Below are positions 1 to 64,000 of a DNA stretch of 64,000 nt, piece by piece; position 1 is the first letter of the stretch; each line of letters begins with the position of its first letter. The stretch comes from Lysobacteraceae bacterium. GTDB taxonomy: Bacteria > Pseudomonadota > Gammaproteobacteria > Nitrococcales > AK92. The translations under genes and the position numbers were made by a program. The notes under the pieces were generated by a model. It searched no databases and was not told the origin of the DNA. It saw only the letters and a program-made list of their open reading frames with translations. The DNA lies in contig JAAYIK010000007.1 of NCBI GenBank assembly GCA_012523465.1, positions 1 through 64,000 of the forward strand. Reading direction: 5' to 3'.

Positions 1-122
1 ATAACGTGAAGCTGACGGTGTCGCTGATTGCGCCGATTGCGATGGAAGAGGGTCTGCGCTTTGCGATTCGCGAAGGCGGCCGTACCGTCGGCGCCGGCGT
101 GGTGTCGAAAATCATCGAGTAA
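1..122 (+). CDS. tuf: Elongation factor Tu, C-terminal 39 residues (partial)
   Basis: The window opens inside a gene whose last residues read [20 protein letters not shown], followed by a [13 protein letters not shown] ending. That is the strongly conserved end of EF-Tu domain III. EF-Tu delivers aminoacyl-tRNA to the ribosomal A site as a GTP complex. The stop codon lies 6 bp before rpsJ, the usual str-S10 junction. The 5' part is outside the window, so length and start cannot be judged. Confidence 0.95.
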
Positions 123-128
123 TGCGCC

Positions 129-440
129 ATGGCAAACCAAAGGATTCGAATTCGTCTCAAGGCGTTTGATCATCGCCTGATCGATCAGTCGGCGCGCGAA
201 ATCGTGGAGACGGCGAAGCGGACCGGGGCCACCGTCAAAGGCCCCATTCCGCTGCCGACCAAGCGCGAGCGGTTTACCATCTTGATCTCGCCGCACGTCA
301 ACAAGGACGCGAGGGATCAGTACGAAATCAGAACTCACAAGCGGCTGATGGACATCATCGATCCTACCGACAAGACGGTGGATGCGCTGATGAAGCTGGA
401 TCTGGCCGCGGGTGTGGAAGTTCAGATCAGGCTCTACTGA
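129..440 (+). CDS. rpsJ: 30S ribosomal protein S10 (NusE)
   Basis: 103 residues, the same length as E. coli S10, beginning [19 protein letters not shown]. It binds the 30S head and also acts as NusE in antitermination with NusB. It is the first gene of the S10 operon and starts 6 bp after the tuf stop. The E. coli-type L4-binding leader therefore has no room directly upstream, so autoregulation by L4 would need a site inside or before tuf. Confidence 0.98.
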
Positions 441-507
441 CGCGTGCTGCGCCAGAAGGTGGCACGGCTCGGCGCCGTTCCGCCTTGTGAAGAAGAAGAG
501 GATTACA

Positions 508-1149
508 ATGGCAATCGGAATCGTCGGTCGTAAATGCGGCATGACCCGTGTCTTCACGGAAGACGGGGTGTCCGTGCCTGTGACCGTAATCGAGGCGACG
601 CCGAACCGGATCACCCAGATCAAAAGCCTGGAGGTCGACGGCTATCGTGCGGTTCAGGTGACCACCGGTACGCGTCGTCCCTCGCGAGTCAATAAGCCCG
701 CAGCCGGTCATTTTGCCAAGGCAGGAGTCGAGGCGGGGCGCGGTTTGTGGGAGTTCCGCCTGGACGACGGCGAAGGCGAGGACCTTCAGGTTGGTGCCGA
801 GATCACGGTCGAAATCTTTCAGCCCGGCCAGCGGGTGGATGTGACCGGCACCACCAAGGGCAAAGGGTTCGCTGGCACCATCAAGCGGCATGGCTTCTCT
901 GCCCACGATGCGACGCACGGCAACTCGCTCTCGCATCGCACCCCGGGTTCCATCGGCATGCGACAGACGCCTGGCCGTGTCTTCAAGGGCAAGCGCATGG
1001 CCGGTCAGATGGGGAACGTACGCCGCACCGAGCAAAACCTGGAGATCGTGCGCGTCGATCCGGAGCGGAATCTGCTGCTGGTGCGCGGCGCTGTGCCTGG
1101 CGCTCCTGGCGGCGATGTGCTCGTGCGCCTATCGGTGAAGAAGCGCTAA
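508..1149 (+). CDS. rplC: 50S ribosomal protein L3
   Basis: 213 residues from the ATG at 508 ([20 protein letters not shown]); an upstream in-frame start at 412 would overlap rpsJ and lacks family similarity. L3 nucleates 50S assembly near the peptidyl transferase centre. The QTPG stretch that carries the PrmB-methylated Gln150 in E. coli is present, inside the conserved [20 protein letters not shown] segment. It follows rpsJ after 67 bp. Confidence 0.98.
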
Positions 1150-1161
1150 AGGGGATTGGTC

Positions 1162-1764
1162 ATGCAACTGCAAGTAAGAGGCGGCGAGGCGATCTCCGTG
1201 AATGAGTCGGCCTTCGGCCGTGAATTCAACGAAGCGCTGGTACACCAGGTGGTAGTAGCGTACCTGGCGGGTGCGCGTACTGGCACCAAGGCGCAGAAGA
1301 CCCGTGCCCAAGTGAGCGGCGGCGGCGCTAAGCCATTCCGGCAGAAAGGCACGGGCCGCGCGCGCGCAGGCTCCATTCGTAGCCCGCTCTGGCGCGGTGG
1401 GGGTGTGGTCTTCGCGGCAACTCCGCGCGATCACTCGCAGAAGGTCAACAAGAAGATGTACCGCGGGGCGCTGCGGTCCATCCTGTCTGAGCTAGCGCGT
1501 CTGGAGCGGCTGCTGGTGGTGCCGTCGTTCGACGTCGGCAGCCCCAAGACCAAGGAGCTGGTGCGAAAGCTTGGTGAGCTTGAGTTGGACGACGTCCTGA
1601 TCGTCACTAATGAGGTCAGTGAGAATCTGTACCTGGCTTCCCGCAACCTGCCCAAAGTTGACGTGCGGGACGTCCACGGCATCGATCCGGTCAGCCTGCT
1701 GAGGCATACCCATGTGCTGATGACGGTGGATGCGGTGCGAGCCGTAGAGGAGTGGCTGGCATGA
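1162..1764 (+). CDS. rplD: 50S ribosomal protein L4
   Basis: 200 residues from the ATG at 1162; a TTG two codons earlier is possible but less likely. The central extended loop ([20 protein letters not shown], then [11 protein letters not shown]) reaches the exit tunnel. In enterobacteria free L4 represses the S10 operon. The stop overlaps the rplW start as ATGA, suggesting translational coupling. Confidence 0.98.
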
Positions 1765-2054
1765 ATCAAGAACGCATCTACAAGGTCCTGCTCGGGCCGC
1801 ATATCTCGGAAAAGAGCGCCAATGTCGAGGCGGGCTTGAACCAGTACGTGTTCAAGGTCAGTCGTGATGCCACCAAGCCGGAAATCAAGAAGGCAATCGA
1901 GACCCTGTTCGAGGTCAAGGTCAAGTCCGTGCAGGTGGCTAACGTTCGTGGCAAGGCCAAGGGCTTCGGCCGCATTCGTGGCCGTCGCCCCGACTGGAAG
2001 AAGGCCTACGTTACGCTGCCGGAAGGCCAGAAGATTGAGCAGCTCGGCTCCTGA
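1761..2054 (+). CDS. rplW: 50S ribosomal protein L23
   Basis: 97 residues from the ATG at 1761, which overlaps the rplD stop by 4 bp; the reading frame extends 9 bp upstream but the ATGA coupling favours this start. L23 sits at the tunnel exit and docks trigger factor and SRP. The motif [10 protein letters not shown] near the N-terminus and the C-terminal [20 protein letters not shown] are typical. Confidence 0.97.
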
Positions 2055-2088
2055 CGCGTAACGGCAAACTTTAATACGGACAGATATC

Positions 2089-2910
2089 ATGGCACTGGTT
2101 AAGGCGAAACCAACATCTCCGGGACGACGCTTCGTCGTTCAGGTTAAGAACCCGGATCTGTGGAAGGGTGAGCCGTACGCGCCGTTGCTTGAGCCGCTCA
2201 CCAAGACCGGCGGTCGCAACAACCAGGGTCGTATCACGACCCGGCATATCGGCGGCGGCCACAAGCGGCGTTACCGCATCATCGACTTCAAGCGCGACAA
2301 GGACGGCATCCCTGCGCGCGTCGAGCGGATCGAGTACGATCCCAACCGCTCGGCGAATATCGCTCTGGTACTTTATGCCGACGGCGAGAGGCGTTATATT
2401 ATCGCCCCCCGCGGCATCCAAGCCGGGGATGAGATCATTTCCGGTCCTGATGCGCCGATCAAAGTTGGCAATGCGCTTCCTTTGCGCAACATTCCGGTCG
2501 GCACGCAGGTGCATTGTGTCGAGATGAAGCCCGGCAAGGGCGCGCAGTTGGCGCGTTCGGCGGGTGCCTCGGCGCAGCTGGTCGCGCGTGAAGGACGCTA
2601 TGCAACCCTGCGGTTGCGCTCCGGTGAAATGCGGCGTGTCCTGAGCGACTGCCGAGCGACCATCGGCGAGGTCGGCAATCAGGAACACTCGCTGCGCTCT
2701 TATGGCAAGGCAGGGGCTAAGCGCTGGCTGGGCATTCGTCCCACTGTGCGCGGCGCTGCCATGAACCCTGTGGACCATCCGCATGGCGGTGGTGAAGGCC
2801 GCACTAAGGGTGGCCGGCATCCGGTCACCCCGTGGGGTATTCCTACTAAGGGTCATAAGACTCGCAAGAATAAGCGCACGGCGAGCATGATCGTTCGTCG
2901 GCGCAAGTAG
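2089..2910 (+). CDS. rplB: 50S ribosomal protein L2
   Basis: 273 residues, identical in length to E. coli L2. The C-terminal [20 protein letters not shown] segment contains the conserved histidine needed for peptidyl transferase and subunit association. It lies 34 bp after rplW in the S10 operon. Confidence 0.99.
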
Positions 2911-2935
2911 TTAACAAACGCAAGGTTGGTAAGCC

Positions 2936-3208
2936 GTGCCACGCTCGATTAGGAAAGGCCCATTCGTCGACCTGCACTTGCTGAAGAAGGTCGAGGAAGC
3001 CGTAAAAAGCAACAGCAAGCGCCCGATCAAGACCTGGTCGCGCCGATCCATGATCATTCCGGAAATGGTCGGCTTGACGATTGCCGTGCACAACGGTCGT
3101 CAACATGTTCCCATTCTGATCAATGAGAACATGGTCGGCCACAAGTTGGGTGAATTCGCGCCGACCCGCACTTTCCGCGGGCATGCGGCGGACAAGAAAT
3201 CGAGATAG
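2936..3208 (+). CDS. rpsS: 30S ribosomal protein S19
   Basis: 90 residues with a GTG start at 2936 ([17 protein letters not shown] follows). S19 is in the 30S head next to S13 and contacts the A-site finger. No ATG in frame gives the conserved N-terminus, so GTG is the start. It is followed by rplV after 11 bp. Confidence 0.98.
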
Positions 3209-3219
3209 GGGGTAGAGAG

Positions 3220-3552
3220 ATGGAAGTCGCAGCTAGGCTGAGATACTCGCGTATCTCTCCCCAGAAGGCACGGCTGGTTGCGGACCAAGTGCGCGGGCTG
3301 CCGGTGGGCCGTGCCCTGCAGGTACTGGAGTACAGCCCCAAGAAGGCGGCGCGGATCATCAAGAAGGTGCTCGATTCGGCCATTGCCAATGCAGAGCACA
3401 ACGAGGGCGCAGACATCGATGAGCTGAAGGTGGCTCGTATCTTTGTCGACGAGGGTCCGATTCTCAAGCGGATTCGTCCGCGCGCCAAGGGGCGTGCCAA
3501 CCGGATCCTGAAGCGCACCAGTCACATCACCGTGATTGTCGGCGACGAGTAA
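3220..3552 (+). CDS. rplV: 50S ribosomal protein L22
   Basis: 110 residues, the family length in gammaproteobacteria. The C-terminal beta hairpin ([20 protein letters not shown]) lines the exit tunnel and is where macrolide-resistance changes arise in other species. The preceding sequence GGGGGTAGAGAG gives a weak Shine-Dalgarno. Confidence 0.98.
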
Positions 3553-3563
3553 GAGAGGGCGTC

Positions 3564-4241
3564 ATGGGTCAGAAAGTACATCCGACAGGGTTCCGTCTCG
3601 GTATTACCGAGCGTTGGCGCTCGACCTGGTACGCCGATAGTCGCGATTTCGCCGATTATCTGAATACCGACCTGAAGGTGCGGAACTACATCAAGCAAAA
3701 GCTGGGTCATGCTTCGATCAGTCGCATCGATATCCAGCGGCCTGCCAAGAACGCGCTGGTGACCATTCACACCGCGCGGCCTGGCGTGGTGATCGGCAAA
3801 AAGGGCGAAGACATTGAGCGCCTGCGGCGCGATCTCAGCCAGCTCATGGGTGTTCCTGTCCATGTGAACGTGGAGGAGATTCGCAAGCCTGAGCTGGACG
3901 CCCAGTTGGTCGCCGAAAGTGTAGCGCAGCAGCTGGAGAGGCGCATCATGTTCCGCCGCGCGATGCGTCGTTCGGTCAGCAATGCCATGCGCATGGGCGC
4001 GCAGGGGATACGGATCAACGTGGCTGGACGCCTGAATGGGGCCGAGATCGCGCGCAGCGAGTGGTACCGCGAGGGTCGCGTGCCGTTGCATACCCTGCGC
4101 GCCGACATCGATTACGGCTTTGCCGAGGCGAAGACCACGTACGGCATCATCGGCGTCAAGGTCTGGATCTTCAAGGGCGAAGTGCTCGACAGTGAGCAGC
4201 AACTTGCTCCTGGGGCAGAGCGCCAGGCCGCCGCGCAATAA
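3564..4241 (+). CDS. rpsC: 30S ribosomal protein S3
   Basis: 225 residues starting [17 protein letters not shown] domain with the [15 protein letters not shown] loop lies near residue 73, followed by the C-terminal S3 domain. S3 forms the mRNA entry channel with S4 and S5. It sits 11 bp after rplV and 10 bp before rplP. Confidence 0.99.
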
Positions 4242-4251
4242 GGATTGAACC

Positions 4252-4665
4252 ATGCTACAGCCGAAGCGCACGAAATATCGCAAGCAACAAAAAGGCCGTA
4301 ATCAGGGCGTCGCGAGCCGTGGAAACACTGTTGCTTTCGGCCAGTTTGGCCTGAAAGCGACGACTCGCGGGGCGGTGACGGCCCGCCAGATTGAGGCTGC
4401 TCGTCGCGCCATCACCCGTTATGTTCGTCGTGGTGGCAAGATTTGGATCCGCGTGTTCCCGGACACCCCGGTCACTGCCAAACCCATCGAAGTCCGTATG
4501 GGTAGCGGTAAGGGTAATGTCGACCACTGGGTGGCCAAGGTTCAGCCTGGGCGGGTTCTGTACGAAATCGAAGGTGTTTCGGAAGAGGTCGCGCGCGAGG
4601 CCTTCCGTCTGGCGGCGGCCAAGCTGCCGGTTAAGACCACCTTCGTTGAACGGACGTTACTGTGA
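4252..4665 (+). CDS. rplP: 50S ribosomal protein L16
   Basis: 137 residues starting [20 protein letters not shown]16 binds near the A site of 23S rRNA and is needed for late 50S assembly. The conserved RIRVFPD-like stretch ([14 protein letters not shown]) and [14 protein letters not shown] are present. The stop shares one base with the rpmC start (TGATG). Confidence 0.98.
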
Positions 4666-4865
4666 TGAAAGCGAGCGAGCTTCGTAACCGCGAGATTGCG
4701 GACTTGAATATTCTGCTGCTCGACAAGCTGAAAGAGCAGTTCAACCTGCGCATGCAACGCGCAACCGGTCAGCTGGCACGGCCTGATCAGCTGCGTAAGG
4801 TGCGGCGCGATATTGCCCGGATCAAAACTGTAATTAACGAGAAGAAGGCTGGTAAGTCGTCATGA
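4665..4865 (+). CDS. rpmC: 50S ribosomal protein L29
   Basis: 66 residues of mostly helical protein starting [19 protein letters not shown] one codon upstream is in frame, but the ATG at 4665 overlaps the rplP stop as TGATG and gives the usual N-terminus. L29 contacts L23 at the tunnel exit. It ends in an ATGA overlap with rpsQ. Confidence 0.97.
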
Positions 4866-5125
4866 GCGAACAGCAAAAGGCTGCCAGGACCCTGACCGGC
4901 CGTGTGGTCAGCAACAAGATGGACAAAACGGTCACCGTCGCGATCGAGCGCATGGTGATGCACCCGCTCTACGGCAAGTTCGTGCGCCGTATGACCAAGG
5001 TGCATGCGCATGACGAGGACAATGCCTGCAACGAGGGCGATATCGTAGCCATCACCCAATGCAGGCCGCTGTCCAAGACCAAGTCGTGGCGCGTGGTCGA
5101 AATTGTGGAACGGGCCGCGCGTTAA
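4862..5125 (+). CDS. rpsQ: 30S ribosomal protein S17
   Basis: 87 residues with the OB-fold signature [18 protein letters not shown] and a C-terminal [13 protein letters not shown]17 is a primary 16S rRNA binder in the 30S body. It is the last gene of the S10 operon; the 42 bp before rplN are the S10/spc boundary, where I see no clear terminator or promoter. Confidence 0.98.
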
Positions 5126-5167
5126 GCTGCGGCGAGTGACAATAGCTAAGCAAGGCAGTACGTCGCC

Positions 5168-5536
5168 ATGATTCAAATGCAGACAGTCCTCAACGCGGCA
5201 GACAACAGCGGCGCTCGCCTGCTGAAGTGCATCAAGGTGCTTGGCGGCTCGCGCCGGCGTTATGCCAACGTTGGCGACATCATCAAAGTCAGTGTGAAGG
5301 ACGCGATTCCTCGCGGCCGAGTCAAGAAGGGCGAGGTCTACAACGCGGTCGTCGTGCGTACCCGCAAGGGTGTGCGCCGGCCCGACGGTTCGGTGATTCG
5401 CTTCGACAGCAACGCCGCCGTGCTGCTGAACAACCAGCTGCAGCCCATCGGCACCCGCGTGTTTGGCCCGGTTACCCGCGAGCTGCGTAACGAGCGCTTC
5501 ATGCGAATCATCTCGCTGGCGCCAGAAGTGCTGTAA
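5168..5536 (+). CDS. rplN: 50S ribosomal protein L14
   Basis: 122 residues starting [20 protein letters not shown]14 forms intersubunit bridge B8 and binds the silencing factor RsfS. It is the first gene of the spc operon. Confidence 0.99.
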
Positions 5537-5549
5537 GCGGGAGGCTGTG

Positions 5550-5870
5550 ATGCGCAAGATCAAAAAGGGTGACGAGGTGATCGTCATCGCCGGCAAGGAC
5601 AAGGGACGGCGGGGCCAGGTTGTTCGCGTGCTGCCCGACATCGACAAGGTGATCGTGCAGAACGTGAACATGGTCAAGAAGCACATGAAGCCGAACCCTG
5701 CGCGTGGGATCGCTGGCGGCATTATCGAGAAAGAGATGCCGATCCACGTCTCCAACGTTGCGATCTACAACCCCAAGACCGGCAAAGGGGACCGTGTTGG
5801 CTTCCGGGAACTTGAGGACGGGCGCAAGGTCCGGTACTTCAAGTCAACTAACGAGCTCATCGACGCATAA
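5550..5870 (+). CDS. rplX: 50S ribosomal protein L24
   Basis: 106 residues from the ATG at 5550 ([20 protein letters not shown]), which starts the KOW motif; an upstream in-frame start at 5463 would lie inside rplN and is rejected. L24 initiates 50S assembly. A GCGGGAGG Shine-Dalgarno precedes it. Confidence 0.98.
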
Positions 5871-5879
5871 GGTATCGGC

Positions 5880-6419
5880 ATGGCGAGGCTGCAAGAATTT
5901 TACAAGCAGGAGGTCGTTCCAGCGCTGCGGGAGCGATTTGGCTACCGCAACGTGATGGAGGTGCCGAAAATTACCAAGATCACCCTGAACATGGGGGTCG
6001 GTGAGGCTGCTCGTGACCGGAAGGTGCTGGAATACGCGACACGGGACATGGCGTTGATCGCCGGGCAAAAGCCCGTGGTCACGCTCACCCGCAAGTCGAT
6101 TGCCGGCTTTCGCATTCGCGATGGTTGGCCGATCGGCTGTAAGGTAACGCTGCGTCGGGAGCGCATGTACGAGTTCCTGGACCGGCTGATCAACATCGCG
6201 ATGCCCCGCATCCGCGACTTCCGCGGAGTCAACCCGCGCTCGTTCGATGGTCGCGGCAATTACAGCCTGGGGATCAGCGAGCAGATCATCTTCCCTGAGA
6301 TCGAGTACGACCAGGTCGATGCGATCCGGGGGCTGGACATTACCATCACGACCACGGCGAAGACCGACGAGGAAGGTCGCGCGCTGTTGGAAGCATTCGG
6401 CTTCCCGTTCCGGAAGTAG
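5880..6419 (+). CDS. rplE: 50S ribosomal protein L5
   Basis: 179 residues, as in E. coli, starting [21 protein letters not shown]5 binds 5S rRNA and contacts P-site tRNA. In E. coli the S8 repressor site overlaps the rplE start in the spc mRNA; I could not confirm the fold here by eye. Confidence 0.99.
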
Positions 6420-6426
6420 GTGAAAC

Positions 6427-6732
6427 ATGGCGAAAGTTTCCATGATCGAGCGCGAGCGCAAACGCGCTCGGATGGTCAAGAAGTACGCTGCCAAGCGGGC
6501 TGAGCTCAAGGCGATCATCAAGAGCCCGACGGCAAGTGACGAGGAGCGCTGGCAGGCGCAGCTGAAGCTGCAAGCACTGCCGCGAGACGCAAGCCCTGTG
6601 CGCATGCGCAATCGGTGCCGAGTCACGGGGCGTCCACGTGGTGTTTATCGGAAATTCGGCCTTGGCCGCAACAAGCTGCGGGAAGCGGCGATGCGTGGCG
6701 AGATTCCCGGCTTGGTCAAAGCCAGCTGGTAA
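6427..6732 (+). CDS. rpsN: 30S ribosomal protein S14, zinc-independent form
   Basis: 101 residues, the long form without paired CxxC zinc ligands. The C-terminal [20 protein letters not shown] block is typical of E. coli-type S14. It lies 7 bp after rplE. Confidence 0.98.
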
Positions 6733-6752
6733 CAGGATACGGGTAACACACA

Positions 6753-7148
6753 ATGAGCATGAGCGATCCCATTTCCGACATGCTGACGCGCATCCGTAAC
6801 GGCCAGATGGCGCGCAAGGCCCAGGTCAGCATGCCGTCTTCCAAGCTCAAGGTTGCGATCGCCCGGGTTTTGAAGGAAGAGGGCTACATCAACGACTACC
6901 AGGTCGCCGAAGAGGGCGGCAAGTCGACCCTGACGATCGACCTGAAGTATTACAACGGCAAGCCGGTTATCGAGCAGATCGAGCGCGTCAGCCGCCCAGG
7001 GTTGCGGATTTACAAGGGCAAGGAAGAGCTGCCGCAGGTTCGTGGTGGCCTCGGGATCGCCATCGTGTCCACTTCCAAGGGCGTCATGACCGACCGCGCG
7101 GCCCGCGCTGCTGGTGAAGGCGGCGAAGTGATTTGCGTCGTCTTCTAA
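6753..7148 (+). CDS. rpsH: 30S ribosomal protein S8
   Basis: 131 residues starting [18 protein letters not shown]; the second Met, two codons on, is an alternative start. S8 organises the central domain of 16S rRNA and represses the spc operon in E. coli. The conserved C-terminus ([20 protein letters not shown]) is complete. Confidence 0.98.
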
Positions 7149-7166
7149 GAATTTAAGGACAGGATC

Positions 7167-7700
7167 ATGTCGAGAGTCGCTAATAAGCCTGTTCAACTGC
7201 CAAAGGGTGTGGAAGCCACTCTGGACGGCGACTTGATCAAGGTGAAAGGTCCCAAGGGGACGCTGGAGTGGCGCTGCCACCCCCTGGTGGAAGTGCAGCA
7301 GGAGAACGGGGAGCTGCGCTTTGCCGCTCGCAACGACGGGACGCGCGCAAGGGCCTTGGCTGGCACCACGCGGTCGCTGGTCGCCAATATGGTGCAAGGC
7401 GTTACCGAGGGTTTCGAGCGTAAGCTCGAGCTGCATGGCGTCGGTTATCGTGCCCAGGCGCAGGGCAAGACCCTGAACCTGACGCTCGGACTGTCGCACC
7501 CGGTTGTCTTCAACGCCCCTGAAGGGATTACCATCGAGACCCCGAGCCAGACTGAAGTCATCGTCCGGGGTATCGACAAACAGCTGGTTGGCGAAACCGC
7601 TGCGCAGATCCGCCGCTTTCGGCCGCCCGAGCCTTACAAGGGCAAGGGCATTCGATACGCTGGCGAGCGGATTGTGCTGAAGGAAGCCAAGAAGAAGTAA
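7167..7700 (+). CDS. rplF: 50S ribosomal protein L6
   Basis: 177 residues, as in E. coli, with two L6 repeats and the C-terminal signature [21 protein letters not shown]6 sits near the base of the stalk and binds 23S rRNA helix 97. Confidence 0.99.
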
Positions 7701-7717
7701 GCTACGGGACGACTGTT

Positions 7718-8071
7718 ATGGACAAAAAGCAGGCACGCCTGCGTCGCGCCCGTCGGGCGCGAGCGAAAATCGCACGACTGGGCTACCACCGGCTGACGGT
7801 GTTCCGTACGCCGCGGCACATCTATGCGCAGATCATCGCCCCCGGCGGTGGCCGCACGCTGGCTGCCGCCTCGACGGTAGAGAAGGAGGTCCGTTCGAGT
7901 GTTGGCTCGACGGGCAACAAGGTAGCCGCTGCCGTGGTCGGTCGTCTGATCGCGGAGCGGGCCAAGGCGATCGGAATCGAGAAGGTCGCCTTCGACCGTT
8001 CCGGCTACAAGTACCACGGTCGTGTGCAGGCATTGGCTGATGCCGCACGTGAAGCCGGCCTTAAGTTCTAA
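7718..8071 (+). CDS. rplR: 50S ribosomal protein L18
   Basis: 117 residues starting [20 protein letters not shown]18 binds 5S rRNA and delivers it to the 50S particle with L5. The C-terminal [20 protein letters not shown] block is characteristic. Confidence 0.98.
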
Positions 8072-8086
8072 ACAAGGGTTTCTTTC

Positions 8087-8587
8087 ATGGCAACGAGCGA
8101 GATTAGCGGCGACGGGCTTCGAGAGAAGCTGATAGCAGTCAACCGAGTGGCCAAGGTTGTCAAAGGCGGTCGTCAGTTCGGCTTCACTGCCTTGACGGTG
8201 GTCGGGGATGGCGCTGGCAAGGTTGGCTTCGGTTACGGCAAAGCGCGCGAAGTGCCGCTGGCGATCCAGAAAGCCATGGAGCGTGCACGCCGCAATATGC
8301 GACAGATCAACCTCAAAGGGACCACGTTGCACCACGCTGTCACCGCCAGTCACGGGGCGAGCAAGATCTATATGCAGCCAGCCTCGGAGGGTACCGGGAT
8401 CATCGCTGGTGGCGCCATGCGTGCGGTGCTGGAAGTGGTCGGCGTGCAGGACGTGCTTGCCAAAGCCTTTGGTTCGCGCAACCCGATCAACGTGGTGCGG
8501 GCGACCATCAAGGGCCTGGAGAGCGTGGCCTCTCCGGAGGAGGTTGCTGCCAAGCGCGGCAAGACCGTTGAAGAGATCTTGGGTTAA
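8087..8587 (+). CDS. rpsE: 30S ribosomal protein S5
   Basis: 166 residues with the N-terminal double-stranded-RNA-binding-like domain ([20 protein letters not shown]) and the C-terminal GHS-fold. S5 takes part in decoding fidelity and is the spectinomycin target region (around VVKGGR). It is followed by rpmD after 2 bp. Confidence 0.99.
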
Positions 8588-8589
8588 TC

Positions 8590-8793
8590 ATGGCGAACTC
8601 CAATACCTCCAGTCAGAAGCAGCTGCGCGTCACGCTTCGTCGGGGCCTGGCCGGCAAGCTGCAGAAACATCGGGCGTGCGTGCGCGGGCTCGGCCTGCGG
8701 CGCCTCAATCATACGGTGACCTTGCCTGACACCCCGGAAATCCGTGGGATGATCACCAAGGTTGCCTACATGCTAGAAGTTGAGGAAATCTGA
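8590..8793 (+). CDS. rpmD: 50S ribosomal protein L30
   Basis: 67 residues with a short Ser/Asn/Gln N-terminal extension before the L30 fold ([20 protein letters not shown]). It is a little longer than the 59-residue E. coli protein. It is packed between rpsE and rplO with 2 bp gaps on both sides. Confidence 0.97.
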
Positions 8794-8795
8794 CC

Positions 8796-9230
8796 ATGCG
8801 CCTGAACATGCTTAAGCCTGCCGAAGGCAGCAAGCGGACGCCGCGTCGCATCGGCCGTGGCGCCGGCTCCGGGCTCGGCAAGACCTCCGGCCGCGGTCAC
8901 AAGGGACAGCACGCGCGCTCCGGCGGCTACAACAAGGTCGGTTTCGAAGGCGGCCAGATGCCGCTGCAGCGGCGCTTGCCGAAGGTCGGCTTCCGGTCGC
9001 GCAAGGCGCGCTTCAGCGCCGAAGTGCGGCTGTCCGAGCTTGCCCGCATTAAGGACGGCGTGGTTGACCTGCTGGCGCTAAAGGCGACCAAGCTGGTGCC
9101 GCAGCACACGCAGCAGGCCAAGATCATCAAGTCCGGCGAGTTGACTGTACCGGTCGCTGTGAAGGGCGTTGCCGTCACGAAGGGTGCCCGGGAAGCCATA
9201 CTTGCAGCTGGCGGAAAGATCGAGAACTAA
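8796..9230 (+). CDS. rplO: 50S ribosomal protein L15
   Basis: 144 residues starting [20 protein letters not shown], with the Gly-rich [19 protein letters not shown] segment that penetrates 23S rRNA. The stop codon is directly followed by the GTG start of secY with no spacer. Confidence 0.99.
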
Positions 9231-10574
9231 GTGGCTAGGTCCCCATCTTCTTCAAACCTGGCGGCGCTCCAGGGTCTCGGACGACTGACCGAGGTCCGGC
9301 AGCGTCTCGTGTTCGTGCTGCTGGCGATCGTGGTGTTCCGCATTGGCACGCACATCACGATTCCGGGTCTGGACAAGGTGGCGCTCGCCGAGATGTTCAG
9401 CCGAACCCAGGGCACCATCCTGGACATGTTCAACATGTTCTCCGGAGGGGCGTTGGAGCGGCTGAGCATTTTCGCCCTCGGCATCATGCCCTACATCTCC
9501 GCTTCCATCATCATGCAGCTGCTGTCGGCGACCATTCCGGCGCTGGAACAGTTGCGTAAGGAAGGTGAAGCGGGCCGGCGCAAAATTACCCAGTACACCC
9601 GCTACGGCACGGTGGCGCTGGCCATCTTCCAAGGTATCGGCATCTGCGTGGCGTTGCAGAATCAGGGCGTGGTGATGCAGCCCGGCTGGGGCTTTATCGT
9701 GGTCGGCACTGCGACTCTAGTCGCCGGGACTGTGTTCCTGATGTGGCTGGGCGAGCAGGTCACAGAGCGAGGCATCGGCAACGGCATCTCCATCATCATC
9801 TTCACCGGTATCGTGGCGGGATTCCCGGCCGCGTTGGGCAGCACCCTGGAACTGGCGCATACTGGCGAGCTGAATCCCGGTATGGTGTTGCTCATCCTGG
9901 TGCTGGTGATTGCGGTCACCGCCTTCGTGGTCTTCATCGAGCGCGGGCAGCGACGGATCACGGTCAACTACGCCAAGCGACAGCAAGGCCGTCGCATGTA
10001 CGCGGCCCAGAGTAGCCATTTGCCGCTCAAGCTGAACATGGCCGGCGTGATTCCGCCCATCTTCGCCTCGAGCTTGATCTTGTTTCCGGCCACGCTGGGA
10101 CAGTGGTTCGGCAATGCCGAAGGCATGACCTGGCTGGCCGATCTCAGTCAGACCATTCGGCCGGGGCAGCCGCTGTACGTCATCTTGTTTGCCGCAGGGA
10201 TCATCTTCTTCTGCTTCTTCTACACGGCACTGGTGTTCAACGCCAAGGAGACAGCAGACAACCTGCGGCGCTCGGGTGCCTTCATTCCCGGCATCCGTCC
10301 CGGCGAGCAAACCGCGCGCTACATCGACGGCGTCATGACGCGTTTGACCCTGTGGGGAGCGCTCTATATCACGCTGGTTTGCCTGCTGCCGGAATTCCTG
10401 ATCCTGTGGCTGAATGTGCCCTTTTATTTTGGCGGCACCTCCTTGCTCATCATCGTTGTGGTGATCATGGATTTCATGGCTCAGGTGCAGGCGCATCTGA
10501 TCTCGCACCAGTATGAGCCGCTGATGCGCAAGGCCAACCTGAAAGGTCACGGCGGAGCAGGACTGATTCGTTGA
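9231..10574 (+). CDS. secY: Preprotein translocase channel subunit SecY
   Basis: 447 residues from a GTG start abutting rplO. SecY forms the protein-conducting channel with SecE and SecG in the inner membrane. About ten hydrophobic segments are visible. The plug region follows TM1, and the cytoplasmic loops between TM8 and TM9 ([20 protein letters not shown], then [10 protein letters not shown]) carry the conserved SecA and ribosome contacts. The start has no independent upstream spacer, so its translation is probably coupled to rplO. Confidence 0.99.
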
Positions 10575-10591
10575 TTTGAGTTGGGCACTTG

Positions 10592-10634
10592 GCGCGCAAA
10601 CTATTGTGCGCGGCGTCTTGTTTTTTGCTATGCT
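10592..10634 (+). promoter_or_regulatory. Hairpin after secY and possible promoter before rpmJ
   Basis: An 8-bp stem (10592-10599 with 10604-10611, one G-U pair, 4-nt loop) is followed by T-rich sequence from about 10618, then TATGCT at 10629-10634, which could be a -10 element. The T-run begins several bases after the stem, so termination would be weak at best. It may be a partial terminator or attenuator plus an internal promoter for rpmJ and the alpha operon. No good -35 is visible. Confidence 0.3.
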
Positions 10635-10675
10635 ACGCGCCCTTTAGGCGCGCGCAGCTGCATTGGAGCGATACC

Positions 10676-10789
10676 ATGAAAGTAAGAGCTTCCGTCAAGA
10701 AGATTTGCCGGAACTGCAAGATCATTCGCCGCAACCGCGCGGTGCGAGTGATCTGCACTGACCCGCGGCACAAACAGCGTCAGGGCTAG
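10676..10789 (+). CDS. rpmJ: 50S ribosomal protein L36, zinc-binding form
   Basis: 37 residues from the ATG at 10676. Cys11, Cys14, Cys27 and His32 form the zinc ribbon (C+ form). A longer reading frame from 10589 is not L36-like upstream of this Met. It lies 101 bp after secY and 70 bp before rpsM, as in other gammaproteobacteria. Confidence 0.97.
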
Positions 10790-10823
10790 TGCCCTCGAAT
10801 ACGACCAGGTGACATTAGGACTT

Positions 10824-10838
10824 GCCGAACTATTCGGC
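10824..10838 (+). promoter_or_regulatory. Leader hairpin before rpsM (possible S4 autoregulatory site)
   Basis: A perfect 6-bp stem GCCGAA/TTCGGC with a 3-nt loop lies 21 bases before the rpsM start. In E. coli the alpha operon is repressed by S4 binding a pseudoknot that spans the rpsM start. The position fits, but I have not shown a pseudoknot, so the role is inference. Confidence 0.3.
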
Positions 10839-10859
10839 TGAATTGGGAGATAGTGGGCT

Positions 10860-11219
10860 ATGGCCCGAATTGCTGGCGTCAACATTCCCGACCACAAACA
10901 CACGGTGATCGCGCTGACCCATATCTACGGGATAGGCCGTACCCGCGCCGCGCAAATCTGCGCCGCGGTCGGCGTTGCGCCGGACCGTAAGGTCAAGGAT
11001 TTGGCAGAGAGCGAGTTGGAAGCGATACGTGCCGAGGTCAGCAAGTACGTGGTTGAAGGCGATCTGCGGCGCAGCGTATCGATGGACATCAAGCGCCTGA
11101 TGGATCTCGGCTGCTACCGCGGCATCCGTCATCGTCGCGGCCTGCCAGTTCGCGGCCAGCGCACGCGCACTAACGCGCGCACTCGTAAAGGCCCGCGTCG
11201 TGGCGTCGGCGCCAAGTAG
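10860..11219 (+). CDS. rpsM: 30S ribosomal protein S13
   Basis: 119 residues starting [20 protein letters not shown], with the helix-two-turn-helix region and the basic C-terminal tail [20 protein letters not shown] that contacts P-site tRNA. It is the first gene of the alpha operon block rpsM-rpsK-rpsD-rpoA-rplQ. Confidence 0.99.
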
Positions 11220-11250
11220 TCGGTGTAACTACAAGAGTTAGGATAGAGCG

Positions 11251-11649
11251 ATGGCGAAAGCGAGCACCAGCAGTGCGCGGGCCCGTAAGAGGACTCGGCG
11301 TACGGTAGTCGATGGGATTGCCCATATTCACGCCTCCTTCAACAACACGATCGTGTGCATCACGGACCGGCAGGGCAATGCGCTGGCTTGGGCCAGTGCC
11401 GGTGGCAGCGGCTTCCGCGGCTCCCGCAAGAGCACGCCCTTTGCCGCTCAGGTGGCAGCTGAGCGTGCGGGTCGGGCGGCCATGGATTATGGTATGAAGA
11501 ATCTAGAAGTGCGGGTGAAAGGGCCGGGGCCGGGCCGCGAGTCTGCGGTTCGCGCCTTGCATGCGGTCGGTTTCCGTATCACCAGCATTGCCGACGTGAC
11601 TCCCATTCCCCACAACGGCTGCCGCCCGCCGAAGAAGCGTCGCGTCTGA
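11251..11649 (+). CDS. rpsK: 30S ribosomal protein S11
   Basis: 132 residues. The core ([20 protein letters not shown]) and the C-terminal [18 protein letters not shown] are canonical. S11 forms the platform near the E site and the mRNA exit. It lies 16 bp before rpsD. Confidence 0.99.
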
Positions 11650-11665
11650 CATTCGGAGAGATTGA

Positions 11666-12286
11666 ATGGCACGGTATATTGGCCCGAAGTGCAAGCTCGC
11701 CCGCCGCGAGGGCACCGACCTTTTCTTGAAGAGCGGCGTGCGGCCCCTGGAAAGTAAGTGCAAGCTGGAAACGCCGCCGGGACAGCATGGCGCACGGCGT
11801 GGCCGGCTGTCCGACTACGGCATGCAGCTGCGCGAAAAGCAGAAGGTTCGCCGTATCTACGGCGTCCTGGAGCGGCAGTTTCGGCGTTACTATGAGGAAG
11901 CCAACCGCCGCCGTGGCACCACTGGCGAAATCCTGCTGCAGCTGCTCGAGTGCCGGCTCGACAACGTGGTTTATCGCATGGGGTTCGCTAGCACCCGCGC
12001 TGAGGCGCGTCAGCTGGTCAGCCATCGCGCGGTGCAGGTGAACGGCGAGACGGTCAATATCCCCTCCTATCAGGTCAAGCCGGGGGATGTGATCTCTATT
12101 CGCGAAAAAGCCAAGCAGCAGGTGCGCATCCAGGCAGCCTTGGAGCTCGCGCAGCAGCAAGGTTTTGTTCACTGGGTGGACGTCGATCCCAAGAAGATGG
12201 AGGGGACTTTCAAGTCGATCCCCGAGCGCTCGGATCTGCCGGCGGACATCAACGAACACCTCATCATCGAGCTTTACTCCAAGTAA
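11666..12286 (+). CDS. rpsD: 30S ribosomal protein S4
   Basis: 206 residues, as in E. coli, starting [20 protein letters not shown]. An S4 RNA-binding domain lies near residues 96-150 ([20 protein letters not shown]). S4 initiates 30S assembly and represses the alpha operon in E. coli. Confidence 0.99.
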
Positions 12287-12317
12287 AGTCGGTGTGCAGG
12301 GCGTAGAGAGGACTCTC

Positions 12318-13313
12318 ATGCAGGGTTTCAAGGATTATCTAAAGCCGCGTATCGTTGATGTGCAGGCCATCAGCGATTTTCGCGCCAAAGTCACGCTGGA
12401 GCCGCTCGAGCGCGGCTTCGGGCATACCCTTGGGAATGCGCTGCGTCGCCTGCTTCTGTCGTCCATTCCCGGCTACGCGGTCACTGAAGCCCAGATTGAG
12501 GGTGTGTTGCACGAATACACCGCCATCGAAGGGGTGCAGGAGGATGTAGTCGATATCCTGCTTAACCTCAAGGAGCTGGCCGTCCGCCTGCACGCCCGCG
12601 ACGAAGCGACCCTGACGCTGTCCAAAGCCGGTCCGAGTGTGGTTACTGCCGCTGACATCGAGCACGGTCACGATGTCGAGATCATGAACCCAGATCTGGT
12701 GATCGCGACTCTGACCAAGCCGACGCAGCTCAACATGACTCTGAAGGTGGAGAAGGGGCGCGGCTACCAGCCTGCAACCTCTCGCGCCAGTGACGAGGAT
12801 CGTCCGGTTGGTCACTTGCGCCTCGATGCTAGCTTCAGCCCGATCCGCCGCGTTGCTTACACGGTAGAGAGCGCCCGTGTCGAGCAGCGTACCGACCTCG
12901 ACCGCCTGATCATGGACGTCGAAACCAACGGCGTCATCGACGCGGAAGAGGCGATTCGCTTCGCTGCCGGCCTGTTGCGCGACCAGCTGTCGGTATTCGT
13001 CGACCTGCAGGGCTGCGAGTACGGGGCTGAGCCGGAGACCCGCGAGCCGGAGATTGATCCGCTGCTCCTGCGTCCGATCGACGATCTGGAGCTCACGGTC
13101 CGCTCCGCCAACTGCCTGAAGGCCGAAAGCATTCATTACGTGGGGGATTTGGTGCAGCGAACCGAAGTCGAGCTGCTCAAGACCCCGAACTTGGGCAAGA
13201 AGTCGCTGAGCGAGATCAAGGAAGTGCTGGCTTCTCACGGTTTGTCGCTCGGCATGCGGCTGGACAACTGGCCGCCGTCCTCGCTCAGCGATCGAGATCA
13301 TGCGGCCGGCTGA
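12318..13313 (+). CDS. rpoA: RNA polymerase alpha subunit
   Basis: 331 residues from the ATG at 12318 ([16 protein letters not shown]); a longer frame starting inside rpsD is rejected. The N-terminal domain (about 1-235) dimerises and assembles beta and beta'. The C-terminal domain contains [20 protein letters not shown], where Arg262 corresponds to E. coli Arg265, which contacts UP elements and activators such as CRP/FNR. It is encoded between rpsD and rplQ as in most bacteria. Confidence 0.99.
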
Positions 13314-13349
13314 AGTGCTGGCCTGCGCAAGGACTGAAGGAAACGAAAA

Positions 13350-13772
13350 ATGCGTCACCGTAAAAGTGGGCGACAACTGAACCGCAACAGCAGTCACCGG
13401 ATTGCGATGTTCCGCAACATGACTGCCTCCTTGGTCCAGCACGAAGCCATTAAGACGACCGTGCCCAAGGCCAAAGAGTTGCGGCGTGTGGTCGAGCCTC
13501 TGATCACGCTTGCTAAGAACGATACTGTGGCCAATCGCCGTCTCGCCTTTAGCCGGCTGCGCAACAAGGAGGCGGTTCGCAAGCTTTTCGAAGAGCTCGG
13601 TCCACGCTACCGCACGCGTCCGGGCGGTTATACCCGCATTCTCAAGTTCGGCTATCGTACCGGCGACAATGCGCCCATGGCTTACGTCGAGCTGGTCGAC
13701 CGGCCCATGCCGAGCGAAGACGCAGCCGAGCCGGCTGCAGAGGAAGGTAAGGCCGAGGAAGCGCAGGAATGA
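13350..13772 (+). CDS. rplQ: 50S ribosomal protein L17
   Basis: 140 residues starting [20 protein letters not shown]. The last 20 or so residues form an Ala/Glu-rich acidic tail ([18 protein letters not shown]) beyond the 127-residue E. coli length. It is the last gene of the alpha operon, with an intrinsic terminator 9 bp after the stop. Confidence 0.98.
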
Positions 13773-13780
13773 GACAATAG

Positions 13781-13804
13781 AGCCGGGCAAGTCCCGGCTT
13801 TTTT
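13781..13804 (+). terminator. Rho-independent terminator of the alpha operon
   Basis: The stem AGCCGGG/CCCGGCT with a 5-nt loop is followed directly by a T-run (13799-13804). It separates the ribosomal block from mdh. Confidence 0.9.
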
Positions 13805-13819
13805 GTTGCCAGCAAGGTT

Positions 13820-13833
13820 TTGATTTGTATCAA
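13820..13833 (+). promoter_or_regulatory. Perfect FNR/ANR-type box upstream of mdh
   Basis: TTGAT-TTGT-ATCAA is an exact match to the FNR consensus TTGAT-N4-ATCAA. It sits in the 171 bp between the rplQ terminator and mdh. If TACAAT at 13886-13891 is the -10, transcription would start near 13898 and the box centre (13826.5) would be near -71, a class I position used by FNR. This implies oxygen-responsive control of mdh. Confidence 0.6.
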
Positions 13834-13885
13834 TCCAGCGCCCCTGCCGCAGCCGCATGAAGGATGCGCCGGCGCGCCGGTCTGC

Positions 13886-13891
13886 TACAAT
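13886..13891 (+). promoter_or_regulatory. Candidate -10 element of the mdh promoter
   Basis: TACAAT lies 85 bp before the mdh start. No good -35 hexamer is seen 16-18 bp upstream, which would fit an activator-dependent promoter. Confidence 0.4.
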
Positions 13892-13975
13892 GCGCGCGGC
13901 TGCCTCGTCCGGCCAGCGTAGCAGATGCCGGCTGGGCTCGGAGATGTACCAGATCCAGTCCAAAGGAGAGTGTCA

Positions 13976-14956
13976 ATGAAAGCGCCTGTACGGGTCGCGG
14001 TTACTGGTGCCGCAGGTCAGATCGGTTATAGCCTTCTGTTCCGTATCGCTGCCGGAGACATGCTGGGCAAGGACCAGCCGGTCATCCTGCAGCTGCTGGA
14101 AATCACTCCTGCGCTGGACGCCTTGAAGGGCGTGGTGATGGAGCTGGAGGACTGCTCTTTTCCGCTGCTCGCCGGCATCGTCACCACCGACAAGCCCGAA
14201 GTGGCTTTCAAGGACGCCGATTACGCTCTGCTGGTAGGGGCGCGCCCGCGCGGTCCCGGCATGGAGCGCAAGGATCTGCTAGAGGCCAATGCGGCGATTT
14301 TCTCTGAGCAGGGCAAGGCCCTGAACGAGGTGGCGAGCCGCCAGGTCAAGGTGCTGGTGGTTGGCAATCCTGCCAACACCAATGCCCTGATTGCACAGCG
14401 CAATGCGCCTGATCTCGACCCATCGCTGTTCACGGCCATGACCCGGCTGGATCACAACCGCGCCATGGCGCAACTGGCGCTCAAGACCGGCGCCCATACT
14501 ACCGACATCAAGAAGATCGCCATCTGGGGCAATCATAGCTCGACCCAGTACCCGGACATTTTTCACGCCACCGTCAAGGGGCAGCCGGCCAAGGATCTGG
14601 TGGAACAGAACTGGCTGGAGCAAGAGTTCATCCCCACCGTGCAGCAGCGCGGTGCAGCCATTATCAAGGCGCGGGGCCAGTCCTCGGCGGCATCCGCTGC
14701 TTCTGCTGCCATCGACCACATGCGGTCCTGGGCCCTTGGCACGCCAGAGGGCGACTGGGTGAGCATGGCGGTCTACTCCGACGGCAGCTACGGCATTGAG
14801 GAAGGGCTCATATACTCCTATCCCTGCGTCTGCCGGGACGGTAAGTTCGAGATCGTTCAGGGGCTTGAGATCAACGCGTTCAGCCGCGAGCGCATGGTCA
14901 TTACCGAGAAGGAACTGATCGAGGAGCGGGACGCGGTGCGGCATCTGCTGCCCTGA
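13976..14956 (+). CDS. mdh: NAD-dependent malate dehydrogenase (cytosolic-type)
   Basis: 326 residues from the ATG at 13976, preceded by AAGGAGAG. It interconverts malate and oxaloacetate in the TCA cycle. The N-terminal Rossmann motif [20 protein letters not shown] and the central [16 protein letters not shown] and [12 protein letters not shown] (catalytic His) place it in the cytosolic-MDH-like clade rather than the E. coli Mdh clade. It stands alone between two terminators, with an FNR-type box upstream. Confidence 0.95.
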
Positions 14957-14981
14957 GTCATGCCTTCGCCATTGTGCAATG

Positions 14982-15006
14982 AAAAGGCGCCTGCAGGCGC
15001 CTTTTC
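14982..15006. terminator. Bidirectional terminator between mdh and uvrA
   Basis: A near-perfect stem (AAAAGGCGCC / GGCGCCTTTT, short TGCA centre) has an A-run on one side and a T-run on the other. It can therefore terminate mdh on the plus strand and uvrA on the minus strand. The genes converge here. Confidence 0.85.
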
Positions 15007-15038
15007 ATTTTGTCCGCAATGCCGTGGTGCAGGCAGTT

Positions 15039-17912
<2,874 letters not shown>

Positions 17913-18063
17913 GTAACGACCACCTCTTGACGCAAGGCCATGGATGCATGGCGCCCTACCGGCGGCAGAGCGCTCGCTGCCGCAGCGGTGGGAAAGCGCT
18001 GCCTGCGACGGCAGTTGCCGAGGATGTCGACCAGCTCAGCCTCTGCGCGAGAACGAAACTGCT

Positions 18064-18069
18064 ATTATA
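18064..18069 (-). promoter_or_regulatory. Perfect -10 hexamer upstream of uvrA
   Basis: Read on the minus strand this is TATAAT, 152 bp before the uvrA start. No matching -35 or SOS box could be recognised, so it is only a candidate promoter. Confidence 0.3.
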
Positions 18070-18152
18070 ACCGCTCTCCATGCAGGCACTGCATGGCCGC
18101 ACGCATGCCACTGGCCTGTCGCCGGCTGCCGCCAGCCATTCGGATCGAAATC

Positions 18153-19376
18153 ATGCATTCGACTGACCACGATCGCCTGGGTTCCATGACTGCCAGCGAG
18201 CGTCGCGCCGCCGTCGGCCTGGCGGCCATTTTCGGCTCGCGGATGCTGGGGCTGTTCATCATCCTGCCTATCTTCGCCGTCTATGCGGATCAGCTCGAGG
18301 GCAGCACGCCTCTGCTGGTGGGCTTGGCACTCGGTGCCTACGGCCTGACCCAGGCGCTGCTGCAGATCCCGTTCGGGCTGCTGTCGGATCGCTGGGGGCG
18401 GCGGCCCGTGATCGCCGCCGGGCTGCTGCTGTTCATCCTCGGCAGCGTGGTCGCTGCCCTGTCCGATCACATCTACGGCGTTATCCTGGGCCGCCTGTTG
18501 CAGGGTAGCGGAGCGATTTCGGCAGCGGTGATGGCGTTGGCGGCGGATCTGACGCGCGACAGCCAGCGCTCCAAAATCATGGCCGTCATCGGCATCAGCG
18601 TCGGTGGTGCCTTCCTGCTGGCGCTGGGCCTGGGGCCGCTGGTCGCCGGCTGGAGCGGCCTCGGCGGCGTGTTTTGGACGACCGCGCTGCTGGCCACTCT
18701 GGCGCTGGTGCTGCTGTTCGTCCTGGTGCCGCGCGGCCAGGCCGTGGCTGCCCCGGACCGAGCCGATTTCGCCGTCGTCCTGCGCAGCCCGGACCTGCTG
18801 CGGCTGTGCGGGGGCATCTTCATGCTGCATCTGATCCTGACTGCGGGCTTCGTGGCGTTGCCCGTTGTGTTGCAGGATCATCTGGGGGTGAGCCGCGACC
18901 AGCACTGGCTGGTTTACCTGCCGGTGCTGCTGCTGTCGGTGCCGGCCATGGTGCCGGTGATTGCCTACGGCGAGCGTCGGCGGCAGATGCATCGGGTGCT
19001 GCCGGCGGTGGTGCTAGCGCTGGCGCTGATCGAGCTGGTGCTGGCGCTGGGGTTGGCCAGCAAATGGCTGATCGTGCTCGCGCTCTGGGCCTATTTCTCG
19101 ACCTTCAACATCCTTGAGGCCAGTCTGCCATCCCTGGTGTCACGAGTGGCGCCGCCGCAACACAAAGGGGCGGCGTTGGGTGTCTATTCGACGGCGCAGT
19201 TTGTGGGCGCCTTCGTCGGCGGCCTGCTGGGAGGCGGCCTGCATGGGCAGTTCGGCGTCAGCGGCGTCTTTCTTCTCGGCGCTGCCGCCGCCGGCATTTG
19301 GTTCGTCTTTGCCATGGGTCAGAGCGTCGCCGTCCCGCAGCATGCGCCGGCTTCCTCGGCGCTGCCCAAAGGTTGA
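18153..19376 (+). CDS. Major facilitator superfamily transporter
   Basis: 407 residues from the ATG at 18153; the ATG at 18186 is an alternative. About twelve hydrophobic segments are visible. MFS motif A, GLLSDRWGRRPV, lies between TM2 and TM3. The protein resembles the drug-efflux (DHA1) branch, but substrate cannot be told. The uvrA/MFS/ssb neighbourhood is familiar from Pseudomonas, where this MFS gene lies between divergent uvrA and ssb. Confidence 0.85.
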   Translation: MHSTDHDRLGSMTASERRAAVGLAAIFGSRMLGLFIILPIFAVYADQLEGSTPLLVGLALGAYGLTQALLQIPFGLLSDRWGRRPVIAAGLLLFILGSVVAALSDHIYGVILGRLLQGSGAISAAVMALAADLTRDSQRSKIMAVIGISVGGAFLLALGLGPLVAGWSGLGGVFWTTALLATLALVLLFVLVPRGQAVAAPDRADFAVVLRSPDLLRLCGGIFMLHLILTAGFVALPVVLQDHLGVSRDQHWLVYLPVLLLSVPAMVPVIAYGERRRQMHRVLPAVVLALALIELVLALGLASKWLIVLALWAYFSTFNILEASLPSLVSRVAPPQHKGAALGVYSTAQFVGAFVGGLLGGGLHGQFGVSGVFLLGAAAAGIWFVFAMGQSVAVPQHAPASSALPKG

Positions 19377-19466
19377 GTGCCGGACCGCAACGACCGATAT
19401 AAGGTCAGTACCAACAATTATTTCTCAGTCTTCCCCGCCTTGTGGTTGTGTATGGGCTCTCCCCAG

Positions 19467-19485
19467 CGGCCGGCAACCCCGGCCG
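19467..19485 (+). other. Hairpin between the MFS gene and sat-cysC
   Basis: A perfect 7-bp stem CGGCCGG/CCGGCCG with a 5-nt loop lies 38 bp before sat-cysC. There is no T-run, so it is not a standard terminator. It may stabilise a leader or slow polymerase. Confidence 0.35.
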
Positions 19486-19522
19486 TGGCCGATGACCGCG
19501 CATCCAGACAGCAGGGACAGGC

Positions 19523-21289
19523 ATGACAGAGCTAATACTGCCGCATGGCGGCGAACTGAAGCAGCTTTACCTTTCCGAACCCGCCGCGCTGGCCGAGCAG
19601 CGGGCTGCGCGCGACTATCCGTCCTGGGACCTCAGCCAGCGTCAGCTGTGTGATCTGGAGCTGATCCTCAACGGCGGCTTCTCGCCCCTGGAGGGCTTTC
19701 TGTCGCGCCCCGACTACGAGCGCGTGGTGGCCGAGATGCGCTTGGTCGGCGGCACGTTCTGGCCGATGCCGGTGACCCTGGACGTCAGCGAGCGCTTCGC
19801 CGCAAGCATCTCGCCCGGTACGCGCATCGTCTTGCGTGATCCGGAAGGAGTGGCGATCGCCGTCATGGACGTCACCGATATCTGGGTGCCGGACAAGCAG
19901 CGCGAGGCGGAGCTGGTTTTTGGCAGCAACGACAGCGCCCATCCCGGGGTGGATTACCTTCATCGTCAGGCCCATCCGGTCTATCTGGGCGGCCGGGTAC
20001 TAGGGCTGAGGCCGCCGACCCACTACGATTTCACCCAGCTGCGCCATAGCCCGGTGCAGTTGCGGGCCGAGTTCAAGCGCCGCGGCTGGAGCCGGGTAGT
20101 GGCCTTCCAGACCCGTAATCCCATGCACCGGGCCCATGTCGAGCTGACCGTGCGGGCGGCCCAGCAGGCCGGTGCCAAGCTGCTGCTCCATCCTGTGGTC
20201 GGCATGACCAAGCCTGGCGATGTCGACCATTATTCCCGCGTGCGCTGCTACCAGCACGTCCTGGCCAAGTATCCGCCGGGCACGGCCATGCTCAGCCTGC
20301 TGCCGCTGGCGATGCGCATGGGCGGGCCGCGCGAGGCGGCCTGGCATGCCCTGATCCGCAAGAACTACGGCTGCACGCATTTCATCATCGGCCGTGACCA
20401 TGCTGGGCCGGGCAAGAACAGCGCCGGCGAGGATTTCTACGGTCCCTACGCGGCCCAGGAGCTGGTGCAGCGCCACCAGGACGAGATCGGCATCACCGTG
20501 GTGCCCTTCGAGCAAATGGTCTACGTCGCCAATCGCCGGCGCTATCTCCCGCGCAGCGAGGTGCGAAGCGGCGATCAGGTGCTGGAGATCTCCGGCACCG
20601 AGTTCCGTCGCCGCATGCGCGCCGGCGAAGAGATTCCCGAGTGGTTCGGCTATCCGGAAGTGGTGGCCGAGCTGCGTCGGACTTTCCCGACTCGCAGCAG
20701 GCAGGGCTTTACCGTCTTCTTCACCGGCCTGTCGGGAGCCGGTAAGTCCACCCTAGCCAATGCTCTCATGGTCCGGCTGCTGGAGATCGGCGGCCGGCGG
20801 GTTAGCCTGCTCGACGGGGATCTGGTGCGCAAGCACCTCTCGTCCGAGCTGGGCTTCTCCAAGGAGCACCGCGACCTGAACGTGCTGCGCATCGGCTATG
20901 TCGCCAGCGAGATCAGCAAGCACGGCGGTATCGCGCTCTGTTGCCCCATCGCTCCCTATGCCGAGGCCCGGCGCCAGGTGCGCAAGATGGTTGAGGAGGC
21001 CGGCGGCTGTTTCATTGAGGTGCACGTGGCGACGCCGCTGGAAGAATGCGAGCGCCGCGACCGCAAGGGGCTGTACGCCAAGGCCAGGCAGGGGCTGATC
21101 AAAAACTTCACCGGCATCGATGACCCCTACGAGCCGCCGGAGGCTCCCGAGTTGCGCATCGACACCAGCCGTTGCAGCGTCGAACAGGCCACCGACGAGA
21201 TCCTGCAGCTGCTGGCCGAATGGGGCCTGATCCCCGCAGCGTGCAATTCCCAGCCGCAGCCGGAACCGGGTATGCTGCTGCAAGGCTGA
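19523..21289 (+). CDS. Bifunctional sulfate adenylyltransferase / adenylylsulfate kinase
   Basis: 588 residues. The N-terminal part (about 1-395) is a homo-oligomeric-type ATP sulfurylase with QTRNPMHRAH near residue 196 and GRDHAGPGKN near 289. The C-terminal part is APS kinase with P-loop GLSGAGKST near 402 and the KNFTGIDDPYEPP segment. Together they convert sulfate and ATP to APS and then PAPS, for assimilation or sulfation. The sulfurylase half could also run towards ATP in sulfur oxidisers. It is not the CysDN heterodimer. It interrupts the usual MFS-ssb adjacency, and no other sulfur genes are nearby. Confidence 0.95.
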   Translation: MTELILPHGGELKQLYLSEPAALAEQRAARDYPSWDLSQRQLCDLELILNGGFSPLEGFLSRPDYERVVAEMRLVGGTFWPMPVTLDVSERFAASISPGTRIVLRDPEGVAIAVMDVTDIWVPDKQREAELVFGSNDSAHPGVDYLHRQAHPVYLGGRVLGLRPPTHYDFTQLRHSPVQLRAEFKRRGWSRVVAFQTRNPMHRAHVELTVRAAQQAGAKLLLHPVVGMTKPGDVDHYSRVRCYQHVLAKYPPGTAMLSLLPLAMRMGGPREAAWHALIRKNYGCTHFIIGRDHAGPGKNSAGEDFYGPYAAQELVQRHQDEIGITVVPFEQMVYVANRRRYLPRSEVRSGDQVLEISGTEFRRRMRAGEEIPEWFGYPEVVAELRRTFPTRSRQGFTVFFTGLSGAGKSTLANALMVRLLEIGGRRVSLLDGDLVRKHLSSELGFSKEHRDLNVLRIGYVASEISKHGGIALCCPIAPYAEARRQVRKMVEEAGGCFIEVHVATPLEECERRDRKGLYAKARQGLIKNFTGIDDPYEPPEAPELRIDTSRCSVEQATDEILQLLAEWGLIPAACNSQPQPEPGMLLQG

Positions 21290-21463
21290 TTGCTTGTGCG
21301 CGCAGCCGTTTCTGTGGGCCCTTGGGAAGCCCGCGGAAGCGGCCCATATCATGGGCAGCAGCGCCGTGGCTCTGCTGTGGTTTTTCCTGCTTGGAGCCGT
21401 TAGAGTGGCGGCCAAGCGGCGGCGCGTGGCTGCCGTGCACGACATCACCCAGGAGGCGAAACC

Positions 21464-21907
21464 ATGGCAAGGGGCGTAAACAAGGTCATCCTCATCGGCA
21501 ATCTCGGCAGGGATCCGGAAGTCCGCTACATGCCATCTGGCAGCGCGGTGGCCAATATCACGCTGGCGACGACCGAGGTTTGGCGCGATCGCCAGACCGG
21601 CGAGCAGCAGGAGCGCACCGAGTGGCACAACGTGGTGTTTTTCAACCGCCTGGCCGAGATCGCTGGCGAGTACCTGCGCAAGGGCAGCAAGGTCTACATC
21701 GAGGGCAGCCTGCGCACTCGCAAGTGGCAGGACAAGAACGGGCAGGATCGCTATACCACCGAGATTGTGGCGAGCGACATGCAAATGCTGGACAGCCGGG
21801 GCAGCGGCGGCTCGTCGCGTTGGCAGCAGGAGGCTCCAGCACAGGACGATTTCGAGCCGCCACAGTCGTCCGGTCCGGATGATTTCGACGACGACATTCC
21901 GTTCTGA
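21464..21907 (+). CDS. ssb: Single-stranded DNA-binding protein
   Basis: 147 residues. The OB-fold begins [20 protein letters not shown] and is followed by a short Ser/Gly/Gln linker. The acidic C-terminal tip DDDIPF is the docking peptide for SSB partners. It lies 174 bp after sat-cysC, with an AGGAGG-like sequence before the ATG. The short linker makes it smaller than the 178-residue E. coli SSB. Confidence 0.97.
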
Positions 21908-21942
21908 CGCGCTGACCTCGGCCGCGCGCAGTTGCAGCCGGG

Positions 21943-21965
21943 AGGGGCGAGCCGCTCGGCTCCCC
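21943..21965 (+). other. GC-rich hairpin after ssb
   Basis: A stem with arms GGGGCGAGCCG and CGGCTCCCC (one bulge) lies about 35 bp after the ssb stop. No T-run follows, so it may be a weak or Rho-assisted terminator. Confidence 0.3.
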
Positions 21966-22074
21966 TGCCGGTGACTGCCGGGAGAAAGCCGCTGCCGGTC
22001 AGCGCGGGTGCGCGAGCAAGACGAACTCCCAGGAAGGGAGAGCGAGCAAGCAACAACACGGAGGTTGTACGGCA

Positions 22075-23352
<1,278 letters not shown>

Positions 23353-23358
23353 CGGGGT

Positions 23359-23910
23359 TCAGACCTGCGGCGGGCGCTTGAGGCGCCGGGCGAAGCGGCG
23401 GCGGAACGCGGCCAGCTTGGGCGCGATCACGATCTGGCAGTACGGCTGCTGGGGGTTGTTGTAGAAATAGCCCTGGTGGTAGTCCTCGGCCGGATAAAAG
23501 GTATCCAGCGGGTTGAGTTCGGTCACGATGGGCTGCGGCCAGATGCCGGCAGCCTCCAGCTCGGCTATCACCGCTTCTGCCGCCTCCTTCTGTTCCGCCG
23601 AGTGGTAGAAGATCACCGAACGGTATTGGGTGCCGACGTCGTTGCCTTGGCGATTGAGTTGGGTCGGATCGTGGGCACTGAAGAAGACCTGCAGCAGATC
23701 GCGGTAGGTGATTTGCGCCGGATCGAACCGCACCTGCACCACCTCGGCATGGCCGGTGGTGCCGGTGCAGACCTGCGCGTAGCTCGGATTGGGCAGACTG
23801 CCGCCGGCATAGCCGCAAACCACGTCGCTGACCCCAACGAGCTCGGCGAAGACCGGCTCCAGGCACCAGAAGCAGCCGCCGCCCAGGGTTGCCAGTTGCT
23901 GTTCAGCCAT
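23359..23910 (-). CDS. msrA: Peptide methionine sulfoxide reductase A
   Basis: 183 residues from the ATG at 23910 (a GTG directly upstream is also in frame). It reduces methionine-S-sulfoxide. The signature GGCFWCLEPVF carries catalytic Cys13; YHQGYFYNN and the EDYHQ motif are also present. No obvious resolving Cys is seen near the C-terminus. It converges on the dehydrogenase gene (6 bp apart) and follows the PheS-like gene on the same strand after 57 bp, so the two may be cotranscribed. Confidence 0.95.
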   Translation of the reverse strand: MAEQQLATLGGGCFWCLEPVFAELVGVSDVVCGYAGGSLPNPSYAQVCTGTTGHAEVVQVRFDPAQITYRDLLQVFFSAHDPTQLNRQGNDVGTQYRSVIFYHSAEQKEAAEAVIAELEAAGIWPQPIVTELNPLDTFYPAEDYHQGYFYNNPQQPYCQIVIAPKLAAFRRRFARRLKRPPQV

Positions 23911-23967
23911 CACGTCCCTTCCCGATCAGTGCGTAATCCCAACACATGGTGCGAAGCCGGCACAGCA

Positions 23968-24984
23968 TCAAGCATAGGCGGTTTGCTCCAACGTCTCCGG
24001 CAGCTGCAGGGCGGCAGCGACGGCGGCAGCGATGGCGTCGGCCTCATGCTCGGTCAGGCGACGCAGCGGATGGTGTAGCCGCAGGCGCAGGGTGGTGCCG
24101 TGAACCTCGGCCGCGGCGATCTGATCCAGCCGCTCGGGCAGCACCAGCCGCAGCTGGTCGGCCAGCTCGGCAGCATCGCAAGGCCTGGCGCTGGTCAAGG
24201 GCAGCTCGCGGGTCAGCATCGGCGCATCGCCGGCGGGAAGCTGGAACGGGTCCAGGTTCAGCATCTGGTCCACGATGTCGGGCAGCTCGCTGCGCAGCAA
24301 CTGGATATGGGGAATGCCTTTGCGCTGCATGAGAATGCGGTCGAGTCCGAGACTCATGCCCATCACGGAGTAGCGCTCGGGGTCGAGCCCGGCGCTGACT
24401 AGCATGGCGGGCGCCAGCAGGCCGGTGCGGCCGATCATCAACCAGCCCTGGGCGCTGAGCACATCGATGCGCATGCCGAGTGCCAGGTGGGGGCGGGTCG
24501 CCGGCAGCAGCCGGTAGTGGTGGCCGGGCAACAACGTAGCCATGACGGTGCGCAGCATCTCGGCCAGGTCGATGGTGCTCAGCTGGCCCTGGCGCAGCCG
24601 CCACAGCTCTAGCTGATGCGGTTCGCTGCTGTACAGCGGTGCGATGGGGCTGCGGCGGTAAACCTGGCCTGGTGCGATCAGCAGCAGGTCCTCGGGCGCG
24701 TCCAGCGCGTGCGCGGCAAGTAAATCCGGCAGCAGGGCGCGCATGTTGGGGCGCAAGCCGAGCCCGGATGGGAGCGGTCGAACCAGATCGGGCGCCTTGC
24801 TGCGGGGGATGGCGTGGCTGCCGCGCTGCAGCTGCCGACGGCAGTGCCACTTCTCGGCCAGCGCCGAATGGGCATCGGTGATCAGTTGTTGCAGCGCATG
24901 AGGACCGGCTTGCGGGTCGGTCAGATCGCGTTGCGCCAGCGCGCGCTGACTGCAGGGGTCGTTGAGGGTGATGGTGCTGGACAT
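23968..24984 (-). CDS. PheS-like class II synthetase paralogue fused to an FDX-ACB domain (SrmL-like)
   Basis: 338 residues with an AGGAGAG Shine-Dalgarno. The core matches phenylalanyl-tRNA synthetase alpha: motif 2 GQVYRRSPIAPLYSSEPHQL followed by ELWRL, and motif 3 GMSLGLDRILMQRKGIPHIQ. The CGMVHPNVL substrate segment of PheS is replaced by TGLLAPAML. From about residue 255 the protein looks like the FDX-ACB anticodon-binding domain normally at the end of PheT. It lacks the PheS coiled-coil N-terminus. I recall databases naming such proteins SrmL, PheS-related mystery ligase. It is unlikely to be the housekeeping enzyme; the substrate is unknown. EpmA (LysRS-like) was considered and rejected. 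Confidence 0.75.
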   Translation of the reverse strand: MSSTITLNDPCSQRALAQRDLTDPQAGPHALQQLITDAHSALAEKWHCRRQLQRGSHAIPRSKAPDLVRPLPSGLGLRPNMRALLPDLLAAHALDAPEDLLLIAPGQVYRRSPIAPLYSSEPHQLELWRLRQGQLSTIDLAEMLRTVMATLLPGHHYRLLPATRPHLALGMRIDVLSAQGWLMIGRTGLLAPAMLVSAGLDPERYSVMGMSLGLDRILMQRKGIPHIQLLRSELPDIVDQMLNLDPFQLPAGDAPMLTRELPLTSARPCDAAELADQLRLVLPERLDQIAAAEVHGTTLRLRLHHPLRRLTEHEADAIAAAVAAALQLPETLEQTAYA

Positions 24985-25357
24985 GTGACTCTCTCCTGGT
25001 TTCCGGTTGTGCCCTAAGCCGAATCGTCAGTGCCCCGAGGCTTGAATCCGGGTGTTCGGCTTGTGGAGACCAGAGAGAGCTAGGAAGTTAGCGGCTGGAC
25101 ATCCCATGCACCCGGATCCTGCTGGACCCCCGGGGCCAAGTAAATCGGAAATAATAGTAGCCGCTGAAAGTGTTCATGCGCTTCAAGCTAGCAGCCTGCA
25201 GCCGCTTCTGCAAGCCCCTTTGTCGGCATGCGAGTGCGAGACGGTTTCGCCGGCGCCGTGGGGCGGCTACCATTGCCGGGATTGGATGCCTGCGGTGCCT
25301 GGGCTTGGTCGCCCTGCCGTTGGTGCCGGGAAGGCGGGCTGAGAATAAGGAAGCAGC
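24985..25357. other. Divergent intergenic region, srmL-like gene / RND operon
   Basis: 373 bp without a gene. It contains an 8-bp inverted repeat (25016-25023 and 25055-25062, AAGCCGAA/TTCGGCTT) enclosing a second CCCG/CGGG pair. It must also hold the promoters of both divergent units, which I could not place with confidence. An AT-rich patch near 25141-25165 (AAATCGGAAATAATAGTAG) is the best promoter area. Confidence 0.4.
25016..25062. repeat. Inverted repeat with nested stem
   Basis: AAGCCGAA at 25016-25023 is the exact reverse complement of 25055-25062, with a 31-nt interior that contains a second 4-bp pair. It lies 32 bp from the srmL-like start in its 5' leader, so it could be a regulator site or a leader structure. 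Confidence 0.45.
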
Positions 25358-26548
25358 TTGGAACGACGAACGGGACGCGTTGTAGGAGCCATCCTACTGG
25401 TGCTGCTGGCGCTGGGCGGGCTGTTTTGGCTGGAGCGCGGCCGCAAGGCTGCGCCGCCGCCACCGCGGCCGGTTGCCGCGGTGGCGGTCGAGATCATGCC
25501 TGTCACCAGGACGGATCTGAGCGATGTTCGCGTCTTCAGTGGCAGCCTGGAAGCTAGCGCCGCCTTCGACGTCGCCGCCAAGATCGGCGGTCAGGTGAAG
25601 GAAGTGACGGTACAGATCGGTGACACGGTGCGCCGGGACCAGGTGGTCGCCCGGCTGGACGATGATGAGTACGTCCAGCAGCGCGAGCAGGCACGTGCCG
25701 AGCTGGCAGTGGCGCAGGCCACCGTGGACGAGGCGGAAAGCGCCATGCGGCTGGCGGAGGCCGAGCATGCGCGACTGCAGGAGCTGCACCGCCAGGGCAT
25801 CGCCGCTGCAGCCGAGCTGGAGCGAGCGCGGGCCGACTATGCCGCCGCTCAGGCACGGCTGAAGCTGGCGCAGGCCCAGGTCGCGCAGCGGCAAGCTGCG
25901 CTGCGTGCTGCCGAGGTGCGCCTGGGCTATACCCTGGTGCGCGCCAACTGGAGCGGCGGCAGCGAGCAGCGCTTGGTGGCGCAGCGCTTCGTCGATCCCG
26001 GTGCGACGCTGGCTGCCAATACGCCGGTGGTGTCCGTGCTGGACCTGGATCCGGTCATCGTCGTGGTGTACGTCGGCGAGCACGATTACGTGCGGCTGCG
26101 GCCAGGGCAGCGGGCGACGGTGACGGCAGCAGCGTACGGTTCCCGCCGCTTCCCCGCCGAGGTAGTGCGGCTGGCACCGCGGCTGGAGGCCGATACCCGG
26201 CAGGCGCGGGTCGAGCTGGCGGTAGCCAATCCCGACCACCTTCTCAAGCCCGGCATGTTCGTCGAGGTGCAGGTTGAGCTGGCACGGGTGGAGGGAGCCA
26301 CGGTGGTGCCGCAGGCAGCACTCACCCGGCGCGGCGATGTTCTGGGCGTGTTCCTCACCGATGACGCCCGCGAGACTGTGCGCTTCGTACCGGTACGCGT
26401 TGGCATTAGCCAGGATGGCCGTACCCAGATCCTGGAGCCGGAGCTTAGCGGCTGGGTGGTTACCTTGGGCCAGCACCTGCTGCGTGACGGCGCGGCGATC
26501 CGCGCGGTGCCAGCCGCGGTGCAAGAAGGCGTGGGCTACTCCGAATGA
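25358..26548 (+). CDS. RND efflux periplasmic adaptor (membrane fusion protein)
   Basis: 396 residues from a TTG start preceded by AAGGAAG. An N-terminal membrane anchor (residues 8-25) is followed by a proline-rich linker. Next come a lipoyl half (AAKIGGQVKEVTVQIGDTV), an alpha-helical hairpin rich in Ala/Glu/Gln (about 100-185), and beta-barrel and membrane-proximal domains. HlyD/AcrA family. It bridges the inner-membrane pump encoded next (ATGA overlap) to the outer-membrane factor. No lipobox Cys is present, so the anchor is transmembrane rather than lipid. Confidence 0.93.
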   Translation: MERRTGRVVGAILLVLLALGGLFWLERGRKAAPPPPRPVAAVAVEIMPVTRTDLSDVRVFSGSLEASAAFDVAAKIGGQVKEVTVQIGDTVRRDQVVARLDDDEYVQQREQARAELAVAQATVDEAESAMRLAEAEHARLQELHRQGIAAAAELERARADYAAAQARLKLAQAQVAQRQAALRAAEVRLGYTLVRANWSGGSEQRLVAQRFVDPGATLAANTPVVSVLDLDPVIVVVYVGEHDYVRLRPGQRATVTAAAYGSRRFPAEVVRLAPRLEADTRQARVELAVANPDHLLKPGMFVEVQVELARVEGATVVPQAALTRRGDVLGVFLTDDARETVRFVPVRVGISQDGRTQILEPELSGWVVTLGQHLLRDGAAIRAVPAAVQEGVGYSE

Positions 26549-29500
26549 AGATCGCCCAGCTCACGGTCGACCGGCCGGTGTTCACCAGCATGCTGATGCT
26601 GATTGCCATCGCCATCGGCCTGGTGGCGCTCACCCGGCTGCCGGTCGACCTGATGCCGGATGTCAGCTATCCCACCCTGAGCATTTCCGCTAGCTATGAG
26701 AATGCCAGCCCCGAGGTCGTGGAGGAGCTGATTACGCGGCCGCTGGAGCGGGCGGTGGCGGCGGTACCCGGGGTGGTGGAAATCACGTCCATCTCCGCCG
26801 AAGGCAGTAGCCAGGTCAGCATCCGCTTCGATTGGGGCACCGATCTCGATGCCGCTGCCAACGACGTCCGCGACCGCCTCGACGGCGTGATCGCTAGCCT
26901 GCCGGAGGAGGCCGACCGGCCGCAGCTGCGCAAGTTCGACCCCACCGCCTTTCCCATTCTGATCCTTGGCGTTGCCAGCCAGCTCGATCCGCTGGAGCTG
27001 CGACGGCTGATCGATGAGCAGCTCAGCTACCGGCTGGAGCGCCTGCCGGGGGTGGCAGCGGTCGACATCTGGGGTGGGTTGCAGCGCGAGATCCAAGTGC
27101 GGGTGCGGCGCGAGCAGCTGCAGGCGCTGGGATTGCCGCTGGACCAGATCGTGCAGGCGCTGCGAGACGCCAACCTCAACCTGCCCACGGGCAGCATCGT
27201 CGAGGGGACAGCGGACGTCACCCTGCGGGCGCCAGGGCGCTTCGCTAGCCTGGACGAGCTGCGCCACACCGTGGTGGCGCAGCGCAACGGGGTGGTGATA
27301 CGGCTGGATCAGGTCGCCGAGGTCTACGACACTCACGCCGAGCCGACCCAACTGGTGCGCATCAACGGCCAGCCCGGGGTGCGCCTGGGCGTGCGCAAGC
27401 AGTCCGGCAGCAACACGGTGGCCGTGGCCGACGCGGTGCTGCGGGAGGTGGCGCGCATCAATGCCGAGTTCCCCCAGGTCGAGCTGGTGCCGGTGATCGA
27501 CACGGCCCAGTATATCCGCCGCTCTCTCGACAACCTGAGCCGCTCGGTGCTGTACGGCGGCAGCCTGGCGGTGATCGTGCTGCTGTTCTTCCTGCGCGAT
27601 GTACGTAGCACGGCAGTGGTGGCCAGCGCCATTCCGATCTCGGTGATCGCCACCTTCGGCCTGATCTACTTCGGCGGCTTTACCCTCAACCTGATGACGC
27701 TGGGTGGGCTGGCGCTGGGCGTCGGTATGATGGTCGACAATGCCATCGTGGTGCTGGAGAACATCACCCGCATCCGCGACGAGGAGGGGGCGGCGGTGCG
27801 CGACGCGGCCGTGCAGGGCGCCGAGCAGGTGACTGCCGCGGTCATCGCCAGCACGCTCACTACGCTGTCAGTGTTCCTGCCTATGGCCTTCATGCGCGAC
27901 ATGTCGGGGCAGCTATTCCAGCAGTTCGCCTGGGTGGTCGGCTTTTCGCTCCTGGCCTCGCTGGTGGTGGCGCTGACGCTGGTGCCCATGCTGGCCTCCA
28001 AACTGATGCGGCTGCGGCGGCGCGCCAGCGATCGCTCGGCGGTGGCCGAGGCCAGCCGGCGCGGCTTCTTTCGCCTGGGGCAGCTGTACGATCGTCTGCT
28101 GGTTGCCTCGCTGAGGCATCGGCTGACGGTGTTGGCCATTACCACCCTGCTGCTGCTCGGCAGCCTGCTGCTCATTCCCCGGGTCGGCGGCGAGCTGATG
28201 CCCGTCAGCGACGAGGGCGAGGTGCGCATCAGCCTAGAGATGGAGCCGGGCACCCGGCTGGAGGTGCTGGACGAGCGCATGCGCCGGGTGGAGGACATCG
28301 TCTACGCCGCGGTCCCGGAGATGCAGGCGGCGGTGGTGAGCGCAGGCGCCTCGGGCTTCCGCCACGGATCGACGGCAACCGGTGAGATCCGGCTGTCGCT
28401 GGTGCCGGTCAAGGAGCGCAGCCGCTCCAGCGCCGAGATCGCCGCGGCGTTGCGGCCGCTACTGGCCGATATTCCCGGCGTGGTGATTCGCACCCGGGCC
28501 GGGCAAGGCTTGTTTCTGTTGCGCATCGGCACCGGCGGCAGCGATCGCTTGGCAATCGAGATCCGTGGCCATGAACTGCCGGTGCTGGAGCAGTTGGCGG
28601 CTGAGGTGCGGCAGGCGCTCAGCGACGTGCCCGGCATCACCGACCTGATGGTCAGCCGCAGCGAAGGTGCGCCGGAGCAGGTGTTCCGCATCGATCGCCT
28701 GCGCGCCGCCGACCTCGGGTTGTCGGTGGCACAGATCACCCGCACCGTCCAGACCGCCATCGCCGGCCGCAGCGCCGGCCAGTATCGGGACGCCGGCGAG
28801 GAATATCCCATCGTGGTGCGCCTCAAGGACGCCGAACGAATGACCCTGGAGGAGGTGCTGGAGCTGCCGCTGGTCGCCAGCGACGGAAGGCAGATCCCGC
28901 TGCGGCGGGTGGTCCAGGTCGAGCCCGAGATCGGTCCGGTGCAGATCGAGCGCAAGAACCAGCAGCGCGTCATCATGCTGACCGGCGAGGTCGCCGGCCG
29001 CGACCTGCTGTCGGTGGCACGCGACGTGCAGCGGCGCCTGGCGGCCATCCCGACCCCGCGCAACTACGAACTGACGCTGGCCGGCGACTACGAAGAGCAG
29101 CAAAAGGCGTTCCGCGAGCTGATGCTGAGCCTGGTCCTAGCCGTGGGGCTAGTCTACATGATCCTGGCCAGCCTGTACGAGTCGCTGCGGGATCCGCTCA
29201 TCGTCATGCTATCGGTGCCGTTGGCCGCCATCGGCGTGGTGCTCACGCTGTACCTCACCGGCACCACCTTCAACATGCAGTCGGCCATCGGCGTCATCAT
29301 GCTGGTTGGTATCGTGGTCAACAATGCCATCCTCATCGTCGACCAGGCCGGCCGGTTGCGACAAGAAGGCCGCGTAGTGGCCGAGGCGGTGCGGGAGGCC
29401 GGGCGCCGTCGGCTGCGGCCGATTCTTATGACCACGCTTACCACCGTGCTGGGGCTGCTGCCGTTGGCGCTGGGCATCGGCGAAGGCGCGGAAACCCAGG

Positions 29501-29607
29501 CGCCCATGGCCCGGGTTGTCATCGGCGGCCTGACCAGCTCGACCTTGATCACGCTGGTCGTGATCCCGGTCGTCTATACGCTGTTTCACAAGGAGCGGCC
29601 GGCATGA
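26545..29607 (+). CDS. RND efflux transporter (AcrB/HAE-like inner-membrane pump)
   Basis: 1020 residues. It starts within the adaptor stop (ATGA). The protein has the RND layout: TM1 near residues 11-30, a periplasmic porter/docking loop, TM2-6 around 335-540, a second loop, and TM7-12 at the end. The TM4 proton-relay region reads [13 protein letters not shown], with Asn where AcrB has the second Asp. The first-loop signature [13 protein letters not shown] is typical. Substrates cannot be inferred; drug or amphiphile efflux is likelier than metal, since heavy-metal CzcA motifs are absent. Confidence 0.95.
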
Positions 29608-31226
29608 TCCGACGGACTCACACCTTGCAGCCTTGCTGGCAGCATGGCCTTCGGGCCGCGGTTGCCGCCTGCGCGGTGGCGCTGTCGTTGCCGCCGGCAG
29701 CGGCGCTGCCGCCGGAGGCGCTGCCTGGCCCGACCGTGCTGCAGCAGGAGCTGCGCCTGCGGGCGGACGCCAGCCGCGATCCGGGGCCGGAGGCGGAAGG
29801 GCCGTTGAGACTGTCGCTGGAGGAAGCAGTGCTCACCGCCCTGCGCTACAATCGCTCGCTCACGGCACAGCAGTTGGTGCCACAGATTACCGGCGCCTTC
29901 GAGGCCATCGAACGCTCGGCTTTCGATCTGACGGCCTTCGCCGAGCTGGGTTTCAGCCGCTCCGTCAGCGAGCGGGCCTCGCCCGACATCCGCCAAACCT
30001 TTTCCATCGAATCACGCGGCGTCAGCGGCACGGCCGGCGTCCGCGCTACCCTGCCGAGCGGGACCACCGTGGAGGGCGGCGTGGAGTATCGCCAGCAGAG
30101 CTCGAACCGCACGCTGGATGACCAGCACGTGGCCGGGTTCAACCTGTCCGTAACCCAGGCCCTGCTGCGTGGCGCCAGCCGCCGCGCCAACCTGATCGAC
30201 TTGCGCCAGGCCGAGCTGGATACCCTGGCTTCGGAGTACGAGCTGCGCGGCTTCATCACCAGCCTGGTGGCCGACGTCGAGCAAGCTTACTGGAACTACG
30301 TGCTGGCGTCGCAACGGCTTGCCATTTTCGAAAGCTCCCTGCAGCTGGCCGAGCGCCAGCTGCGGGAGACCGAGCAGCGCATCCGCGCCGGCGCGCTGCC
30401 GGAAGCCGAGTGGGCGGCGGCGCGGGCTGAGGTGGCACGGCGGCGGCAAGAGCTGATCGACGCCCGCGCTGAGCATGACCGGCAGCGGCTGACCTTGCTG
30501 CGCTTGCTGAGTCCGCCCTCGGTGGCTGGCTGGAGGCGGTCCATCGAGCCGCTGAGCGAGCCGCAGGCGCCGGCGGCCGATGCGCTGGATCCCGTCGAGG
30601 ATCACATCGCCTTGGCGCAGCGGCTGCGGGCCGAGCTCAACGAGGCTAGGCTGCGACTGCAGCAAGGCCGGCTGGAGGTCATCCAGACCCGGCATGGCCT
30701 GCTGCCACGGCTCGACCTGTTCGTCGTCCTCGGCAAGACCGGCTATGCTAATGCCTTCGGCGACGCCTTTCGCAACATCGATGGCGATACCTATGACTTG
30801 TCGGCGGGGTTGCGCTTCGAGCTGCCGCTGGGCAATCGTCGCGCCCGCGCCGAGCATCGCATCGCCAGCCTGCAGCAGGCCCAGGCCCAGGCCAGCCTGG
30901 ACAACCTGGCTCAGCTGGTGGCGCTGGAAGTGCAGCAGGCCTATCTGGAGGTGCAGCGCAGCGCGGCGCAGATCGAGGCCAGCCGGGCCACCCGGGCGTT
31001 GCAGGAGTCGGTGCTGGCCGCCGAGCAGGCGCGCTTGCGGGCTGGGCGTTCTACTAGCCTGGCGGTGGCGCAGGCCCAGCGCGATCTGCTGGCGGCGCAA
31101 ATCGACGAGGTCGGCGCCGTGATCGCCTACCGGCAGGCCCTCACCACGCTATACCGCCTCGACGGCAGCCTGCTCGCCCGCCGCGCGATCGCCGCCCCCG
31201 GCGAGCAGCCCGCGCTGCTGCCCTAG
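29604..31226 (+). CDS. TolC-type outer-membrane efflux factor
   Basis: 540 residues, overlapping the pump stop by 4 bp. A signal peptide is visible (basic start, hydrophobic stretch ending near PPAAALP). The rest has long Ala/Glu/Gln/Arg-rich helices in two repeats, as in TolC/OprM tunnels. It completes the tripartite pump, and the three genes are translationally coupled. No lipobox Cys is evident. About 30-60 residues longer than typical TolC. Confidence 0.92.
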   Translation: MIRRTHTLQPCWQHGLRAAVAACAVALSLPPAAALPPEALPGPTVLQQELRLRADASRDPGPEAEGPLRLSLEEAVLTALRYNRSLTAQQLVPQITGAFEAIERSAFDLTAFAELGFSRSVSERASPDIRQTFSIESRGVSGTAGVRATLPSGTTVEGGVEYRQQSSNRTLDDQHVAGFNLSVTQALLRGASRRANLIDLRQAELDTLASEYELRGFITSLVADVEQAYWNYVLASQRLAIFESSLQLAERQLRETEQRIRAGALPEAEWAAARAEVARRRQELIDARAEHDRQRLTLLRLLSPPSVAGWRRSIEPLSEPQAPAADALDPVEDHIALAQRLRAELNEARLRLQQGRLEVIQTRHGLLPRLDLFVVLGKTGYANAFGDAFRNIDGDTYDLSAGLRFELPLGNRRARAEHRIASLQQAQAQASLDNLAQLVALEVQQAYLEVQRSAAQIEASRATRALQESVLAAEQARLRAGRSTSLAVAQAQRDLLAAQIDEVGAVIAYRQALTTLYRLDGSLLARRAIAAPGEQPALLP

Positions 31227-31499
31227 GAGCAACGTCGTTCCCTTCTGACTCGCTTGTGGAACGCCCCCGCGGCCATTATTTCGCCAATCGGGTGGCAAGC
31301 GATTCCTTCGGCCCAGTGCTCGCGCCGGCTCGAGACCAGGGGTGCCGCTGGCTTGCCAGCAATCGGCCGTGGGATTGCCGCGCCTATTTGGCCGCGCAGG
31401 TTGCAAGCAGCAACGATGGGCGTACAGAATGCGATCAATGCCGCCATAAAGCAGCCAGCAGGGAAAACAAAATAACCGGCGGCAGAGGAGGGAAACGTT

Positions 31500-31943
31500 A
31501 TGGAAACGGTACGGCAAGTTCTCGAGCGAAAGGGCACTGCGGTTTGGTCCGTCGGGCCGGATGCGACGGTGCTCGATGCGCTGAAGGTCATGGCCGAGCA
31601 TGATGTCGGCGCGGTCCTGGTCATGGAGGGCGACCGCGTGCTCGGCATTTTCAGCGAGCGCGACTATGCCCGCAAAGTGGTGTTGAAAGGGCTGGTATCC
31701 AAAGACGTCAAGGTCACCCAGCTGATGACGCCCAATCCCTACACGGTCAGCCCGTCTAATACCGTCGAAGAGGTCATGAACCTGATGACCGAGAACCGCT
31801 TTCGTCATCTGCCGGTGATGGAAGACGGACGCTTGGTCGGCCTCGTTTCGATAGGCGACATGGTGAAATCCATGGTGATGCAGCAGGAACGCACCATTCG
31901 GCATTTGTCCAGCTATATTTCTGGAGACCTTGCCGCCAATTGA
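31500..31943 (+). CDS. Tandem CBS-domain protein
   Basis: 147 residues after a GAGGAGGG ribosome site. Two CBS domains are visible: about 8-62 (DALKVMAEHDVGAVLVMEGD) and 76-130 (VEEVMNLMTENRFRHLPVME). There is nothing else in the chain. CBS pairs bind adenylates and regulate a partner; no partner is fused or obvious next to it. It has its own terminator 24 bp downstream. The 273 bp upstream holds only short palindromes (for example GCTGGC-TT-GCCAGC at 31347-31360). Confidence 0.9.
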   Translation: METVRQVLERKGTAVWSVGPDATVLDALKVMAEHDVGAVLVMEGDRVLGIFSERDYARKVVLKGLVSKDVKVTQLMTPNPYTVSPSNTVEEVMNLMTENRFRHLPVMEDGRLVGLVSIGDMVKSMVMQQERTIRHLSSYISGDLAAN

Positions 31944-31966
31944 GGGACGAAACTCCCTTACAGCCC

Positions 31967-31992
31967 AAGGCGCCCGCAAGGGGCGCCTTTTT
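31967..31992 (+). terminator. Rho-independent terminator of the CBS gene
   Basis: A 9-bp stem AAGGCGCCC/GGGCGCCTT with a GCAAG loop is followed by a T-run at 31988-31992. It is 24 bp after the CBS stop. Confidence 0.9.
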
Positions 31993-32023
31993 CATGAAAA
32001 CCAACCGAAAAGGAAACAAGACC

Positions 32024-32575
32024 ATGGTGAAATGGATGGCTCGAATGGGTGCGATTCTGGCGATGCTGGCAATGGCTGCGGTAGCCGCCTCTACGCCATT
32101 GTCCGAGGCCGAGGTGCAGCGCTTCATTGCCAGCCTGCCGGAAATTGAGCAATTGTCCGCCGAGGAGCAGGATGCGGGTTGGCTGGACGAGGCCGACGGC
32201 CTCGATTTCGAGCGGCCGCTGTCGGGGAGCATTCATGCCCTGCGGGGCCGCGCTATGTATGGCCAACTCGATGCCGTGGCCGCCAAGCATGGGTTTTCGG
32301 GCCTGGAGCACTGGGCCCGGGTCGGCGATAAGGTCTTCAAGGCCTTTCTGGCGCTGGAAATGGAGCAGCAGAGGCCGCAACTGCAGGCGCAAGCGGCAGA
32401 GCAGTTGCGGGAGATCGAGCAGAATCCGCATCTGACGCCTGAACAGCGCGAGCAGCTCAAGCACATGTTGAGCAGCAGCATGCAGTTCATGGAGTCTTTG
32501 GCGCAGGCGCCGGCTTCGGACATGGAGGCCGTGCGGCCGCATCTGGCGGAGCTGCGGCGCTTACTGGAGCGCTGA
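32024..32575 (+). CDS. Small exported helical protein of unknown function
   Basis: 183 residues from the ATG at 32024, after AAAAGGAAAC. A clear signal peptide (MVKWMARMGAILAMLAMAAV, then AAS) would leave a mature protein of about 160 residues rich in Glu, Gln and Leu, probably all helical. I do not recognise the family. The frame extends upstream to 31940, but that would run through the CBS terminator. It converges on pldA, with a 7-bp stem hairpin between the two stops. Confidence 0.75.
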   Translation: MVKWMARMGAILAMLAMAAVAASTPLSEAEVQRFIASLPEIEQLSAEEQDAGWLDEADGLDFERPLSGSIHALRGRAMYGQLDAVAAKHGFSGLEHWARVGDKVFKAFLALEMEQQRPQLQAQAAEQLREIEQNPHLTPEQREQLKHMLSSSMQFMESLAQAPASDMEAVRPHLAELRRLLER

Positions 32576-32592
32576 GCCGGCAGTGGCCGGCT
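32575..32592. other. Hairpin between convergent stops
   Basis: AGCCGGC/GCCGGCT with an AGTG loop begins at the last base of the upstream stop codon and ends inside the pldA stop codon. It lacks a T-run on both strands, so it could terminate only weakly. Confidence 0.45.
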
Positions 32593-33463
32593 AGCGTACC
32601 AGCGCCAGCCCTAGCCAGGCTCGCAGCCCGGTCTGCGCCTTATAGTTGAGCAGGGTCTCGCCGTAGCCGTGCAGCAGCTGGAAATAGAAGAAGGCGCCAG
32701 TACGGGCGAACAGCGGCTCGCGCACTGGGTACGACACGTCCAGCTGCAGCGTATTGCGGCCGCCTACGCCGTGGCGGTACTGCAGGCGCCAGATCCAGCT
32801 GTTTTCCGAGCCGTAGCGTAGTATCCAGTCGCCGTAGCCGCGGTAGCGGTGGATGTCGGCGTTGTCCTCCTTGTCGAGATAGAAGTACAGCTTCGGCGCC
32901 AGGACCAGCCTTCTGCCGTCGATCACGGTTTCCCAGCTCGGCTGCGCGAACAGCGTGTCGATGCTGCGCGAGGCCTGCTCGCTGCGACCGTTGGATTCGT
33001 GCTCGTAGCCGAAGCGCACGCCGCGGGGAATCCAGCCAGTTTTGCCGCTGTCGTACATCCAGAAAAAGCTGGGGCGGTAGCTGGTGTCCTCGAAGGGACG
33101 GGATTCCTCGCCGAGATTCCACAGCGAAGTCTGGGTGTAGCCGAAATAAAGCCCTTGCAGCGGCGGCAAGGACTGCGCCAGGCGGTTGCGGGGGTCGAAG
33201 ATCCGGTATTTCAGGCTGAGCTGGAAACGGGCAGTGAACTCCTTGCCATCGCCCAGCAGGAAGTACATCGGCTCGTGCACTGACAGGGCCTCCTGGGGCC
33301 GGGCGGCAGGCACGCTCAGCTCGGCCTCGCGGTAGGGCGTGAGCGGCGCCGGCAGCGGGATTTTCCCTTGCGCGGCGCAGTCGGTTGCCGGCCAGGAGGT
33401 GGCGAGCAGGAGTCCGAGGAGTGCAAGGCTGGCGGCGGGGCTGGCGCGGCCGACACTGGGCAT
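32591..33463 (-). CDS. pldA: Outer-membrane phospholipase A
   Basis: 290 residues from the ATG at 33463 (AAGGAAA Shine-Dalgarno); longer upstream frame is not homologous. The signal peptide ends near ATDCAAQ. The catalytic signature is YEHESNGRSEQASRSI: the His and Ser are the active-site pair of OMPLA, and an Asn follows in the barrel family. OMPLA hydrolyses phospholipids that reach the outer leaflet. A convergent small exported protein and a nearby Mla-type transporter make this a lipid-asymmetry neighbourhood. Confidence 0.92.
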   Translation of the reverse strand: MPSVGRASPAASLALLGLLLATSWPATDCAAQGKIPLPAPLTPYREAELSVPAARPQEALSVHEPMYFLLGDGKEFTARFQLSLKYRIFDPRNRLAQSLPPLQGLYFGYTQTSLWNLGEESRPFEDTSYRPSFFWMYDSGKTGWIPRGVRFGYEHESNGRSEQASRSIDTLFAQPSWETVIDGRRLVLAPKLYFYLDKEDNADIHRYRGYGDWILRYGSENSWIWRLQYRHGVGGRNTLQLDVSYPVREPLFARTGAFFYFQLLHGYGETLLNYKAQTGLRAWLGLALVR

Positions 33464-33592
33464 GGCGTTTCCTTCGTTAGCGGGCCGGATCTGGTTTTTG
33501 CTTTGGCTTTCGCGATCCCATGTTTGGCATGTGCAGCTGATGAACTCAAGCCGCGCCGGGGAGGCGCGGGCCGGCGACAGGAGGTGCTCACG

Positions 33593-34111
33593 GTGGCGTG
33601 GACTCCGGCGCGGAGCGCTTGATTGCTGTGCGGTGGTTTGCTGCTGGGGCTCGGCTTGATCGGGCTGGCCTGGGGGCAGGATGGCGAGCGCACGCGCAGC
33701 AGCTACGGCAGCTATGGCGAGCCGGTGGTGCGGCCGGTGCTGCCAACGCCCGGGCAGGGCCTGGCCGTCGGAGCGCTGTCCGAACCGTCGCCAAGCGCCG
33801 CTGTTCCGACGCCGAAGGAGCAGCTGGCCCAGGCGCGCCGCCTGCTGGGGCAGGCCGTGACCGGGCGCGACGGCGCCGCGCTGGGGACGGTGCGCGGGAT
33901 CGCCCGCGCTCGCGAAGGTGCTGCCGTGCTGCATGCGGTGGTGGCCATCACCGGCTTTCTGGGACTGGACAAAAAGCACGTCCTGGTGCCGGTGGAACGG
34001 CTAACGCCACAGGCCGACAAGGTCTGGGCCGATTTCGACCAGGATGAGCTGGAGCGGATGCTCGAGTATCAGCCGGAACTGTTCGACCTGGTGCTGCCAG
34101 GAGAAACGTAG
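33593..34111 (+). pseudogene. PRC-barrel domain protein, exported, with in-frame TGA in the signal peptide
   Basis: A strong AGGAGG (33579-33584) with 8-nt spacing leads to a GTG at 33593. This frame reads MAWTPARSA, then TGA (33620-33622), then LLCGGLLLGLGLIGLAWGQ and a 130-residue C-terminal part with a PRC-barrel (ARRLLGQAVTGRDGAALGTV, then a KKHVLVPVERL strand). Together this looks like one signal peptide interrupted by a stop. A TTG right after the stop (33623) could restart a 162-residue protein, but its N-terminus would have no basic residue. Either a nonsense mutation, a sequencing error or re-initiation. Function unknown. Confidence 0.55.
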
Positions 34112-34122
34112 GGGCGCAGCGC

Positions 34123-34749
34123 TCAACGCCCCGGTCCTGGCGCCGCGCCTACGGCGGTGGCGATACTCCGCAATGCCTCGACGACGGCCTGGGCGAGCGC
34201 CTGGTTGGCCGCCGCGACGCCGGCCGCGGCATCATCGGCGGTCGTGGGAGCCTGGGTCTCGATCAGCCAGGAGCCTAGCAGGCTGCGTTCCGGCAGACGG
34301 ATCAGCTGCATTCTGAGACGGAGCAAAAAAGCCCCCGCACCGTCCTCGGTCACGATCTGTTCCAGCCGCAGCAGCTGGGTGGTGAGCAAATAGTCGGCAG
34401 CCAGTCGGCCGTCGTCCACCACCGCCGCGAACAGACCTGAGCGCTCCAGCGCGGCGGCAAGAACGGCCGCCAGCATGCGGGGCGGCGTATCGGCCCAGCG
34501 GCTGCGGGTATAGTAGCGGATCTGATGCGGAGCGGTACGATAAGCGATGCCGCGGGTATCGGCGCCGGCCTCGGCCTGCGGCCGCGCCAGGCGCAGCACC
34601 CCGCCCTGGGGCGGCAGCGTCGGCACCGTGGCCGGATCCAGCTCCAGCCGGTAGGATACTGGCGCCGGCGGCGACAGGGTGGTGCAGCCGGCCAGTAGCA
34701 AAGCCAGGCCAGCAGCCAGCAGCGGAACGATGGCGCGTGGCGACGTCAT
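34123..34749 (-). CDS. ABC-type transport auxiliary lipoprotein (PqiC/DUF330-like)
   Basis: 208 residues. A lipobox LALLLAGC gives a lipidated Cys22. The mature part begins with PVSYRLELDPATVP, as in auxiliary lipoproteins that accompany MlaD/PqiB systems. It is likely anchored in the outer membrane and acts with the transporter upstream. It overlaps the MlaD-like gene by 4 bp and ends the operon, 11 bp from the convergent PRC-barrel gene. Confidence 0.85.
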   Translation of the reverse strand: MTSPRAIVPLLAAGLALLLAGCTTLSPPAPVSYRLELDPATVPTLPPQGGVLRLARPQAEAGADTRGIAYRTAPHQIRYYTRSRWADTPPRMLAAVLAAALERSGLFAAVVDDGRLAADYLLTTQLLRLEQIVTEDGAGAFLLRLRMQLIRLPERSLLGSWLIETQAPTTADDAAAGVAAANQALAQAVVEALRSIATAVGAAPGPGR

Positions 34750-35666
34750 TCTCCCGGTCCCGGTTCCATCCGTGGGCGGCCGAACAGCAGCATGCGCGGA
34801 TTTTCGCGCAGTTCCTCCGCCAGTCGGTTCAGGTTGTCGGTCAGCGCCTGCAGCTCGATGAGCAGCCCGTTGAGCTCAGGTATGGTGGTGCGGCCGACCT
34901 GGGCCAGCTCCTGCCGACTCTGCGCGACTGCTCCCTGCAGCTGCTGGCCGACCTGCTCCAGCTGCGCCGCCAGCTCCTGCCAACGGGCGGCGGCGGCCTG
35001 CGCCTGGGACAACGCCTCAGGCAGCTGCGCCGCCGCCTCGGCGCTCCGGTTCAGCAGCTGCTCGGCAGCTCGCAGTGTGCTCTCCAGTCGCTCCCCGTTG
35101 GCAGCGAGCAGGGTGGAGAACTCGGCCAGACCGCCCAAGATGCGCTTCAGGTTGTCCTGATTTTCCTCGTCCAACAGGGCCGCCACTTGCCCGGCCATCT
35201 GGTCCAGGGTATCCAGTCCCCGGCTGAGGGCCTCATCGAGCCGGCTGAACAGCGAAGGCTCGCTGGGAATGACCGGATAGGGACTGGCTTGACTGAGCAA
35301 CGGCGGCGCCTGCAGCGTGCCGCCGGTCAGCTCGATGTGGACCACGCCAGTCACGCCCTGCGGGTCGAGCTTGGCCCGGGTGTCGGTCTTGATGGGGGTA
35401 CCTTCCTGCACGGCAATGAGCACATGCACGCGCTCCGGGTTTTGGTCCACCAGCTCCAGCCGCTCGACGCGGCCAACCACCACCCCGCGGTAGGTCACCG
35501 GGGCATTGGGGTAGAGGCCCGATACCGATTCCTGAAAATAGATGGAATAGCGAGTTTGGCGCTGCAGTCCGACATCCGAGCCCAGCCACAGCCCCAGGCC
35601 GATCAGAGCAGCGCTGAGTACTATCACGAAGACGCCGACGGCGGCGTAGCTCACTCGGCTTTCCAT
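34746..35666 (-). CDS. MlaD-family (MCE domain) substrate-binding protein
   Basis: 306 residues. One N-terminal transmembrane helix (residues 7-29) anchors it in the inner membrane, facing the periplasm. A single MCE domain follows (about 38-115, YSIYFQESVSGLYPNAPVTY, then GVVVGRV). After that comes a long Ala/Gln/Leu-rich helical tail to the end, with coiled-coil character. MCE rings carry phospholipids between membranes. Translationally linked to both neighbours (16-bp overlap upstream, 4-bp downstream). Confidence 0.92.
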   Translation of the reverse strand: MESRVSYAAVGVFVIVLSAALIGLGLWLGSDVGLQRQTRYSIYFQESVSGLYPNAPVTYRGVVVGRVERLELVDQNPERVHVLIAVQEGTPIKTDTRAKLDPQGVTGVVHIELTGGTLQAPPLLSQASPYPVIPSEPSLFSRLDEALSRGLDTLDQMAGQVAALLDEENQDNLKRILGGLAEFSTLLAANGERLESTLRAAEQLLNRSAEAAAQLPEALSQAQAAAARWQELAAQLEQVGQQLQGAVAQSRQELAQVGRTTIPELNGLLIELQALTDNLNRLAEELRENPRMLLFGRPRMEPGPGE

Positions 35667-36427
35667 GTTCGCTCCCGTGCCTGCTGCATGCGCGATGCGC
35701 TGAAGTAGCGCCGGATCTCCGGATGCGGGCTGGCGGCCAGAGCGGCAACCGTGTCGGTGGCCAGGACTTTGCCTCCGCTGAGGAAAGCCACTCGGTCGGC
35801 GGTGCGCCAGAGCGAGTCCGGGTCGTGGGTGACCATGACCACGGTGAGATCCAGTAGCTGCTTAAGCTCCAGGATCAGCCTGTCGAAAGCGGCGGCGCCG
35901 GCCGGGTCGAGGCCGGAGGTGGGCTCGTCCAGAAACAGCAGCTCCGGGTCCAGCGCCAGGGCCCGGGCCACCGCGGCACGCTTGATCATGCCGCCGCTGA
36001 GCTCGCTGGGGTAGCGCGCGGCAGCCTCCACTGGCAGCCCCGCCAGTCGCAGCTTAAGCAGGGCTAGCTCCCGTACCAGGCGCGGACTCAGCCGTGCGTG
36101 TTCCATGATCGGAAAGGCGATGTTCTCCAGCACCGTCAGCGAGGTGAATAGCGCGCCGTGCTGGAACATCACGCCCATGCGCCGCCACAGCAAGCGGGCC
36201 GCAGCCATCGACAGGCGCCGCGTAGGCTGTCCGAACAGCACGATCTCGCCACCGGCGGGCCGCTCCAGCATGAGGATTTGCCGTAGCAGCGCCGTCTTGC
36301 CGCTGCCGCTGTCGCCGACGATGGCCAGGATCTCGCCCCGGCGCACCTCGAGGTTCAGGCCGCGGTGGACGATCTTCGTCCCGTAGCGGGTTTCCAGGTC
36401 GTGGACTGCGATCGGCGCTGCGCTCAT
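35651..36427 (-). CDS. MlaF-type ABC transporter ATPase
   Basis: 258 residues. Walker A is GDSGSGKTALLRQI, the Q-loop lies in VMFQHGALFTSL, the signature is SELSGGMIKRAAVARAL, and Walker B is LLFLDEPTSGLDP. The GALFTSLTVLEN stretch is typical of MlaF/Ttg2A proteins. It powers the permease encoded just upstream, whose stop it overlaps by 4 bp. Confidence 0.95.
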   Translation of the reverse strand: MSAAPIAVHDLETRYGTKIVHRGLNLEVRRGEILAIVGDSGSGKTALLRQILMLERPAGGEIVLFGQPTRRLSMAAARLLWRRMGVMFQHGALFTSLTVLENIAFPIMEHARLSPRLVRELALLKLRLAGLPVEAAARYPSELSGGMIKRAAVARALALDPELLFLDEPTSGLDPAGAAAFDRLILELKQLLDLTVVMVTHDPDSLWRTADRVAFLSGGKVLATDTVAALAASPHPEIRRYFSASRMQQARERTWKAE

Positions 36428-37587
36428 AGCTCGAAAATGTTGAAGACAATGGAGAACAGGGCGTCGGCCACGATCACCAGAAAAATGCTGAGAACCACGC
36501 TGGCGGTGGTCGCGCGCCCGACCTCCTCGGCGCTGCCACGTACCCGAAAACCGTGAAAGCAGCCGACCAGCGTGATGATGGCGGCGAACACTGGCGTTTT
36601 GACCATGCCGACCCAGAGCGTGCTGTTTGGCAGCTGGGCCGGCAAGCGTTCCAAAAAGGTGTGGATGCCGATGCCAAGCAGTGACTGGGCCGCCAGCATG
36701 CCGCCTAGTAGGCCGAGGCAGTCGGCGAACACGGTCAGCAGCGGCAGCGCCACCAGCAGCGCGATCAGTTTGGGCAACACCAGGATCTCGAACGGTGCGA
36801 TGCCCATGGTGCGCAAGGCGGCCACCTCCTCGGTGACCTGCATGGTGCCTATTTCGGCCGTGTAGCTGGAGCCGGTGCGGCCGGCGACGATGATGGCGGT
36901 GATCAGGGGCCCCATCTCGCGCAGGATGGTCATCGCCACCAGCTCGACGATGAAAATGCTGGCGCCGTAGCGCTGCAATGGAAGTCCGCCCTGGTAGGCG
37001 ATAACCACGCCGACCAGGAACATCAGCAGCCCGATGATGGGCACGGCGGCGGCGCCAGCACGCTGGATCTCGGCGGCCACCTGGCGCCAGCGGATCCGCT
37101 GCGGCTGCAGCAACAGCGGCTGTGCCTGCAGCGTGCCCTGGCCGAGAAAGGCCAGCAGCTGGAAACCCTGCCGCAGTAAATCGAGCGTGAGCCTGCCCAG
37201 CCTTACTAAAGGGCCGGGCGGTTGGTGCGGAGCGGGCAAGCCGCCCGGCCGCGAGCGGGTCAGCTCTAGCAGCGCGAGATGGTCCGCCGGCACCTGGTGT
37301 GGAACCAGCTCTACGCCGGCGTTTTGCAGTCGTTGCATGAGCTGGTTGAGCAGCAGGGCGCCGGCGCTATCCATGCGCTGGACCGGTGCCGTGCTCAGCA
37401 GCCAGCGGCCGGGCGACAGCTGGAGGCGCTGCAGCGCGGGCTCGACCGCGTGCAGCGCCAGGATGGTCCAGTCACCGCTGCACTGCAGCTGCTGTTCCGC
37501 AGGCAGCACGGAGAATCGCGCCGGTTCGGGCCGAGTGTGAACGTTGTTTGCGATGGCCGCCCCTCCGCTGGTGGGCCGGTGTTGCAC
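36424..37587 (-). CDS. MlaE-type phospholipid permease with N-terminal STAS domain
   Basis: About 387 residues if the GTG at 37587 is used (GGGAG 10 nt upstream); a TTG at 37632 is the other option, so the start is uncertain. Residues 1-110 resemble a STAS domain (MDSAGALLLNQLMQRLQNAG). The rest is an MlaE permease with the signature GRTGSSYTAEIGTMQVTEEV and AALRTMGIAPFE. In E. coli the STAS partner, MlaB, is a separate protein; here it is fused. No mlaC-like gene follows, so this is a three-component core plus a lipoprotein. Confidence 0.88.
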   Translation of the reverse strand: MQHRPTSGGAAIANNVHTRPEPARFSVLPAEQQLQCSGDWTILALHAVEPALQRLQLSPGRWLLSTAPVQRMDSAGALLLNQLMQRLQNAGVELVPHQVPADHLALLELTRSRPGGLPAPHQPPGPLVRLGRLTLDLLRQGFQLLAFLGQGTLQAQPLLLQPQRIRWRQVAAEIQRAGAAAVPIIGLLMFLVGVVIAYQGGLPLQRYGASIFIVELVAMTILREMGPLITAIIVAGRTGSSYTAEIGTMQVTEEVAALRTMGIAPFEILVLPKLIALLVALPLLTVFADCLGLLGGMLAAQSLLGIGIHTFLERLPAQLPNSTLWVGMVKTPVFAAIITLVGCFHGFRVRGSAEEVGRATTASVVLSIFLVIVADALFSIVFNIFEL

Positions 37588-37676
37588 ATCCCTGCTGCTC
37601 CCAATCCTGCCGCTCGCAGTCGCGAGGCGCAACGGTAGCGACCGCCATCATTGCGCCTGTCGCCAGCCGGCGACGC

Positions 37677-37692
37677 TTAGGAGCTCTCCTAG
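37677..37692. promoter_or_regulatory. Dyad 1, TTAGG-N6-CCTAG
   Basis: Half-sites TTAGG and CCTAG are separated by six bases; the core TAGGAG-CT-CTCCTA is a perfect palindrome. It is centred at 37684.5, exactly 23 bp from dyad 2. A dimeric regulator site is the simplest reading. Confidence 0.55.
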
Positions 37693-37699
37693 AGGCGAA

Positions 37700-37715
37700 C
37701 TAGGGACAAGCCTAG
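37700..37715. promoter_or_regulatory. Dyad 2, CTAGG-N6-CCTAG
   Basis: A perfect inverted repeat (ACTAGG/CCTAGT, 37699-37716, 6-bp spacer) with the same architecture as dyad 1. If the -10 is TAGAGT at 37739-37744, the centre falls near -44, an activator position. The response regulator encoded downstream is a natural candidate to bind it. Confidence 0.6.
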
Positions 37716-37738
37716 TGTCGCAACCCGGCATCCGTGGC

Positions 37739-37744
37739 TAGAGT
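37739..37744 (+). promoter_or_regulatory. Candidate -10 of the small-RNA promoter
   Basis: TAGAGT lies 23 bases after dyad 2, with no recognisable -35, as expected of an activated promoter. It would start a transcript near 37751. Confidence 0.35.
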
Positions 37745-37750
37745 TTTTGG

Positions 37751-37866
37751 TGCAAGGACTTCCTGCCGTCATCCCCCCCAAGGCGGCAGGGTCAGCCAGA
37801 GAAGGTGTTGTTCAGGAATGCATCTATGCCATCCATCCGGCGCGGTTCCCGCCGCGCCGTTTTTTT
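37751..37866 (+). ncRNA. Candidate small RNA with C-rich loop and intrinsic terminator
   Basis: No plus-strand gene precedes the strong terminator at 37839-37866, so a short transcript (about 115 nt) is implied. It would contain a 7-bp stem CCTGCCG/CGGCAGG (37762-37768, 37784-37790). The 15-nt loop of that stem carries seven consecutive C. Such loops in known small RNAs pair with Shine-Dalgarno sequences. Two GGA motifs (37756, 37816) could alternatively bind CsrA/RsmA. The 5' end is inferred; an attenuator for the response-regulator gene is the main alternative. Confidence 0.4.
37839..37866 (+). terminator. Orphan plus-strand intrinsic terminator
   Basis: Stem GGCGCGG/CCGCGCC with a 6-nt loop, then G and seven T. 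The reverse strand has no T-run. It lies 113 bp before the response-regulator start, and no plus-strand gene ends upstream of it. Confidence 0.85.
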
Positions 37867-37941
37867 GCCGACTCCCTCTTGGCCCGATGAGGTGATCGAC
37901 GTGGGTGTAACAATGCGAACGGCGCAACGCTCAGCCAACAC

Positions 37942-37955
37942 TATACTTTCAGTAT
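37942..37955 (+). promoter_or_regulatory. Candidate -10 and dyad before the response regulator
   Basis: TATACT at 37942-37947 is a good -10; it overlaps a small dyad ATACT-TTC-AGTAT. A clear -35 is missing. It would allow the regulator to be transcribed independently of the upstream terminator. Confidence 0.4.
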
Positions 37956-37978
37956 CTTCGGCAGCAAGAAGCTACGTC

Positions 37979-38620
37979 ATGGAACAGCGAGCAACTGTCT
38001 ACGTTGTCGACGACGATGCGGCGATGCGGGATTCTCTGTGCTGGCTGCTGTCGTCGGTTTCCTTGAAAGCCAAGGCTTTTGCCAGCGCCGACGAGTTCCT
38101 GCGGGAGTGGGATCCCAATGCCCCCGGGTGCCTGCTGCTGGATCTGCGCATGCCTGGTCTGAACGGCCTGGAGCTGCAGGAGCGGCTGGTTCGGGAAGGC
38201 CACCACATCCCCATCATCTTTCTCTCCGGCCACGGCGATGTGCCCACGGCCGTGCGCGCCATGCAGGCCGGTGCGGTGGAATTCCTCACCAAGCCGTTTT
38301 CCGAGCGCTTCCTGCTGGAGCGTGTGCAGGCCGCGCTCGAGCAGGACGCCCAGCAGCGCAAACAGCGGCGCCAGACCGAGGTGTTGCGAGCCCGTTACGC
38401 CGTGCTGACGCCGCGCGAGCGGGAGGTGCTTCATCTGGTGGTGGCAGGCAAGGTCAATCGGGAAATCGCCGAGATCCTGTCGATCAGCCAGAAGACGGTC
38501 GAGCTGCATCGATCCAATCTGATGAAGAAAATGCACGCCGACTCGATACCCAGCCTGGTTGCTATGTGCCTGAGCATCGACGAGTGCAGGAAGGCGATGG
38601 GGATGGAGCCCCTTCCCTAG
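37979..38620 (+). CDS. FixJ/NarL-family response regulator
   Basis: 213 residues from the ATG at 37979; a longer frame from 37805 would run through the terminator. The receiver domain (about 5-120) has acidic residues VVDDD at 9-13, phospho-acceptor Asp55 in LLLDLRMPG and the conserved Lys in LTKPF. A LuxR-type HTH follows (LTPREREVLHLVVAGKVNRE, then IAEILSISQKTVELHRSNLM). It resembles FixJ-like regulators paired with a soluble kinase, encoded 168 bp downstream. Likely targets are unknown; the dyads upstream are candidates. Confidence 0.92.
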   Translation: MEQRATVYVVDDDAAMRDSLCWLLSSVSLKAKAFASADEFLREWDPNAPGCLLLDLRMPGLNGLELQERLVREGHHIPIIFLSGHGDVPTAVRAMQAGAVEFLTKPFSERFLLERVQAALEQDAQQRKQRRQTEVLRARYAVLTPREREVLHLVVAGKVNREIAEILSISQKTVELHRSNLMKKMHADSIPSLVAMCLSIDECRKAMGMEPLP

Positions 38621-38682
38621 GATGCATCAGGGCAAACCCGGGTGGTCGGCCGCTGCCGCCTGCTTCCATACTCATGGGCGTG

Positions 38683-38711
38683 CCGTCGCCTTTCCCGCGC
38701 GGCGGCGACGG
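38683..38711 (+). other. Hairpin between response regulator and kinase
   Basis: Stem CCGTCGCC/GGCGACGG with a 13-nt loop, no T-run. It may reduce read-through into the kinase gene, setting the ratio of the two proteins. Confidence 0.35.
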
Positions 38712-38788
38712 GATTCCATAACGAGCAGCCGGCGCTACGGGGCCGACAGGCGCAAGTGCCAGCCTCTGCAGCAGTGTGATCGAATTTG

Positions 38789-40120
38789 ATGAATGAATGG
38801 CTCAGCCCTCGCATCGGCGAGAGGGCGGTTCGAAACCGGCGCATGGAGTCCGACAGCCAACTGGCAACCACGGGGCGCAGCAGGTGTCGCACGGCAGCCT
38901 GGGTGGCGAGCGAGCTGCTGTATCGCGCCGCTTCCATCGCCAATGCCGCCGACAGCACCGATACGGCGGCCAAGAACATCATTCTCGAATTGTGTCAGAC
39001 TGGCCACTGGACCGTCGGCCGTGCCTTCCTGCGTATCAACGGCGAAAGCGCTGAAGGCCCCTGGCTGGTGATATGCGCCGGCACGGGAGTGCTGCCCCCG
39101 GGCTGGCAGGCCGGCGAGCAGCTACTGGCGGCAGGACCGATGAGGCCCGCGCTGGCCCGGATCGCCTGGGAGGAGAACCGCGGCGTGGCTGCCAGCATCG
39201 ACTTCCTGGAAGGGCTGAGCAGCGGCGTGGCGGTGCCAGTGCGCCACTTGGGCCGGGTGCAGGGTGCCATCGAACTGTATGGACCGGGAGCGGTGCCGCA
39301 GGAGCCAGGCTTGCTGGACACGCTGCTGGAGATCGGCGAGCAGCTGGCCCATGTGCTGATGCGCCAGCGGCGCCATCGGGAGGCCTTGCGTCAGCAGCAG
39401 GAGCTGCTGCACATCGGGCGTCTTGCCAGCATGCGCGAGCTGGCCCGCAACCTAGCCCACGAGGTCAACCAGCCGCTGGCGGCCGTGGGCAGCTACGCCG
39501 GTGGTGCCCTCCAGTTGCTGGCGCAGGGACGGGCGGAGCCGGACAAGCTCAAGCGCGCCCTGGAGCAGGTGGGAGTGCAGGCCAAGCGGGCGTCCAACAT
39601 CATCCAGGAGTTTCGGGAATTTCTGCGGCGAGGCGACACCCGGCACGAGCGGCTGGATTTGCGCAAGCTGATCAACGAAACGGCCATGCTGATGGCCAGC
39701 GTGGTGCGCGAAGCCGGCGCCAACCTGGTGGTCAGGCTGCCGCCGGAGCTGCCGGAGATCGAAGGCGACCCGATTCAGCTGCAGCAAGTGCTGATCAATC
39801 TGATCCACAATGCCGTCGAGTCGCTCAGTGGCGCTCCTGCCTCCCGGCGACGCTTGCTGGAGATCGAGGTCGAAGTCGACGAGCAGGTCGAGATTCGGGT
39901 GCGGGATACCGGGGTCGGCATGCCCGGCGAGCTGCTGCCCCAACTGTTCACGCCGTTTCTCACCACCAAGCCGCATGGGCTGGGCATGGGGTTGCCGGTC
40001 AGCCGCTCCATCGTCGAGTTTCATGGCGGTCGCATGAGCGCCGACAACAACCCGGACGGAGGCATGACCTTCCGGGTGCGCCTGCCGCCAGCGCGGTCGC
40101 TGTCTTCCTCGGGGCGGTAA
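38789..40120 (+). CDS. GAF-type sensor histidine kinase, partner of the FixJ-like regulator
   Basis: 443 residues from the ATG at 38789 (an ATG at 38843 is also possible; neither has a good ribosome site). No transmembrane segment is seen, so it is probably cytoplasmic. Residues about 45-190 look GAF-like. The H-box LARNLAHEVNQPLAAVGSYA has His224. The N-box is LINLIHNAVES, and the G-boxes are RDTGVGMPGE and GLGMGLPVSRSIVEFHGG. The dimerisation type resembles FixL/DctB kinases. The signal is unknown. Confidence 0.88.
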   Translation: MNEWLSPRIGERAVRNRRMESDSQLATTGRSRCRTAAWVASELLYRAASIANAADSTDTAAKNIILELCQTGHWTVGRAFLRINGESAEGPWLVICAGTGVLPPGWQAGEQLLAAGPMRPALARIAWEENRGVAASIDFLEGLSSGVAVPVRHLGRVQGAIELYGPGAVPQEPGLLDTLLEIGEQLAHVLMRQRRHREALRQQQELLHIGRLASMRELARNLAHEVNQPLAAVGSYAGGALQLLAQGRAEPDKLKRALEQVGVQAKRASNIIQEFREFLRRGDTRHERLDLRKLINETAMLMASVVREAGANLVVRLPPELPEIEGDPIQLQQVLINLIHNAVESLSGAPASRRRLLEIEVEVDEQVEIRVRDTGVGMPGELLPQLFTPFLTTKPHGLGMGLPVSRSIVEFHGGRMSADNNPDGGMTFRVRLPPARSLSSSGR

Positions 40121-40235
40121 GGCTGGCTGCCGCGTCGCCGGCGCGGCATGGACTGTGCCTTTGTCGCGTTCCAAGCTAGAATCCTGTTCGCTTGTCCCAG
40201 CCAATGATCCCAGCGAATGCAGCAGTTTAGTCCCC

Positions 40236-40535
40236 ATGAACGACGACTTCTCTGTGTACGACCAGGCCGCGTCCCGTGCGGTAGACCTAGGCAATCAGCT
40301 CGCCGATAACGAGCCGAGCGCCGATCTTTGGGACATTGCCGACGGCCTGCTTGCCGGCGCCGTGCAGTATTGGCTGTACACGCGTCAGCCCTGCGACGAT
40401 CCGGGCTGCCAGGACTGCGCGCCCTTGTCCACGGCCGAACTGCGGCTACAGGAGCTGCAGCGGCTGGTCGAGGAGCTAGCGCGCAGCAGCGAATACTTCC
40501 ATACGGCCAACGACTACGGCGCCGGACGCGCCTAG
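40236..40535 (+). CDS. Conserved small hypothetical protein with a Cys cluster
   Basis: 99 residues from the ATG at 40236 (MNDDFSVYDQAASRAVDLGN). Acidic, with a central PCDDPGCQDCAPLSTAE segment whose three Cys (C-x4-C-x2-C) could bind a metal. I have the impression of similar proteins in other gammaproteobacteria but cannot name a function. No signal peptide or membrane segment. An in-frame start at 40155 lacks support. Confidence 0.6.
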   Translation: MNDDFSVYDQAASRAVDLGNQLADNEPSADLWDIADGLLAGAVQYWLYTRQPCDDPGCQDCAPLSTAELRLQELQRLVEELARSSEYFHTANDYGAGRA

Positions 40536-40635
40536 CGCGCCGGTATCTAGCAGGCCGGCTGCGATGCCACGCGTCGCTGCGCAGCCTGGATGCGATGGTG
40601 ATCCAAGCGTAGCCGCCTGTGGCAGGCGCGGCGTC

Positions 40636-40708
40636 CCGCTGGGCACGCTGCGCCTGCCGCGGGCTTTGTCGCTCCGGGGAGAGGCGGCAAGCGCAGCGTG
40701 CCCAGCGG
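40636..40708. repeat. 25-bp inverted repeat (large hairpin) in the gap before the TIGR02587-type gene
   Basis: The arms 40636-40660 and 40684-40708 are complementary over 25 bp with one mismatch (a G-U pair in RNA), around a 23-nt loop. It lies in a 270-bp gap with no gene. There is no T-run. The size and position suggest a dispersed repeat such as a REP or a small MITE rather than a terminator; copy number cannot be seen here. Confidence 0.7.
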
Positions 40709-40805
40709 CAAATCCCGCTCTCCCATCTGGCGCCCCATATCAAAGCCTGATCAAAGTCTATGGGAGTGCGCCGGCGACCGCGGCCGGCGCGCAAGGAGAG
40801 GCAGG

Positions 40806-41624
40806 GTGCAAGACGGGGCTGGGAGTGAATTCTGGCAAGACATGGCGCGCGCCTTTGGCGGGGCGCTGATTTTCGCATTCCCCCTGCTCATGACCATGGA
40901 AATGTGGTGGCTAGGGCTGTATCTGGCGCGCTACAAGCTGGCGCTTTTCGTCATTGCCCTGCTGCCGGTCCTGGTTGGCCTGTCCTATTACGCCGGCTTT
41001 CGTCACACCTTCGACTTCAAGGAAGATGTCATTGATGCCCTGGTCGCGTTTGTGGTTGGTGTGGCGATGGCGGCGCTGTTTCTGACCTTGTTCGGGGTCA
41101 TCAAAACCGGCATGTCGCCAGACGCCATCGTCGGCAACGTCATTCTGCTGGCCGCTCCGGCCAGCATGGGGGCCATCTTGGCCAGCAAGCAGCTGGGGCA
41201 GCTTCAGAACAACGCAAGGGCGCTCCAGCAAGCCCGCTACGCGGGTGAGCTGTTCATCATGATGGCGGGAGCGCTGCTGCTAGCTTTCAACGTCGCGCCT
41301 ACGGAAGCAATCATCCTGATCGCCTACAAAATGACGGCCTGGCATGCGTTGGCGTTGATCGTGGTCACGCTCACCGTCATGCACGTCATCGTTTATACCG
41401 CCGGTTTCCGCGGGCAAAGGCAAACACCGGAGGGGACAACCTTCTGGCGCATGTTTCGGCATTTCACCGTGGTCGGCTACGCCATCGGCGGGCTGGTCAG
41501 CTTGTACGTGCTGTGGACCTTTGAGCACCTGAGCGGTTGTGGATTGCTCGCGGCCGTGCAGACGGTCGTGGTGACGGCGTTTCCGGCCGGAGTCGGAGCC
41601 GCCGTCTCAAGGCTGGTGCTGTAG
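40806..41624 (+). CDS. TIGR02587-family integral membrane protein
   Basis: 272 residues from a GTG at 40806 with AGGAG 8 nt upstream. About seven hydrophobic segments are visible. The sequence (FWQDMARAFGGALIFAFPLL, TMEMWWLGLYLAR) matches the family I know as TIGR02587. It is found as a two-gene operon with TIGR02588, as here (2 bp apart). The function of the pair is unknown. Confidence 0.8.
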   Translation: MQDGAGSEFWQDMARAFGGALIFAFPLLMTMEMWWLGLYLARYKLALFVIALLPVLVGLSYYAGFRHTFDFKEDVIDALVAFVVGVAMAALFLTLFGVIKTGMSPDAIVGNVILLAAPASMGAILASKQLGQLQNNARALQQARYAGELFIMMAGALLLAFNVAPTEAIILIAYKMTAWHALALIVVTLTVMHVIVYTAGFRGQRQTPEGTTFWRMFRHFTVVGYAIGGLVSLYVLWTFEHLSGCGLLAAVQTVVVTAFPAGVGAAVSRLVL

Positions 41625-41626
41625 CC

Positions 41627-42022
41627 GTGGCGGGAAAACAGGGTGTCGGCGAGCCGCCGTTGTGGGAGCGGCTGGTAGCGCTGGTGGGGTCTCTGCTGGT
41701 GCTGGCCTCGGTCGTGTATCTGCTCTATCAGGGAATCTGGGGCGACCATTCGCCGCCTGACATCGTGATCGAGCAGATAGACGTGATGGACAGTGGCGCC
41801 GCCCATCTGGTCCGCTTCCGCGCCCGCAACCAGGGTGGCAAGACAGCGGCCGAGGTGATCGTCCGCGGTGTGCTGGAGCGCGACGGCGAGCAGATCGAAA
41901 CCGCCGAGGCCAGCATCGACTACATACCACCAGGTTCCGAGCAGCAGGGCGGCCTTTATTTCAGCCACGATCCGCGCCAGGCGCAGCTGACCATCGGCGC
42001 TTCCGGCTATCGCCTGCCCTGA
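41627..42022 (+). CDS. TIGR02588-family protein
   Basis: 131 residues from a GTG at 41627, 2 bp after the upstream stop. A single N-terminal transmembrane helix (about 15-35) leads to a predicted extracytoplasmic beta-rich domain (DIVIEQIDVMDSGAAHLVRF, then RARNQGGKTAAEVIVRG), which looks like a small Ig-like or CARDB-type fold. It is the known partner of TIGR02587. Function unknown. Confidence 0.8.
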   Translation: MAGKQGVGEPPLWERLVALVGSLLVLASVVYLLYQGIWGDHSPPDIVIEQIDVMDSGAAHLVRFRARNQGGKTAAEVIVRGVLERDGEQIETAEASIDYIPPGSEQQGGLYFSHDPRQAQLTIGASGYRLP

Positions 42023-42044
42023 ACCGGACGCAGGCCGACCTGCT

Positions 42045-42077
42045 GCAGGCATGCGACACCGTCTGTCGCATGCCTGC
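42045..42077. repeat. 14-bp perfect inverted repeat after the TIGR02588 gene
   Basis: The arms 42045-42058 and 42064-42077 are perfectly complementary (GCAGGCATGCGACA and its reverse complement), with a 5-nt loop. No T-run follows. It may protect the 3' end of the operon mRNA or act as a weak terminator; a REP-like repeat is possible. Confidence 0.65.
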
Positions 42078-42141
42078 GGATAATCCTCCTCCAAATCCTG
42101 GGCCTGATCACGATCCAGCCTTTGGAAGGGATGAGAGGAGT

Positions 42142-42927
42142 ATGCTTGGAGCTATCGCAGGCGACATCGTTGGTTCGATCTACGAGTTCGACGGCATCAA
42201 GTCCAAGGTATTCGAGCTGTTTCATCCGGAAGCGACTTTCACCGACGACACGGTGCAGACAGTGGCGCTGGCGGAGAGCATTCTGACGGGGGAAAGCTAT
42301 CGCGACCTGCTGCTGAAGTACTACCGGCGCTATCCCGACGTCGGCTACAGCAACAGGTTCCGGCGCTGGGCCGAGGAAGGACCACACCTGCCCTACAACA
42401 GCATGGGCAATGGCGCGGCCATGCGGGTCAGCCCGATCGGTTTCGCCTACGACGATTTGGACACCGTCTTGGCCAAGGCCGCTGAGTCGGCCGTCATTAC
42501 CCACAACCATCCGGAAGGCATAAAGGGCGCCCAAGCAACCGCCACGGCCATTTTCCTGGCCAGAAACGGCAGTTCCAAGACCGCCATCAAGCGCTACATC
42601 GAGCATCGCTTCGGCTACGACCTGTCCACGCCGCTGGATCGCCTCCGGCCGCATTATCGTTTTGACGCGACCTGCCAGGGCACGGTGCCACCTGCCATCC
42701 GCGCCTTTCTCGAAGCCGAGGACTGGGAAGACGCCGTGCGCAATGCTGTCTCTCTCGGCGGCGACAGCGACACCCTGGCCTGCATCGCGGGGGGCATCGC
42801 CGAGGCTGCGTTCGGCCTGCCGGAAGTCATCGCCGAACGGGCCCTGTCCTATCTCGACCCCGAGTTGCGTCGCGTCCTGCAGGAATTCGCGACCCATGTC
42901 CGGCGCCGGCCGGTCTTGCCGCGTTGA
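42142..42927 (+). CDS. ADP-ribosylglycohydrolase family protein (DraG-like)
   Basis: 261 residues from the ATG at 42142, where the family's MLGAIAGDIVGSIYE begins; a start at 42070 would add 24 residues from inside the palindrome. Metal-binding motifs are visible: TFTDDTVQTVALAES, and near the C-terminus LGGDSDTLACIAGGIAEA. The HNHPEGIKGAQATA segment is also typical. It would remove ADP-ribose from a protein or small molecule; substrate unknown. No DraT-like transferase is in the window. Confidence 0.88.
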   Translation: MLGAIAGDIVGSIYEFDGIKSKVFELFHPEATFTDDTVQTVALAESILTGESYRDLLLKYYRRYPDVGYSNRFRRWAEEGPHLPYNSMGNGAAMRVSPIGFAYDDLDTVLAKAAESAVITHNHPEGIKGAQATATAIFLARNGSSKTAIKRYIEHRFGYDLSTPLDRLRPHYRFDATCQGTVPPAIRAFLEAEDWEDAVRNAVSLGGDSDTLACIAGGIAEAAFGLPEVIAERALSYLDPELRRVLQEFATHVRRRPVLPR

Positions 42928-43144
42928 GCGGGGCGGCCGCCTCGTTTCGCGCTAGTGAAATGTCCCGTCAGCAGTCATAATGATTTCCTGTCGCGCCTGA
43001 ACTCCATCATGCCGATGCCGACCCGCGCGGGCGCAGCCGTCCAATCGCCACCGGGCAGCGACGAAGGGTGGTGGCGCCGAGATGCTGGGGCTATTGCTGG
43101 CCGGAGAAGTTCATGCGAAAGGCCAGGGAATAACAGGAGCTGCC

Positions 43145-43438
43145 ATGCGTCGACTGATCCGCCTCATCATCGCTCTGTTCATCGTCGCCTTTGGCTTGAG
43201 CTTCGCTCTCTTGAACGCCGGGACGACGCAGCTGGACTTCTATTTTGGCAGCGTCGAGCTGCCCTTGTCGCTGGCGCTCACGTTGGCACTGGTTCTGGGG
43301 GCCCTGCTGGGGTTGCTGTCGGCGACGGCGGTGCTCGTGCGGCAAAAACGGGAGACGGCTCAGTTGCGACGCCAGCTGGCGCAGCGCGAGAAGGAACTGA
43401 GCGAATTGCGCAAACTGCCGCTTAGAGACGTGGCCTGA
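43145..43438 (+). CDS. lapA: Lipopolysaccharide assembly protein A
   Basis: 97 residues from the ATG at 43145 (ACAGGAG upstream). Two transmembrane helices (about 4-24 and 40-65) are followed by a coiled-coil tail (KRETAQLRRQLAQREKELSE). LapA works with LapB at the inner membrane to control LPS synthesis via FtsH and LpxC. The start of lapB overlaps its stop by one base. Confidence 0.93.
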   Translation: MRRLIRLIIALFIVAFGLSFALLNAGTTQLDFYFGSVELPLSLALTLALVLGALLGLLSATAVLVRQKRETAQLRRQLAQREKELSELRKLPLRDVA

Positions 43439-44595
43439 TGCTGCAACTGTTTTGGCTCCTGTTGCCGGTGGCTGCGCTGTCCGGCTGGCTGCTGGGCCGC
43501 CGGGAGCGCTCCGGTGGCGGCCGCGCATCCTCCTCCAGGTTGCCGGGAGGGTATCTGCAGGGCCTCAACTACCTCCTCAACGAGCAGCAGGATAAGGCCA
43601 TCGAGGTCTTCACCCGCCTGATCGAGGTCGACAGCGATACCGCCGAGCTGCACCTGGCGCTGGGCAGCCTGTTTCGCCGTCGCGGCGAGGTGGAGCGGGC
43701 TATCCGTATCCACCAGAACCTGATCGCCCGCCCTTCCATGACCCGGGAGCAGCGCGCCTACGCGTTGCTGGAGCTGGGGTTGGATTACATGAAGGCCGGA
43801 CTGCTCGACCGCGCCGAGGCGCTGTTTCAGCAGGTGGCCGATTTCGATGCCTACGTGGTGCCGGCCCTGCATCAGCTGCTCATCATCCATCAGCGGCACA
43901 GGGACTGGGAGCAGGCCATTGCCACCGCCAAGAGGCTGGAGGGGCATGGCGCGCCAGGGATGCGCCCCCTGATCGCCCATTTTTACTGCGAGCAGGCCGA
44001 GCTGGCGCTGCAGCGCGGCGATGCCCGCCGCGCCCAGCAGCTGCTGAAAAAGGCGCTGGCCAGCGATCCCGGCTGCGTCCGTGCCAGCTTGCAGCTGGGC
44101 CTGCTGCAGCTGGAGCGGGGCAATCACCGGGCGGCGCTGCGCTCGCTGGCCAACGTCGAGCGCCAGGATCCGGCGTTTCTGCCGGAGGTCTTGGAGCCGA
44201 TGCAGGAGTGCTACACTGCGCTGCGCCAGCCGGACCAGATGCAACGCGAGCTGGAGCGCCTGGCGGATGCCCATCCCGAAACCGGGGTCTCCTTGGCGCT
44301 GGCCGAGGTGATACGAGAACGGCAGGGCGTGCAGGCGGCGGTGAGCTACCTCCTGACGACGCTGCGGCGGGCGCCGACACTGACCGGAATCGGGCGCTTA
44401 CTGGAGCTGATCGCTGAACGCGGCGGTCAGGCCGCCGATGTCGAGGAGCTGCAAATCATACGGGCAATCTTCGACGAGGTCTTAGCCGGCTACAACGACT
44501 ACGAGTGCCGCCAGTGCGGCTTCTCCGGGCGCACGCTGCATTGGCAGTGTCCCAGCTGCCGCTCGTGGGGGACCGTGAAGCCGCTGCTGATTTGA
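43438..44595 (+). CDS. lapB: Lipopolysaccharide assembly protein B
   Basis: 385 residues. An N-terminal membrane anchor (MLQLFWLLLPVAALSGWLLG) precedes a series of TPR repeats and a C-terminal rubredoxin-like Zn domain with paired CxxC (YECRQCGFSGRTLHWQCPSC). LapB is an adaptor that hands LpxC to FtsH in E. coli. lpxC itself is at the end of this window. It is followed by pyrF after 3 bp. Confidence 0.95.
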   Translation: MLQLFWLLLPVAALSGWLLGRRERSGGGRASSSRLPGGYLQGLNYLLNEQQDKAIEVFTRLIEVDSDTAELHLALGSLFRRRGEVERAIRIHQNLIARPSMTREQRAYALLELGLDYMKAGLLDRAEALFQQVADFDAYVVPALHQLLIIHQRHRDWEQAIATAKRLEGHGAPGMRPLIAHFYCEQAELALQRGDARRAQQLLKKALASDPGCVRASLQLGLLQLERGNHRAALRSLANVERQDPAFLPEVLEPMQECYTALRQPDQMQRELERLADAHPETGVSLALAEVIRERQGVQAAVSYLLTTLRRAPTLTGIGRLLELIAERGGQAADVEELQIIRAIFDEVLAGYNDYECRQCGFSGRTLHWQCPSCRSWGTVKPLLI

Positions 44596-44598
44596 GAG

Positions 44599-45330
44599 AT
44601 GGGTGAGCGATTGCAGCAACGAGACAACCGACACACGCGCCAGGGGCCGCGACTGATCGTGGCGCTGGATTTTCCCGCCGTGCGCCAGGCCGAGGAGCTG
44701 GCGGCCAAGCTGGAGCCCACCGCCTGCCGGCTCAAGATCGGCAAGGAACTGTTCGTGCGTGGCGGACCGCAGCTGATCGAGCGCCTCCAGGCGCGCGGCT
44801 TCGAGATCTTCCTCGACCTCAAGTTCCATGACATCCCCAACACGGTGGCGGCTGCCTGTCGGGCGGCGGCCGAGCTCGGCGTCTGGATGGTCAACGTGCA
44901 CGCCTTGGGCGGCAGCGCCATGATGCAGGCGGCGCAGGAGGCAGTCGCCGCCGTTTCGACTCGGCCCTTGCTGATCGCGGTTACCGTACTGACCAGCCAC
45001 GATGCCGCCAGCCTGCGTGAGCTGGGTTTGCCCGAGCCGGCCGTGCTGGTGCCGCAGCTGGCCCGCCTGGCGCGCCAGGCGGGGCTCGACGGGGTGGTCT
45101 GCTCCGCCCAGGAGGCGAGCCTGCTGCGGGCTCGGGAGGGCAGCAGCTTCTGCTTGGTCACGCCGGGCATCCGTCCCGCCGCCGCCCAGGCCGATGATCA
45201 GCGACGCGTCATGACTCCGGCTGAGGCGTTGGCGGCCGGTTCGGATTATCTGGTCATTGGCCGGCCGATCACCGCCGCCCCCGATCCTATGGCGGCGCTG
45301 GCCAGCATTCTGGACGAGATCGCAGGCTAG
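44599..45330 (+). CDS. pyrF: Orotidine 5'-phosphate decarboxylase
   Basis: 243 residues. It makes UMP from OMP. The catalytic motif is [13 protein letters not shown] (Asp-x-Lys-x-x-Asp), and [19 protein letters not shown] is the phosphate-binding loop. The lapA-lapB-pyrF order is a gammaproteobacterial hallmark. It begins with a short polar extension before [10 protein letters not shown]. Confidence 0.96.
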
Positions 45331-45375
45331 GCGCGTGTCGAGGAACTTCCTGCCCCGGGCGGCGGTCAGCGATGT

Positions 45376-45381
45376 TAGAAT
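45376..45381 (+). promoter_or_regulatory. -10 element of the rnpB promoter
   Basis: TAGAAT lies 5 bp before the predicted 5' end of RNase P RNA. No obvious -35. Position is right for rnpB transcription. Confidence 0.45.
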
Positions 45382-45385
45382 GTCT

Positions 45386-45737
45386 GCGGGAGTCGGCCGG
45401 ACAGTCGCTGCGTCGGTCTCGGCGCGGAGGAAAGTCCGGGCTCCACAGGGCAGGGTGCCAGGTAACGCCTGGGCGGCGTGAGCCGACGGAAAGTGCCACA
45501 GAAAACAGACCGCCGATGGCCTTCGGGCACAGGCAAGGGTGAAAAGGTGCGGTAAGAGCGCACCGCGCGGGTGGTAACACTCCGCGGCACGGTAAACCCC
45601 ACCCGGAGCAAGACCAAATAGGGGAGCTATGGTGTGGCCCGCACCGCTCTCGGGTAGGTCGCTAGAGGCGCACGGCGACGTGCGTCCCAGATGAATGACT
45701 GTCCTCGACAGAACCCGGCTTACAGGCCGACTCCCGC
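45386..45737 (+). ncRNA. rnpB: RNase P RNA, bacterial type A
   Basis: The catalytic RNA of RNase P, which matures tRNA 5' ends. The conserved blocks GAGGAAAGTCCGGGCTCC, AGGGCAGGGTGCCAGGTAAC, GGTAAACCCCACCCGGAGCA and AGATGAATGACTGTC are all present in order. The 5' end GCGGGAGTCGGCC pairs with the 3' end GGCCGACTCCCGC (helix P1). The length of about 352 nt is typical of type A. It sits between pyrF and the mraZ leader on the plus strand. Confidence 0.97.
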
Positions 45738-45837
45738 CCTTCCTTCCTCGCTTCTCCCTTTCCGACCCCACCACCCGTCCCGCTTAGCCGTGGCCTTTGA
45801 ACGGTCTTTAGCATTTTTTTCTAAGCGAATGATTTGT

Positions 45838-45876
45838 CTGTCGAAATCGTCTCGCTCTGCGGAGGAGCTTCGACAG
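45838..45876. repeat. 8-bp inverted repeat upstream of the dcw promoter
   Basis: CTGTCGAA and TTCGACAG flank a 23-nt interior. It is about 60 bp upstream of the -35 and may be a regulator site or the 3' end of an rnpB processing region. Confidence 0.4.
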
Positions 45877-45934
45877 AGTTTGCTTATCGTTCGTAAGTTA
45901 TTGTTGATAAAGAAAGATTTCAGAAGAGGAATGC

Positions 45935-45964
45935 TTGACAACTTTCTCGCCGCCTCCCTATAGT
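45935..45964 (+). promoter_or_regulatory. mraZ: Sigma-70 promoter of the dcw cluster
   Basis: A perfect -35 TTGACA (45935-45940), an 18-bp spacer, and -10 TATAGT (45959-45964). Transcription would begin near 45971, about 60 nt before the mraZ start. It is the best-looking promoter in the window. Confidence 0.8.
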
Positions 45965-45973
45965 GTGCCGAAG

Positions 45974-46007
45974 TGGGATAAAGTGGAAAAAAATGGAACC
46001 CGGTTGG
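45974..46007 (+). promoter_or_regulatory. MraZ operator repeats
   Basis: TGG triplets lie at 45974, 45984 and 45994, exactly 10 nt apart, with a degenerate fourth (TTGG) at 46004. This fits the known TGGGN-N5 repeats bound by MraZ oligomers. They sit immediately downstream of the -10, so binding would block transcription and autoregulate the cluster. Confidence 0.75.
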
Positions 46008-46033
46008 CGTAACGGGGCCCAAGCGGGGGAGCC

Positions 46034-46486
46034 GTGTTTCGGGGGGTCAGCCATCTTAGTCTGGACGAGAAAGGGCGCATGTCGTTCCCGAGCCGCTATC
46101 GGGATCGGCTGATGGAGCTCTGTGGTGGTGATCTCGTCATCACGGTCGACCCCGAGCATTGCCTGCTCGTCTATCCCCTTCCGGCCTGGGAAGAAATTCA
46201 GCAGAAGCTGCAGCGGCTGCCGAGCTTCAATCCGGCCACGCGCAATCTGCAGCGTCTTCTGATCGGCTACGCCACTGACGTGCAAATGGATGCTAATGGG
46301 CGCGTGCTGCTGCCGCAGCCGTTGCGCGAGTTCGCCTACCTGGAGCGCAAGGTGGTGCTCGCCGGCCAAGGCAACAAGTTCGAGCTCTGGGACGAAGAAC
46401 GTTGGACCAAGAACTCCGAAGTCTGGTTGGCAGAAGCGCCGCAGAACCTGGAGTCGGTGGCCGAGCTGGCGGATTTGACGCTATGA
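46034..46486 (+). CDS. mraZ: Transcriptional regulator MraZ
   Basis: 150 residues from a GTG start at 46034, after GGGGGAG. Two SpoVT/AbrB-type halves are visible, with [16 protein letters not shown] and [15 protein letters not shown] as the repeated DxxGR signatures. It forms a ring that binds its own promoter. The stop overlaps the rsmH start as ATGA. Confidence 0.96.
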
Positions 46487-47433
46487 CAAGAGCCGACAGT
46501 GACGGTTCGGTGCACAGTCCCGTGCTGCGGGAGGAGGCGATCGCCGCGCTGGCGATCCGACCCGACGGGCTGTACGTGGACGGCACCTTCGGGCGCGGTG
46601 GCCACGCCAGCGAGATCCAGCGCCGGCTTGGGCCCCGTGGGCGGCTGTGGCTGATCGACAAGGATCCGGAAGCGATCGCCGAGGCGCGCGCCCGCTTCGG
46701 CGCTGATCCGCGCTGTCTCATCCACCACGGTTCCTTCGCCGAGCTGCGCGCGCTGGCGGAGCGCCACGGGGCGCTGGGGAGTATCGACGGTCTGTTGCTG
46801 GACCTGGGAGTGTCGTCGCCGCAGCTGGATGCGGCCGAGCGCGGGTTCAGCTTCATGCGAGACGGGCCGCTGGACATGCGCATGGATAGCTCGCGCGGCA
46901 TGACGGCGGCGCAATGGCTGAACTCGGCGGACGGCGAGGAGATTGCTCGGGTGCTGCGCGAGTATGGCGAAGAGCGCTTCGCCCGCCGCATCGCCCAGGC
47001 GATCGTGGCCTACCGCAACCAGCAGGGGCCGCTGCAGACCACCGGCCAGCTGGCCGAGCTGATCGCCGGCGCCGTGCCGGTCCGCGAGCGCCACAAGCAC
47101 CCGGCAACCCGCAGCTTTCAGGCGATTCGGATACACCTGAACGGCGAATTGGAAGACTTGTCTCGGATTCTGGAGGACGCTTGTGATTTGCTAGCACCCC
47201 GCGGCCGCCTGGCGGTGATCAGTTTCCATTCGCTGGAGGACCGCTTGGTCAAACGCTTCATGCGGGCGCGCTCCAGCACGGCGCAGGTGCCGCCGGAGCT
47301 GCCGGTGATCCCTGAACAGCTCAAGCCGAAGCTGAGGCTGGTCGGCCGTGCGGTGCGGCCGAATGCGGCCGAGGTCGCTGCCAACCCGAGAGCGCGCAGC
47401 GCGGTGCTGCGGGTCGCGGAGCGGTTGCCGTGA
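46483..47433 (+). CDS. rsmH: 16S rRNA (cytosine1402-N4)-methyltransferase
   Basis: 316 residues from the ATG at 46483, overlapping mraZ by 4 bp. The SAM motif is [15 protein letters not shown], followed by [14 protein letters not shown]. The C-terminal [15 protein letters not shown] is diagnostic. It methylates the 30S decoding site. The ftsL GTG lies within its stop. Confidence 0.98.
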
Positions 47434-47696
47434 GGCAGGGCCTGATCCTGGTCGCGCTGGCGGCTGCACTGATGAGCACGGCGGTCGGCGTGATCCATTT
47501 CAAGCACCAATCTCGCCGGCTGTTCGCGGAGTCGCAGGAGCTGCTGCGGGAGGCCGACCGGCTGAACGTGGAGTGGAACATGCTGCAGCTGGAGCTGGCA
47601 GCCTGGTCGGCGCACGGTCGGATCGAGCGGATCGCCCGGGAGAAGCTGCAGATGCGCATGCCGCGCCGGACCGATGCCGTGATACTGAAACAATGA
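47430..47696 (+). CDS. ftsL: Cell division protein FtsL
   Basis: 88 residues from a GTG start overlapping rsmH by 4 bp. A transmembrane helix (about 3-22) is followed by a periplasmic leucine-zipper-like helix ([20 protein letters not shown]). FtsL forms a complex with FtsB and FtsQ at the septum. Sequence is poorly conserved; the position before ftsI supports the call. Confidence 0.92.
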
Positions 47697-47707
47697 GATA
47701 GGCAGAC

Positions 47708-49435
47708 ATGCTGCGCGATGCTCAACAGGAAAAATCCAGCCTGCCGCCTGCTTGGCGATCGGCCGCGCTGCTGCTCGGCTTCGGTCTGTGCGCCTGCATC
47801 CTGCTGGGGCGGGCGGTGGATCTGCAGGTGCTGGACAAGCAGTTCCTGCAGACCCAGGGCGACGCCAGGCACCTGCGGGTGGTAGAGATTCCGGCGCATC
47901 GCGGCGCGATCACTGACCGCAACGGCGAGCCGCTGGCGAGCAGCTCGCCGGTCGATTCGGTGTGGGTGAACCCGAAGGAATTTCTTGCCGCCGGAGCGGA
48001 CAGCCACGAGCTGGCGCGACTGCTGGATCTGGAGCCGCGTCTGTTGGAGCGGCGCATCCGCGAGCGAGCCGATCGCGAGTTCCTGTACGTCAAGCGCCAC
48101 GTTCCGCCTGATCTGGCCGAGCGGGTCATGGCGCTGAAGCTGCCGGGGGTATCGCTGGAGCGTGAATACCGGCGCTTCTATCCAACTGGAGAAGTGGCGG
48201 CGCACGTGGTCGGATTCACCGACATCGACGACCGCGGCCAGGAGGGCATGGAGCTCGCTTATGACCAATGGCTGCGGGGCGAGCCTGGGGCTAAGCGCGT
48301 GGTCAAGGACCGCTACGGCCGTATCATCGGCGACGTGGAGAGTCTGCGCGAGCCGCGCCCCGGCAAGGAACTGCGGCTGAGCATCGACCGCCGGCTGCAA
48401 TACCTGGCCTATCGCGAGCTGAAGGCGGCCGCCCTCGAGCAGCAGGTGCGAGCGGCGTCGCTGGTGCTGCTCGACGTCACCACCGGGGAGGTGCTGGCCA
48501 TGGTCAACCAGCCCGGCTACAACCCCAACAATCGTGCCGAGCTGAGCGGCCAGGTCGTGCGCAACCGCGCCGTCACCGATGCCTACGAGCCGGGCTCCAC
48601 CATCAAGGTGTTCTCGGTGGCGGCGGCGCTGGAGTCGGGCCGGTTCCGCCCCGACACCATCATCGACACCGGCCCGGGCTACATGCGGGTGGGCAATTAC
48701 ACCATTCACGATACCCGTGCCTTCGGCAAGATCGATGTCAGCACCCTGATCCAGAAGTCCAGCAACATCGGCGTGGCCAAGATGGCGCTGGAGCTGGAGC
48801 CGGAAACGATCTGGGATACCTACGTCAGGCTGGGCTTCGGTTCGCCGCCGGGAACCGGTTTCCCAGGCGAAGCCTCGGGACTGATGCCGCCGCGGCCGCC
48901 GCAGCGCCCCGCTGAGCGGGCAGCCTTGGCCTATGGCTATGGCCTGTCGGTCACGCCGCTGCAGCTGGCTAGCGCCTATGCCACCATCGCTGCCGACGGC
49001 GTTCGGCGGCCGGTGTCGTTCCTGGCCTTGCCGGAGCCGCCGACCGGCGAGCAGGTGATCTCACCGGAAGTGGCCCGGCAGGTGCGGGCCATGATGGAGA
49101 TGGTGGTGGCGGAGGGGGGTACCGCGCCGCAGGCCCGGGTGGCTGGCTATCGCGTCGCCGGCAAGACCGGCACGTCCCGCAAGGCCATCGCCGGCGGTTA
49201 CGACGACAAGGCACACCTGGCCTATTTCGCCGGCTTCGCGCCGGCCAGCAAGCCGCGGCTGGCCATGGTGGTGGTGCTGGACGAGCCCAGCGCGCATTCC
49301 TACTACGGCGGTCGCGTAGCCGCCCCCGTCTTCAGCCGGGTGATGAGCGGCGCCCTGCGCCTGCTCAACGTGCCGCCGGACGATCTGCCCGGACTGGGCA
49401 GCTACGTCGCCAGCATCGGGGGGGTGAGACAATGA
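47708..49435 (+). CDS. ftsI: Peptidoglycan transpeptidase FtsI (PBP3)
   Basis: 575 residues. An N-terminal transmembrane helix (about 18-38) precedes the pedestal domain and a transpeptidase domain. The active-site Ser-x-x-Lys is in EPGSTIKVFSV, Ser-x-Asn in QKSSNIGVAK and Lys-Thr-Gly in VAGKTGTSRKA. It makes septal cross-links together with FtsW. The stop overlaps murE by 4 bp. Confidence 0.98.
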   Translation: MLRDAQQEKSSLPPAWRSAALLLGFGLCACILLGRAVDLQVLDKQFLQTQGDARHLRVVEIPAHRGAITDRNGEPLASSSPVDSVWVNPKEFLAAGADSHELARLLDLEPRLLERRIRERADREFLYVKRHVPPDLAERVMALKLPGVSLEREYRRFYPTGEVAAHVVGFTDIDDRGQEGMELAYDQWLRGEPGAKRVVKDRYGRIIGDVESLREPRPGKELRLSIDRRLQYLAYRELKAAALEQQVRAASLVLLDVTTGEVLAMVNQPGYNPNNRAELSGQVVRNRAVTDAYEPGSTIKVFSVAAALESGRFRPDTIIDTGPGYMRVGNYTIHDTRAFGKIDVSTLIQKSSNIGVAKMALELEPETIWDTYVRLGFGSPPGTGFPGEASGLMPPRPPQRPAERAALAYGYGLSVTPLQLASAYATIAADGVRRPVSFLALPEPPTGEQVISPEVARQVRAMMEMVVAEGGTAPQARVAGYRVAGKTGTSRKAIAGGYDDKAHLAYFAGFAPASKPRLAMVVVLDEPSAHSYYGGRVAAPVFSRVMSGALRLLNVPPDDLPGLGSYVASIGGVRQ

Positions 49436-50952
49436 CGGCGCCAGCCTTGCCGATTGGACACAACCTCGCGGACCTGCTGGCTGGCCTGGTCCAGGTGGCG
49501 CCGGCACAGCAGCGTTCCGTCACCGGCCTGGCCCTGGACAGCCGACAAGTGCGGCCAGGCAGCCTGTTCGCCGCGGTCGCTGGCAGCCAGCGGCACGGGC
49601 TGGAGTTCGTCGCGCAGGCGCTCCAGCGCGGGGCCGCTGCGGTCGTCTATGAGCCGGATTCGCGGGCGAATGCGGCGGCGGCCGAGCGTGCCTGTGCCGC
49701 CGCCGGGGTGCCGCTGCTGGCGGTGCCGGGACTGGGACAGAGCCTGAGCCTCATCGCCGGGCGCTTTTTCGATCATCCCAGCCGGGGCCTGACGCTACTG
49801 GGCGTGACCGGTACCGACGGCAAGACCTCGGTCAGCCAGTTCATCGTCCAGGCCTTGAGCGAAACTGCGCCCTGCGGGGTGATCGGTACCCTGGGTTACG
49901 GGCAGCTCGGCAGCCTGGAGCCTGCCTCCCACACTACCCCGGACGCGATCCGGCTGCAGCAGCTTCTGAACGACATGCGGGGCAGCGGCATCCGCTATGT
50001 GGCGATGGAAGTTTCCTCGCACGCGCTCGACCAGGGGCGGGTGGCTGCCTTGCGCTTCCGCGTGGCGGTGCTGACCAACCTTAGCCGCGATCATCTCGAT
50101 TACCACGGCAGCCAGGAAGCCTACGCCGCCGCCAAGGCCCGACTGTTCGCCATGCCTGGCCTGGAGCACGCCATCCTCAACGCCGACGACGAATTCGGGC
50201 GCCGGCTGCTGGCCTCGCTGCCGGACGGGGTGCGGGCGCTGACCTATTCCTTGTCGCCGGCGGCCGGCGCCGATCTGGTCTGCCAGAAATTGCATGCTCG
50301 TCCCAATGGCTTGGAGCTGCGGTTGCGCACGCCTTTTGGCGGCGCCGAGCTGTCTCTGCCGCTGCTGGGACGCTTCAACGCCGCCAATGCGCTGGCGGCG
50401 CTCGGTGCACTGCTGGCGCTCGAGGTCCCGCTGCCGGAAGCGGTCCGGCGGCTGCAGCGGCTGCGGCCGGTGGCTGGACGCATGCAGCGGCTCGGCGGCG
50501 GCGGGCAGCCGCAGGTGGTGATCGACTATGCCCATACGCCGGCGGCCTTGGCGGCTGCCCTGGATGCCGTGCGCGAGCACACCGAAGGTCGGGTCTGGTG
50601 CGTGTTCGGCTGCGGCGGCGAGCGCGACGCCGGCAAGCGTGCTGCCATGGGGGCGGTGGCCGACGCCAAGGCCGACGTCATCGTCATCACCGATGACAAC
50701 CCGCGTCGCGAGGATCCCGAGGCCATCTTCGCCGACATACTTGCCGGCGTGCAGCGGCAGCGGCCGCAGCTGGTGCATGACCGGGCCGCCGCGATCAGGC
50801 TGGCGCTGGAGCAAGCCGAGGCCGGCGATACGGTGCTGATCGCCGGCAAGGGGCACGAGGACTACCAACTGGTCGGTGAGCGCAGGCTGGCATTCAATGA
50901 CGCTGCGGTGGCGGTCGCTGTCCTGCAGGAGCGTGCGGCATGGATCGACTGA
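49432..50952 (+). CDS. murE: UDP-MurNAc-L-Ala-D-Glu:meso-diaminopimelate ligase
   Basis: 506 residues. Mur ligase P-loop GVTGTDGKTSVSQF. The DNPRREDPEAIF stretch contains the DNPR motif that selects meso-diaminopimelate rather than lysine. The catalytic Lys lies in the AAKARLF region. It overlaps murF by 13 bp. Confidence 0.97.
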   Translation: MTAPALPIGHNLADLLAGLVQVAPAQQRSVTGLALDSRQVRPGSLFAAVAGSQRHGLEFVAQALQRGAAAVVYEPDSRANAAAAERACAAAGVPLLAVPGLGQSLSLIAGRFFDHPSRGLTLLGVTGTDGKTSVSQFIVQALSETAPCGVIGTLGYGQLGSLEPASHTTPDAIRLQQLLNDMRGSGIRYVAMEVSSHALDQGRVAALRFRVAVLTNLSRDHLDYHGSQEAYAAAKARLFAMPGLEHAILNADDEFGRRLLASLPDGVRALTYSLSPAAGADLVCQKLHARPNGLELRLRTPFGGAELSLPLLGRFNAANALAALGALLALEVPLPEAVRRLQRLRPVAGRMQRLGGGGQPQVVIDYAHTPAALAAALDAVREHTEGRVWCVFGCGGERDAGKRAAMGAVADAKADVIVITDDNPRREDPEAIFADILAGVQRQRPQLVHDRAAAIRLALEQAEAGDTVLIAGKGHEDYQLVGERRLAFNDAAVAVAVLQERAAWID

Positions 50953-52301
50953 TGCTGAGCGAGCTTGCCGAGATGCTGGGTTGCCCTCTGGTCGGCGCCG
51001 ACGTGCTGGTCGATGCCGTCGCCAGCGACAGCCGCAAGCTGCCGCGCAATGCGCTGTTCGTCGCCCTGCGCGGTGCGCGCTTCGACGGCCATGATTTCCT
51101 CCCCGCCGCCCGCGAGGCCGGCGCGGTGGCGGCGATGGTGGACCGCCCCGGCGATTGGGGGCTGCCGTATCTGCTGGTGGAGGATACCCGGCGCGCGCTG
51201 GGGCAGCTGGCTGCGGCCTGGCGGCGCCGCTTGGGGTTGCCAGTGGTGGCGATCACCGGCAGCAACGGCAAGACCACCACCAAGGAAATGACGGCCGCAA
51301 TCCTGGCCCACTGCGGTCCGACCTTGAGCACCGAAGGCAATCTGAACAACGACATCGGTTTGCCGCTTACGCTGCTGCGCCTGGGTCGGGTACATGAGAA
51401 CGTGGTCGTGGAGATGGGGGCCAGTGCGGCAGGAGAAATCGCCTACCTGGCGGGACTGGCCCAGCCCAACGTCGGCGTGATCACCAATGCCGGTCCGGCC
51501 CATTTGCAGGGCTTTGGCTCGCTGGAAGGGGTGGCGCGCGCCAAGGGCGAGCTGCTGCAGGCGCTGCCGCCGACGGCGACGGCGGTGATCAACGCCGACG
51601 ATGCCTTCGCTCCGCTCTGGCTCGGCTTCGCCGGGCAGCGCCGCGTGCTGGATTTCGGTATCGAACGGCCGGCCGCGGTCCGCGCCGAGCAGATCGATGG
51701 CGGCCGGTTCGTCCTCTGCACGCCGAAAGGCAAGGCCTGGGTTAGGCTGCCCCTGCCGGGCCGGCACAACGTGCTCAATGCCCTCGCTGCCGCCGCCGCG
51801 GCGCTGGCGCTGGACGCCTCGCTGGAGCTGATCGTGGCTGGCCTAGAAAAGGTCGCGGCCGTTCCCGGGCGGTTGCTGCGGCGCCAGGCCGCGCACGGTG
51901 CCTGGCTGCTGGACGACACCTACAACGCCAATCCGAGTTCGCTGCGGGCCGGGCTGGAAGTGCTGGCGGCCGAATCCAGCGAGCGCTGGCTGGTGCTGGG
52001 CGACATGGCGGAGCTGGGGCCGCAGGCCGCGCGGCTGCATGCCGAGGCGGGCCAGCTGGCCCGGCGGCTGGGAGTCCACCGGCTGTTCGCGGTCGGGCCG
52101 CTGGCGGCGTCGGCGGCGGAGCAGTTCGGCAGCGGCGGCGAGCATTTCGAGAACAAGACGGATTTGATTGCCCGCTTGACGGAGTTGTTGCAGCCAGGGG
52201 TGACGCTTTTGGTGAAGGGATCGCGTTCGAGCGGCATGGAGCAGGTCGTTGAGGCCTTGCTGGCGGCGCAGCCCCCGCGACAGGTATCGCTAGGAAACTG
52301 A
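50940..52301 (+). CDS. murF: UDP-MurNAc-tripeptide:D-Ala-D-Ala ligase
   Basis: 453 residues from the ATG at 50940, inside the end of murE. P-loop [11 protein letters not shown] and the Mur middle-domain motifs ([15 protein letters not shown]) are present. It completes the pentapeptide. Followed by mraY after 2 bp. Confidence 0.97.
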
Positions 52302-52303
52302 GC

Positions 52304-53386
52304 ATGCTGTTTTATCTGCTGAAATCGCTGGGCGAGTACGTCAGCGCCTTCAACGTGTTCCAGTATCTGACCTTCCGGGCGATTCTGAGCACGCTGACCG
52401 CGCTCGCCATCGCCCTGCTGGTTGGACCGGTGCTGATTCGCCGCCTGACTCTGCACCAAATCGGCCAGCAGGTCCGCAGCGACGGGCCGCAAAGTCATCT
52501 GTCCAAGGCCGGCACGCCTACCATGGGCGGCACGCTGATCCTGGTTGCGGTTGCTGTCGGTACCCTGACTTGGGCAGACCTGAGCAATCACTATGTGTGG
52601 CTGGTTCTGGCCGTCACCCTGGCGTTCGGCGGCATCGGCTTCGTCGATGACTACAAGAAGCTAGTGCGCAAGAACAGCAAGGGTTTGTCGGCACGGGCCA
52701 AGTACTTCTGGCAGTCGGTGTTCGGCCTGGCTGCCGCGGTGGCGCTTTATTTGATGGCGCAGACGCCGGCGGAAACGGCGCTGCTGATTCCCTACGCCAA
52801 GGACCTGGCTCTGCCCCTGGGGTTGCTGTTCATACCCTTTGTCTATTTCGTGATCGTCGGCGCATCCAATGCCGTCAATCTGACCGACGGTCTGGACGGC
52901 CTTGCCATCCTGCCCACGGTGCTGGTCGCCGGCGCCTTGGGCGTGTTCGTCTACGCCGCCGGGCACAAGGTTTTCGCGAACTATTTGGGCGTCCCTTACG
53001 TGCAGGGCGTGGGCGAGGTGGTGGTTTTCTGCGGCGCCCTGGTCGGCGCCGGGCTGGGCTTTCTCTGGTTCAACGCCTATCCGGCGCAGGTGTTCATGGG
53101 TGATGTCGGCGCGCTGGCGCTGGGAGCTGCCCTGGGTGTGTTGGCGGTGCTGGCGCGACAGGAGCTGGTGCTGTTCATCATGGGTGGCGTTTTCGTGCTG
53201 GAGACGGTGTCGGTGATCCTGCAGGTCGGCTCTTACAAGCTCACCGGCAAGCGGATCTTTCGCATGGCGCCCATCCATCATCACTTCGAGCTGAAGGGCT
53301 GGCCGGAACCGCGGGTGATCGTGCGCTTCTGGATCATTACCGTGATCCTGGTGCTGATTGGCCTGGCCAGCCTGAAGATAAGGTAA
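52304..53386 (+). CDS. mraY: Phospho-MurNAc-pentapeptide translocase
   Basis: 360 residues, as in E. coli, with about ten transmembrane helices. Motifs: GFVDDYKKL (DDxxD-type), [10 protein letters not shown] and APIHHHFEL (HHH). It transfers phospho-MurNAc-pentapeptide to undecaprenyl phosphate, making lipid I. Confidence 0.99.
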
Positions 53387-53393
53387 CAACGAC

Positions 53394-54728
53394 ATGGCGG
53401 CACGGGCATATCATGGCTTGACGGTGGTGGTCGGGCTCGGCAAGACCGGGCTCGCCTGCGCCCGCTTCCTGCGCGCCCAGGGTGCCGCCGTGGCGGTGAC
53501 CGACAGCCGCAGTGAGCCGCCTTGCCTGCCGCAGGCGCGGGCTCAGCTGCCGGACGTGCCGCTGGCATTGGGAGGTTTCGATGTCGAGCTGCTGGCCCGC
53601 GCCGAGCGCATCGTGGTCAGCCCTGGGGTGTCGCCGGCCGAACCGGTCATCGCGGCCGCAGCCGAGCGGGGCATCCCGCTGCTGAGCGAGATTGAGCTGT
53701 TCGCGCGCGCAGCCCGGGCGCCGGTGGCGGCCATCACCGGCTCCAACGGCAAAAGCACTGTGACCACGTTGCTGCAGCGCATGGCGGCAGCCGCCGGCAA
53801 GCGCGTGGCAGCCGGCGGCAATCTGGGTGTGCCGGCGCTGGAGCTGCTGGATCCGGCGGTCGAGCTGTACGTGCTGGAGCTGTCCAGCTTCCAGCTGGAG
53901 ACCACCCGCAGCCTGGCGCCGGCGGCGGCCACGGTGCTCAACGTGAGCCCCGATCACCTAGACTGGCATGGCTCGCTTGCTGCCTACGCGGCGGCCAAGG
54001 AAAAGGTTTTCGCGCGTGCCGAGTGGTGCATCGTCAATGCTGACGATCCGGTGGTGGCGGAGATGAAGCTCGGCGGCCGGCGCGTGAGCTTCAGCGTGCG
54101 GCCGAGCTCTGGCGCCGACTGGCGCCTCGGCGAGCGAGACGGCGTCGCCTGCCTGCTGCGTGGCGAGGAGCCGCTGCTGCGCGCGGATGAGCTACGCATT
54201 GCCGGGCGGCACAACCTCGCCAACGCGCTGGCGGCGCTGGCTCTGGGCGCGGTGCTCGACCTCCCGCTGCCGGCCATGCTGACCGCGCTGCGACAATTCA
54301 CCGGGTTGCCGCACCGGACCGAGTGGGTGGGCGAGGCCGGCGGCGTGGCCTGGTACAACGATTCTAAGGGCACCAACGTCGGCGCCACCCTCGCTGCAAT
54401 CGACGGACTCGACCGGCCCCTGGTACTGATCGCTGGCGGCGAAGGCAAGGGCCAGGATTTCAGCGTGCTGGCGCCGGTGCTGGAGCGGAAGGCGCGAGCG
54501 TTGGTACTGATCGGGCGTGACGCCGATCTGATCGAGCGTGCGGTTGGCACGGTGCTGCCGGTGGTGCGCGCGGCCGACATGGATACGGCGGTGCGGGAAG
54601 CGGCGCGCTTGGCACGGCCGGGAGACGCCGTGCTGCTGTCGCCGGCTTGCGCCAGTTACGACATGTTCGCCGGCTACGAGCAGCGTGGCGAAGCGTTCCG
54701 GGCGGCGGTGCGGAGGTGGGTGCTATGA
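53394..54728 (+). CDS. murD: UDP-MurNAc-L-Ala:D-glutamate ligase
   Basis: 444 residues. N-terminal Rossmann-like TVVVGLGKTGLACARFL, P-loop TGSNGKSTVTTLL and middle motif NVSPDHLDWHGS. It adds D-Glu to UDP-MurNAc-Ala in the cytoplasm. The stop overlaps ftsW by 4 bp. Confidence 0.98.
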   Translation: MAARAYHGLTVVVGLGKTGLACARFLRAQGAAVAVTDSRSEPPCLPQARAQLPDVPLALGGFDVELLARAERIVVSPGVSPAEPVIAAAAERGIPLLSEIELFARAARAPVAAITGSNGKSTVTTLLQRMAAAAGKRVAAGGNLGVPALELLDPAVELYVLELSSFQLETTRSLAPAAATVLNVSPDHLDWHGSLAAYAAAKEKVFARAEWCIVNADDPVVAEMKLGGRRVSFSVRPSSGADWRLGERDGVACLLRGEEPLLRADELRIAGRHNLANALAALALGAVLDLPLPAMLTALRQFTGLPHRTEWVGEAGGVAWYNDSKGTNVGATLAAIDGLDRPLVLIAGGEGKGQDFSVLAPVLERKARALVLIGRDADLIERAVGTVLPVVRAADMDTAVREAARLARPGDAVLLSPACASYDMFAGYEQRGEAFRAAVRRWVL

Positions 54729-55918
54729 GCCTTGCCATGACCGAAGCCGTCGAGCAGCGCCGGAGCCGCGCGCCGGCACTCTGGCCAAATGTCGACCGTT
54801 CCCTGCTGGGCGCGATCGCCGTCCTGGCCCTGTTGGGGCTGGTGATGGTGCTGTCCAGCTCGGTCTCCATTGCCGAGCGGGATACCGGTGACGCCTTCTA
54901 TTACTTCAAGCGGCAGCTGGCTTATTTCTGCTTGGGGACGGGGCTGGCCTTCGTCGTTCTGCACCTGCCGCTGGCCAGCTGGCAAAAGAGTAACGTGGTG
55001 TTGCTCGGCCTGGCGGTTCTGCTGCTGCCCCTGGTGTTGATCCCAGGAATCGGGCGCGAGGTCAATGGGGCGGCGCGCTGGATACCGTTGGGGGTGTTCA
55101 ATCTGCAGGCCTCCGAAGCCGCCAAGCCGCTGATCCTCATCTACGTGGCTGCCTATCTGGCGCGTTGCGGCGAGGCCATTCGGCATCGGGTTTCGGCCTT
55201 CATCCCGCCGCTGCTCGCGCTGGCCGTCGTTGGATTGCTGTTGCTGATGGAGCCGGATTTCGGCACAGCGGTGGTCATCTTCGCCACCGCCATGGGCATG
55301 CTGTTCATCGCCGGCGCGCCCTTGCCGTGGTTCGTCGTGCTGGCCGCCCCGGTGGTGCTGGCCGGCTGGCTGCTGGTGATTATGTCACCCTACCGTTGGG
55401 CGCGCCTGACCGCCTTCGTCGACCCCTGGCAGGATCCGTTCGCGTCCGGCTTCCAGCTGACCCAGTCGCTGATTGCCATCGGTCGGGGCGAATGGCTGGG
55501 GGTGGGCTTGGGGGCCAGTGTGCAAAAGCTGTTTTACCTGCCCGAGGCGCACACCGATTTCGTGTTCGCGGTGTTCGCCGAAGAGCTCGGGCTGCTCGGC
55601 GTCATCGTCCTCATTGGTCTGTACGGCCTCATCGTCGCCCGGGCCTTCCGTATCGGCTTGCACAGCATCCGCCTGGGCCTGCAATTCGGCGGCTATCTGG
55701 CCTATGGCATCGGCCTTTGGTTCGGCATGCAGGCGTTCATCAACATCGGCGTCAACATGGGGCTGCTGCCGACCAAGGGGCTGACCCTGCCCTTGATGAG
55801 CTACGGCGGCAGCAGCCTGATCTGCACCCTGGTGTCCCTGGCGCTGCTGCTCCGCGCCGGCATCGAGCTGCGGCTGGCCACGGTCAGCGCCCAGCCCGTG
55901 GCAAGGAGGCGGACATGA
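54725..55918 (+). CDS. ftsW: SEDS-family septal peptidoglycan polymerase FtsW
   Basis: 397 residues from the ATG at 54725 (a longer frame starting in murD is rejected). Around ten transmembrane helices. SEDS signatures include EPDFGTAVVIF and the C-terminal GLTLPLMSYGGSSL. It polymerises septal glycan strands with FtsI. The murG start overlaps its stop by 4 bp. Confidence 0.98.
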   Translation: MSLAMTEAVEQRRSRAPALWPNVDRSLLGAIAVLALLGLVMVLSSSVSIAERDTGDAFYYFKRQLAYFCLGTGLAFVVLHLPLASWQKSNVVLLGLAVLLLPLVLIPGIGREVNGAARWIPLGVFNLQASEAAKPLILIYVAAYLARCGEAIRHRVSAFIPPLLALAVVGLLLLMEPDFGTAVVIFATAMGMLFIAGAPLPWFVVLAAPVVLAGWLLVIMSPYRWARLTAFVDPWQDPFASGFQLTQSLIAIGRGEWLGVGLGASVQKLFYLPEAHTDFVFAVFAEELGLLGVIVLIGLYGLIVARAFRIGLHSIRLGLQFGGYLAYGIGLWFGMQAFINIGVNMGLLPTKGLTLPLMSYGGSSLICTLVSLALLLRAGIELRLATVSAQPVARRRT

Positions 55919-57003
55919 GCCAAGCCACGCGTCCGCTGATGATCGTCGCCGGCGGTACCGGGGGGCATGTGTTCCCCGGCTTGGCGGTGGCCGAGGAGCT
56001 GCGGCGGCGCGGCGTCCCGGTGGTGTGGCTGGGAACCCGACATGGGCTGGAAGCGCGGCTGGTGCCTGCGGCCGGCATCCCGGTCGCGTGGCTGACCGTG
56101 CGCGGGCTGCGTCGGCGCGGCCTGCGCGGCTGGCTGGCTGCGCCTTGGATGGTGGCGCGCAGCACGTTGCAGGCGTTGCGCATCATGCGGCGGCACCGGC
56201 CGCGCGCGGTGCTGGGTATGGGCGGATACGTCTCGGGGCCGGGCGTGCTGGCGGCGCGGCTGCTGGGGATCCCGCTGCTGATCCATGAGCAGAACGCCAT
56301 TCCCGGCTTCACCAACCGCAAGCTGGCGCCGCTGGCAAGCTGCATCATGACCGGCTTTGCCGGTGTCTTCGAGCAGTACGCTAAGGCGGTGCACACTGGC
56401 AATCCGGTGCGCGCTGAAATCGCCCGTCTGGCTGCCGATACGACCATTCAACGCGCGGCAGAGGGGCGGCGGCTGCGGCTGCTGGTGCTCGGCGGCAGCC
56501 AGGGTGCCGCGGCCATCAACCAGGTCGTGCCTGCGGCATTGCTCGGCCTGGAGCCCCGGCTGCGGCCTGAAGTTTGGCACCAGACGGGAGCGGCCGATGT
56601 CGACGCTACGGTGGCGCGCTACCGGGAGCTGGGTCTGGAAGCGCGGGTCGAGCCGTTCATCGACGACATAGCGGCTGCCTATGCTTGGGCCGATCTGGCG
56701 CTGTGCCGGGCCGGCGCCTTGACCGTCGCCGAGCTTGCCGTTGCCGGCGTGCCGGCGGTGTTGATTCCCTTTCCTTATGCGACCGACGACCACCAGACCG
56801 CCAACGCCCGCCATCTGGTGGCACGTGATGCCGGCGTGTTGTTCCCGCAGGAGCACCTGACCACCGAGCGGCTGACGGCGGTGCTGGCAGAGCTGCTGGG
56901 CGATCCGCAGCACTTGCGGACCATGGCCGCCAACGCCCGCGCCATGGGACTGCCCGACGCCGCAGCGCAGGTCGCGCAACGATGCCTGGAGGCCGCACGA
57001 TGA
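55915..57003 (+). CDS. murG: UDP-GlcNAc:lipid I N-acetylglucosamine transferase
   Basis: 362 residues from the ATG at 55915, after GGAGG. The N-terminal G-loop is [19 protein letters not shown], and a second one is [13 protein letters not shown]. The C-terminal [20 protein letters not shown] binds UDP-GlcNAc. It makes lipid II at the inner face of the membrane. The stop overlaps murC. Confidence 0.98.
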
Positions 57004-58445
57004 ACGCGCCCGTCAAGTCACAACAACGTCATAACCATCCCGGCGCCATGGGGCGGGTTCGACACCTGCATTTCGTCGGGATCGGCGGCACCGGCATGGG
57101 CGGTATCGCCGAGGTTTTGCTCAATCTGGGGTACAGCGTGAGCGGCTCGGATCTGCGTGAAAACGCTATGACCCGGCGGCTGGCCAGCCTCGGCGCCCGC
57201 ATCGTCTACGGCCACCGGCCGGAGCACGTGGCTGGGGCTGACGCCGTGGTCATTTCCAGTGCCGTGGGGCCGGACAACCCGGAAGTGGTGGCGGCGCGGG
57301 CGGCGCGAGTACCGGTGGTGCCGCGGGCGCAGATGCTGGCCGAACTGATGCGCTTCCGCTACGGCATCGCGGTGGCCGGCACCCATGGCAAGACCACCAC
57401 CACCAGTCTGGTGGCTAGCGTGCTGGCCGAAGGCGACATGGATCCGACCTTCGTCATCGGCGGTCGGCTCAACAGCGCCAACAGCAACGCCCGGCTGGGG
57501 ACGGGTCGCTTTCTGGTGGCAGAGGCCGACGAAAGTGACGCCTCTTTCCTCTACCTGCAGCCGATGATGGCGGTAGTGACCAACATAGATGCCGATCACC
57601 TGGGCACCTACGGCGGCGATTTCGGTCATTTGCGCGACACCTTTCTGAAATTTCTGCACCACCTGCCTTTCTATGGACTGGCGGTGCTGTGCCTGGACGA
57701 CCCGGTGGTGCGTGAGCTGGCCCAGGCGGTGAATCGCCCCGTCCGGACCTATGGCTTCGATGCCGGCCTCGATTTGCGTGCGGTGGACGTGCGCTACGAA
57801 GGAATCCGCACCTTCTTCCGGGTCGAAGGCAATCTCGGCTTGGAAATGGACATCGAGCTCAACCTGCCGGGCCGGCACAACGTGCTGAATGCGCTCGCCG
57901 CCATCGCCGTGGGGCATGAGCTGGGCGTGTCGGAGGCGGCGATCAGGTCGGCCTTGGCGGGCTTCCGTGGTGTGGGGCGGCGTTTCCAGGTCTACGGCGA
58001 ATTCGACCTGCAGGGCAAGCGCATCGTGCTGGTGGACGACTACGGCCACCATCCGCGCGAGATTTTGGCCACCATCCAGGCGGCGCGGGCAGCCTACCCC
58101 GAAAGGCGCTTGCTGCTGGCCTTCCAGCCGCACCGTTATACCCGCACGCGCGATTTGTTCGAGGATTTCACCCGGGCGTTATCGGAGGTCGATGCCCTGG
58201 TGCTGACCCAGGTGTACCCGGCCGGCGAGCAACCCATCGCCGGCGCCGACAGCCGCGCCCTGGCCGGGGCCATCCGGGCCCGCGGCCACGTCAACCCGGT
58301 TTTCGTCGCTTCCATTGAGGAGCTGATTGAGGTCTTGCCGGGGGTGGTGCAGGACGGTGACCTGGTGCTGGCGATGGGGGCCGGCAGCATCGGCGGCCTG
58401 GGGCCCGCTCTCAAGCAACGCTACGGCAAGGAGGACGAGGCATGA
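57000..58445 (+). CDS. murC: UDP-MurNAc:L-alanine ligase
   Basis: 481 residues from the ATG at 57000, overlapping murG by 4 bp. N-terminal [18 protein letters not shown]-loop [13 protein letters not shown] and the [13 protein letters not shown] motif of MurC. First amino-acid ligase of the peptide stem. Its stop overlaps murB. Confidence 0.98.
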
Positions 58446-59347
58446 GCTCGGCGCTGCAGACGGCACGGCTGCGCGGCGAGCTGCGCCTGCAGGAGTCGAT
58501 GGCGCGGCATACGACCTGGCGCACCGGTGGCCAGGCGGATCGCCTCTATCGGCCGGCCGATCTGACGGACCTGCAGCTGTTCTTGTCCCAGCTGCCGGAG
58601 GACGAGCCCCTGACCTGGTGCGGATTGGGCAGCAATCTGCTGGTGCGCGACGGCGGCATTCGCGGCACGGTGATTCTGACTGCGCAAGGCCTGCAGGGCC
58701 TAGCTCAGGTCGGACCGCAGCAGGTGCGAGCCGAGGCCGGCGTGCACTGCGCCCGGGTCAGCAAGTTCTGCAGCCAGCTGGGGTTGGCCGGAGCCGAGTT
58801 CCTGATCGGCATCCCGGGCACCATCGGCGGGGCGCTCGCCATGAATGCCGGCGCCTTCGGCAGTGAGACCTGGGAACGGGTGGTGGAGGTCGAGACCATC
58901 GATCGTCGCGGCGAGGTGCGGCGGCGGCTGCCCGGCGATTTCGAGGTCGGCTACCGGAAAGTGAAAGGGCCGCCGGGAGAATGGTTCGTTGCCTGCACGC
59001 TGCTGCTGCAGCCGGACGATGCTGCCGCCGTCGAGGAGCGGGCCAAGGCCCTGCTGGCCCGGCGCTCGGCGGCCCAGCCCATCGGCAAGCCGAGTGCCGG
59101 CTCGGTGTTCCGCAATCCGCCCGGCGACCATGCGGCGCGCCTGATCGAGGCCAGTGGCCTGAAGGGGTTGCGCCGGGGCGGTGCGCAGGTCTCGGACAAG
59201 CACGCCAATTTCATTCTCAACACTGGCACGGCCAGCGCCGCCGACATCGAGGCACTGATCGAGACGGTGCAGCGCGAGGTTTATGCGCGGCAGGGCGTCT
59301 TGCTGCAGCCAGAGGTTCACATTATCGGGGAGAGGCTGCCGACATGA
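58442..59347 (+). CDS. murB: UDP-N-acetylenolpyruvoylglucosamine reductase, type II
   Basis: 301 residues. FAD-binding motifs [17 protein letters not shown] and [17 protein letters not shown], and the catalytic [12 protein letters not shown] (Ser general acid). It reduces enolpyruvyl-UDP-GlcNAc to UDP-MurNAc. The length and motif layout fit the type II form. In E. coli murB is outside the cluster, while here it lies between murC and ddl. Confidence 0.97.
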
Positions 59348-60282
59348 GCCGGATCAGCACGGAACAGGTGAAAGCCATGGGGAAGGTCGCGCTGGTGCAG
59401 GGTGGCTGGGCAGCGGAGCGGGAAGTCTCCCTCAACAGCGGCGCGCGGGTGCTCGCCGCGCTGCGCAGCCTGGGCGTGGACGTCACCCCGGTCGATCCGC
59501 GCGACGACGGCATCACCAAGCTGGCCGGGTTCGATCGCGCCTTCATCATCGTCCACGGCCGCGGCGGCGAGGATGGCGTGCTGCAGGCGACGCTGGAAAT
59601 GCTGGGGGTGCCATACACCGGCACCGGCGTGCTCGGCTCGGCGCTAGGCATGGACAAGCTGCGCACCAAGCTGGTCTGGCGCGGCGCCGGTTTGCCGACC
59701 CCGGATTTCGTCCAGCTACGGCCTGACAGCGATTGGGAAACCGTCGTGGCCGAGCTGGGCCTACCCCTAATGGTCAAGCCCAGCCGCGAAGGCTCCAGCA
59801 TCGGCATGGCCAAGGTCGAGTCCGCTGCCGAGCTGGAGCGGGCCTATCGGACCGCTGTCGAGTACGACTCGCAGGTCATAGCCGAGCGCTGGATCAGCGG
59901 CGCGGAATACACGGTCGGGATCCTGGACCAGCAGGCGTTGCCGGTGATCCGGCTGGAGACGCCGCACAGCTTCTATGACTACGACGCCAAATATCGCGCC
60001 GACACCACCCGCTATCACTGCCCCTGCGGGCTGTCGGCGGCGGCGGAAGCAGAGCTGCAGGAGCTGGCGCTGGAAGCATTCCGCGCCGTCGGCGGTTATG
60101 GCTGGGGGCGGGTAGATCTGATGTGCGACGGCAGTGGCCAGCCTTGGTTGCTGGAGGTCAACACGGTGCCGGGCATGACGGAGCACTCGCTGGTGCCCAT
60201 GGCGGCTCGTGCCGCCGGCTTGAGCTTCGAGGAGCTGGTCTGGCGGATTCTGCTCACCAGTGAAAGGGAGAGGTGGTGCTGA
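59344..60282 (+). CDS. ddl: D-alanine:D-alanine ligase
   Basis: 312 residues from the ATG at 59344, which overlaps the murB stop; MGKVALVQGG eleven codons on is a possible later start. ATP-grasp motifs are visible: VKPSREGSSIGMAKV, WISGAEYTVGIL and LLEVNTVPGMTEHSLVP. It makes D-Ala-D-Ala for MurF. The stop shares a base with ftsQ (TGATG). Confidence 0.97.
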   Translation: MSRISTEQVKAMGKVALVQGGWAAEREVSLNSGARVLAALRSLGVDVTPVDPRDDGITKLAGFDRAFIIVHGRGGEDGVLQATLEMLGVPYTGTGVLGSALGMDKLRTKLVWRGAGLPTPDFVQLRPDSDWETVVAELGLPLMVKPSREGSSIGMAKVESAAELERAYRTAVEYDSQVIAERWISGAEYTVGILDQQALPVIRLETPHSFYDYDAKYRADTTRYHCPCGLSAAAEAELQELALEAFRAVGGYGWGRVDLMCDGSGQPWLLEVNTVPGMTEHSLVPMAARAAGLSFEELVWRILLTSERERWC

Positions 60283-61040
60283 TGGCGACGATGGAGCGCG
60301 GACCGGAGCGCACGCCGCAGTCGGCTACGCGCTGGCTGGGGCGGCTGCTGGCGGTGCTGGTGCTGGCAGCGCTGGGAACGGGCGCGGCGGCCGGCTGGCA
60401 GTGGCTGGCGGCACCGGAGCGCTTCCCGCTGGCAACGGTACGCCTGGACGGACGGTTGGAGAAGGTCGCCGAGGAGGAACTGCGCGCCGCCATCCTGCCC
60501 TACCTCGACAGGGGCATGCTGGGGCTGGACATCGAGCGTATTCGGCAGGCAGTGGCGGCCTTGCCCTGGGTCGCCGAGGCGGCGGTGCGGCGGCAGTGGC
60601 CGGACACCCTGGTGGTCGAAATCCGGGAGCGCGTGGCCGTCGCCCGCTGGAACGCCGGCGTGATGGACAGCGCAGGCCAGCTGTTTCAGCCCCGGGAGGA
60701 GACTATCCCGCCGGATTTGCCGCTGCTGCAGGGTCCACCGGACAGCTTGCCGTTGGTCTGGGCGCGGTTTCAGAAGCTGAATGCGCTGTTCGGCCAGGCT
60801 GGGCTGGAGCTCCGGCGGCTGTATGTGGACGAGCGGCGGGCCTGGACAGCCGAGCTGGCCGACGGAGTGATCGTCAAGTTGGGGATCGACGAGATGGACC
60901 TGGCTGTCGAGCGTTTCCTGCGGGCATTGCCGCGTATAGGTGCGGCTGCCGAAACCCGCTTGGTTCGCGTCGATCTGCGTTACCCGAACGGTTTCGCGCT
61001 GGCTTGGGCAAGCGCGGCGCCGCAGAGTCCTAGAGAATAG
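60282..61040 (+). CDS. ftsQ: Cell division protein FtsQ
   Basis: 252 residues from the ATG at 60282, with TGATG coupling to ddl; in-frame GTG codons at 60273 and 60276 are alternatives. An N-terminal transmembrane helix (about 20-42) is followed by a POTRA domain (FPLATVRLDGRLEKVAEEEL) and a beta domain (WPDTLVVEIRERVAVARWN). It recruits FtsB and FtsL to the septum. Confidence 0.95.
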   Translation: MATMERGPERTPQSATRWLGRLLAVLVLAALGTGAAAGWQWLAAPERFPLATVRLDGRLEKVAEEELRAAILPYLDRGMLGLDIERIRQAVAALPWVAEAAVRRQWPDTLVVEIRERVAVARWNAGVMDSAGQLFQPREETIPPDLPLLQGPPDSLPLVWARFQKLNALFGQAGLELRRLYVDERRAWTAELADGVIVKLGIDEMDLAVERFLRALPRIGAAAETRLVRVDLRYPNGFALAWASAAPQSPRE

Positions 61041-61043
61041 AAC

Positions 61044-62279
61044 ATGAGCAAGAAATCGGAGCGCAACCTGCTTGTCGGGCTCGACATCGGCACCTCCAAG
61101 GTTGTCGCCATCGTGGGCGAGGTTACCTCCGGCGGGGTGGTGGAGGTGGTCGGGATCGGCTCGCATCCGTCGCGGGGGATGAAGAAAGGCGTGGTGGTCA
61201 ACATCGAGTCCACCGTGCAGTCCATCCAGCGGGCAGTGGAGGAAGCCGAGCTGATGGCGGGCTGCCAGATCAACTCGGTGTATGCCGGCATCGCCGGCAG
61301 CCACATCCGCAGCCTCAACTCGCACGGCATCGTCGCCATCCGGGATCGCGAGGTGACCCCGGCGGATGTCGAGCGGGTCATCGACGCCGCGCGGGCTGTG
61401 GCCATCCCGGCCGACCAGGAGATCCTGCACGTCCTGCCGCAAGAATTCATCATCGATGCCCAGGAAGGGATCAAAGAGCCGGTCGGAATGTCGGGGGTGA
61501 GGCTGGAAGCCAGGGTGCACATGGTGACCGGCGCCGTTAGCGCTGCCCAGAACATCATCAAGTGCGTGCGCCGCTGCGGCCTCGCGGTCAACGACATCAT
61601 CCTGGAGCAGCTGGCGGCAAGCTACGCAGTGCTAACCGAGGACGAGAAGGAGCTGGGCGTCTGCCTGATCGACGTGGGCGGCGGGACCAGTGACGTGGCC
61701 GTGTTCACCGAGGGCGCCATCCGGCATACGGCCGTCATCCCGATTGCGGGCGATCAGATCACCAACGACATCGCGGTAGCCTTGCGCACGCCGGCCCAGC
61801 ATGCCGAGGAGATCAAGATCAAGTATGCCTGCGCGCTGTCTCAGCTGGCCTCGGCCGAGGAGACCATCGAGGTGCCCTCGGTCGGCGACCGGCCGCCGCG
61901 CCGGCTGTCGCGGCAGACCTTGGCTGAGGTGGTGGAGCCACGCTACGAGGAGCTGTTCAGTCTGGTCCAGGCCGAGCTGCGCCGCAGCGGCTTCGAGGAT
62001 CTGATCGCCGCCGGCATCGTTCTGACCGGCGGCTCGGCGAAGATGGAAGGGGTGCTGGAGTTGGCCGAGGAAGTCTTCCACATGCCGGTCCGGCTCGGGG
62101 TACCGCAAAACGTATCAGGCCTGGCCGACGTGGTCCGCAATCCGATTTATTCGACCGGGGTAGGGCTGCTGCATTTCGGCTCACTCAACCGCCGGCACCA
62201 GGTGCAGGAATTCTACGGGGAGACGGGGTTGTCCGGCTTGTGGGCCCGGATGAAAGGGTGGTTCCAGGGAAACTTTTGA
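61044..62279 (+). CDS. ftsA: Cell division protein FtsA
   Basis: 411 residues of the actin fold. VGLDIGTSKVVAIVGEV is phosphate loop 1, IDVGGGTSDVAVFTEGA phosphate loop 2, and GIVLTGGSAKMEGVLELAEE the adenosine motif. The C-terminal WARMKGWFQGNF is the amphipathic membrane-targeting helix. It tethers FtsZ to the membrane. Confidence 0.98.
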   Translation: MSKKSERNLLVGLDIGTSKVVAIVGEVTSGGVVEVVGIGSHPSRGMKKGVVVNIESTVQSIQRAVEEAELMAGCQINSVYAGIAGSHIRSLNSHGIVAIRDREVTPADVERVIDAARAVAIPADQEILHVLPQEFIIDAQEGIKEPVGMSGVRLEARVHMVTGAVSAAQNIIKCVRRCGLAVNDIILEQLAASYAVLTEDEKELGVCLIDVGGGTSDVAVFTEGAIRHTAVIPIAGDQITNDIAVALRTPAQHAEEIKIKYACALSQLASAEETIEVPSVGDRPPRRLSRQTLAEVVEPRYEELFSLVQAELRRSGFEDLIAAGIVLTGGSAKMEGVLELAEEVFHMPVRLGVPQNVSGLADVVRNPIYSTGVGLLHFGSLNRRHQVQEFYGETGLSGLWARMKGWFQGNF

Positions 62280-62295
62280 GGGAAAGGACGTCTGA

Positions 62296-62308
62296 GATCG
62301 GTCCGATC
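62296..62308 (+). other. Small palindrome upstream of ftsZ
   Basis: GATCGG-T-CCGATC lies 17-35 nt after the ftsA stop, before the GGAGG site of ftsZ. The role is unknown; it could fold in the mRNA and affect ftsZ translation or processing. Confidence 0.3.
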
Positions 62309-62330
62309 GAGATGTAATGGAGGCAACGAT

Positions 62331-63482
62331 ATGTTCGAGCTGATGGATTCGTACAGCCAAGACGCGGTCATCAAGGTGATCGGCGTCGGCGGCGGCGGTG
62401 GCAACGCGGTGCAGCACATGGTGGAAGCGCAGGTCGAGGGGGTGGACTTCATCTGTGCCAACACCGACGCACAGGCGCTGCGCAACATGACGGCCCGCAC
62501 CACGCTGCAGCTGGGTGCTTCGATCACCAAGGGCCTGGGGGCCGGCGCCAATCCCGAGATCGGCCGCGAGGCGGCGATGGAGGACAGGGAGCGCATCGCC
62601 GAGGCGCTGTCTGGGGCCGACATGGTGTTCATCACCGCCGGCATGGGGGGCGGCACCGGCACGGGCGCCGCGCCGGTGGTGGCCGAGGTGGCCAAGGAGC
62701 TGGGCATTCTAACCGTGGCCGTGGTCACCAAGCCATTCCCTTTCGAAGGCAACCGCCGCATGCGGGTGGCGAACGAAGGCATTGCGGAGCTGTCCAAGTA
62801 CGTGGACTCGCTCATTACCATCCCCAACGAGCGCCTGCTGTCCGTGCTCGGCAAGAATGTGACCTTGCTGGATGCCTTCAAGGCAGCCAACGACGTGCTG
62901 TTGGATGCGGTGCGCGGCATTGCCGAGCTGATCACCCGCCCGGGTCTCATCAACGTCGACTTCGCCGACGTGCGCACGGTCATGTCGGAAATGGGGATGG
63001 CCGTGATGGGCTCGGGGTCCGCTCGCGGCGAAGGACGGGCCCGGGAGGCGGCCGAACGAGCCATTGCCTGCCCGCTGCTGGAAGACATCGATATCGCCGG
63101 CGCCAGGGGCATCCTGGGCAACGTCACTGCCGGGCTTGACCTGTCCATCGGCGAATTTGACGAAGTGGGCAATGCTGTTCGAGAATTCGCGTCCGACGAC
63201 GCGACGGTGGTGGTCGGCACCGTGATCGATCCGGAGCTCGAGGACGAGCTAAGGGTGACCGTGGTGGCCACCGGCCTCGGACGTCCGAAGCCGCAGCAGC
63301 AGACGGCGTCGCCGCTGCAGGCCATCCCGGTGAAGAAGGCCAGCGGCGAAATCGATTACGGTAAGCTGGATCGACCGACGGTGATCCGCAAGCGGAACGT
63401 CGACGAGCGCTATCCGGGACCCATGGAGGGCGACCTGGACTACCTGGACATCCCGGCGTTCCTGCGGCGCCAGGCCGACTGA
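62331..63482 (+). CDS. ftsZ: Cell division GTPase FtsZ
   Basis: 383 residues. Tubulin-type G-box [15 protein letters not shown] near residue 106, and NTDAQALRN in the N-terminal half. The T7 loop [15 protein letters not shown] completes the active site between subunits. The C-terminal tail ends [13 protein letters not shown], the conserved peptide bound by FtsA and ZipA. Good GGAGG site. A terminator follows 31 bp after the stop. Confidence 0.99.
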
Positions 63483-63513
63483 GTTAGCTGCCTCCATCGA
63501 TCGGACGACTGTC

Positions 63514-63544
63514 GCGACAGGCAGGTTCTGCCTGTCGCTTTTTT
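63514..63544 (+). terminator. Rho-independent terminator of the dcw cluster
   Basis: An 11-bp perfect stem (GCGACAGGCAG/CTGCCTGTCGC, GTT loop) is followed by six T. It separates ftsZ from lpxC. Confidence 0.95.
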
Positions 63545-63562
63545 GCAACGATGCGACTCTTT

Positions 63563-63591
63563 TTTACAACAGCGTGAAATTGGTCTAAGAT
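63563..63591 (+). promoter_or_regulatory. lpxC: Promoter of lpxC
   Basis: TTTACA (63563-63568), a 17-bp spacer and TAAGAT (63586-63591). It lies between the dcw terminator and lpxC, giving lpxC independent transcription with a leader of about 80 nt. Confidence 0.65.
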
Positions 63592-63679
63592 TGTTGCATC
63601 GCGGAAGGCATAATTAAAAAAATCGTGCTCCAGGCTGCCGGGCGGCAGCGGAACATTGAAAAGTGGAACGGGAAGCAAG

Positions 63680-64000
63680 ATGCGGCAGCGCACCCTCAAA
63701 AACAGCATCCGAGCAACCGGCGTAGGCTTGCACACCGGCGAGAAAGTCTACTTGACGCTGAGGCCGGCTGCGCCGAATACCGGCATCGTGTTCCGCCGCA
63801 CCGATCTCCCGGGGTGCCCGGAAATCAAGGCCCACCCCTACAGCGTGGGGGATACCCAGCTCTCCAGCTGCCTAATCAAGGACGGCGTGCGGGTATCGAC
63901 CGTAGAGCATCTGCTCTCGGCCTTGGCCGGCCTCGGCATCGACAACTGCTACGTCGACGTCAGCGCGCCCGAAGTGCCTATCATGGACGGCAGCGCCGGG
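63680..64000 (+). CDS. lpxC: UDP-3-O-acyl-N-acetylglucosamine deacetylase (partial)
   Basis: The first 107 residues are in the window. The start [20 protein letters not shown], the zinc-ligand motif [18 protein letters not shown] (His) and VPIMDGSAG match LpxC, the committed step of lipid A synthesis. A GGGAAG site precedes the ATG at 63680. The gene continues beyond the window. LapB, which controls LpxC stability in E. coli, is encoded earlier in the window. Confidence 0.97.

Follow-up and report, generated by a model that had tools for sequence, protein, structure and literature searches.

What does a strong intrinsic terminator end when no gene precedes it on its own strand? This question is raised by the noncoding block between the divergent mla operon and the gene of a FixJ-type response regulator in the 64-kb window, that is, the whole stretch of DNA analysed here. 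The terminator (37838-37859, plus strand) consists of a 9 bp stem (8 GC) and a loop of 4, followed by a T7 tract that ends at 37866. Two overlapping terminator matches were found against 0.4 expected from shuffles of the region, and under a stricter scan the 64 kb contain, besides the site at 37838, only one other strong terminator (63514). The gene upstream of the block, which encodes an MlaE/STAS protein (MlaE-type permease; 36424-37632), is on the minus strand. A first-pass annotation of this DNA is thus confirmed on two points, the strong plus-strand terminator and the absence of a plus-strand gene ahead of it. Its central proposal, an independent small RNA situated between operator-like dyads and the terminator beside a response regulator, is supported by the conservation of position, pairing and core in three genomes. 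The features of the locus are the following.

37677-37692, no strand assigned: upstream operator-like dyad TTAGGAGCTCTCCTAG, 1 mismatch to the pattern; aligned in G001, weaker in G003
37700-37715, no strand assigned: downstream operator-like dyad CTAGGGACAAGCCTAG, exact pattern match, centre about -43 from the putative start
37739-37744, plus: -10-like TAGAGT (TAGTCT in G003) without a -35, from alignment and sequence inspection
37750-37866, plus: putative sRNA of about 117 nt with a predicted start, delimited by the conserved block and the terminator
37761-37791, plus: hairpin SL1 with an AUC7AA loop, from folding; pairing kept in G001 and G003
37795-37835, plus: conserved core GCCAnnGAnGGU...GAnUGCAUCUAUGCCAUCCA, from the alignment of relatives
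37815-37834, plus: small hairpin SL2 (GGA..GCA-UCUA-UGC..UCC), from folding; weak, forms in all three RNAs when folded alone
37819-37835, plus: 17-mer TGCATCTATGCCATCCA without any change across G000, G001 and G003, a candidate seed
37838-37866, plus: intrinsic terminator and T7, from the terminator scan
37942-37947, plus: TATACT, likely the regulator's own -10 (TATACT in G001, TATAAT in G003)
37979-38620, plus: FixJ-type response regulator (Response_reg and GerE domains; 94% identity in G001, 87% in G003)
38786-40120, plus: FixL-like histidine kinase (HisKA and HATPase_c domains)

The comparison set comprised the source genome (G000) and two MAGs, bin23 (G001) and bin31 (G003), labelled Ectothiorhodospiraceae. 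In both of these, the divergent mla operon, the noncoding block and the FixJ-type regulator are kept together; the order mla, sRNA, regulator, kinase is found in G003, and the G001 contig has the same order. All three genomes share the tandem dyads, the weak -10, the hairpin pairing, a 17-nt core and the terminator, the closing pair of which varies between C-G, U-A and G-U. The core, UGCAUCUAUGCCAUCCA, is identical in G000, G001 and G003 while the four-fold sites of the neighbouring gene show only 42-49% identity, and it is therefore under strong selection. At the sequence level, this comparison shows the block to be an evolutionarily constrained, terminator-ended noncoding unit, and the block is very probably the gene of a short regulatory RNA with what appears to be its own transcription. 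A coding role for the core was rejected given that the long open frames that run through it differ in frame between G000 and G001 and that the frame of the regulator stops short of it in G003.

Hairpin SL1 comprises 10 bp, including two G-U pairs (arms 37761-37770 and 37782-37791), that close the loop AUCCCCCCCAA; the hairpin and its seven C reported in the first-pass annotation are real, and the stem is longer than the 7 bp given there. Its folding is equalled by 1 of 1000 shuffles, and the entire 116-nt stretch has a folding z-score of -2.6, with 2 of 200 shuffles equally good. Counted outward from the loop, the SL1 arms differ from those of G000 at 7 positions in G001 and at 11 in G003, and all 8 inner pairs nevertheless stay canonical, an outcome reached in 0.2% and 0.04%, respectively, of trials with equally many random substitutions; these figures are drawn from three homologues and presume that there are no indels, the register being set by the fold where a sequence alignment puts gaps in the arms. 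The retention of SL1 pairing through sequence change is thus supported but not proven. Compensatory stem changes together with a conserved C-loop had been suggested as a test of the RNA; under the same no-indel assumption, both are seen between the two members of the genus, and the C-loop is absent from G003.

The C-rich loop itself takes the form (A/G)UC5-7AA within the genus (C7 in G000, C5 in G001) and is UUCG in the third genome. Because it is shared only within the genus, the functional heart of the RNA is probably the core rather than the C-loop; the view of the C-rich loop as the defining element is not supported, and it may instead serve as a second pairing site at the genus level. Since part of the invariant 17-mer is taken up by SL2, in which UCUA forms an open loop, the mean unpaired probability predicted for the 17-mer reaches only about 0.4-0.5. 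An exact scan for the 17-mer across 84,980 species recovered both known relatives; the 38 further matches are apparently due to chance, and their number is near the chance expectation. Limited pattern searches for near-complements of the core yielded sites inside or antisense to coding sequence and no start-codon site supported in the relatives. Against the mRNA of the regulator or of the kinase, the RNA pairs no better than shuffles do. The C7 of SL1 is the only run of at least seven C on the plus strand of the window; the only plus-strand G7 run, at 49418, is in principle a possible partner for it.

With respect to transcription, the promoter scan detected no sigma-70 consensus pair ahead of the putative RNA; of the plausible activated promoter envisaged in the first-pass annotation, what stands are the tandem dyads and the weak -10-like TAGAGT (37739-37744), about 23 bp downstream of the second dyad. 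The dyads are CTAGG-N6-CCTAG inverted repeats that lie 22-23 bp apart in all three genomes; they are exact or have one mismatch in G000 and G001 and have two mismatches each in G003, the downstream one having an exact counterpart in G001. Among the 28 sites listed in G000 with at most one mismatch, they form the sole non-overlapping close pair, and dyad sites elsewhere in the three genomes lie in contexts that do not match. Dyad centres at about -43 and -66 are a usual position for activators of the family to which the FixJ-type regulator belongs. A dyad in G003, CTAGGACCATCCCTAG (L123:1501-1516, G003:C7), lies about 170 nt upstream of a gene that, as judged by eye, is RsbR-type STAS stress-protein-like and is possibly a further target of the regulator in that genome.

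The reading that we consider the best explanation, and hold to be probable, is that the block is a FixJ-activated gene of a trans-acting sRNA of about 117 nt. Under this proposal, the FixL-like kinase, the kinase half of which resembles FixL at a score far under the cut-off of that family, would phosphorylate the adjacent FixJ-type regulator. The phosphorylated regulator, assumed from the adjacency of its gene to bind the tandem dyads, would occupy them as two dimers, centred at about -43 and -66, and would bring RNA polymerase to a promoter that lacks a -35. The resulting RNA, assisted by Hfq, would act on target mRNAs via the invariant segment that immediately precedes the terminator, with SL1 as a stabilising 5' hairpin; within this genus, the C-rich loop of SL1 may offer a second site for pairing. 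As expected of an Hfq-dependent sRNA, Hfq is encoded in the genome and the RNA would end in a U-rich tail (T7).

Several other explanations have to be weighed against a trans-acting sRNA. The block might act as an attenuator of the regulator-kinase operon, a 5' leader whose terminator works conditionally, possibly controlled via a leader peptide, NTG-CAT-CTA-TGC-CAT-CCA. The terminator indeed stops about 112 nt short of the regulator start, and in each of the three genomes a possible start codon (ATG, GTG or TTG, one per genome) immediately precedes the invariant block (37818-37835); nevertheless, the putative peptide shows no variation at any of its five wobble positions, and in G000 and G001 it lacks a well-spaced ribosome-binding site upstream. 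Furthermore, a pairing test of the 5' arm of the terminator found no mutually exclusive antiterminator, the best upstream pairing reaching -10 to -12 versus about -20 kcal/mol with the arm's own partner. Given the lack of a strong antiterminator and the separate -10-like box (TATACT/TATAAT) between terminator and regulator in the three genomes, we regard attenuation as unlikely. That the conserved DNA consists of protein-binding sites and the terminator only shields the divergent promoters of mla and the regulator from each other would fit the DNA palindrome GCAT-CT-ATGC within the invariant block, but the pairing kept through sequence change, along with the conserved promoter-operator layout upstream, points to RNA and leaves this option very improbable.

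The remaining alternatives accept an RNA and assign it a different mode of action. Unpaired C7 and C5 in loops of matching form in G000 and G001 would suit a C-rich loop that acts as the main effector and, in the manner of the 6C and B11 RNAs, pairs with G-tracts or Shine-Dalgarno sequences; given the UUCG loop of G003, the much lower conservation of the loop than of the core, and the two such loops carried by B11, this appears distinctly improbable. In the GacA-RsmY/RsmZ systems, a LuxR/FixJ-family regulator and an upstream dyad accompany a short RNA with a terminator. This likeness, drawn in the first-pass annotation, holds for the layout, an activated-promoter arrangement next to a LuxR/FixJ-family regulator, and the genome also contains csrA; it does not extend to the mechanism. 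The two GGA motifs noted earlier are present in the 116 nt (near 37757 and 37815) at roughly the chance number, the counts in the three RNAs are 2 (G000), 4 (G001) and 2 (G003), no GGA lies within a hairpin loop, and the locus matches no Rfam Rsm or Csr family even at E 10. Sequestration of CsrA/RsmA, as by RsmY/RsmZ, is thus the least probable of the explanations.

The claim in the first-pass annotation that no described RNA has such an arrangement goes too far. The sRNA gene crcZ adjoins the gene of its activating response regulator, CbrB, as a separate transcription unit (PMC8871633), and C-rich-loop sRNAs are represented by B11 and 6C, with B11 showing that such loops function (PMC10470900). 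In view of these precedents, the locus is a lineage-restricted new example of a known arrangement. In common with CbrB-CrcZ/CrcY of Pseudomonadaceae, it combines a response regulator gene with an adjacent, terminator-ended noncoding unit in conserved synteny, which would likewise be transcribed independently; in contrast, CbrB-CrcZ uses a sigma-54 promoter and its RNA titrates Hfq/Crc, whereas the FixJ-type regulator (Response_reg, GerE in Pfam) lacks a sigma-54 activation domain. Unlike the actinobacterial 6C RNA and B11, which have two C-rich-loop hairpins, the RNA has one in G000 and G001 and none in G003, and the loop is not conserved beyond the genus. The Rfam families ncS025 and suhB/MmgR show sub-threshold similarity, mostly across the terminator (13-22 bits versus gathering scores of 46 and 41), and differ in the core. 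If the proposal is correct, a FixJ-family regulator has a dedicated adjacent sRNA, and an undescribed RNA family is added, the conserved core of which is precisely defined and open to mutation testing; the literature searched contained no sRNA study of this group.

Clear regulator orthologues were found only in G001 (94%) and G003 (87%), the other matches listed in the order falling below 50%; the fourth family genome (G002) has neither an orthologous regulator (best match 44%) nor the RNA, such that the two co-occur in three of the four family genomes compared. The best regulator match among 369 genomes of the class is 56%, and the best regulators outside the family, at 52-56% identity, lie directly behind their kinase gene, leaving no space for the RNA. 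In a covariance search, as advocated in the first-pass annotation, run over 369 Gammaproteobacteria, the hits inspected were only terminator or coding look-alikes; no homologue of the RNA was found outside the family, and the plasmid collection gave no match. A bolder version of the proposal, in which this single sRNA is the main dedicated output of a lineage-specific FixLJ-like system and acts via an invariant UCUA-hairpin/seed absent from described RNA families, strikes us as doubtful.

At Rfam gathering thresholds, there is no match at the locus, and the only match in the window is a complete RNase P class A RNA gene (45389-45738). Downstream of the kinase, a DUF2391 (TIGR02587) membrane protein is followed by a TIGR02588-like protein (40698-42019), both of unassigned function.
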